Source of the DNA: Bacillota bacterium | Lineage (GTDB): Bacteria; Bacillota; Clostridia; Peptostreptococcales; Anaerovoracaceae | Assembly: GCA_030526325.1 (NCBI GenBank) | Contig: JAUNCY010000014.1 | Location: forward strand, 1 to 32,498 | Direction: 5' to 3' | DNA length: 32,498 nt | In this document: one piece after another, positions 1 through 32,498 of the stretch | Position numbering within the stretch: position 1 is the stretch's first letter | Layout of the letters: each line of letters starts with the position of its first letter | Notes under the pieces: generated by a model | What the model was told of the DNA's origin: nothing | What the model saw: only the letters and a program-made list of their open reading frames with translations | The model's database searches: none | Program-made: the position numbers and the translations under genes

Positions 1-48
1 TATGAGGGGATTCATCCTGGTTTTTTAAAATCCATTTTCTCATTATTA

Positions 49-1245
49 TCAACCACCAAGGTAAGACATCGGGTTAGTATGTCTTCCGTTCACTCTTACT
101 TCAAAATGACAGTGGGGTCCTGTTGAATTTCCTGTGGAACCGATTTTAGCTATCTGCTGACCCTTTGATACCTTCTGTCCCTTTGATACCAGAAGTGCGC
201 TGTTATGTGCATAAAGCGATGAAATTCCGCCTCCATGGTCTATGATTACGGTATTTCCGTATCCGCTGTACCATCCCGAATATATTACTGTACCGCTGTT
301 TGCGGCAACGCATTTGCTTCCTGACGGAGCCGCGAAGTCGATACCAGTATGCATTTTCTTTGTCCCTGTAATAGGATGTATTCTATATCCGTAATATGAA
401 GATATCCTTGTATAGGACGGTGCCGGCAGACAGAAAGCGCCTCCCACAAAAGAAGTGCCGGTGCTGCCTGATACAGTTCCGCCGTTCGAAGAACTTGATG
501 AGGAATTCTGCTGAGCAGCTGCTGCCGCTTTTCGCTGTTCCTCCTGAATCAGTGCAGTTATCTGTTCGGCTGCCGCATTCAAATCATCTATCAAAGCATT
601 CTGTGCAGCTATATCCTCCTGAACATCAGCCCTGAGAGCTTCCGCCTCAGTCTTGTCGCTCTGCAGGGAAGCCTTCTGTGCTTCAAGCTGTGACTGCTTG
701 TTTTCAAGTTCAATGTTGAGAGTTTCCAGTTCTCTCTTTGTCTGTGCTATCGCATCGTACTGAGTCTGAAGCTGATCCATGAACGCTTCGTCCTGCTCAT
801 ATATACGTGTAATCATATCGATATTTGACATCAGTTCGCTGAAAGTTCCGGAACCCAGAAGAACCTCCAGATATCCGACTTCTCCGTTCATGTACATTGC
901 TCTGAGACGGGAATTCAGGTCGTCGTTCTGTTTTACGATTTCCGCGCTTTTTATATCAAGTTCTTTCTTCTTCGCGTCGATGTCCGCAAGAGTCTGCTGA
1001 ATCTCAGCCTCAGTCTGTACTATGCTGCTCTGAGTTGTATTAATCTGATAATCCAGAGAGTTTATCTTTGTAGTAAGGGCACTCGCTTCCTTTTTTGAGG
1101 AATTAAGTTTGGATTTTGCATCTGTAAGCTGTTTATTTACCGAATTCAGCTTCTGCTGGTTCGACAGTGCATAAGAGCTCACGGTTCCTGCAACCAGAGA
1201 CAGAATAAGCACGAGCACCAGGGCTATAGTAAATTTTTTCTTCAT
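49..1245 (-). CDS. Coiled-coil M23 (LytM-type) peptidoglycan endopeptidase, PcsB/EnvC-like partner of FtsEX
   Basis: Exported murein hydrolase, or hydrolase activator, of 398 residues. Residues 1-27 form a signal peptide (Lys-rich start, hydrophobic core, Ala-rich end). Residues 30 to about 245 are Gln/Lys/Glu/Asp-rich heptad-like coiled coil, followed by a Ser/Gly linker to about 265. The last 130 residues are an M23/LytM domain. Its zinc ligands are visible as H299 and D303 (HTGID) and H380 in the HCH motif, with H347 and H378 as the usual catalytic histidines, so it should be active unless autoinhibited. It lies 18 bases after ftsX in the same direction. In Gram-positives FtsX controls coiled-coil hydrolases of this kind at the septum, so a division or wall-remodelling role is inferred. 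The ATG has AGGAG 11 bases upstream. Confidence 0.93.
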   Translation of the reverse strand: MKKKFTIALVLVLILSLVAGTVSSYALSNQQKLNSVNKQLTDAKSKLNSSKKEASALTTKINSLDYQINTTQSSIVQTEAEIQQTLADIDAKKKELDIKSAEIVKQNDDLNSRLRAMYMNGEVGYLEVLLGSGTFSELMSNIDMITRIYEQDEAFMDQLQTQYDAIAQTKRELETLNIELENKQSQLEAQKASLQSDKTEAEALRADVQEDIAAQNALIDDLNAAAEQITALIQEEQRKAAAAAQQNSSSSSSNGGTVSGSTGTSFVGGAFCLPAPSYTRISSYYGYRIHPITGTKKMHTGIDFAAPSGSKCVAANSGTVIYSGWYSGYGNTVIIDHGGGISSLYAHNSALLVSKGQKVSKGQQIAKIGSTGNSTGPHCHFEVRVNGRHTNPMSYLGG

Positions 1246-1263
1246 ACCTGCTGTATCTCCTTT

Positions 1264-2154
1264 CTATGCATGAAGGAATCTTCTCATGGAAAGAATACTT
1301 CCGAGAGACCCTATGCATACGCCTAAAGCCACAAAAATTATAACGATATTATTTATTATAAATTCATAAGGTACCATTCCGCTGCTGAAAAGTATAAGGA
1401 ATTTGGCTGCGAAGATATCGACAAACTTATAGTATGCGAATCCGACTATTGCCGCAGCAATCACCGACGCGATAAATCCTATAATAATACCTTCAACAAG
1501 AAACGGCCCTCTTACAAACCAGTTTGTTGCTCCCACGTACTTCATTATCTGAATTTCCTTTTCTCTTGCATGTACGGTGAGCTTTATTGTGTTCGACACA
1601 ACTATTATCGAAACTATAATAAGCACTGTTATAAGCGCCAGTGCACCTTTTTCAATGTAACCTGTTATCGTAAGAATTTTATCTATTACTTCCTGGTAGA
1701 ACTTTATCTGCTCTATTCCTTCCATATCATCCAGTTCGGCAGCAATTTCCTGCTCATACTGAAGATCATCTGAGGTTATCTCAATGGTTGCCGGGAACGG
1801 ATTGCCGGAAAGTCCGTCCAGAAGATAGGCATTTTCTCCCCATCTTTCTTTCATCATTTCCATAGCATCGTCTTTTGTGAGATACACCGCATCCTTAACA
1901 TGCTCGATGTTTTTAATCATTGCAGTCATCTCTATTCCCTGCTGATCTGTTACATCCTCAGCCAGATAAACCTGAATCGTATCGAACTGCTCCTGGGCAT
2001 TCTCTGCCATCAAATTAACATTTACCATTATGGTAAAAAACATTCCAAGTATGAGCATCATTGCAGTAATGGCAAACACCGAGGCAGTGCTCATGTTCTT
2101 GTTTCTGACAATCTGCGAGAAGGCCTGTTTTACAGTGTAACTAATTGCTCTCAT
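1264..2154 (-). CDS. ftsX: Cell division ABC transporter permease FtsX
   Basis: Membrane half of FtsEX, which transmits ATP hydrolysis by FtsE to an extracellular murein hydrolase. One N-terminal membrane segment is followed by an extracellular domain of about 120 residues (positions roughly 45-165, acidic, with the usual FtsX ECD pattern) and then three more membrane segments, giving the standard four-helix FtsX topology. The longest frame starts 27 bases further out, but family alignment and the GGAGG 14 bases upstream favour the ATG at 2154, which gives 296 residues beginning MRAISYTVKQ. This start overlaps the end of ftsE by 14 bases, so the two are translationally coupled. The M23 hydrolase follows directly and is the likely client. 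Confidence 0.93.
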   Translation of the reverse strand: MRAISYTVKQAFSQIVRNKNMSTASVFAITAMMLILGMFFTIMVNVNLMAENAQEQFDTIQVYLAEDVTDQQGIEMTAMIKNIEHVKDAVYLTKDDAMEMMKERWGENAYLLDGLSGNPFPATIEITSDDLQYEQEIAAELDDMEGIEQIKFYQEVIDKILTITGYIEKGALALITVLIIVSIIVVSNTIKLTVHAREKEIQIMKYVGATNWFVRGPFLVEGIIIGFIASVIAAAIVGFAYYKFVDIFAAKFLILFSSGMVPYEFIINNIVIIFVALGVCIGSLGSILSMRRFLHA

Positions 2155-2827
2155 CTTCTCTGTACGCTCCCTCCGCATCACGAACTATCTTTCCGTGCTC
2201 TATTGCTACTACTCTTTTTCCCATTCTGTCTACAATATCCTTGGCATGAGTAACCATTACGATAGTGGTTCCTTTTTCATTAATTGTTGTCAGAAGATCC
2301 ATAATTTCCCATGCGGTATCCGGATCCAGATTTCCCGTAGGCTCGTCCGCAATCAGTACCGAAGGATTGTTTACTATAGCTCTTGCTATAGCAACTCTCT
2401 GCTGTTCTCCGGCAGAAAGCTGATGCGGATACATCTCCGCTTTTGTATTGATTCCCACAAGGCTGAGAACCTGAGGAACCTGTTTTCTTATTTCTTTTCC
2501 TGATGCATGAACTATATTCATGGCAAAAGCTACATTTTCATATACTGTTTTTTTGGGAAGGAGACGGAAATCCTGAAACACTATTCCGATATTTCTTCTG
2601 TGGGCAGGAACCAGTCTGTTCGGAAGATCTGTAACTTCTCTGTCACCGACGAATATCTTGCCTTCGTCCGCTTCTATTTCTTTCATAAGGAGTTTTATGC
2701 AGGTGGATTTCCCCGCTCCGCTGGGACCTACAAGAAATACAAACTCTCCTTTTTCTATTTTTAAGTCAAGGTTTTCAACTGCCACATTATTCCCGTATTT
2801 TTTTGTCACGTTCTGGAATTCTATCAT
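2141..2827 (-). CDS. ftsE: Cell division ATP-binding protein FtsE
   Basis: Cytoplasmic ABC ATPase of the FtsEX complex. All ABC motifs are present: Walker A GPSGAGKST, a Q-loop in VFQDFRLL, signature LSAGEQQ, Walker B VLIADEP with the catalytic Glu, and the H-loop in VMVTHAK. The longest frame adds 14 unlikely residues. The ATG at 2827 (MIEFQNVTKKYG) is preceded by AAGGACAAGG at a suitable distance and gives 228 residues, the usual FtsE length. It is first in a three-gene unit with ftsX and the M23 hydrolase. A candidate promoter lies 55-85 bases upstream. Confidence 0.95.
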   Translation of the reverse strand: MIEFQNVTKKYGNNVAVENLDLKIEKGEFVFLVGPSGAGKSTCIKLLMKEIEADEGKIFVGDREVTDLPNRLVPAHRRNIGIVFQDFRLLPKKTVYENVAFAMNIVHASGKEIRKQVPQVLSLVGINTKAEMYPHQLSAGEQQRVAIARAIVNNPSVLIADEPTGNLDPDTAWEIMDLLTTINEKGTTIVMVTHAKDIVDRMGKRVVAIEHGKIVRDAEGAYREDESN

Positions 2828-2880
2828 TCTATACCCTTGTCCTTTTCTTTTTACACAAATAATTGACATGATTTAGAGAT

Positions 2881-2912
2881 ATTATATAATTAATTTGACT
2901 TTTTTTCTACAA
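2881..2912 (-). promoter_or_regulatory. Candidate sigma-A promoter of ftsEX-M23
   Basis: Reading the minus strand, TTGTAG (2912-2907) is followed after 18 bases by TATATA (2888-2883), with TATAAT overlapping at 2886-2881. The match is moderate and the surroundings are very AT-rich, so exact boxes are uncertain. It lies in the divergent gap between ftsE and the cyclo-ligase gene. I could not pick a convincing plus-strand promoter for the latter. Confidence 0.4.
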
Positions 2913-3003
2913 AAAAGCCCCATAAAATCGCCTCTTTGAGGAAAACTTTATTATTTTGTCACAAAAAGTTCACTAAAAAAACTATATAAAGGATATTTTT
3001 ACT

Positions 3004-3567
3004 ATGAAGGCACAATATAGGCGCACCATATTAAAAGAGCGGGATTCACTCTCTCCGGAGTTCGTCCGTCAGGCCGAAGAAAAAATCGCGACAAACTTCT
3101 TTAATTCGGAATTTTCAGCCGTTCCCGACGGCAAATCAGTGATGCTCTATGCAGCTTTCAGAAATGAAGTCGGAACCTCTGAGCTGATAGAAAAGCTTTC
3201 ATCAAAAGGGATAAAAGTGGTTCTTCCGAAAACCTCCGGGACGGTAATAACACCCTATGAGTATCTTGGCCCCTGCTCTTTAAAAATCGACTCCTTCGGC
3301 ATCTCGGTACCCGATGAAAACGTATGCCCCGCAGCGGTAATCTCCGACATTCACACTGTTATAGTTCCGGGCGTCGTATTCGACAGAAGCGGGAACCGCA
3401 TAGGCTTCGGCAAAGGCTGCTATGACAGATTTCTGCCCCGTCTGCCCCATGCAGTAAAAATCGGGCTCTGCTACGACTTCCAGATTGTACCCTCGGTCCC
3501 TGTCAGCGATACAGATATTCCGATGGACTTTCTGCTGACCGAAAAGGGTTTCATTTTCTGCAGATAA
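3004..3567 (+). CDS. 5-formyltetrahydrofolate cyclo-ligase
   Basis: Converts 5-formyl-THF to 5,10-methenyl-THF using ATP, recovering a dead-end folate in one-carbon metabolism (EC 6.3.3.2 family, YgfA/MTHFS). It has 187 residues, the normal bacterial length. Family marks are the basic N-terminus with RRTILKERD, the VLPKT segment in the middle, and the C-terminal nucleotide/folate motif VPGVVFDRSGNRIGFGKGCY followed by DRFL. The usual GYYDR is GCYDR here, a mild substitution. The ATG has AAAGGA about 10 bases upstream. It is monocistronic: a strong hairpin with a T tract follows 12 bases after the stop. Confidence 0.93.
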   Translation: MKAQYRRTILKERDSLSPEFVRQAEEKIATNFFNSEFSAVPDGKSVMLYAAFRNEVGTSELIEKLSSKGIKVVLPKTSGTVITPYEYLGPCSLKIDSFGISVPDENVCPAAVISDIHTVIVPGVVFDRSGNRIGFGKGCYDRFLPRLPHAVKIGLCYDFQIVPSVPVSDTDIPMDFLLTEKGFIFCR

Positions 3568-3579
3568 TATAAAAACAAC

Positions 3580-3622
3580 AGCCGCTGATGGTATGTAAAA
3601 TTTTACCATCAACGGCTTTTCT
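3580..3622. terminator. Bidirectional intrinsic terminator
   Basis: A 14-bp stem (3580-3593 with 3604-3617, one C-A mismatch) has a 10-base loop and is followed on the plus strand by TTTCTTTTC. On the minus strand it is followed by GTTGTTTTT. It sits between the convergent cyclo-ligase and lipoprotein genes and can serve both. Confidence 0.88.
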
Positions 3623-3667
3623 TTTCAACTTTTTTGCAATTTTTTACAAATATCAGTCTTTTTCGGT

Positions 3668-4132
3668 TTACTCATCATACTGAACGCTCAGCTCCACCTC
3701 GTCAGGCAGTATATCCAGATTTGTTTCGGCTACAGCATAAGGATATGTAATTTCCTGAGTCAGAAGTTCACCGCTTCCGGGGTCGGAAAATTTAGCGTAC
3801 ACAGTCATCCTGTTCAGCCCTTCCGATTCCTCCCAGGTTATTTTTTCTATTGTTACACCGTAACCTGAAGTGGTTTTTTCTCCTCTTGCAGCCACAACAT
3901 AAACTTTTCCGTCAATGATGCATGCAAGCGCTCTCTCCAGCAGCTGATACTCGGGCATGATCTCCTCGGACAGCTGCTTCGGTATATCTTCAGAGGAAAG
4001 CAGTGTAAACTCCACAGAACTGTCTCCTTTAAGCTTTGAGCATCCCACTACAGCTCCGGCAATAACCAGAATCAGCAGAAGCCCTCCTATTACAGCCTTC
4101 TTTCCTATCCCTCCGGCAGAACCTCTTTTCAA
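3668..4132 (-). CDS. Small predicted lipoprotein of unknown function
   Basis: I do not recognise the family. The longest frame opens at a GTG (4150), but that GTG and the following GGAGGAGGG are clearly the ribosome site. The in-frame TTG at 4132, about 6 bases beyond it, is the better start. It gives 154 residues with a textbook lipoprotein leader: a basic MKRGSAGGIGKK, a hydrophobic stretch, and a Cys in VVGCS as the probable lipidation site. The mature part is about 120 residues, predicted beta-rich with several acidic stretches and no recognisable catalytic motif. It is the last gene of the csaB-transketolase run, 77 bases after tktC, and its ribosome site is locked in a hairpin (4140-4187). 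Confidence 0.7.
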   Translation of the reverse strand: MKRGSAGGIGKKAVIGGLLLILVIAGAVVGCSKLKGDSSVEFTLLSSEDIPKQLSEEIMPEYQLLERALACIIDGKVYVVAARGEKTTSGYGVTIEKITWEESEGLNRMTVYAKFSDPGSGELLTQEITYPYAVAETNLDILPDEVELSVQYDE

Positions 4133-4139
4133 AATAATT

Positions 4140-4187
4140 CCCTCCTCCACAGTTTGTAATGACTACTACATAATCTATGAAGGAGGG
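4140..4187 (-). promoter_or_regulatory. Hairpin that sequesters the lipoprotein ribosome site; possible attenuator
   Basis: In the minus-strand transcript the 13 bases at 4187-4175 (CCCUCCUUCAUAG) can pair with 4152-4140 (CUGUGGAGGAGGG), with 11 Watson-Crick pairs and two G-U pairs. The loop is 22 bases and can itself form UGUA/UACA. The 3' arm contains the whole AGGAGG ribosome site of the TTG start at 4132. The following bases AAUUAUUUU also resemble a weak terminator tail. It could therefore act as a translational lock, an attenuator, or simply the terminator of the upstream operon. Confidence 0.65.
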
Positions 4188-4208
4188 CATTTATTTATGA
4201 CTCAAATA

Positions 4209-5138
4209 TCAGATAAGCTCTCTGCAGGCTTTCACAATGTCTGCCGCAGTTATCTCATACTCTTCCATGAGCTGAGCAGGCTTTCCTGACTGACCGAACC
4301 GGTCTTTTATACCTATCATTCTGAGCTTTGCAGGGCATTCAACGGAAATCACCTCTGCAACAGCGCTTCCCAGTCCGCCGATAATACTGTGTTCTTCTGC
4401 GGTTACAATTCCCCCGGTTTCCTTTGCCGCTTTTACAATTATATCTTTATCAATAGGCTTGATTGTATGAATATCCAGTACTCTTACGGATACTCCCTCT
4501 TTCGCCAGCTGTTCCGCAGCAATCAGGGCCTCGTTTACCATAATTCCAGTAGCCGCAACTGTCACGTCGCTGCCTTCTTTTACAGTTATTCCTTTGCCGA
4601 TCTGAAAATCCATATTTTCATCATAAATGACAGGAACGGCAGCTCTTCCCAGTCTTACATAGCACGGACCTTTCATCTCAACGGCAGCTTCTATTGCCTT
4701 CTTTGCGGAAACTCCGTCCGAAGGATTGAGGACAGTCATTCCCGGAATGCTTCTCATAAGAGAAATATCCTCTATTGCCTGATGGCTTGCTCCGTCCTCA
4801 CCTACTGTAACACCCGCATGAGTTGCACAGATTTTAACGTTGAGTTTCGGATATCCGATGGAATTTCTGATAATTTCAAAAGCTCTTCCTGCAGCAAACA
4901 TGGCAAAAGTGCTGGCAACCACGGTTTTTCCTGCTGAGGCAAGACCAGCAGCCACGCCGTACATGTTCTGCTCAGCTATACCCATATTAAAGAATCTTTC
5001 GGGATAAGCCTTGCTGAAGGATGCTGTCATGGTTGATTTTGATAAATCCGCATCCATTACTATTAAATCTTTGTTCTTTTCACCTATTTCAACCAGAGCT
5101 TCTCCGTAAGCCTGTCTTGTAGCCATTTTATCAGCCAT
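4209..5138 (-). CDS. tkt: Transketolase, C-terminal subunit (pyrimidine-binding and C-terminal domains)
   Basis: Second half of a split transketolase, 309 residues. With the N-terminal subunit it transfers two-carbon ketol units in the non-oxidative pentose phosphate pathway. It carries the TPP pyrimidine-binding domain (EQNMYGVAAGLASAGKTVV, with the conserved Glu in AEQN), the GxTHAG-like region seen here as CATHAGVTVGEDGASHQ, and the C-terminal domain with DIHTIKP. The ATG at 5138 overlaps the stop of the N-terminal gene (TAATG), and GGAGGTG lies just upstream, so the two subunits should be made in equal amounts. Split transketolases are common in anaerobic Firmicutes and archaea. Confidence 0.95.
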   Translation of the reverse strand: MADKMATRQAYGEALVEIGEKNKDLIVMDADLSKSTMTASFSKAYPERFFNMGIAEQNMYGVAAGLASAGKTVVASTFAMFAAGRAFEIIRNSIGYPKLNVKICATHAGVTVGEDGASHQAIEDISLMRSIPGMTVLNPSDGVSAKKAIEAAVEMKGPCYVRLGRAAVPVIYDENMDFQIGKGITVKEGSDVTVAATGIMVNEALIAAEQLAKEGVSVRVLDIHTIKPIDKDIIVKAAKETGGIVTAEEHSIIGGLGSAVAEVISVECPAKLRMIGIKDRFGQSGKPAQLMEEYEITAADIVKACRELI

Positions 5139-5959
5139 TACTGTTCACCTCCCAGTTCTGCAAGCGCTTTTTCGGTCTCTTCCGCATTAGGAGCCTTTCC
5201 GTGCCAGCCGGCCTCATCTTCCATAAATGAAACGCCCTTGCCTTTAACTGTTCTTGCAATAATCATGACCGGTTTTCCTTCCACTTCATCGGCAGCATCC
5301 AGCTTTTCTGCCAGTTCTTCTATATCGTGTCCGTCCGCCTCCATTACTTCCCAGCCGAAGCTTTCGAATTTTTCGTAAACAGGTTCAACTTTCATGACAT
5401 CATCATTTCTTCCGTCAATCTGAAGGCCGTTATTATCAAGAATTGCCACAAGATTGTCGAGCTTGTAATGAGCAGCGCTCATTGCAGCCTCCCATACTAT
5501 GCCTTCCTGGATTTCTCCGTCACCGAGAAGTACATATACCTTGGATTTTCTTCCGTCAAGCTTGTTTGCAAGAGCCATTCCCACAGATGTGGAAAATCCC
5601 TGTCCGAGAGAGCCTGTGGACATTTCTACTCCCGGAATTTTTTTCATATCCGGATGTCCCTGGAAGATTGATCCTATCTTTCTGAGGCTGTACATTTCTT
5701 CAACATCAAAAAAGCCTTTTCTTCCCAGTGCGGCATACAGTGCCGGTGCCGCATGACCCTTCGAAAGAACAAATCTGTCTCTGTTCACCATGTCCGGTGC
5801 TTCCGGATTCACGTTCATCTTGTAGAAATACAGAGTTGCAATAATATCCGCAGCAGAAAGCGAACCGCCCGGATGACCTGAGCCCGCTGCAGAAATAGCT
5901 TTTATGATATCCTGACGCATATTCCGTGCAGCATTTTTTACCTCGTCAACGTTTAACAT
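5138..5959 (-). CDS. tkt: Transketolase, N-terminal subunit (TPP pyrophosphate-binding domain)
   Basis: First half of the split transketolase. Visible are the substrate/TPP segment SGHPGGSLSAADI, the SKGHAAPALYA motif, and the thiamine diphosphate motif GDGEIQEG ending in the LDNNGLQIDG stretch. The longest frame begins at 5974, but its first codons encode GGAGGAG, which is the ribosome site for the ATG at 5959 (MLNVDEVKNAA, 273 residues). The gene follows the WecG/TagA gene with almost no gap and is coupled to the C-terminal subunit. Its place directly behind wall-polymer genes is probably operon packing, although pentose or heptose supply for wall polymers is possible. Confidence 0.94.
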   Translation of the reverse strand: MLNVDEVKNAARNMRQDIIKAISAAGSGHPGGSLSAADIIATLYFYKMNVNPEAPDMVNRDRFVLSKGHAAPALYAALGRKGFFDVEEMYSLRKIGSIFQGHPDMKKIPGVEMSTGSLGQGFSTSVGMALANKLDGRKSKVYVLLGDGEIQEGIVWEAAMSAAHYKLDNLVAILDNNGLQIDGRNDDVMKVEPVYEKFESFGWEVMEADGHDIEELAEKLDAADEVEGKPVMIIARTVKGKGVSFMEDEAGWHGKAPNAEETEKALAELGGEQ

Positions 5960-5973
5960 TTTTTTCTCCTCCA

Positions 5974-6717
5974 TTATTTACATTCGGTTTGACTTTTATC
6001 AGAAAATACAACCTTCAGCATGAATAGCGGCAGCGCCGCCATCCTTTTATATCTCGACGGCTCCTGAATAAATCTGTAGAGCCATTCAAGTCCGTGTTTT
6101 CTGTAGAATTCCGGAGCCCTCTTTAAATCCCCGGACCACACATCAAGGCTTCCGCCTACACCAATTGCAGCCTTTGCCTTTAACCTGTCCTTATATTTTA
6201 ACACAAAAAGTTCCTGTTTTGGAGAGCCTAAAGCTACGCAAAGCAAATCCGGCGCAGCTTCGTTTATTTCCCTGAGAATATCTTCTTCCTCCTCAGGCTT
6301 GAAATAACCGTTCCTGGTACCTGCGATTTTCAGACCCGGATACGCCTCTTCCATTTTTGCCCCGGCTTTTTCTGCTATCCCCGGTTTGCTTCCGAAAAGA
6401 AAAACGCTTTTCCCTGTTTCAGACAGGTGCTTCAGTCCTCTCCCCAGAAAATCTATGCCCGTAACCCTCTCTTCAAGGGGGTGCTTTAGAATTCTGGATG
6501 CATATACCAGACCTATTCCGTCCGGAATAACCATTTCCGCCTGCTCTATTGCCTCCATAAGCTGAGGATTTTTCCCCGCATTTACGACAATTTCCGAGTT
6601 GGGAGTAACTATCAGGCTTACTCCCTCAGACTCCAGAAATTCTTTGAAACGCTCCAGAGCTTCATCGTAATTCACCATATCCACAGGAACTCCCAGTATC
6701 CTGATTCTGTTATTCAT
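5974..6717 (-). CDS. WecG/TagA/CpsF-family glycosyltransferase (GT26)
   Basis: 247 residues, the normal length. The family transfers N-acetylmannosaminyl (or a similar hexosaminyl) residue to undecaprenyl-linked GlcNAc in teichoic-acid or secondary wall polymer synthesis, at the cytoplasmic membrane face. Family features in order: N-terminal ILGVPVD, VTPNSEIVV, the catalytic-region IPDGIGLVYASR, RVTGIDF, FLFGSKPG, ALGSPKQE and the C-terminal GGSLDVWSGDLKRAPEFY with the amphipathic WLYRFIQEPSR segment that contacts the membrane. It overlaps csaB by 8 bases, which links it to a pyruvylated wall polymer. The exact donor sugar cannot be read from sequence. Confidence 0.92.
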   Translation of the reverse strand: MNNRIRILGVPVDMVNYDEALERFKEFLESEGVSLIVTPNSEIVVNAGKNPQLMEAIEQAEMVIPDGIGLVYASRILKHPLEERVTGIDFLGRGLKHLSETGKSVFLFGSKPGIAEKAGAKMEEAYPGLKIAGTRNGYFKPEEEEDILREINEAAPDLLCVALGSPKQELFVLKYKDRLKAKAAIGVGGSLDVWSGDLKRAPEFYRKHGLEWLYRFIQEPSRYKRMAALPLFMLKVVFSDKSQTECK

Positions 6718-7822
6718 CCGAACACTCCTCTCCCAGAAGCTTCTTTATAAGAATTTCATTATAATTCAGCTTTTCTATCAGAATCTCCTTGTTTCTTCTG
6801 ACCTTTCCAAGCAGCTTTTCCTTATTTTTCATAACCTTTTCATATTCTTCAATAAGGTATTCACCCTTGAAATCGTACACAGAGCACATAGCTCTCAAAT
6901 CCATAGACTTCATGAAGGAATTCACCTTAGGATCGTATGAAATACCTATCATCGGAACCTCCATAATTGCAGCATGTATCAAAGAATGAAGTCTGACCCC
7001 CACCAGCAGATCCATGTTTCCGATAATGGAAAGCATCTCCCCGGTAAGGCATTTTCTTCTGATGCAGGCAACCTTTTCACCCACTCGCCGCTGAATCTCT
7101 TCCGTAATAGGCATATCCTCGGAAAAATGAAAAGGTATAAGCACTATCCTTGCGTCATATCTGGCTATGAGTTCTTTAATTCCCAGACATACCTCAGACA
7201 GAAAATCTTCATCTTTAATATTCCCTTTTACTGCTATTCCGATAGCGGGTCTGTCCGTATCAAAATCAAAATCTGCTTCTTCGAGAATACGTTTTCCCGT
7301 TTCCAGCCCGGGCTTTCTGATTCTGATAACAGGATCCGCCGTCACCATCAGTTTATCATCCTTCATACCGCATTCCAGAAGAAACTCCCGGGAGCCCTCG
7401 TCCCGAACCACAATATAATCCGCCTTCGACAGCGTATTTATCATGAGCCTCCTGTTAAACGGAGAATTGACAGGGCCTATTCCCTGACTGTATATAAAAA
7501 CCTTCTTGCGGAAAAACATCGCAATCCACATTACGGCAAGATAGTACAGTATGCTTTTCCTGCTTGTCACATCCTGCAGCAGACTTCCTCCTCCGCTTAT
7601 CAGAAGATCCGCCCCTGCAATACTTCTTACAATTTGGGCAATGCTCCGCCGGTCCACAGCCCTTACACCGAATTTGTCCCGGGTAGACTGAGGATTGTTT
7701 GAAAGCACCGTTATTTCGATGTTAGGAATACGATCCTGCAGGTTCTCAACAACCGCCTTTAAAATAGATTCATCTCCGATATTATTGAAACCATAATATC
7801 CGGAAATTACAATCCTATGCAT
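6710..7822 (-). CDS. csaB: CsaB-type polysaccharide pyruvyl transferase
   Basis: Adds a ketal pyruvate to a secondary cell-wall polysaccharide. Such pyruvylated sugars are the anchor for SLH-domain surface proteins and S-layers. The 370-residue protein begins MHRIVISGYYGFNNIGDESI, a characteristic CsaB opening, followed by ADLLISGGGSLLQDVTS, YSQGIGPV, VRDEGS and the C-terminal VGVRLHSLIHAA and GISYDPKV motifs of the family. The ATG overlaps the stop of the DUF5693 gene by 8 bases and the next gene overlaps it in the same way, so all three are co-translated. The organism therefore probably displays SLH proteins, though none is encoded in this window. Confidence 0.95.
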   Translation of the reverse strand: MHRIVISGYYGFNNIGDESILKAVVENLQDRIPNIEITVLSNNPQSTRDKFGVRAVDRRSIAQIVRSIAGADLLISGGGSLLQDVTSRKSILYYLAVMWIAMFFRKKVFIYSQGIGPVNSPFNRRLMINTLSKADYIVVRDEGSREFLLECGMKDDKLMVTADPVIRIRKPGLETGKRILEEADFDFDTDRPAIGIAVKGNIKDEDFLSEVCLGIKELIARYDARIVLIPFHFSEDMPITEEIQRRVGEKVACIRRKCLTGEMLSIIGNMDLLVGVRLHSLIHAAIMEVPMIGISYDPKVNSFMKSMDLRAMCSVYDFKGEYLIEEYEKVMKNKEKLLGKVRRNKEILIEKLNYNEILIKKLLGEECSDE

Positions 7823-9980
7823 TATTACGGCTACCTCTCTTTCTGTATATCCTGTAAAACCCTTCGAGAATAAGGATGTACATTATGCCGAGCACTATTC
7901 CGAATACTGCCGCATATCCGGTTCTGGCAAATCCCAGCTCCATAGGAGTTCTGATATGCATAAAAGTATTTGTGACAGATGTAAATCCTATAACTCCGGC
8001 AAGCCCGAACAGGAAGGAGAAAATCTTCATATTTCGCACCATGCTGTATATAAACAGCATTACAGCCGGAAAGGCAACAAGGAATTCCTTGGTTCTCGGC
8101 CTTGCGTAGAGCACTTCCTCCAGATAATTTCTTACCAGAAGTTCCAGGGATGAAGCCTCTATTCCGCTCTCATGACCGGTTCTTGCGAGATAAATAAATC
8201 CAGCAGCCCCCACAACCATGGCAAGCAGCACCATCCACATTTTAATATTGTAATTTAACGCCCATTTTATGTCTGTTATCTCAAGAGTGTTTTTCTCTTT
8301 ATCTCCCCACATCTTCAGTGCAGCAAGCATAAACAGCAGCATGAAAAAGGCGAGAGGCAGCAGCTGAGCCAGTTTTACTCCTCTGAATATATCCAGCTCA
8401 AGCATGTAGTCAATACTCGAAACAGGCGCCGCTGTCATAACAGCTCCCGCAGCAGAAATTACTACACAGCCCAGCAGGACCGCGGCTCCCAGTACAGCCA
8501 GTTTTACGACTCCGGCTTCGCTGTCCAACCTTGACTTTATTTCACCTGCGGCATACATCATCAGCACCGTTGTCATGCACGGAATCATAACAGAAGCCGC
8601 AAAGGATGTCAGCAGTGCCGAGAAACCCGGAGCAATGTAATATGCCCCCAGAACCCCGAGAATACCTGCAGCCAGAAGTAAATATATACATCTGTTTCTT
8701 ACCGGAAGTACAGTTTTAAGGCAGAACAGAGCTGCACAGCCTGCACCTATAGCAATGATTATTCCCGCCCAGAGCGGAACCTTGTACGGTTCAAAGGTCG
8801 AAGCCTCACCAATAACTATCCCGTGAGACGCAAGTCTGGCTTCAAGATTCTTAAAGGAATCCCTGTAATCCTGAATATCTGTAATATATGTGTATTCGTC
8901 ATCGGTTTCCTTCATAGGTTTATAGTATATTACCTTTACGTTTCTTTCTACCACAGCCCTGAAAAGGGAATTCTCAATCTCCTCATAGCTTTCATATCCA
9001 TAGTATCCGTATCTGTATTGGATATAAGGCCATACGGAAAATACTCTTACAACATCATAGTCGGTTCCTGTAATTACATCTTCCATTCCGTCAGGAGAAA
9101 TATTCTGTCTCTGTGTGGTATTTTCAACTATTCCTATTGTTATATCATTTTTATTGAGATAGTCCGTAAGCTTTTCCGTTCCGTCGTCATAACCCGGAAC
9201 AGCACGGCTTCCCATTATCCAGTAGTCCGGCACCACATTCATATTTTCGTATGAGGATGTAACATCATTCAGGAAGCGATTATCATTCCAGCCTGCGTAA
9301 CCCAGAGTTCTCGGCTCTACTCTGCAGCCCGCCTTTTGAATAGTATCCACCTTTTCCGGAAGAAGCCCGATATTCAGATACATTATTACCGAGCCTGCCA
9401 TATCCGTTTCCTGAGAGAATCCCGTATCTTCAGTCATCAGGATTTTTTCGGTCTCATAATACAGAGAATCCTCAACTCTGCCGTCGATTAAAATATATCC
9501 TCCGTTTTCCGTTTCCAGAGACACTGACCTCTCAGGATCGTATCTTTCTTCAAAAGCACGGTTTACAAAATCGTACATTTCTTTAGAGCCTGCGATAACC
9601 AGCACATCAAAATCGTCTTTAACGTTTTCATCAATAAGGGCCAGCACCTCCGGAGAAGCCTGATTCATCCAGTATGTGTCCTTTCTTAAATCCTTGACCA
9701 GCTCCGCCTTTACCGGCAGTTCGGATTCCGTAAGAGATTTCAGTGTTTCCTCATGAAGCCCCACCTTGGTAATGCCCATGTCCGCAAATTCACTAAGCCA
9801 CCAGGACACATCATTTTCCGATTGCTGGGACAACAGTTCCATCTCCTTGTAATCCACAACGATATCCACAGATTTTGCATTGTTTTCCACAGAAATCCTT
9901 TGACCTGCCACAATTCCCGATACTATTACTGCCGCAATTAAAATCAGTGCCAGTATCCTGTTTTCTTTAATTAATCTCAT
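7815..9980 (-). CDS. DUF5693-family multipass membrane protein
   Basis: 721 residues of unknown biochemical function. A membrane segment at about residues 9-27 is followed by a soluble extracytoplasmic part to about residue 400, and then by roughly nine to ten membrane helices. Proteins of this type are commonly found directly upstream of csaB in Firmicutes, so a role in making or exporting the pyruvylated wall polymer is inferred. No catalytic motif is evident. It is first in the run DUF5693-csaB-wecG/tagA-tkt. A perfect TTGACA lies at 10051-10046 on the minus strand, 66 bases before the start, but the only -10 I can pair with it (AAAAAT, 19 bases away) is weak. Confidence 0.88.
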   Translation of the reverse strand: MRLIKENRILALILIAAVIVSGIVAGQRISVENNAKSVDIVVDYKEMELLSQQSENDVSWWLSEFADMGITKVGLHEETLKSLTESELPVKAELVKDLRKDTYWMNQASPEVLALIDENVKDDFDVLVIAGSKEMYDFVNRAFEERYDPERSVSLETENGGYILIDGRVEDSLYYETEKILMTEDTGFSQETDMAGSVIMYLNIGLLPEKVDTIQKAGCRVEPRTLGYAGWNDNRFLNDVTSSYENMNVVPDYWIMGSRAVPGYDDGTEKLTDYLNKNDITIGIVENTTQRQNISPDGMEDVITGTDYDVVRVFSVWPYIQYRYGYYGYESYEEIENSLFRAVVERNVKVIYYKPMKETDDEYTYITDIQDYRDSFKNLEARLASHGIVIGEASTFEPYKVPLWAGIIIAIGAGCAALFCLKTVLPVRNRCIYLLLAAGILGVLGAYYIAPGFSALLTSFAASVMIPCMTTVLMMYAAGEIKSRLDSEAGVVKLAVLGAAVLLGCVVISAAGAVMTAAPVSSIDYMLELDIFRGVKLAQLLPLAFFMLLFMLAALKMWGDKEKNTLEITDIKWALNYNIKMWMVLLAMVVGAAGFIYLARTGHESGIEASSLELLVRNYLEEVLYARPRTKEFLVAFPAVMLFIYSMVRNMKIFSFLFGLAGVIGFTSVTNTFMHIRTPMELGFARTGYAAVFGIVLGIMYILILEGFYRIYRKRGSRNNA

Positions 9981-10090
9981 TCTGCCCTCCGTTCAGCAAT
10001 TTTCCCAAATGCCTGTCTGTATTTTTCTTGGTATGTTTATCCATTTGTCAATTTTTTATCTTATAACATAATGAGCCAAAAATCTACCCT

Positions 10091-10128
10091 AAAAAAGAAG
10101 TGCGCCGGCATTACAGTCCGGCACACTT
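10091..10128 (-). terminator. Intrinsic terminator of the nnr-mazF-exported protein unit
   Basis: On the minus strand an 11-bp GC-rich stem (10128-10118 with 10108-10098, one G-U pair, 9-base loop) is followed by TTCTTTTTT. It stands 15 bases after the stop of the small exported protein gene and separates it from the DUF5693 operon. Confidence 0.9.
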
Positions 10129-10142
10129 ACGATTTTTTATAT

Positions 10143-10562
10143 TTATTTAAGAACATAGCCGCCTCTGACCATCAGATAGGATTCAGTCCAGGCCTTTACT
10201 CCCCTGCCGTCATCTCTGGGAACCAGCAGCAGATGGTTGAGTCCTATTTCTGTTCCGCTCATCAGGTCTTTGCCTGAGGTCAAGTCGGAAACTCCGTTCA
10301 CGCCGTTGTCTATAGCTGTAACAACTCCCGCTCTTACAATGATTTCCGTACCTTCCTTTCCTATTACTGACTGACCTGCGCCTATATGAACTATACTGTA
10401 GCTTCCGGATGACTCAGCCTTGACTGCAGCAATCTGGGCATCTACATAGCTTTTGCTTACCAGCGGGTCATCTGATGAACCCGGGTCTGCCCATACAGCA
10501 AATGCGGACAGACATAAAACAGCAGCCAGCGCCAATATAAGTGTCAATGTTCTTTTTTTCAT
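10143..10562 (-). CDS. Small exported protein of unknown function
   Basis: 139 residues with a clear Sec signal peptide: MKKR, a hydrophobic core of about 18 residues, then AVWADP, with likely cleavage after AVWA. Immediately after the leader comes SSDDPLVSKSYVD, a pattern I have seen at the N-terminus of other small clostridial exported proteins. The rest is a compact, Gly/Val-rich, probably beta-structured domain with no cysteines after the leader and no catalytic motif. The ATG has AGGAGG 8 bases upstream. It starts 11 bases after the mazF stop and ends at a strong terminator, so it is probably the last gene of that transcript. Function is unknown. Confidence 0.75.
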   Translation of the reverse strand: MKKRTLTLILALAAVLCLSAFAVWADPGSSDDPLVSKSYVDAQIAAVKAESSGSYSIVHIGAGQSVIGKEGTEIIVRAGVVTAIDNGVNGVSDLTSGKDLMSGTEIGLNHLLLVPRDDGRGVKAWTESYLMVRGGYVLK

Positions 10563-10573
10563 TTTGTCCTCCT

Positions 10574-10921
10574 TTATCCTCCCATACCCAGACTGACGGT
10601 AAGAGCATCGCGAACCCTTCCAATGGCAGGCTCGTCGATATGGCCTATTTTTTCCTTCAGTCTCATCTTGTCGATAGTTCTGAGCTGTTCCATGAGAACA
10701 ACAGAATTTCTGGAAAGCCCGTTGCCCAGCATTCCTATTTCGACATGGGTCGGAAGCTTGTTTTTATTGACCTGAGAAGTTATTGCCGCAACTATTACCG
10801 TGGGACTGTATTTGTTCCCCACATCGTTCTGAATAACCAGCACAGGTCTAAGACCTCCCTGCTCAGAGCCCACAACCGGGCTCAAGTCCGCAAAGAAAAT
10901 ATCTCCTCTTTTTATAATCAA
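10574..10921 (-). CDS. mazF: EndoA/MazF-family mRNA interferase (type II toxin), no adjacent antitoxin
   Basis: Sequence-specific endoribonuclease of the MazF/PemK family, closest in pattern to Bacillus subtilis NdoA. Seen here: [64 protein letters not shown]; the conserved Arg of the GGLRP loop and the Thr of the AITSQ strand are catalytic in the family. The longest frame starts at a GTG only two bases after GGAGA. The TTG at 10921, spaced properly from that site, gives [10 protein letters not shown], matching the NdoA N-terminus, and 115 residues. Usually alr and a ribbon-helix-helix antitoxin precede it. Here the preceding gene is nnr and the 75-base gap encodes no antitoxin. Confidence 0.93.
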
Positions 10922-10996
10922 GTCACTCACTCTCCGTTGTTTTAAATATTACGGCACAATGAGACATCCCGATTCGTTAATTATTAGTATATATCT

Positions 10997-12541
10997 TTAT
11001 TCTGTCATAGTCAATTTCTTCAAAGCTATTCCCGCAAACTCTGCTATATCCGATGCTGTTGTACCATATTCTCCATATTCACGGCTGCACAGCTCTCCGC
11101 TGAGTCCGTGAACATAGGTGCCCAGAAGAATGCTGTCTCTGTCTGACAGTCCTGCCGCAAGAAACGCTCCCGTTATCCCGCTGAGCACATCTCCGCTGCC
11201 TGCGGTTGCCATTGAGGGACTTCCCGTCGGATTTACATATACCGTTCCGTCGGGGCAGGCAATCACACTGCCGGAGCCTTTGAGCACCAGTGTTACATTA
11301 TATTCCGAAGCAAAGGATTGTGCGATACGGACCCGGTTTTCGTTAACCTCTTTTGCGCTGCATCCGATAAGTCTGCCCATCTCCCCCGGATGAGGAGTCA
11401 TAACCACACGGCCTCTGTGTTCTCTGAGCATATCAGGATTTTCGGACACTATATTTATAGCATCCGCATCCAGCAGCAGCGGCTTTGATATGTTTCTGAT
11501 GATATGTTCCACCAGCCTGACCGCATTTTCGGATCTTCCGAGTCCCGGTCCCACTGCCACCGCATCATACGCCTCCGCTTCTTTGCTGATCAGCTTGATA
11601 TTATTATTTACATCTTCGTCCAGAATTAAACATGTAGCTTCCGGAACTGCGGCCTGAATTATCTGAACAACATCCCAGACTGCCGCCACCTTGACCAGTC
11701 CTGCTCCGCTCCTGTACGCGGCTCTGGCAGCCAGCACCGCCGCTCCAGCCATGCCTCTGCTGCCGGCAGCTATCAGAACCTTGCCGGCGTCGCCTTTATT
11801 CATAAGTACATTTCTTTTCGGAAGAAGCTTTGCCGCATCTTTTTCTTCCATAATATATACTATTCCCTTTTCTTCACGGCAAAGATCCTCCGGCAGACCT
11901 ATATCCTCTACTTCAACCTTTCCGGCCATAGTTCTGCCCGGCTCAATACACATTCCAAGCTTGTTCATCTGGAAGGTTACTGTTTTGTCTGCTTTTACAG
12001 ATACACCGTATATCCTTCCGTCATCAGCGCCGATTCCCGACGGAATATCTACTGATACAACGTATTTGCCGGAGGAATTAATGATATCTATGACGCGTTT
12101 AGCATTTCCTCCTATTTCACGGCTTATCCCGGTTCCGAAAACTGCATCAACTATTACATCGGCAGCCTCAGACGACAGGATAAAATCATTCATATTTTTA
12201 TCGCTGTTAAGAATCTTTGTCTCTCCTCCCATTGCGGTGTATCTTTCGAAATTAAGCAGCGCGTCACCCGAAAGCTTTTTTGTATCCACAAGAGAAAAAA
12301 CACTTTCCTTTATTCCGCATTCTTTCAAAAGCCTTGCGGCAACATATCCGTCACCGCCGTTGTTTCCGGCTCCGCACACGATAACGCAGCGGCTTCCGTC
12401 GATTTCCTTAAGAGATTTCAGCACTGACCGGTAAAGCTTACTGCCGGCGGTTTCCATAAGACCTTCACCCGGTATTCCTCTTTCTTTAATAGCTGTTTCA
12501 TCAATTTTTCTGACTCTGCTGCCCAAAGCAGTTCTCAGCAT
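10997..12541 (-). CDS. nnr: Bifunctional NAD(P)H-hydrate epimerase / ADP-dependent NAD(P)H-hydrate dehydratase
   Basis: Repairs hydrated NAD(P)H. The N-terminal YjeF_N/NnrE epimerase domain (about residues 1-215) has IDETAIKERGIP, CGAGNNGGDGYVAARLL and the Asp in VDAVFGTG. The C-terminal YjeF_C/NnrD dehydratase domain (about 225-510) has GDAGKVLIAAGSRGMAGAA, the VGPGLG motif, LDADAINI, TPHPGEMGRLI and the ATAGSGDVLSGITGA nucleotide loop. At 514 residues it is a normal full-length fusion. The ATG has GGGAGG 7 bases upstream. It lies between mgtE and mazF on the same strand. In many Firmicutes nnr neighbours alr and mazEF, so this looks like that locus with alr and the antitoxin missing. Confidence 0.96.
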   Translation of the reverse strand: MLRTALGSRVRKIDETAIKERGIPGEGLMETAGSKLYRSVLKSLKEIDGSRCVIVCGAGNNGGDGYVAARLLKECGIKESVFSLVDTKKLSGDALLNFERYTAMGGETKILNSDKNMNDFILSSEAADVIVDAVFGTGISREIGGNAKRVIDIINSSGKYVVSVDIPSGIGADDGRIYGVSVKADKTVTFQMNKLGMCIEPGRTMAGKVEVEDIGLPEDLCREEKGIVYIMEEKDAAKLLPKRNVLMNKGDAGKVLIAAGSRGMAGAAVLAARAAYRSGAGLVKVAAVWDVVQIIQAAVPEATCLILDEDVNNNIKLISKEAEAYDAVAVGPGLGRSENAVRLVEHIIRNISKPLLLDADAINIVSENPDMLREHRGRVVMTPHPGEMGRLIGCSAKEVNENRVRIAQSFASEYNVTLVLKGSGSVIACPDGTVYVNPTGSPSMATAGSGDVLSGITGAFLAAGLSDRDSILLGTYVHGLSGELCSREYGEYGTTASDIAEFAGIALKKLTMTE

Positions 12542-12565
12542 AAAAATACCTCCCTGAAATTCAGC

Positions 12566-12590
12566 GGGACCGTGCCAACGCGCCGGTCCC
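12566..12590 (-). other. GC-rich hairpin between mgtE and nnr
   Basis: The 7-bp perfect stem GGGACCG/CGGTCCC (12590-12584 with 12572-12566) lies directly after the mgtE stop. No T tract follows, so it is more likely an mRNA 3' stabiliser or a factor-dependent stop than an intrinsic terminator. The bases CTGAA-N-TTCAG just downstream form a second small dyad before the nnr ribosome site. Confidence 0.55.
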
Positions 12591-12598
12591 TTAATGTT

Positions 12599-13963
12599 TT
12601 ATAATGTTATTCCCATAATCAATGTGGCAAGAAGCAGATAAATAATTACCGAAACCATATCCGTTATTGAGGATATCATAGGTGTTGCCATAAGCGCCGG
12701 GTCTATTTTAAGCTTCTTTGCCGCCATAGGAAGAAGTCCTCCTATCAGCTTTGCAAAAATTACTACTATTAATATTGATATGGATACAGTGAGTGCTATC
12801 AGAGGCTCCTGCCTGTCTATCAGCACTATCTTGGCAAAGTTTATCAGAGCCAGAACTGCTCCCAGCACCATACTGATTCTCAGTTCCTTCCAGATTACCT
12901 TGCCCACATCTCTCAGCTCAATCTCTCCCAGAGACATTCCGCGGATTACAAGAGTAGCCGACTGGGTGCCGGTATTTCCTCCCGTTCCCATCAGAAGAGG
13001 CATATATGCTACTAAAGCAATTACCTGGGACATAAGCGCCTCAAATCTGGCTATTATAGCTCCGGTTATCATCAGAGATACAGTCAGAAGACACAGCCAG
13101 GGCACTCTGTTTTTAATATGCTGAATTACACTCAAATCCAGATATTCTTTGTCGCTGTCATCCAGTACGCCGGCCATTCTTTCAAAGTCTTCGGTGGTTT
13201 CTTCTTCGATAACGTCCATGATGTCATCGAAGGTAATAATACCCACCAGACGATTTTCCTTATCCACTACCGGCAGAGCCAAAAAGTCATACTTTTTGAA
13301 AAGCTGCGCGATTTCCTCCTGGTCATCCATAACATTTACTGATATGAAATCCTCATGCATGAGATCCTTTATCGTCTCGTCACTGTCGCTGACAACCAGA
13401 GTCCTCAAAGATACTATTCCTTCAAGATGCCTTTCCGCATCCATTACATAACATGTATAAACCGTTTCCTGGTCCATTCCATGTATCTTAATATACTGAA
13501 GAGCGTCACCCACATTCATTTCCTTTTTCAGCCCTATGTAATCAATGGTCATAAGGCTTCCTGCGGAAGATTCGGGATAATTAAGGAACTGATTAATGAG
13601 CTTTCTGGTCTCTTTGTCAGTCCTCATCAGAATTCTGTCTACAACATTTGCAGGCAGTTCTTCAAGCACGTCAATCATATCGTCGAAGGACATTTCCTCC
13701 ATGATGTTCTGTACTTCCTTTACAGTGATTCCTCCGACTATGTCAACCTGACAGTCCGAGGAAAGATACGCAAACACCATCGCGGAAATATCTTTCGGCA
13801 GCATCCGGAACAGAATCACGGATTTCTCCGTTCCCAGTTCGTCATTCACTTCTTCTATTATTTCGGCGATATCCGCTTCATTGTTCTCAAGAAGCTCCTC
13901 TCTGACAAGCGCATACTTCTTTTCTTCTATCAATCCGAAAATGATTTCAAGGCTTCTTTCCAT
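12599..13963 (-). CDS. mgtE: MgtE-family magnesium transporter
   Basis: Homodimeric Mg2+ channel/transporter of the cytoplasmic membrane. Domain order is normal: an N-terminal MgtE_N helical superhelix (about residues 1-130), two CBS domains (about 135-255, including LALPVVDKENRLVGIITFDD), a connecting helix, and five membrane helices with the pore motif GTGGNTGTQSATLVIRG. The longest frame adds 64 residues made largely from a 10-bp repeat and is not real. The ATG at 13963 (MERSLEIIFGL) has AAAGGAGG 5 bases upstream and gives 454 residues, the family length. A promoter lies upstream. I found no M-box riboswitch in its short leader. Confidence 0.95.
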   Translation of the reverse strand: MERSLEIIFGLIEEKKYALVREELLENNEADIAEIIEEVNDELGTEKSVILFRMLPKDISAMVFAYLSSDCQVDIVGGITVKEVQNIMEEMSFDDMIDVLEELPANVVDRILMRTDKETRKLINQFLNYPESSAGSLMTIDYIGLKKEMNVGDALQYIKIHGMDQETVYTCYVMDAERHLEGIVSLRTLVVSDSDETIKDLMHEDFISVNVMDDQEEIAQLFKKYDFLALPVVDKENRLVGIITFDDIMDVIEEETTEDFERMAGVLDDSDKEYLDLSVIQHIKNRVPWLCLLTVSLMITGAIIARFEALMSQVIALVAYMPLLMGTGGNTGTQSATLVIRGMSLGEIELRDVGKVIWKELRISMVLGAVLALINFAKIVLIDRQEPLIALTVSISILIVVIFAKLIGGLLPMAAKKLKIDPALMATPMISSITDMVSVIIYLLLATLIMGITL

Positions 13964-14018
13964 GTTTTCCTCCTTTCTTTCAGATACCCGCATAAAGTCG
14001 GTATTCCCATTTGAACCT

Positions 14019-14047
14019 ATTATATTAAAAATATACCGATTAATCAA
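14019..14047 (-). promoter_or_regulatory. Promoter of mgtE
   Basis: On the minus strand TTGATT (14047-14042), a 17-base spacer, and a perfect TATAAT (14024-14019). The predicted start near 14012 gives a leader of about 50 bases. A 7-bp inverted repeat, TCGGTAT at 13998-14004 and ATACCGA at 14033-14039, brackets the -10 region and could be an operator. Confidence 0.65.
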
Positions 14048-14085
14048 CACGGAAAATGTCCTTGCGCTCAAAGGCTTCCTCAATC

Positions 14086-14125
14086 CGCATTTTTCTGCAT
14101 TTCTCGACATTTTTCGGCATTTTTC
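14086..14125. repeat. Four tandem 10-bp A/T-tract repeats (candidate curved DNA)
   Basis: Four consecutive 10-bp units read CGCATTTTTC, TGCATTTCTC, GACATTTTTC and GGCATTTTTC on the plus strand. The T tracts recur exactly once per helical turn, the arrangement that produces intrinsic DNA curvature. Further T runs follow at about 14126, 14140 and 14183. The array lies in the 0.23 kb gene-free stretch between the divergent mgtE and gdhA promoters. Apart from this array and the two promoters I see nothing coding between 13964 and 14366. Confidence 0.8.
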
Positions 14126-14280
14126 TTTTTTACGGGCTGTTTTTTCGATATTCAAAGGGCTCTTTCCCTAAAAAAAACATCGTTTTTTTCCGCGGATTTT
14201 TCACTATATTTAAAGTGCGCGGTATTATTTTCGGTATAAATGCTTTTTTATGAAATAATTCGTTTTTTATACCATTTCTA

Positions 14281-14309
14281 TTGACAAGTAAAAATGACAG
14301 GTTTAATAT
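14281..14309 (+). promoter_or_regulatory. Promoter of gdhA
   Basis: A perfect TTGACA (14281-14286), a 17-base spacer, and TAATAT (14304-14309), four of six matches. The predicted start near 14316 gives a leader of about 50 bases. The T-tract-rich stretch lies directly upstream and could act as an UP-like or curved-DNA activator region for this highly expressed gene. Confidence 0.7.
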
Positions 14310-14366
14310 AGCGGTGTAAAGGTTTTCATAACCATAATTTATAATTATTAAAAGGAGATGTTAGAA

Positions 14367-15710
14367 ATGGGAGCACTTGCACAGAAGTACATCGAAATCG
14401 CAAAACAGAGAAACGCTGATCAGGCTGAATTTCTCCAGACAGTAGAAGAAGTTGTTACAACTATCGAACCTGTTCTCGAAGCTCATCCTGAATGGGTTGA
14501 AGCTAAGATCGTAGAAAGACTGATCGAGCCTGAAAGACAGGTTATGTTCAGAGTTCCTTGGGTTGACGACAACGGCGAAGTTCAGGTTAACAGAGGATTC
14601 AGAGTACAGTTCAATTCATGCCTTGGACCATACAAAGGCGGTCTCAGATTTGACAAATCAGTTACACTTTCAGTTATCAAATTCTTAGGATTCGAACAGA
14701 TCTTCAAAAACGCACTTACAACACTTCCTATCGGCGGCGGTAAAGGCGGTTCAGACTTTAACCCTGTTGGAAAGAGCGACGGCGAAGTTATGAGATTCTG
14801 CCAGAGCTTCATGTCAGAATTATTCAGACATGTTGGCGCTGACACAGACGTTCCTGCCGGTGACATGGGTGTAGGCGGAAGAGAAATCGGTTACCTCTTC
14901 GGACAGTACAAGAAACTCGTTAACAGATACGAAGGCGTACTCACAGGTAAAGGAGTAGGCTGGGGCGGTTCATTAGCTAGAACAGAAGCTACAGGTTTCG
15001 GTATCGTTTACTTCACAGAAGAAATGCTCAAAGCTTCAGGCGAAACACTTAAAGGCAAGACAGTTGCTGTATCAGGTTTCGGTAATGTATCTTGGGGTAC
15101 AGTTACAAAAGCTACAGAACTCGGTGCTAAAGTTGTTACAATCTCAGGTCCTGACGGATACATCTATGATGAAGCCGGCGTAACAGGCGAAAAGATTGAT
15201 TATATGCTCGAATTAAGAGCAAGCGGAAAGAACGTTTGCGCACCTTATGCTGACAAATTCCCAGGCGCAAAATTCTATCCAAACGAAAAACCATGGGGCG
15301 TTAAAGTTGACGTTGTTATCCCATGTGCTACACAGAACGAAATTCACATCGAAGATGCTCAGAAAATCGTTACTAACGGAACAAAATTCGTTTGCGAAGG
15401 CGCTAACATGCCTACAACAAATGAAGCTCTCAAATTCTTACAGGAGAACGGCGTAATCGTAGGACCTGCTAAAGCTGCAAACGCTGGTGGTGTTGCTACA
15501 TCATGTCTCGAAATGGCTCAGAACAGCCAGAGAATTTACTGGTCATTCGAAGAAGTTGACACAAAACTTCACTCAATCATGGTTAACATCTTCAAAGAAT
15601 GTAAAGAAGCTGCTGCTGAATACGGCATGGAAGGCAACTATGTTGCAGGCGCAAACATCGCTGGTTTCTTAAAGGTTGCAAACGCTATGATGGCACAGGG
15701 CATTGTTTAA
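14367..15710 (+). CDS. gdhA: Glutamate dehydrogenase, hexameric, NADP-type
   Basis: Interconverts glutamate with 2-oxoglutarate plus ammonium. Length is 447 residues, typical of the short hexameric GdhA class. Motifs: GPYKGGLRFDKSV with the substrate Lys, LPIGGGKGGSDF with the catalytic Lys, PAGDMGVGGREIGY with the catalytic Asp, and the Rossmann loop VSGFGNVSWG. The longest frame starts at 14358, inside the ribosome site. The ATG at 14367 lies 9 bases after AGGAG and gives the usual MGALAQKYIE start. Codon use is sharply biased (Thr almost all ACA, Arg AGA, no rare codons), unlike its neighbours, which indicates very high expression. It is monocistronic with a strong promoter and terminator. 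Confidence 0.97.
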   Translation: MGALAQKYIEIAKQRNADQAEFLQTVEEVVTTIEPVLEAHPEWVEAKIVERLIEPERQVMFRVPWVDDNGEVQVNRGFRVQFNSCLGPYKGGLRFDKSVTLSVIKFLGFEQIFKNALTTLPIGGGKGGSDFNPVGKSDGEVMRFCQSFMSELFRHVGADTDVPAGDMGVGGREIGYLFGQYKKLVNRYEGVLTGKGVGWGGSLARTEATGFGIVYFTEEMLKASGETLKGKTVAVSGFGNVSWGTVTKATELGAKVVTISGPDGYIYDEAGVTGEKIDYMLELRASGKNVCAPYADKFPGAKFYPNEKPWGVKVDVVIPCATQNEIHIEDAQKIVTNGTKFVCEGANMPTTNEALKFLQENGVIVGPAKAANAGGVATSCLEMAQNSQRIYWSFEEVDTKLHSIMVNIFKECKEAAAEYGMEGNYVAGANIAGFLKVANAMMAQGIV

Positions 15711-15745
15711 TCAATAACCCATTTCAATCTTTACATAATAAAGTT

Positions 15746-15780
15746 AGGGACTGTTATTTAATAACAGTCCCTTTCCTTTA
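15746..15780 (+). terminator. Intrinsic terminator of gdhA
   Basis: A near-perfect palindrome, AGGGACTGTTATT, one T, then AATAACAGTCCCT (15746-15772), followed by TTCCTTTA. The stem is at least 11 bp and lies 36 bases after the gdhA stop. Confidence 0.92.
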
Positions 15781-15853
15781 CCCTTATTTCCGTTTTTCGG
15801 TGCGAAACTGTCCTTTCCTGCGGCTGCGGGATTCAAATCTCCTTTTTATTCCG

Positions 15854-15882
15854 TTGCAGCATTTCGTTTCCTGCTGTAAAAT
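15854..15882 (+). promoter_or_regulatory. Candidate promoter of the Crp/Fnr gene
   Basis: TTGCAG (15854-15859), a 17-base spacer and TAAAAT (15877-15882). The -35 match is weak (three of six) and the -10 good (five of six). The predicted start near 15889 would leave a very short leader before the ribosome site. Confidence 0.4.
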
Positions 15883-15911
15883 TATACTTGACTAAAAAAA
15901 GGGGGTGCATG

Positions 15912-16568
15912 ATGTCCATAAAAATTGACGAACTGAGTTCTCCGCTTTTCAGCTGCATTGAGGAGCCGGATCTGAAGGCCATGCTTGAGTGCATGGAATA
16001 TAATATCGGTCATTATAAAAAAGGGGAAATCATAGCTCTTGAGGAGGAAAATATCCGATATATAGGAGTTCTGCTCTCAGGAGCAGTGGATATGATAAAA
16101 GAAGATTTTTGGGGCAATAAAACCTTAATAGTTCGAATGGAAAAGGATGAGCTGTTCGGCGAAACCTTTGCATGCGGCGAGGACAGTCTGTCTATAGTCA
16201 CCTTTGTGGTTTCAGAGGATGCTAAAATCCTGTTCATGCCCTTCGACCGTATAATGCACTGCTGCACTCTGGCCTGCAGATTTCATCATCGTCTTATCGA
16301 GAATATGGTCCATATGATAGCCGGAAAGAACCGTAACCTTATGCGAAAAGTGGAAGCCGTATCAAAACGCTCCATAAGAGAAAAGATACTGGCATACCTG
16401 TCTATTCAGTCTCAGGCACAGGACAGCCGGTATTTTGAGATTCCTATGGGCAGAGTCGAACTTGCGGAATATCTATGCGTTGACAGAAGCGCTCTGACAC
16501 GAGAGCTGTCAAAGATGAAGGCGGAAGGCATCATAGACTACGACAAAAACTACTTCCGTATCCTGTAA
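15912..16568 (+). CDS. Crp/Fnr-family transcriptional regulator
   Basis: Dimeric effector-sensing DNA-binding protein. An N-terminal cyclic-nucleotide-binding-like beta-barrel (about residues 15-125; LLSGAVDMIKEDFWGNK, DELFGETFA) is followed by a long dimer helix and a C-terminal winged HTH with VELAEYLCVDRSALTRELSKM as recognition region. It has several cysteines (in FSC, LEC, FAC, HCC, LAC), but they do not form the classical N-terminal Fnr cluster motif, so a redox role is only possible. The longest frame begins at a TTG upstream of the AAAGGGGGT ribosome site. I place the start at the ATG at 15912 (MSIKIDELS, 218 residues); 15909 is an alternative. The effector and regulon are unknown. 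Confidence 0.9.
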   Translation: MSIKIDELSSPLFSCIEEPDLKAMLECMEYNIGHYKKGEIIALEEENIRYIGVLLSGAVDMIKEDFWGNKTLIVRMEKDELFGETFACGEDSLSIVTFVVSEDAKILFMPFDRIMHCCTLACRFHHRLIENMVHMIAGKNRNLMRKVEAVSKRSIREKILAYLSIQSQAQDSRYFEIPMGRVELAEYLCVDRSALTRELSKMKAEGIIDYDKNYFRIL

Positions 16569-16584
16569 TCCGTTTACATTCAGC

Positions 16585-16619
16585 GGCCATTTCCTGCACC
16601 CGGATATGGTCTTTTTTTT
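16585..16619 (+). terminator. Intrinsic terminator of the Crp/Fnr gene
   Basis: A stem of GGCCATTTCC (16585-16594) with GGATATGGTC (16602-16611), one G-U pair and one T-T mismatch, and a 7-base loop, followed by eight T. It separates the regulator from the flavin-barrel gene. In the following 108 bases (16620-16727) I see no convincing promoter. Confidence 0.78.
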
Positions 16620-16727
16620 ATTTGCGGACCCTCTATGTGATATTTGCAACGTATTTTTTCTTTATCAACGGTTATTATTAAAACATTCAAAACAATACTG
16701 TTAAACATTGCGAAAAGAGGTAGTAAA

Positions 16728-17198
16728 ATGGAAAGAAAAATGCACTTTATCAACAGGTTAATGAAGAAAGAAGATGCGGAGGCACTCTTAATGAATAACA
16801 GAATTGCAGCCCTCGCTGTCAATGGCGATGAAGGAAAACCTTATGTTGTTCCTGTTCACTACATTTATGACAAAGGCTCTCTGTATTTCCATTCCGCAAA
16901 ATACGGATACAAAATAGACGCTCTTGCAAAAGACAACAGGGTATGCCTCACCATAGTAGGAGAGAACCGCGTTATCAACGAAAAATTCACAGCTGCCTTC
17001 GAGAGCGTTGTAATAGAAGGGCACGCAGAATTCGTCGAAGATCCGGAAGAACGTCAGTATCTGGCCAAGGAAATGATATCACGCTGGACCAAAGGCTTTG
17101 ACGAGGCAGGCCAGGCAATGATTGACAGGACAATCGACCGAACCGCCTTTATCCGAATCTGCATCGATTCCATGACCGGAAAAGAATATCGCGGCTAA
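16728..17198 (+). CDS. Pyridoxamine 5'-phosphate oxidase-like (NimA-type) flavin split-barrel protein
   Basis: 156 residues. The family binds FMN (or F420/heme) in a homodimeric split barrel. Features are a short N-terminal helix, the first strands IAALAVNGDEGKPYVVPVHY, then YDKGSLYFHSAKYGYKIDAL, the strand VCLTIVGENRV, and VVIEGHAEFV. This pattern fits the NimA branch (nitro-reducing flavoproteins), but substrate cannot be assigned. The longest frame starts at 16644. The ATG at 16728 has AGAGG 7 bases upstream and matches the family N-terminus. It is single, with its own 3' hairpin, downstream of a Crp/Fnr regulator that could control it. Confidence 0.88.
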   Translation: MERKMHFINRLMKKEDAEALLMNNRIAALAVNGDEGKPYVVPVHYIYDKGSLYFHSAKYGYKIDALAKDNRVCLTIVGENRVINEKFTAAFESVVIEGHAEFVEDPEERQYLAKEMISRWTKGFDEAGQAMIDRTIDRTAFIRICIDSMTGKEYRG

Positions 17199-17241
17199 AA
17201 ACCCGGCGAAACATAATTGATATAATTATCCCTTAACAGAC

Positions 17242-17267
17242 GGGAGGGCGGCACAAGCCGTCCTCCC
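17242..17267. terminator. Strong GC-rich hairpin between convergent genes
   Basis: An 11-bp stem GGGAGGGCGGC/GCCGTCCTCCC with loop ACAA and one G-U pair. It lies between the convergent flavin-barrel gene and addA. The plus-strand tail CTATTTCATC is only moderately T-rich, and the minus strand has none, so termination strength is uncertain. Confidence 0.65.
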
Positions 17268-17285
17268 CTATTTCATCAAAAATTT

Positions 17286-20200
17286 TCACATCCGCACGGC
17301 AGTTCCCGAGGAAAGGAAGTACAGATACGCCTCCTTTACCCTGAGACCCATGGATTTTTCTACTGCCTCCTTATAAATATCTATCTGGGTTCTGTATTTT
17401 TCCGATTTTTCTAAAGCAGCCGCCTCACCGCCTTCATGTGGAATGAAATCCGTTTTATAATCAACCAGAACCGCTTCTCCGTCTTCTATAAAGAAACAAT
17501 CTATTATCCCCTGGACTATGCTTCCGGTTTCATCATCAAAAGGCCTCCAGAGCAGGAATGATTTTTCTCTGTATACTTTTTCTGCGCTCTTCATCCGTTT
17601 TCCCAGATCGCTTTCAAACATCCTGAAAATCCTGTCTGCGGAGACGGCTTCCTTTTCTCTTTCGGTAAGCTTTTCTTCCGTTACCATTCTGTCAATCTGA
17701 TCATTTATCTCATTTTCACTTCCGATAAGTGAAAAATCCAGCTCCTGAAGAACCTTGTGAACTGCGGTTCCTTTTTCTGCGGCACTTATTTTCTCCGGAT
17801 TTTCTTTCCATACAGGGATTTCCCTGTTTATTTCGCCAATAAATGAAGCATATCCTTCTCTGCCTCCGGCATCGGATTCCCTTTTGGAGTAAATTTCAGG
17901 CAGTCTGTCTAAAGAATCCCCGTATGTCAGTCTGTTCAGCTCAGTAGCGGTAAACTTTCCGGACATTCCTGCGGCTTCTTTATATGGATAGGAAAAATCG
18001 TATTCCGCAAAAACCTCATCCCGAATCCTTTTTTCTTCCGATTCTTCGGTTTCTTCTGCAGCCGTGTCCTGCTTCTCTGCCCTCTCGTCCTTTTCGTCAT
18101 TTTCTTCCGGACTTACTTCCTCAATGGCTTCCGGCTCCGTAAGCTCCGAAGGATAATACTCTTCAGGCAGAACTGTATGGTATTTTACCTGAATCCTACC
18201 GTCCCCGGCTGCCCCTTCAAGAGGTCCGCACACCCACTCCAGAAAACACTTGCATTCCTGCGTAAGCTTGCCCTCTCCCGGATATGTATCATCCAGCTTC
18301 TTTACGGTTCCGATAAGAATCAGTTCCTCTCTTGCCCTTGTCATGGCAACATACAGAATTCTCATCTCTTCCGCAAGTTCTTTTTCCCGGACAGCCGCAT
18401 CAATATCCAGCTGACGCTGGGTTTTCATATAATACTCGCTGCTATCATCCCTGAATCTAAGCCCGAGTCCCAAATTTCTGTCGAGGCTTATTTCTCCCGA
18501 AGCCTTCCTGTGATTAAAACCTTTTCCCAGACCTGCGGTTATTACCACAGGAAATTCCAGGCCCTTGCTTTTATGAATACTCATCATTTTTACACAGCCT
18601 TCGTTTTCCCCTTCGGGCCTCGAATATGACATCTTTGCGGAATTAAGCTCCATAAGCTCCATATATCTGATAAATCCGGTCAGTCCTCCGGAGGTGCTGC
18701 GCTGGTATTTTTCGGCTTTTTCAATAAGAGTCTTTAAATTTCTGATTCTTCTCGAGCCAAGAGGCAGTGCTCCTATAAAATCGTAGAAGCCGGATTCCTC
18801 TGCCAGCTTCCAGAGAAAATCCTTCAATGACATGTATCCGGATTCATCCTTCCATCTGTCCAGTCGTTCCAGCATTTCACAGCACTTTGAACGAAGTGCT
18901 TCGTTCTGCCCCTCCCTGCAGTACGCCAGAAAGGCTTCGGAAAACAGCCCGTCTTTGTTGATAAGCCTTATTTCGCTCATTTCGTCCGGAGAAAACCCAA
19001 ACATTGCCGAACGCATCACGCTGAGCAGTGGAATATCCTGACGCTTATTTGCAATGATTCTTATCAGATTTGCAAATACAGATATCTCAACCGTCTCAAA
19101 ATATCCGTCATTGCCTTCCACATACGCCGGAATTCCTTCCCTCTGGAAAATCTCCTGATAAATATCTGCGGATCCTTTATATGCTCTCATCAGAACTACA
19201 ATGTCATCATATGTAACTTTTTTTATCCGGTTCTCCTTAAAATCAAAATACTCCCTGCCAAGCACTTCTTTTATTCTGCCGCATATGAAAAGCGCTTCCA
19301 GTTCTGTGCTTTTTATTTTCTCCGCGATATCACCGCTTTCCGACAGTCGTTCGTTTATCCGGGATTCCACTATTACATCCAGCTTCACCTTTTCCGTTCC
19401 GGAACTGATAATATCCTCTTCACCGTAATCAAAGCCCGGATAAAGCATTGCAGATTCATCGTAGCTTATTCCGCAGGTTTCGTCAGTCATAATCTCCGTC
19501 ATTACCCTGTTAGCCGCCTCCAGGACAGAGGGCTTGCTTCTGAAATTCCTGTTAAGATCTATTTTAATTCCGCCGCTTCCGTCACCGTCCCGGTATTCTT
19601 TGTATTTGTCGATAAAAATCTGCGGATCCGCCAGTCTGAACTGATATATGCTCTGCTTAACATCTCCCACCATAAACAGGTTGTCATCCCTTTTTATGCG
19701 GTTTATCAGTTCCTCCTGAACCGCATTTGTATCCTGATATTCGTCAATGAAAATATGCCTGAACCTTTCCCTGTACTCACTGCAGGGTTCGGGATTTTCC
19801 AGAATTTTAAGGGCAAGATGCTCAACATCGTTGAAATCCGGCTGATTTGCGGACATCTTCTTAGACATGAAAATCTCGTGATATCTGACAACCATGTCTC
19901 TGAGAACGCATGCGTCTCCGTATGTGCTCTTCTCATACGGATCCTCGCTGTCCTTCAGCTTCTCAACGCTTTCATTCAGCCACTCAAAGGGTGCCGGCAA
20001 ACTCCTTATATAGTTATAAACCATGCGAATCATGTCGGTTACTCCCTTTTCGTTTCCCGCCTTTGAATATTTCCTTACAAATTTCAAAAAATCTCCGTTA
20101 TTTTCCTTATCGAAAAACTCATTTATAAGATCATCCATGGCTTCCGTATCATATATAGCTTTCTGGGCATCGTCGCAGATTCTGAAATCCGGCGAAAGCT

Positions 20201-20546
20201 CCGTAAGATAAAAATATTCACGGATCACTTCCATGCAAAAGGCATGGAAGGTACTTATATTTGCCTTGCCGATTTTATCCAGCTGCTCCTGAAGATACGG
20301 CAGGTCGGCTCCCTCCTCCTCCATGGCTTCGGAAATCCCTTTGAAAATCCTTTCTCTCATTTCCCCCGCCGCAGCGTTTGTAAAGGTAACTATCAGCATT
20401 TCATCTATTCCTGTACCCTCCCGGGTTACCAGTCTTTTTATTCTTTCCGTAAGCACCGCGGTTTTTCCCGAACCGGCTGCTGCAGAAACCAGTATATTGC
20501 TGTTTCTGGTCATTATCGCGCCAAGCTGCGCCTCATTCCATTTCAC
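17286..20546 (-). CDS. addA: AddA helicase-nuclease subunit
   Basis: UvrD/Rep-type 3'-5' helicase plus RecB-type nuclease, half of AddAB, which resects double-strand breaks to Chi and loads RecA. Seen in order: Walker A AAAGSGKT (22-29), motif Ia TFTNAAAGEMRER, FIDEYQDTNAVQ, VGDVKQSIYQFR, NRNFRS, motif V SIHKSKGLEFPVV, motif VI LYVAMTRAREEL, a strongly acidic linker of about 60 residues (from about 790), then the nuclease motifs GTAVHKVLQ and VDYKTD (about 1028-1033). At 1086 residues it is shorter than B. subtilis AddA (about 1230). It starts at GTG with AGGAGG 6 bases upstream. addB, normally directly upstream, is absent; gpmI is divergent there. Confidence 0.95.
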   Translation of the reverse strand: MKWNEAQLGAIMTRNSNILVSAAAGSGKTAVLTERIKRLVTREGTGIDEMLIVTFTNAAAGEMRERIFKGISEAMEEEGADLPYLQEQLDKIGKANISTFHAFCMEVIREYFYLTELSPDFRICDDAQKAIYDTEAMDDLINEFFDKENNGDFLKFVRKYSKAGNEKGVTDMIRMVYNYIRSLPAPFEWLNESVEKLKDSEDPYEKSTYGDACVLRDMVVRYHEIFMSKKMSANQPDFNDVEHLALKILENPEPCSEYRERFRHIFIDEYQDTNAVQEELINRIKRDDNLFMVGDVKQSIYQFRLADPQIFIDKYKEYRDGDGSGGIKIDLNRNFRSKPSVLEAANRVMTEIMTDETCGISYDESAMLYPGFDYGEEDIISSGTEKVKLDVIVESRINERLSESGDIAEKIKSTELEALFICGRIKEVLGREYFDFKENRIKKVTYDDIVVLMRAYKGSADIYQEIFQREGIPAYVEGNDGYFETVEISVFANLIRIIANKRQDIPLLSVMRSAMFGFSPDEMSEIRLINKDGLFSEAFLAYCREGQNEALRSKCCEMLERLDRWKDESGYMSLKDFLWKLAEESGFYDFIGALPLGSRRIRNLKTLIEKAEKYQRSTSGGLTGFIRYMELMELNSAKMSYSRPEGENEGCVKMMSIHKSKGLEFPVVITAGLGKGFNHRKASGEISLDRNLGLGLRFRDDSSEYYMKTQRQLDIDAAVREKELAEEMRILYVAMTRAREELILIGTVKKLDDTYPGEGKLTQECKCFLEWVCGPLEGAAGDGRIQVKYHTVLPEEYYPSELTEPEAIEEVSPEENDEKDERAEKQDTAAEETEESEEKRIRDEVFAEYDFSYPYKEAAGMSGKFTATELNRLTYGDSLDRLPEIYSKRESDAGGREGYASFIGEINREIPVWKENPEKISAAEKGTAVHKVLQELDFSLIGSENEINDQIDRMVTEEKLTEREKEAVSADRIFRMFESDLGKRMKSAEKVYREKSFLLWRPFDDETGSIVQGIIDCFFIEDGEAVLVDYKTDFIPHEGGEAAALEKSEKYRTQIDIYKEAVEKSMGLRVKEAYLYFLSSGTAVRM

Positions 20547-20609
20547 AGGCTACCTCCTTTTCATGCACCTGTTTTCTTCCTTTCAAACTGATTCAACAGT
20601 TAATTTAGT

Positions 20610-20639
20610 TTAACATATGACTGTGTTTTGTGCTATAAT
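20610..20639 (+). promoter_or_regulatory. Promoter of gpmI
   Basis: TTAACA (20610-20615, five of six), an 18-base spacer and an extended -10, TGCTATAAT (20631-20639). The predicted start is near 20646, leaving a leader of about 40 bases. A second TATAAT at 20654-20659 has no good -35. Confidence 0.75.
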
Positions 20640-20684
20640 TAAGCCGCATAAGATATAATTAACCTTTGAAGGAGAATACATATA

Positions 20685-22226
20685 ATGAAAACCAAACCAT
20701 TAATGCTTATGATACTTGACGGCTACGGAGTAAATCCCGAAGAATACGGCAATGCCATAGCCCATGCTCACAAACCGGAAATCGACAGAATTTTTGCCCG
20801 TTATCCTCATACCTTACTGGGTGCGTCCGGGCTTGATGTCGGTCTGCCGGAGGGGCAGATGGGAAATTCCGAGGTTGGACACCTGAACATCGGAGCGGGC
20901 AGAATAGTGTATCAGGAGCTGACACGAATCACCAAATCCATAAATGACGGGGATTTTTTCAGCAACAGGGCTCTGCTTTCCGCTGTAGAAAATGTTAAAA
21001 AGCGCGATTCGGCTCTTCATATTATGGGTCTGCTTTCCGACGGAGGAGTTCACAGCCATATGACACACCTTAAGGCGCTGATCGATCTGGCAAAGCGCAG
21101 CGGTGTTTCAAAAGTTTTTCTGCACGCGTTTCTTGACGGCAGAGATGTTCCTCCAAAATCCGCCGGCACATATATAGCTCAGATTACGGAATACATGAAT
21201 GAGCAGAACACAGGAAAACTCGCCACCGTTTCCGGACGATACTATGCTATGGACAGAGACAGCAGATTTGAGAGAGTTATGCTGGCATACGATGCTCTTA
21301 CTCTCGGTGAAGGAGATATTGTGTCGGATCCTTTCTCTGCTTTGGACAACTCATATGAAAACGATGTAACGGACGAATTCGTTAAGCCTTTCATCCTTTC
21401 AGAAGACGGAAAGATTTCCGGAAGAATTTCAGACAACGATTCGGTAATTATGTACAATTTCAGACCTGACCGCGCAAGGGAAATCACCAGAGCATTTGTG
21501 GACAGAGATTTCACAGGCTTTGACAGAAAGGTGCTCCCGGAAAATCTTACATATGTATGCATGACCCAGTATGATGCATCTATGCCGGGTGTTCTCGTAG
21601 CCTTCCCTCCAGAAAAGCTTGAAAACACTTTAGGCGAATACCTTTCCTCCAAAGGAATTCACCAGCTGAGGATTGCAGAAACAGAAAAATACGCTCATGT
21701 GACGTTTTTCTTCAACGGAGGCGTAGAGGCTCCGAATAAAAACGAGGACCGTATTCTGGTTCCTTCTCCAAAGGTTGCCACATATGACCTCCAGCCTGAG
21801 ATGAGCGCTTTTGAGATTACCGAAAAAGTTATCGATGCCATATCAAAAGATCTTTACGAGGTTATTATTCTCAACTTTGCAAATCCCGATATGGTCGGTC
21901 ATACGGGTGTTTTCGATGCGGCAGTTAAAGCCGTTGAAGCTCTTGATAAATGCATACCGCAAATAGTAGATGCAGTTACCGGCAAAGGCGGTACTGCACT
22001 CATCACGGCTGATCACGGGAACTGCGACTGCATGCTTAACGAAGCGGGAGAAACGGTTACCGCTCACTCAACAAACAAGGTTCCTTTCCTGGCGGCTTCG
22101 CCTGAAGGTGTCTGCCTCAGCCTTAGATCCGGCGGAGTTCTTGCGGATATCGCTCCGACAATGCTGGAAATACTGGGAATTCCTCAGCCGGAAGAAATGA
22201 GCGGCAGGTCCCTCATTATAAAATAA
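20685..22226 (+). CDS. gpmI: 2,3-bisphosphoglycerate-independent phosphoglycerate mutase
   Basis: Glycolytic interconversion of 3- and 2-phosphoglycerate through a phosphoserine intermediate, Mn-dependent alkaline phosphatase fold. The protein has 513 residues, normal for iPGM. The metal Asp is in MILDGYG, the nucleophile is S62 in GQMGNSEVGHLNIGAG, the substrate loop is HIMGLLSDGGVHSH with LDGRDVPP, and the C-terminal metal sites are NFANPDMVGHTG, TADHGNCD and TAHSTNKVP. The ATG has GAAGGAG about 10 bases upstream and a strong promoter. It is monocistronic. The usual glycolytic neighbours (pgk, tpiA, eno) are not in this window. Confidence 0.97.
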   Translation: MKTKPLMLMILDGYGVNPEEYGNAIAHAHKPEIDRIFARYPHTLLGASGLDVGLPEGQMGNSEVGHLNIGAGRIVYQELTRITKSINDGDFFSNRALLSAVENVKKRDSALHIMGLLSDGGVHSHMTHLKALIDLAKRSGVSKVFLHAFLDGRDVPPKSAGTYIAQITEYMNEQNTGKLATVSGRYYAMDRDSRFERVMLAYDALTLGEGDIVSDPFSALDNSYENDVTDEFVKPFILSEDGKISGRISDNDSVIMYNFRPDRAREITRAFVDRDFTGFDRKVLPENLTYVCMTQYDASMPGVLVAFPPEKLENTLGEYLSSKGIHQLRIAETEKYAHVTFFFNGGVEAPNKNEDRILVPSPKVATYDLQPEMSAFEITEKVIDAISKDLYEVIILNFANPDMVGHTGVFDAAVKAVEALDKCIPQIVDAVTGKGGTALITADHGNCDCMLNEAGETVTAHSTNKVPFLAASPEGVCLSLRSGGVLADIAPTMLEILGIPQPEEMSGRSLIIK

Positions 22227-22315
22227 TTAACAGTCAATCGAACAGGAGCATGCCGGCATCTTAGCTCCTTCGGTATTTCACTGCCGGCTGCTGCGTATAC
22301 ACGGCACATTATTAA

Positions 22316-22350
22316 AGGCAGAGCCCTCAACGGGTCTCTGCCTTGTTTTT
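22316..22350. terminator. Bidirectional intrinsic terminator
   Basis: A stem AGGCAGAG(-)CCC (22316-22326) with GGGTCTCTGCCT (22332-22343), one bulged base, followed by TGTTTTT on the plus strand and TTTAATAAT on the minus strand. It lies between convergent gpmI and the histidine phosphatase gene. Confidence 0.87.
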
Positions 22351-22354
22351 ACTG

Positions 22355-22978
22355 CTATTTCACGTCTACTATATACATTCCGTCTGTTTCCTCGAAAGGA
22401 ATCATCGATTTCATTACTCCAAATCCGTTCTTATAATCCACTCTGACTATCATGCACGGGTCTATTTTGAAATGCCACATATCTTTTCTCGGCAAATCAA
22501 GAAGATAGGAGACAGCTGTATGCATAAACATTGCGTGGGTTACAATCAGCACTGAGCCTTCCTCATCTTTTATTTCATCCAGAAAGCTTGCGGCTCTTGC
22601 TGTCACGTCATTGGTGTTTTCTCCGCCTCCGGGAACAGCAAAGTTTTCCAGATCACCGAACAGCTTTTCAACAACATCCGGATACTTTTCCTTTGCCTCA
22701 AGATACGGGATTCCTTCCAGCATTCCGAAATACATTTCCTTTATTCTGTCATCAGAGACAACCTCCATGCCTCTTCTTTTTCCGATGCCCTGAGCCAGCT
22801 TGTATGCTCTGCCCAGAGGGCTGGAGTATATCCTGTCAAATTTATACTCATCCATTCTTTCGGGCATAGCTTCACACATATACTGCCCTTTATCAGTATA
22901 TTCATAATCGTTCCAGCCGTATATCAGGCCCTGTCTGTTAGCCACAGTTTCCGGATGTCTTAAAAAGTAAAATCTCAA
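22355..22978 (-). CDS. Histidine phosphatase family protein (phosphoglycerate-mutase-like)
   Basis: Branch-1 histidine phosphatase. The nucleophile is H8 in FLRHPET, a slight variant of the usual RHGET. Other family residues are visible in IYSSPLGRAYKLAQ (second Arg), MYFGMLEG (acidic residue) and VLIVTHAMFMH (second catalytic His). The substrate is unknown; the family covers sugar phosphates, nucleotides and cobalamin or folate precursors. The longest frame begins at 23008 inside the upstream gene, but GGAGG lies 7 bases before the TTG at 22978, which gives MRFYFLRHPET, the normal start with the His almost at the N-terminus (207 residues). The TTG overlaps the upstream stop by 4 bases, so it is coupled to the flavoprotein gene. 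Confidence 0.9.
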   Translation of the reverse strand: MRFYFLRHPETVANRQGLIYGWNDYEYTDKGQYMCEAMPERMDEYKFDRIYSSPLGRAYKLAQGIGKRRGMEVVSDDRIKEMYFGMLEGIPYLEAKEKYPDVVEKLFGDLENFAVPGGGENTNDVTARAASFLDEIKDEEGSVLIVTHAMFMHTAVSYLLDLPRKDMWHFKIDPCMIVRVDYKNGFGVMKSMIPFEETDGMYIVDVK

Positions 22979-24597
22979 TTCTGTTCCTCCTGTTCCATAG
23001 GTTTCCACAGTCCGCAGATTTTTTCCGCAGCTCTTATGCCGTCCACCGCCGCGGACATTATTCCGCCCGCATATCCCGCTCCTTCTCCTGCAGGAAAAAT
23101 CCCTTCTATTACGCTTTGCAAATCTTCGTTCCTGTTTATTCTTACCGGGGACGAGCTTCTGGTTTCAACGGCTGTCAAAACGCCGTCCCCCATATCGAAG
23201 CCTCTAATCTTCTTTCCGAAGTACGGCAGGGCTTCTTTCATGGCTTCGACTGCAAACTCCGGCAGGCACGGGGTTATATCGGTCCATTTGACCCCGGGCC
23301 GGTATTCCGGAAGAACCTCTCCCGGGCCTTCAGACGGAATACCGGCCAGAAAATCTCCGATTTTCTGGGCCGGAGCACAGTAATTTCCTCCGCCTGCGGC
23401 AAAAGCCGCCTGCTCCCATTTTCTCTGGAACTCTATTCCCGCCAGAGGATCTCCGCTCCCGAAATCCTCAGGCTCCACACTAACCAGCAGAGCGCTGTTT
23501 GCATTCTTTCCGGCTCTGGAATGATAACTCATTCCGTTAGTGACAACACCGCCCTGCTCCGACGCCGATGCCACAACATACCCGCCGGGGCACATGCAGA
23601 AGGTATATACCCCCCGGCCGTTTCCGCATTTATATGACAGCCTGTAGTCGGCGGCTCCCAGAATTTCCGCCGCCGCCTCCGACCCGTACTGACTGACATC
23701 TATCATTTTCTGAGGATGCTCAACCCTTGCCCCTATCGAAAATGGCTTAGGGCTCATCTCAAGACCTGCATCTCTCAGCATTTCAAATGTATCTCTGGCA
23801 CTGTGACCGGGCGCTATAATCAGGGTTTCGGTTTCACATATTTCTTCACCGTTTATTTCAACGCCCCACAGTCTTCCTCCCGAAGAACGGATTCCGGTAA
23901 AGCAGCTTTCAAATCGAATCTCACCTCCAAGGCTGAGAATCTCCTCCCTTACACCCGCCACTACTTTTCTAAGAATATCCGTGCCCACATGAGGATTCTG
24001 CTTGTATAATATTTCCTCCGGTGCACCGTGCTTCACCAGTTCTTCGAGAACGAATCCGGTTCTATAGGAGTTTTTTATTCCCGAATTGAGCTTTCCGTCA
24101 GAAAAAGCGCCTGCGCCGCCTTCCCCGAACTGAACGTTGGATTCCGGCAAAAGCTTTCCTTCCTTCCAGAATGCCTCCACGTCGGAAATTCTCTCCTCGA
24201 TTCTTTTCCCCCTCTCCAGAATTACAGGTCTGAAACCCTTTCTGGCGAGAACCAGCCCGGCAAACATTCCGCAAGGGCCGAAACCGACAATGTAAGGCGG
24301 ATAATTCATGGGTTTTTCCCCTCCCCCGGATACATTTTCAGACAGAACTTCAAAATTCTGAGGCTCCGCCGGCTTCAGCTCTTTAAACTTTTTCAGAAGC
24401 ACCTCCGGATTCTTTACGGAAAAATCCACAGTGTAAATCCGCTTTATATTATTCTTGTTTCTGGCGTCAACAGACTCCCTCACAATTCTCCATTCCAAAA
24501 CGGAATTCTTCTTAATATGAAGCTTCTTTTCAATTTTAACAGGTATTTCCGATTTATCTTCCTTTAAATCCAGCTTAATCTGATGAATTCTAAGCAT
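22975..24597 (-). CDS. FAD-dependent dehydrogenase, COG2509-like
   Basis: 540-residue predicted flavoprotein. An N-terminal region of about 90 residues, rich in Lys and beta-strand and resembling an RNA-binding-like ferredoxin fold, precedes the FAD dinucleotide motif YIVGFGPCGMFAGLVLARKG. Then come the conserved QFGEGGAGAFSDGKLNSG segment, IIAPGHSARDTFEML, and the C-terminal FAD-contact region GEGAGYAGGIMSAAVDGIR. Function in this family is not established. The longest frame starts 54 bases upstream inside the HI0933 gene; the ATG at 24597 in TAATG with GGAGAGG upstream gives MLRIHQIKLD. Coupled on both sides to the HI0933-like and histidine phosphatase genes. Confidence 0.9.
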   Translation of the reverse strand: MLRIHQIKLDLKEDKSEIPVKIEKKLHIKKNSVLEWRIVRESVDARNKNNIKRIYTVDFSVKNPEVLLKKFKELKPAEPQNFEVLSENVSGGGEKPMNYPPYIVGFGPCGMFAGLVLARKGFRPVILERGKRIEERISDVEAFWKEGKLLPESNVQFGEGGAGAFSDGKLNSGIKNSYRTGFVLEELVKHGAPEEILYKQNPHVGTDILRKVVAGVREEILSLGGEIRFESCFTGIRSSGGRLWGVEINGEEICETETLIIAPGHSARDTFEMLRDAGLEMSPKPFSIGARVEHPQKMIDVSQYGSEAAAEILGAADYRLSYKCGNGRGVYTFCMCPGGYVVASASEQGGVVTNGMSYHSRAGKNANSALLVSVEPEDFGSGDPLAGIEFQRKWEQAAFAAGGGNYCAPAQKIGDFLAGIPSEGPGEVLPEYRPGVKWTDITPCLPEFAVEAMKEALPYFGKKIRGFDMGDGVLTAVETRSSSPVRINRNEDLQSVIEGIFPAGEGAGYAGGIMSAAVDGIRAAEKICGLWKPMEQEEQN

Positions 24598-25850
24598 TAT
24601 TTCCTCTCCGCAGCAGACGCTCCCGCAAGAAGACCGCTGCTCCATGCCCACTGCAGGTTATATCCTCCGCATTTTCCGTCAACATCCAGGACCTCTCCGG
24701 CAAAATACAGACCCGGGATAAGTCTGGATTCCATATTTTCCGGGTTTACCTGGGACAGCTCCACGCCTCCCGATGTACACTGCGCCTCACTCCAGGATTT
24801 TGAACCGCTGATTTCAACCTCCCAGTTCTTAAGAAAATCCGAGATTTTCACAAGCTGTTCTTCCGTAACAGTGTCTGCTTTTTCAGTTATTTTTTTGATA
24901 CCGCAATTTTTTAAAACCACCGGTATAAGTTTTTTATTTATAAGGCCGTTAAGAAACTCCTCGCAGGTTTTGTGCAGGGATCTGGATAAACGTGTTTTCA
25001 TCATTTCCCTGAATGCCTCCTGATCTGCTTCCGGGAAAAGATCTATGATGATACTGCAGTGTTTTTTCTCATACATACTCCTGTTGGCTCTTCCGCTCAG
25101 GTTGAATATGCATATTCCCGACAGTCCGGTTTCCGTAAACTGGATTTCGCCCTTTTCCGCGTCGATAATTTCCGCTTCAGCTCCTTTTTTCTCCCTAACT
25201 GCAAGGGTTACCTTTCCTTTCGCCCTTACGCCTTTAAGCTGTTTGAAGTAATCCGCTCCCGACGTGAGCTGAACCAGGGCAGGGCGCGGCTCTATTACCT
25301 CATGTTTCAGCATTTCCGCCAGAGCATGACCGTCTCCCTCACAGCCGTACTGGCTTCCGGCACTGCCTCCGCAGGCTATTATCACCTTGTCCGCTGCCAG
25401 ACGCATGTTGCGGTGAGATACTATAGCAAATCCGCCCTCTTTTCTGTGAACAATTCCTTTTATCCAGTGGAGATTTATTACATCTATATTTTCAAGTCTT
25501 TCTATTTCGGTTCTCAGAGCATCCAGCACCGAGGAGGCCTGCTCCGATGAAGGATAAATTCTGCCTTCGCTCTCATGCCTTGGATATATTCCTATTTCGT
25601 CGAAAAAATCAAGTGTATCCTCAGGGGACACCTTTTCAAAAGTTTTCTTTACAAAACCGGCAGCATTTTCATTATACGAATCTTCTTTATATATACTGTT
25701 GCTGTAATTGCATTTTCCGTTCCCCGTTGCCAAAATCTTACGGCCCAGTCTTTCTTCTTTTTCAAAAAGCTTTACCTCCGCGCCCTTTCTGGCAGCTGCT
25801 ATTGCCGCTGTCATTCCGGAGGCTCCGCCGCCTATCACTACTATTTTCAT
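24597..25850 (-). CDS. HI0933/YhiN-like NAD(P)/FAD-dependent oxidoreductase
   Basis: 417 residues. An N-terminal FAD motif, VVIGGGASGMTAAIAAARKG, is followed by the family signature ATGNGKCNYSNS, a central domain with CGGSAGSQYGCEGDGH, and the C-terminal GLYFAGEVLDVDGKCGGYN. The family includes proteins annotated as BaiN (proposed bile-acid 7-dehydroxylation reductase) but most members have no proven substrate, so I do not assign one. The ATG has AGAGG 7 bases upstream. It is the first of three overlapping genes (two flavoproteins and a histidine phosphatase) driven by the promoter at 25920-25948. Confidence 0.92.
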   Translation of the reverse strand: MKIVVIGGGASGMTAAIAAARKGAEVKLFEKEERLGRKILATGNGKCNYSNSIYKEDSYNENAAGFVKKTFEKVSPEDTLDFFDEIGIYPRHESEGRIYPSSEQASSVLDALRTEIERLENIDVINLHWIKGIVHRKEGGFAIVSHRNMRLAADKVIIACGGSAGSQYGCEGDGHALAEMLKHEVIEPRPALVQLTSGADYFKQLKGVRAKGKVTLAVREKKGAEAEIIDAEKGEIQFTETGLSGICIFNLSGRANRSMYEKKHCSIIIDLFPEADQEAFREMMKTRLSRSLHKTCEEFLNGLINKKLIPVVLKNCGIKKITEKADTVTEEQLVKISDFLKNWEVEISGSKSWSEAQCTSGGVELSQVNPENMESRLIPGLYFAGEVLDVDGKCGGYNLQWAWSSGLLAGASAAERK

Positions 25851-25919
25851 ACTGTAACCTCTCTGTTAATTCACGTTTTATAAGAATTATCACTGTAAAC
25901 TCCTTGTCTGACGGGGGAT

Positions 25920-25948
25920 ATTGTATCATAAAATATTGATATTTCCAA
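25920..25948 (-). promoter_or_regulatory. Promoter of the flavoprotein operon
   Basis: On the minus strand TTGGAA (25948-25943), a 17-base spacer and TACAAT (25925-25920). The predicted start near 25913 gives a leader of about 63 bases. Confidence 0.6.
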
Positions 25949-25950
25949 CA

Positions 25951-26023
25951 CCTTGAAAGCCCCTCAGATTCTAACCCCGGAAAGCTCCTCAGATTCTAAC
26001 ATTTGAAAGGCCTCAGATTTGAA
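25951..26023. repeat. Three degenerate 24-25-bp tandem repeats
   Basis: Three head-to-tail units of the type CC-NN-GAAAG-CYCCTCAGATTCTAA. The CTCAGATT cores are at 25963, 25988 and 26012, so the period is 25 then 24 bases. They abut the -35 of the flavoprotein promoter and lie in the 336-base gene-free stretch shared with the divergent trypsin-fold gene. No coding sense is evident; a protein-binding array is possible. Confidence 0.75.
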
Positions 26024-26071
26024 GAGCTCCCTTCGTCAGTCGAAACACTCGCCTGAATCCCAGCAAAACTG

Positions 26072-26121
26072 TCACAAGGGGCATCCCGGTTTCTCACAAA
26101 AAGTCCTGCTCTGTATCACAT
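26072..26121. repeat. TCACA elements at exact 22-bp spacing
   Basis: TCACA occurs at 26072, 26094 and 26116, each 22 bases (two helical turns) apart. The last two are part of longer direct repeats (TCACAAAAAGTC and TCACATAAAAGTC). They end 15 bases before the -35 of the trypsin-fold gene. TCACA is the complement of TGTGA, the half-site of Crp-type regulators, so an activator array is conceivable. Confidence 0.55.
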
Positions 26122-26135
26122 AAAAGTCTGAGCTC

Positions 26136-26164
26136 TTGCGAAGCACCGTATAAACTGTTAAAAT
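26136..26164 (+). promoter_or_regulatory. Promoter of the trypsin-fold protein gene
   Basis: TTGCGA (26136-26141), a 17-base spacer, and TAAAAT (26159-26164). The predicted start is near 26170, so the leader is very short. The AAAGGAT ribosome site directly follows. Confidence 0.55.
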
Positions 26165-26186
26165 AAATTCAAAGGATGTGATAAAA

Positions 26187-27020
26187 ATGTTTGAAGATGC
26201 AATAGAAAAGGTCTCCCAGTACACTCGCTCGGTTCACAGCGTACTCAGAGCCTACGGAGACAATAAGATACTAACCTCAACCGCCACTCTTTTCTTTGTA
26301 AACGACGAAGGATACGCCGTAACCACAAGGGGATTTGCGGATCTGCTCATAGCCTCCGGTCAAATGGAAAAGACCTTCAACGATTTCAAGGCAGAAAAAG
26401 CAGCTCTTCCAAGAGACAGAAAATATGAAAATCGTCTCAGGGAGCTGGAAGCAAAATATAAATACACAGATAAATCCATAATTCAGGCGAGAAACATGTT
26501 CATCGACTGCATCGATAAAATGTCCGGTTATACATGCCACAAGCATACACAGTACGACCTTGCAATAATCAAATTCAACGATTTTACCCAGTTGAAATAC
26601 AAAAATCATGCTGTTTTTGCCAAGTTTCCGGGAGGCGCCAGACAGGGTAAATTCCTGTGCAGACTCGGTTTTCCTTTCCCTGAATTCACAAATTACAGAT
26701 ACAACGAAGCTCTGGATACCATTGAATGGACCCAGGACGGCAAGCCCGGTTCCCCGAGATTCCCTCTCGAAGGAATGCTGACCAGATATCTGGGCGATGC
26801 CAGCGGTAAATTCGGCATAGAAATGAGCACTCCCGGACTTCGCGGAATGAACGGCGCTCCTCTCTTTGACGAAAAAGGTCATATTTACGGTATGCAGTTC
26901 GGCTCAAGAATTATGAATCACGAAACCGAGCCTGAAAAGCTTCACCTCGGACTCTGCATAAGCGCAGAGGTAATAAAAGCTTTTCTCAGCTACCACAACG
27001 TAAAATATTACGAGGCTTAG
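26187..27020 (+). CDS. Trypsin/HtrA-fold protein lacking the catalytic His and Ser (probable pseudoprotease)
   Basis: 277 residues, no signal peptide, so probably cytoplasmic. The chymotrypsin-fold landmarks are readable: TATLFFVNDEGYAVTTRGF (residues 32-50) is the first-barrel strand that normally ends in the catalytic His; QYDLAIIKF (122-130) has the Asp (D124); and PGLRGMNGAPLFDEKGHIYG (216-235) is the active-site loop, but reads GMNGAP instead of GxSGGP, so the Ser is Asn222. No His occupies the expected place (TTRGF). Between strand and Asp is a charged helical insertion of about 50 residues. It is probably a binding or scaffold protein rather than a protease. The ATG at 26187 is about 10 bases after AAAGGAT; a GTG at 26178 is the alternative. 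Single gene with its own promoter. Confidence 0.75.
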   Translation: MFEDAIEKVSQYTRSVHSVLRAYGDNKILTSTATLFFVNDEGYAVTTRGFADLLIASGQMEKTFNDFKAEKAALPRDRKYENRLRELEAKYKYTDKSIIQARNMFIDCIDKMSGYTCHKHTQYDLAIIKFNDFTQLKYKNHAVFAKFPGGARQGKFLCRLGFPFPEFTNYRYNEALDTIEWTQDGKPGSPRFPLEGMLTRYLGDASGKFGIEMSTPGLRGMNGAPLFDEKGHIYGMQFGSRIMNHETEPEKLHLGLCISAEVIKAFLSYHNVKYYEA

Positions 27021-27077
27021 ATTTTTCTTCTTAAACTTCGGACGATTGTGCCGGAAATAAAACTCAATACATGCAAA

Positions 27078-27131
27078 ACTCCCCCGATATTAAAATGACA
27101 CGGTTTCAAAATCATTCCTTATCAGGGGAGT
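27078..27131. terminator. Long-looped inverted repeat between convergent genes
   Basis: ACTCCCCCGATA (27078-27089) pairs with TATCAGGGGAGT (27120-27131), 11 of 12 bases, with a 30-base loop that contains smaller ATGA/TCAT dyads. T/A-rich sequence follows on the plus strand. It sits between the trypsin-fold and transporter genes and probably ends transcription from the plus strand, perhaps from both. Confidence 0.5.
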
Positions 27132-27140
27132 ATTATTATT

Positions 27141-28031
27141 TTATTTTCTCTCATTCATCACCGATGCCGCTGCAACTCCTGCCATAATCAGCACACTTCC
27201 CACTATACCCGCAGCATTGATGGTTTCTCCCAGAATGAAAAATGATGCGACAGCCGTAAAAATCGGCTCTGTAGAAAATGCCAGCGATACAAATATAGGA
27301 GAAAGATGTTTAATCGAAACGTTCTGCAGCATAAACGCAGCCACTGTGCATCCGATAACCAGATATAACATGGCCGCCCAGGATACCGGCTCCGCATGAA
27401 GCATGCAGCTGAAATCCTCTAATACCAGCCCGAAAACCGTACATGCCGCAGCTGTAACTCCGCACTGCACCGCCGACAAAGTAAAAGGGCTAACGTCTTT
27501 TATATATTTTGCACTTAATATCAGGGTTGAACCCAGACATGCGGAACTCAGCAGCGCAAAAATTTCACCTGCTCCGAAAGCAAATTCTCCGCTTCCGCCG
27601 CAGCACAGCAGGTACATCCCTATTACCACTGCAGCCAGAATGGCAATAAAGCGTTTCTCCAGCCGGGATTTCAAAAAAACAACTGAAAACAGTGACGTGA
27701 AAACCACTGAGGTTCCCATGAGAAATCCGACAATCGTAACCATGCTTTCTGCCAGAGCAATATTTCCGAATATATATGCTCCGCCCATAAAAACACCTAC
27801 AATCAGGCATCCCTTGAGCTTTTCCCCACTCAAATCTGCTTTTATATGTTTATAAAATACCCCAGTGAAAATCAGAAAAGCCGCTGCAAATCTCACTGCC
27901 ATATAGCAGAAAGGGGTCATGGAAACATACGCATATCTGGTGATAGGATTTCCGACACCCCATATGAGGCACTCCAGAATAATAAAAATCCTGTACTTTC
28001 CTGTCCTGTTATCAGTCATTTCATTAATCAT
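27141..28031 (-). CDS. EamA-type drug/metabolite transporter (DMT superfamily)
   Basis: About 296 residues with ten predicted membrane helices in two EamA repeats (first about residues 10-145, second about 150-290). Typical marks are WGVGNPITRYAYVSMTPF at the first helix and FSTEPIFTAVASFFILGE near the end of the second repeat. The substrate is unknown; the family exports amino acids, metabolites or drugs. The longest frame opens at a TTG inside the preceding GNAT gene. I prefer the ATG at 28031, just beyond the GNAT stop with GGAGATATAGGG upstream; 28019 is an alternative. It is the second gene of a GNAT-transporter pair. Confidence 0.88.
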   Translation of the reverse strand: MINEMTDNRTGKYRIFIILECLIWGVGNPITRYAYVSMTPFCYMAVRFAAAFLIFTGVFYKHIKADLSGEKLKGCLIVGVFMGGAYIFGNIALAESMVTIVGFLMGTSVVFTSLFSVVFLKSRLEKRFIAILAAVVIGMYLLCCGGSGEFAFGAGEIFALLSSACLGSTLILSAKYIKDVSPFTLSAVQCGVTAAACTVFGLVLEDFSCMLHAEPVSWAAMLYLVIGCTVAAFMLQNVSIKHLSPIFVSLAFSTEPIFTAVASFFILGETINAAGIVGSVLIMAGVAAASVMNERK

Positions 28032-28035
28032 AGCC

Positions 28036-28554
28036 CTATATCTCCACACCAAAAACTTCTCTGTAAATCGTATCTCTAACCTTCTCGAAATCCGTCTGAC
28101 TCAGCGCTTCCGGGTATGACATGATTTTCAGAGGTACAGGATTTCGGCCTTCCCACATCGGAAGCTGAATATAGTCATAATCGTTGAATGCAAAACCGTT
28201 TCTATTATAGAATCCGATTCTTCTCTCTGTTATTTCAGTCTCAGGCGGTTCAACCTCCAGAACAAAAGGCTTGTCTATATTTCTCAGCAGTTCCTGAAGC
28301 ATCTCTTTTCCTCTGCCGCCGTTTCGGAATCTGCTGTCCACTGCAAAATGCTCAATATATGCAAATTCTTCAAATTCCCATACGGAAATGAAGCCTGCAG
28401 TCTCAGACTCCTCCACAGCTCCGTAAACGCTGTATTCTGTTCTGCAGAATAAAGCTTTCTGCCCTTCATAAGGTCTGTATTCATCTTCCGGAAAACTGTC
28501 GTCCATAATTTTAAATATATCGTCAAAGTCTTCTCTTCCCAGTCTTTTCAGCAT
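28036..28554 (-). CDS. GNAT-family N-acetyltransferase
   Basis: About 172 residues with the GNAT fold. The N-terminal part is LKRLGREDFDDIFKIMDDSFP. The acetyl-CoA pyrophosphate loop is in DSRFRNGGRGKEML (an R-x-x-G-x-G/A variant), and a later strand FVLEVEPPETE leads to RRIGFYNRNGF, the conserved motif B region. The acceptor substrate is unknown. GGAGG lies 3 bases before the first ATG (28560) and 9 before the ATG at 28554, so the latter is chosen. It lies divergent to the Mrp-NifX gene and is followed directly by the EamA transporter, with which it likely shares an mRNA. Acetylation coupled to export is possible but not shown. Confidence 0.88.
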   Translation of the reverse strand: MLKRLGREDFDDIFKIMDDSFPEDEYRPYEGQKALFCRTEYSVYGAVEESETAGFISVWEFEEFAYIEHFAVDSRFRNGGRGKEMLQELLRNIDKPFVLEVEPPETEITERRIGFYNRNGFAFNDYDYIQLPMWEGRNPVPLKIMSYPEALSQTDFEKVRDTIYREVFGVEI

Positions 28555-28656
28555 TCTCATCTTCCTCCAATAATGTATTTGCTCAATTCTTATTATTTTA
28601 ACACCTTTATTGAAATAAGTATATCCCTATACTCACGGTCTTTACATTCATTTATG

Positions 28657-28685
28657 TTGACATATGTCATTTAAAGGTATACCAT
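28657..28685 (+). promoter_or_regulatory. Promoter of the Mrp-NifX gene with a perfect palindromic operator
   Basis: TTGACA (28657-28662), a 17-base spacer, and TACCAT (28680-28685). The 12-bp perfect palindrome TGACATATGTCA (28658-28669) overlaps the -35 box, the classic place for a repressor site. Confidence 0.65.
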
Positions 28686-28725
28686 TAATAAAAAAGGCTT
28701 CTGCCGAGAATAGGAGATGAGTATT

Positions 28726-29964
28726 ATGAGCGAAAACTGCAGCCACAGCTGTTCATCCTGTGAAGAAACCTGCAGCGAAAGATCTGCCGGACCTATGGAT
28801 TTCCGTGCAGAATTAAATGAAATGTCACGTGTAAAAAAAGTAATCGCTGTTGTAAGCGGCAAGGGAGGCGTTGGAAAGACCATGGTAACCTCCATGCTCT
28901 CAGTTCTTATGAACAGGGAAGGATACAAAACTGCCGTACTTGATGCAGATATAACCGGTCCTTCCATTCCAAAGGCTTTCGGTCTAAAGGAAAAAGCCAA
29001 AGGCAGCGGTAATTATATTTTCCCTGTACAAACAAAATCCGGTATTTCCGTTATGTCATTAAATCTTCTGCTGGAAAATGAAACGGATCCTGTAGTATGG
29101 AGAGGTCCCGTTATTGCAGACGTAGTTAAACAGTTCTGGTCCGATGTTGTCTGGGATGATATCGACTATATGTTCATTGACATGCCTCCGGGTACCGGTG
29201 ATATACCTCTGACTGTTTATCAGTCCCTGCCGATAGACGGCATAATAGTTGTTGCTTCACCTCAGGAACTCGTAGGAATGGTAGTGGAAAAGGCAATGAA
29301 TATGGCAGGTCTCATGAATATTCCTGTTCTCGCCCTTGTTGAAAACATGAGTTACTTTACCTGCCCTGACTGCGGCAAAACACACAGTATTTTCGGAGAA
29401 AGCAATATTGATAAAATAGCAGAAAAATATGGAATCAGTACCGTGTGCAAGCTTCCGATCAATCCAAAACTCGCTTCCGCAACGGATGCCGGCCTCATCG
29501 AGCTCATGGAAGAGGAAAACCTGTATGACATCGTTGCTCTTCTCGAGTCCGATGACAACGACATCAGGCGCCTTGCTGTTCCTTACGACAACGGCAGTAT
29601 CTTCCAGCATTTTGGACACACGGAACAGTTCAAGCTTTACGATATTAAAAATGATAAAATTCTTTCTACATATATTGTAGATACCAATGGCTCCGGGCAC
29701 GGTGCTCTGGCCGAGCTGCTCATGCGCTATCAGGTAGATATTCTTATATGCGGCGGCATAGGCGGAGGCGCTCTTTCTGCTCTGGAAGAATGCGGAATCG
29801 GCGTATTCAGCGGTGTAGACGGAAACTCCGATGAGGCTGTAAATGCATTTCTCGGAAATTCCCTTGAATATGATCCTAATTACGTATGTAATCATCATGA
29901 AGGCAGCGGCCATAACTGCGGCAGCCACAGCTGCGGCAGCGGAACTTGTGAACATAACTCCTGA
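28726..29964 (+). CDS. Mrp/NBP35-type Fe-S carrier ATPase fused to a NifX/NifB-like domain
   Basis: 412 residues. Residues 1-16 have a Cys cluster (C5, C9, C12, C16). Residues 37-275 are an Mrp P-loop ATPase with deviant Walker A GKGGVGKT (45-52), the DADITGPS switch, IDMPPGTGD and the metal-binding CPDC (213-216) that carries a bridging Fe-S cluster. Residues about 283-380 are a dinitrogenase iron-molybdenum cofactor (NifX/NifB) domain, with GHTEQFKLYDI and ICGGIGGGALSALEECGIGVF. Residues 388-410 are a Cys/His-rich tail. The likely role is Fe-S cluster or metallocofactor delivery. The longest frame starts inside the ribosome site; the ATG at 28726 is 9 bases after TAGGAG. Monocistronic. Confidence 0.94.
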   Translation: MSENCSHSCSSCEETCSERSAGPMDFRAELNEMSRVKKVIAVVSGKGGVGKTMVTSMLSVLMNREGYKTAVLDADITGPSIPKAFGLKEKAKGSGNYIFPVQTKSGISVMSLNLLLENETDPVVWRGPVIADVVKQFWSDVVWDDIDYMFIDMPPGTGDIPLTVYQSLPIDGIIVVASPQELVGMVVEKAMNMAGLMNIPVLALVENMSYFTCPDCGKTHSIFGESNIDKIAEKYGISTVCKLPINPKLASATDAGLIELMEEENLYDIVALLESDDNDIRRLAVPYDNGSIFQHFGHTEQFKLYDIKNDKILSTYIVDTNGSGHGALAELLMRYQVDILICGGIGGGALSALEECGIGVFSGVDGNSDEAVNAFLGNSLEYDPNYVCNHHEGSGHNCGSHSCGSGTCEHNS

Positions 29965-29982
29965 TGAAAATATTCTAAACCC

Positions 29983-30015
29983 GAGAGCGGAATCAATCCG
30001 CTCTCATTTTATTTT
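29983..30015 (+). terminator. Intrinsic terminator of the Mrp-NifX gene
   Basis: A perfect 9-bp stem GAGAGCGGA/TCCGCTCTC with a 5-base loop, followed by ATTTTATTTTA, 18 bases after the stop. Confidence 0.9.
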
Positions 30016-30146
30016 ACCATTACATCTCTCTTCGTCATATTTATGATAATATACTGCACACACCGTCCATCCTTCACAAATTTCATTTGTTCTGATTCTT
30101 ATACCCTATAGAATAAAGATACCGCAATTAAATGGAGGAAAATATT

Positions 30147-30989
30147 ATGAACAAACACCTGATTAGCAGCAAGCTGATTTCGCAGTTTTCATCGTTTTTG
30201 AGCCGCGAAGAACGTGCTCCCGGCACTATAGAAAAATACAGACGGGACATCCGTTCCTTTGCCTCCTGGCTGAACGGAAGAGCTGCCGCCAGAGAAACTG
30301 CGGCAGAATGGAGAGATTATCTTCTGAAAATGCACTATTCTCCTGTTACAGTCAATTCCATGCTTGCAGCGCTGAATTCATTTTTTCGTTTTGCAGGATG
30401 GGATGACTGCCGGGTAAAATTCTTAAAAGTTCAGCGTCGAATATTCAGAGAAAGCGGAAAAGAATTGAGCAGATCCGAATATATCCGCCTTGTAAATGCC
30501 GCACGCAGCCTTGGCAAAAATCGTCTTGCTCTGATTATGGAGACCATTTGCTCTGCCGGAATACGTGTAAGTGAGGTGCAGTATATCACGGTAGAAGCCG
30601 CACGCAGCGGGCAGGCCGAAATTTTTATGAAAGGTAAAATCAGAACAATCATGCTGTCTGCAAAGCTCTGCCGAAAGCTTTTAAAATATGCAAAAAATAA
30701 AAAAATCTCCTCAGGAGAAATATTTATCACCGGAAGCGGTAAAGGAATTTCAAGGCGTCAAATCTGGGCTGAAATGAAACAGCTCTGCAAAGCGGCTCAT
30801 GTTGAACCGGGAAAAGTATTTCCCCATAATCTGCGGCACCTGTTTGCCACAGCTTTCTACAACACAAGCAGGGATATAGTCCAGCTTGCAGATGTTCTTG
30901 GGCATGCCTCCATTGAAACAACTCGAATTTACCTTATGACATCAGGAACGGAGCACAGAAGGAAGTTGGACCTGTTAGGCCTGGCATAA
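30147..30989 (+). CDS. Orphan tyrosine recombinase (XerC/D-like integrase)
   Basis: 280 residues. An N-terminal SAM-like core-binding domain (about 5-90; APGTIEKYRRDIRSFASWL) is followed by the catalytic domain. The full set of catalytic residues is present: R140 in GIRVSE, K164 in MKGKIRT, H227 and R230 in PHNLRH, H253 in LGHASIETTR, and nucleophile Y262. It should therefore be active. It starts at the ATG at 30147, 8 bases after GGAGG; the longest frame's ATG at 30132 abuts that site. Size and lack of extra domains resemble the small recombinases that invert promoters in clostridia and Bacteroides rather than long phage integrases. A 15-base dyad (ACAAAT-TTC-ATTTGT, 30076-30090) lies upstream. 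Inverted repeats begin 8 bases after its stop. No phage or conjugation genes lie nearby. Confidence 0.92.
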   Translation: MNKHLISSKLISQFSSFLSREERAPGTIEKYRRDIRSFASWLNGRAAARETAAEWRDYLLKMHYSPVTVNSMLAALNSFFRFAGWDDCRVKFLKVQRRIFRESGKELSRSEYIRLVNAARSLGKNRLALIMETICSAGIRVSEVQYITVEAARSGQAEIFMKGKIRTIMLSAKLCRKLLKYAKNKKISSGEIFITGSGKGISRRQIWAEMKQLCKAAHVEPGKVFPHNLRHLFATAFYNTSRDIVQLADVLGHASIETTRIYLMTSGTEHRRKLDLLGLA

Positions 30990-31098
30990 AGACATAATCT
31001 ACATTTTGTCTCTTAATTGTCAGAAGGATTGCAGTAAGGCTTAGAGTGACTGATACTTTTAAAATTTAGAACAGTCTTTCGGAATCATTTAGAGCAGC

Positions 31099-31144
31099 AA
31101 AATAGACCACAGATAAGGATCTTGTTGTCTGCGGCTATATTTTA
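31099..31144 (+). terminator. Intrinsic terminator downstream of the recombinase, inside the candidate switch
   Basis: An imperfect stem, AAAATAG(a)CCACAGATAA (31099-31116) with TTGTCTGCGGCTATATTTT (31125-31143), with an 8-base loop and a TATATTTT tail. Its A-rich left arm would give a T-rich tail when read from the other side, so it could work in both orientations of the segment. Confidence 0.6.
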
Positions 31145-31153
31145 GTGTTCAAA

Positions 31154-31194
31154 ATAGGAATAAATTTGTATTCCTATCATCACTATGCTATAAT
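31154..31194 (+). promoter_or_regulatory. Promoter with overlapping 9-bp dyad, pointing to the small ORF
   Basis: TTGTAT (31166-31171), a 17-base spacer and an extended TGC-TATAAT (31186-31194, -10 perfect). A perfect dyad ATAGGAATA/TATTCCTAT (31154-31162 with 31169-31177, 6-base gap) spans the -35 and looks like an operator. The predicted start near 31201 gives an 88-base leader that crosses the right inverted repeat. Confidence 0.65.
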
Positions 31195-31288
31195 TTAATT
31201 GAAAAATTGAATTGAACAGTGCCGTCAGACATTATTATAGTCAAAATGTAGATTTTGCACAATAACCGTTAACAGGAGGTGATACTGC

Positions 31289-31549
31289 TTGATAAAAGGA
31301 ATTTCTTTACTTGATAAGATGGGCAGAGAGAACGGCAGCCCGTATTTGTCCGATCTCCATTATCTTGACGACTCCGGTCGCATGCACCTGGCATCAGTAC
31401 TGAAGGAAATCCCGGCTAATGAAGCCTCTATTACAGATTGGAATGCAGCTATAAAATACTGTACAGATATTTCAAATGAATTCACAAATCCCGGAGCAGC
31501 TAAGGCGGCCCTGATTTCAGCATTAAGCACTCCTGTATCCAAAGAATAA
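31289..31549 (+). CDS. Small protein of unknown function downstream of the candidate switch
   Basis: 86 residues from a TTG start that has AGGAGGT 8 bases upstream, an excellent ribosome site. No signal peptide, membrane helix or known motif. The N-terminal third (GISLLDKMGRENGSPYLSDLHYLDDSGRM) and the more helical, Ala-rich C-terminal half look like a small soluble, mostly helical protein. Codon use resembles the neighbours. It is the only gene that the promoter inside the candidate inverting segment can drive in the present orientation, and it is followed by two hairpins ending in a T tract. I do not recognise it and assign no function. Confidence 0.65.
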   Translation: MIKGISLLDKMGRENGSPYLSDLHYLDDSGRMHLASVLKEIPANEASITDWNAAIKYCTDISNEFTNPGAAKAALISALSTPVSKE

Positions 31550-31569
31550 AGCCAAATTAAAGTAAAATT

Positions 31570-31626
31570 GCCCCGGGTATACCCCTAACCCGAATATTAA
31601 ACTTTATTCAACTATATACCTGGGGC
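31570..31626 (+). other. Long-looped hairpin downstream of the small ORF
   Basis: GCCCCGGGTATA (31570-31581) pairs with TATACCTGGGGC (31615-31626), 12 pairs with one G-U and a 33-base loop. The left arm also contains the self-complementary GGGTATACCC (31575-31584), so two folds compete. There is no T tract; the true terminator follows at 31647. Confidence 0.6.
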
Positions 31627-31646
31627 TGTCCATATATAACCCAGAA

Positions 31647-31690
31647 AATCCGAGCCTCATTCCTGTTTATAAATACGGTTCGGATTTTTT
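31647..31690 (+). terminator. Intrinsic terminator downstream of the small ORF
   Basis: AATCCGAGCC (31647-31656) pairs with GGTTCGGATT (31677-31686), one G-U pair, a 20-base loop, and six T at the end of the stem. Confidence 0.8.
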
Positions 31691-31716
31691 GCGCATATTA
31701 CTGATTTTATTCCTGC

Positions 31717-32266
31717 TTAAATCGAGTTCATTATTTTTAAAAATCTGAACATCTCATCCGATCCCTCATCAGAATCATATTCATCCTGCTGCTGCAGATT
31801 CATATCCGCGTTATACTCATTAAAGAACTCGACTATATGGAAACCGCACTTATTTACGTAGAAATGGATATTCCTTTTCTCGAAATAAGGTGTGCAGGTC
31901 TCCCATACTTTTGTTTCGGGATGAAGAGCCTCTATGGCTTTCCATGCGCCGTATCCGATTCCTTTGCTATGTTCTTCCGGTATAACAAAAAAAGTTCTAA
32001 ATGGTATGATTTGTTTTACTGTCAATTCTCAGTATTGCCCCTCCCACTTTTTTGCCTTGAAGAATAATACGGTAAGCTACATTTTCCGGTTCATCTATGC
32101 ATTTTTCGATGATATCGCGAGAAATTATTTCACCGTCATCGTCGACATGGGTATCTCTCTCCCCAAATTCAATCATAGCACCATATTTAAATGCCCATAG
32201 ATTATCCAGAATAAACTGTTCCCTATCGTCTGAAGACAAAGGGGAAAGTAAAATATCTTTTTGCAT
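31717..32266 (-). pseudogene. Frameshifted GNAT-family N-acetyltransferase
   Basis: One acetyltransferase reading frame is broken in the middle. The N-terminal part (from the ATG at 32266, with GGGTGGG upstream) reads up to YRIILQGKKVGGAILRIDSKTNH and then meets TAG at about 31996. The C-terminal part continues in another frame as FFVIPEEHSKGIGYGAWKAI (acetyl-CoA loop region) and FEKRNIHFYVNKCGFHIVEF (motif B). The join lies at a run of seven T on the coding strand. In the third frame the stretch between reads HLELF, which would connect both parts, so two small deletions are likely rather than one. The substrate is unknown. Unless the assembly is wrong, no full-length enzyme is made. Confidence 0.8.
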
Positions 32267-32286
32267 AACAATCCCACCCGTTAAAA

Positions 32287-32327
32287 CAAAAAAAGCTCAA
32301 TCATTGCGTAAATGCAATAATCGAGCT
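32287..32327 (-). terminator. Intrinsic terminator of the tRNA-Leu transcript
   Basis: On the minus strand a 14-bp stem (32327-32314 with 32307-32294, two G-U pairs, 6-base loop) is followed by TTTTTTTG. The 95 bases between it and the tRNA (32328-32422) show only small dyads and no gene. Confidence 0.88.
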
Positions 32328-32422
32328 CACTCGACATCTTATCTGACAGGCGGCCTGCGAATAAAATTCACTATCCCCTACACTACGGTGTACTGTCCTC
32401 CGATGATCTATTTTAAAATAAC

Positions 32423-32498
32423 TGGTGCGCGCAGAGGGACTTGAACCCCCACGGTCGCCCGCTAGATCCTAAGTCTAGTGCGTCTGCCAATTCCGCCA
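32423..32498 (-). tRNA. tRNA-Leu (anticodon TAG), 5' end cut by the window edge
   Basis: The minus strand begins at T8 of the tRNA: TGGCGGAATTGGCAGACGC is a class II leucine D-arm; the anticodon stem CTAGA/TCTAG encloses the loop CTTAGGA with anticodon TAG. A variable arm, a T-arm GGGGG-TTCAAGT-CCCTC, the acceptor 3' strand TGCGCGC, discriminator A and an encoded CCA (32425-32423) follow. The seven 5' acceptor bases lie outside the window. Confidence 0.97.

Follow-up and report, generated by a model that had tools for sequence, protein, structure and literature searches.

The Shine-Dalgarno sequence (SD) of a PrcB_C-domain gene in the window, by which we mean the whole 32,498-nucleotide stretch analyzed here, lies within a predicted hairpin whose 5' arm falls mostly between the two boxes of a putative sigma-E-type promoter. 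This arrangement is probably best explained as a lock against read-through, built around a sporulation promoter, by which operon RNA is silenced and sporulation RNA escapes. In the minus-strand RNA the two arms (Table 1) form 13 contiguous pairs, which confirms the pairing proposed in an earlier note on this DNA; two of the pairs are G-U, and because of these a simple repeat finder missed the stem. The SD is contained entirely in the 3' arm of the predicted fold, bearing out the accompanying claim that the whole ribosome site is masked, and the TTG start codon (4132-4130) follows 7 nt past it, while the hairpin loop holds an upper stem in which 4173-4165 is paired with 4160-4153. The stretch 4190-4128 folds with a minimum free energy of -25.9 kcal/mol (z -5.3, with none of 200 shuffles equally stable), and folding a longer stretch round the hairpin gives z -3.5; RNA from about 4165 onwards folds with only -7.4 kcal/mol (z +0.7), no better than shuffles. 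The upstream duplex at this SD is the strongest among 249 gene candidates of the window's own genome, in a survey that drew on the window, about 200 kb from further contigs and two additional loci of that genome, in which many candidates are spurious ORFs and which undercounts, as its start picker missed spoIVA even with the spoIVA locus among the sources. A genome-wide copied repeat could be ruled out, a second copy of the hairpin sequence being absent from that genome.

Table 1. Features of the PrcB_C gene, its leader and the preceding gene, in window coordinates.
Feature	Position	Strand	Basis and remarks
PrcB_C-domain (PF14343) membrane-anchored or lipoprotein gene	3668..4132	-	Pfam E 4e-16; TTG start, 154 codons
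Tail AATTATTTT	4131..4139	-	broken U-tract; in many orthologs an unbroken T run, like an intrinsic terminator
3' arm CTGTGGAGGAGGG, including SD GGAGGAGGG at 4148-4140	4140..4152	-	pairing and fold
Upper stem and loop	4153..4173	-	fold
-10 box TCATAGATT, predicted sigma-E-type promoter	4172..4180	-	overlaps the loop-side end of the 5' arm
5' arm CCCTCCTTCATAG	4175..4187	-	mostly within the promoter spacer, complementary to the SD; fold and covariation
-35 box TCATAAA, predicted sigma-E-type promoter	4194..4200	-	two-box score 9.3 at the orthologs' spacing
Transketolase C-terminal subunit (tktC), codirectional upstream gene	4209..5138	-	Pfam; stop codon 21 nt before the 5' arm

The promoter assignment draws on orthologous loci, for which 160 upstream regions were read and 128 non-redundant ones kept, leaving out L043 (mis-cut) and regions that offered less than 140 nt upstream, contained N or duplicated another sequence. 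A two-box motif, GMATANN-N13-[GT][AC]ATANNNT, scores at least 9 in 103 of the 128, against 3.6% of shuffles, with a spacing between the boxes that is almost always identical, and in 101 orthologous regions the 5' arm sits between the two; the boxes agree with what we take to be the sigma-E consensus. The window's -35 box starts with T rather than G, so that a strict G-first promoter pattern fails to match it; the same TCATAAA stands before spoIIID of the same genome at equal spacing from GCATATATT, and the 9-mer of the window's -10 box is also present upstream of spoIIIAA there (L308). Elsewhere in the family the motif reaches at least 8.5 at 17 of 20 spoIIID, 15 of 25 spoIIIAA and 20 of 25 spoIVA loci (a box comparison from which spoIIID L274 and spoIVA L330 are absent), and all three genes are sigma-E-dependent in B. 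subtilis. Judged from the positions of the boxes, transcription is predicted to start at about 4166 +/- 2, in the loop; as the boxes flank the 5' arm, RNA from the gene's own promoter would therefore begin without that arm, and the stem need not open but would simply be left out. A promoter excluding the 5' arm had been named in the earlier note as the case that would speak against its reading, and such a promoter is suggested by the sigma-E-like boxes of the orthologs. No plain sigma-70 promoter is found in the minus-strand leader between 4132 and 4200.

The distribution of the gene ties it to the same sigma factor. Among 61 genomes (the window's own and 60 relatives), a strong PrcB_C ortholog is present in 23, and all 22 genomes with a sigma-E family match above the curated cut-off carry the PrcB_C gene, one further genome, 86% complete, having the gene without a sigma-E match (Fisher 1e-15 for co-occurrence, a P value that ignores shared ancestry). 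SpoIVA is present in 22 of the 61, and we therefore conclude that the PrcB_C gene tracks sporulation. Order-wide, a PrcB_C match was found in 163 of 393 genomes, and 80 named PrcB_C loci were subsequently taken from genome contigs. The earlier label of lipoprotein agrees with a lipobox cysteine in the window protein but not with most orthologs examined, which are without it, and a more fitting description of the product is a membrane-anchored PrcB_C protein linked to sporulation. C. difficile CD2316, sigma-E-dependent according to the accessible part of PMC7438776, is termed a regulator there and was not taken as a PrcB_C gene. A literature search on the PrcB_C gene in sporulation, covering few subscription papers and others in part, found no report of such an element.

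Pairing between arm and SD was evaluated in 101 regions, with scores below 9, Peptostreptococcaceae-type loci and L024 left out. When each 5' arm is joined with its own SD the mean energy is -16.2 kcal/mol, compared with -11.8 kcal/mol when arms are swapped (z -16.5; none of 2000 permutations comes near), and after thinning to 60 dissimilar regions the corresponding values are -14.6 and -10.7 kcal/mol, a level that not one of 5000 permutations reaches for own pairs; 17 of the 101 have hardly any arm or none (z of at least -1.5). RNAalifold found no consensus pair in an alignment of 60 upstream regions (A2), because subgroups differ by 1-3 nt in helix register, and for the same reason pairing was tested per sequence and on a single-register alignment (A3), made up of 33 rows of the 60 that were selected by eye as sharing one register. 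In A3 both sides change in 8 of the 13 pairs, and none of 500 shuffles equals the real alignment in any of five measures; over all 60 rows of A2 there are 57 both-side cells where 24.1 are expected. The stem thus does covary across relatives, by per-sequence swaps as well as in both alignments, as the check put forward with the original observation had asked.

We infer from these data a model of sigma-E use, start point and in vivo silencing or termination, where RNA of the vegetative transketolase operon would carry both arms, form the 13-bp stem and block translation from the TTG, and where a U-tract, if present after the stem, would also end many read-through transcripts. In the sporulating mother cell, sigma-E RNA polymerase would start within the hairpin, since the -35 and -10 boxes flank the 5' arm, and the loop-started RNA, devoid of the 5' arm, would leave the SD free and the gene translated. 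With read-through RNA masked and own-promoter RNA lacking the 5' arm, the gene should thus stay silent until spores form.

The PrcB_C gene comes after tktN and tktC, all codirectional, and among ortholog loci tktC is codirectionally upstream in 91 of 128 and within 350 nt in 82. Further along the window, a gene for a DUF5693 membrane protein (7815-9980) stands first in the cluster that also contains csaB, a WecG/TagA glycosyltransferase and the split transketolase, and a PemK/MazF-type toxin gene (10574-10930) lies just upstream of a small secreted protein without Pfam match. Stem strength depends on genomic context: mean pairing is -19.7 kcal/mol in the 44 of 101 regions where a codirectional gene ends no more than 110 nt from the start and -13.5 kcal/mol in the remaining 57 (P 1.5e-6, a value that ignores shared ancestry, with lineage, context and stem strength confounded), and the stronger the stem, the more T its tail contains (rho -0.65). 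Where a separate terminator-like hairpin is found close upstream, in 28 of the 101, stems are weaker (-13.2 vs. -17.3) and tails have fewer T. All 16 loci of Peptostreptococcaceae type, as we infer the family name to be, have a CATATAATT or CATATATTT box 25-38 nt upstream of the start, and the arm is mostly absent (median z 0.15; z below -2.5 in 2 of 16).

As the strongest masking is found behind a close codirectional gene and U-tracts are frequent, the element also looks like a terminator. The 9-nt tail contains at least five T in 44 of 69 strong-stem regions, four in 9 and at most three in 16, and going by sequence most strong stems resemble terminators in which the following gene has its SD on the 3' arm, while a minority would mask the SD without a U-tract; L018 and L163 have a strong stem with at most three tail T plus a separate terminator-like hairpin just upstream. 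For the window itself, the suggestion that the tail would also allow termination keeps a possible link to this pattern, but the tail there is only a broken U-tract that a terminator scan of the window did not flag, and since it is broken, termination at this site may be weak. These observations bear on the alternative that the hairpin is only an intrinsic terminator of the transketolase operon, the downstream gene reusing the G-rich 3' arm as its SD and the masking having no function of its own. We consider this unlikely: the 44 T-rich tails, the rise of T content with stem strength and the closeness of tktC are what it would lead one to expect, but it leaves aside the 16 T-poor tails (some with a separate upstream terminator-like hairpin) and the broken tail of the window, and a separate terminator would do without covering the SD.

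Translational coupling, whereby ribosomes ending on transketolase would open the stem and the gene would be made from operon RNA during growth, appears highly improbable, as a terminating ribosome is not expected to get to the base of the stem even where, as in the window, the stop codon lies 21 nt ahead of the 5' arm, and the position of the gene directly after tktC in most loci has to be set against its tracking of sigma-E, the conserved promoter motif inside the element and the U-tracts of many regions, at which the RNA would end. At nearly -26 kcal/mol, the stem is far more stable than RNA thermometers usually are. Hardly any credence is left for the conditional switch on operon RNA that the earlier note had in mind (a thermometer, or ligand or protein binding), for which the SD masking as such could be cited and some factor could open a 13-bp stem, but for which an Rfam scan of the window returned only a tRNA (32426-32498) and no match above the gathering score in the hairpin region, the loop sequence is not conserved except for the promoter box, and no opener would be needed with the promoter placed in the spacer. 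Of that reading, masking of the SD, covariation and a possible link with termination hold, and opening of the stem by temperature, ligand or protein is unsupported.

A predicted sporulation promoter nested in an SD-masking stem is not confined to the PrcB_C gene. The architecture is the same at spoIVA of the window's own genome (L203, C52:5215-5275, minus), which features GAATAAA, a spacer arm AACCTCCC, TAATATAAT and the SD GGGGGAGG, then TTTTGTT and TTG. Promoter and pairing cut-offs are both passed by 9 of 25 spoIVA, 2 of 25 spoIIIAA and 2 of 20 spoIIID loci, and when the three genes are pooled, pairing is strong at 9 of the 20 loci behind a codirectional gene that ends no more than 130 nt away and at 8 of the 49 others (Fisher P 0.028; L274, L290 and L330 left out). 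A narrow arm pattern gave 78 matches in the window's own genome (G000) versus 46 in a reversed control, and among the sites read there only the window gene and spoIVA stood up. An SD plus five T, tried as the sole signature, proved unspecific, with 21 genes in the sporulating G232 and 15 in the non-sporulating G013 among the sites fetched; a strong arm is present at 5 and 1 of these, respectively, and such strong-arm sites include transposase-like, permease-like and folT-like genes and spoIIR. Strong SD-masking stems were also observed at L427 and L400 (both in G232) and at L367 (own genome), where the genes that follow are transposase-like, permease-like and folT, and our guess is that those at the permease-like gene and folT may be riboswitch platforms.

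A covariance model built from A3 (R1) and searched in 12 genomes returned 69 places at E no greater than 1, a few of them being opposite-strand matches of the same site, with one weak match apiece in two genomes without sigma-E or SpoIVA. In the window's own genome, where 150 of 1258 candidates were scored, the window's site is not among the 3 matches, which we put down to its shifted register and to this partial scoring. Twenty-two R1 loci were read, with 8 ortholog sites set aside, and the 10 downstream proteins scanned comprise three SpoIIR, one SpoIIGA, two GerA-type proteins, one YunB, one M23 peptidase, one UppP and one FolT. In some of the elements at spoIIR and gerA-type genes, GTATA or GAATA is followed after 15 nt by a GGNNANNNT-like box, a combination that we take to resemble sigma-F promoters; spoIIR of three relatives (L353, L359, L360) combines an SD-masking stem with a U-tract, the sigma-F-like boxes flanking the arm at L353 and L360, and at spoIIGA (L362) a long stem masks the SD, with a TATAAT box in the loop. 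The spoIIR leader of G232 is present as an inverted duplication (C1:158882-158948 minus and 165973-166039 plus; L351, L360), one copy of which opens into only 14 codons and is apparently broken. Near 6565 of L219 (own genome, C61), a strong GC-rich hairpin lies beside the SD of a protein start that we take to be SigG-like, about 3 kb from sigE and on the opposite strand.

The chances seem to us evenly balanced that these cases reflect a general sporulation grammar of the family, in which genes behind vegetative genes carry a stem with its 5' arm as promoter spacer and its 3' arm as SD followed by a U-tract, so that a segment of about 60 bp would be terminator, promoter and ribosome site at once, used with sigma-E (spoIVA, spoIIIAA, spoIIID, yunB), sigma-F-like boxes (spoIIR, gerA-type) or a TATAAT box (spoIIGA), and gained or lost as neighbors change. 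Sporulation genes can be harmful when mistimed, yet many lie directly behind growth genes, and a compact element that silences incoming RNA at the levels of termination and translation, yet encloses a promoter whose RNA escapes, would, if real, account for the packing of such genes into operons. The element further provides a sequence signature for finding uncharacterized sporulation genes, the PrcB_C gene being one, and a testable link between gene neighborhood and the evolution of the lock; if true, it would extend the logic of T4 late genes to a recurring bacterial developmental program.

Among known systems, intrinsic terminators share with many PrcB_C orthologs a G+C-rich stem followed by T, but in the present element the 3' arm serves as SD for the gene that follows, whose predicted promoter is enclosed by the stem. 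In IS10/IS50-type transposase protection, incoming RNA masks the transposase ribosome-binding site; these are mobile elements, however, and have no sporulation promoter. A literature search that took in few subscription papers, and some sources in part, found no report of a sporulation promoter nested in a terminator or ribosome-site hairpin. For B. subtilis sigG, the accessible part of PMC5942855 proposes a large hairpin that stops translation of spoIIG read-through RNA and cannot form in RNA from sigG's own promoter, and does not describe a terminator role or cross-species covariation for it; the PrcB_C element differs in gene and in sigma class, and its arm lies within the promoter spacer in about 100 regions. 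For the T4 genes e (lysozyme), soc, 49 and I-TevI, longer early RNA hides the SD in a helix; late promoters are located within its 5' strand or close to it, and the late RNA, which is without that strand, is translated, as the accessible part of PMC3014915 has it. The likeness to gene e lies in an SD that would be masked by a helix in the longer RNA and in a codirectional upstream gene able to feed RNA in (tktC, at the 91 loci given above). It may extend to the promoter, whose boxes in the window and 101 orthologous regions are placed such that own-promoter RNA would be without the 5' arm. The T4 cases are phage late genes read with the late sigma gp55, whereas the present gene lies on a chromosome, is linked to sporulation and has boxes of sigma-E type, often together with a terminator U-tract. 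Overall, the best reading is that the logic of a read-through lock, known from T4 gene e and sigG, is found here as a conserved, recurring sporulation element.
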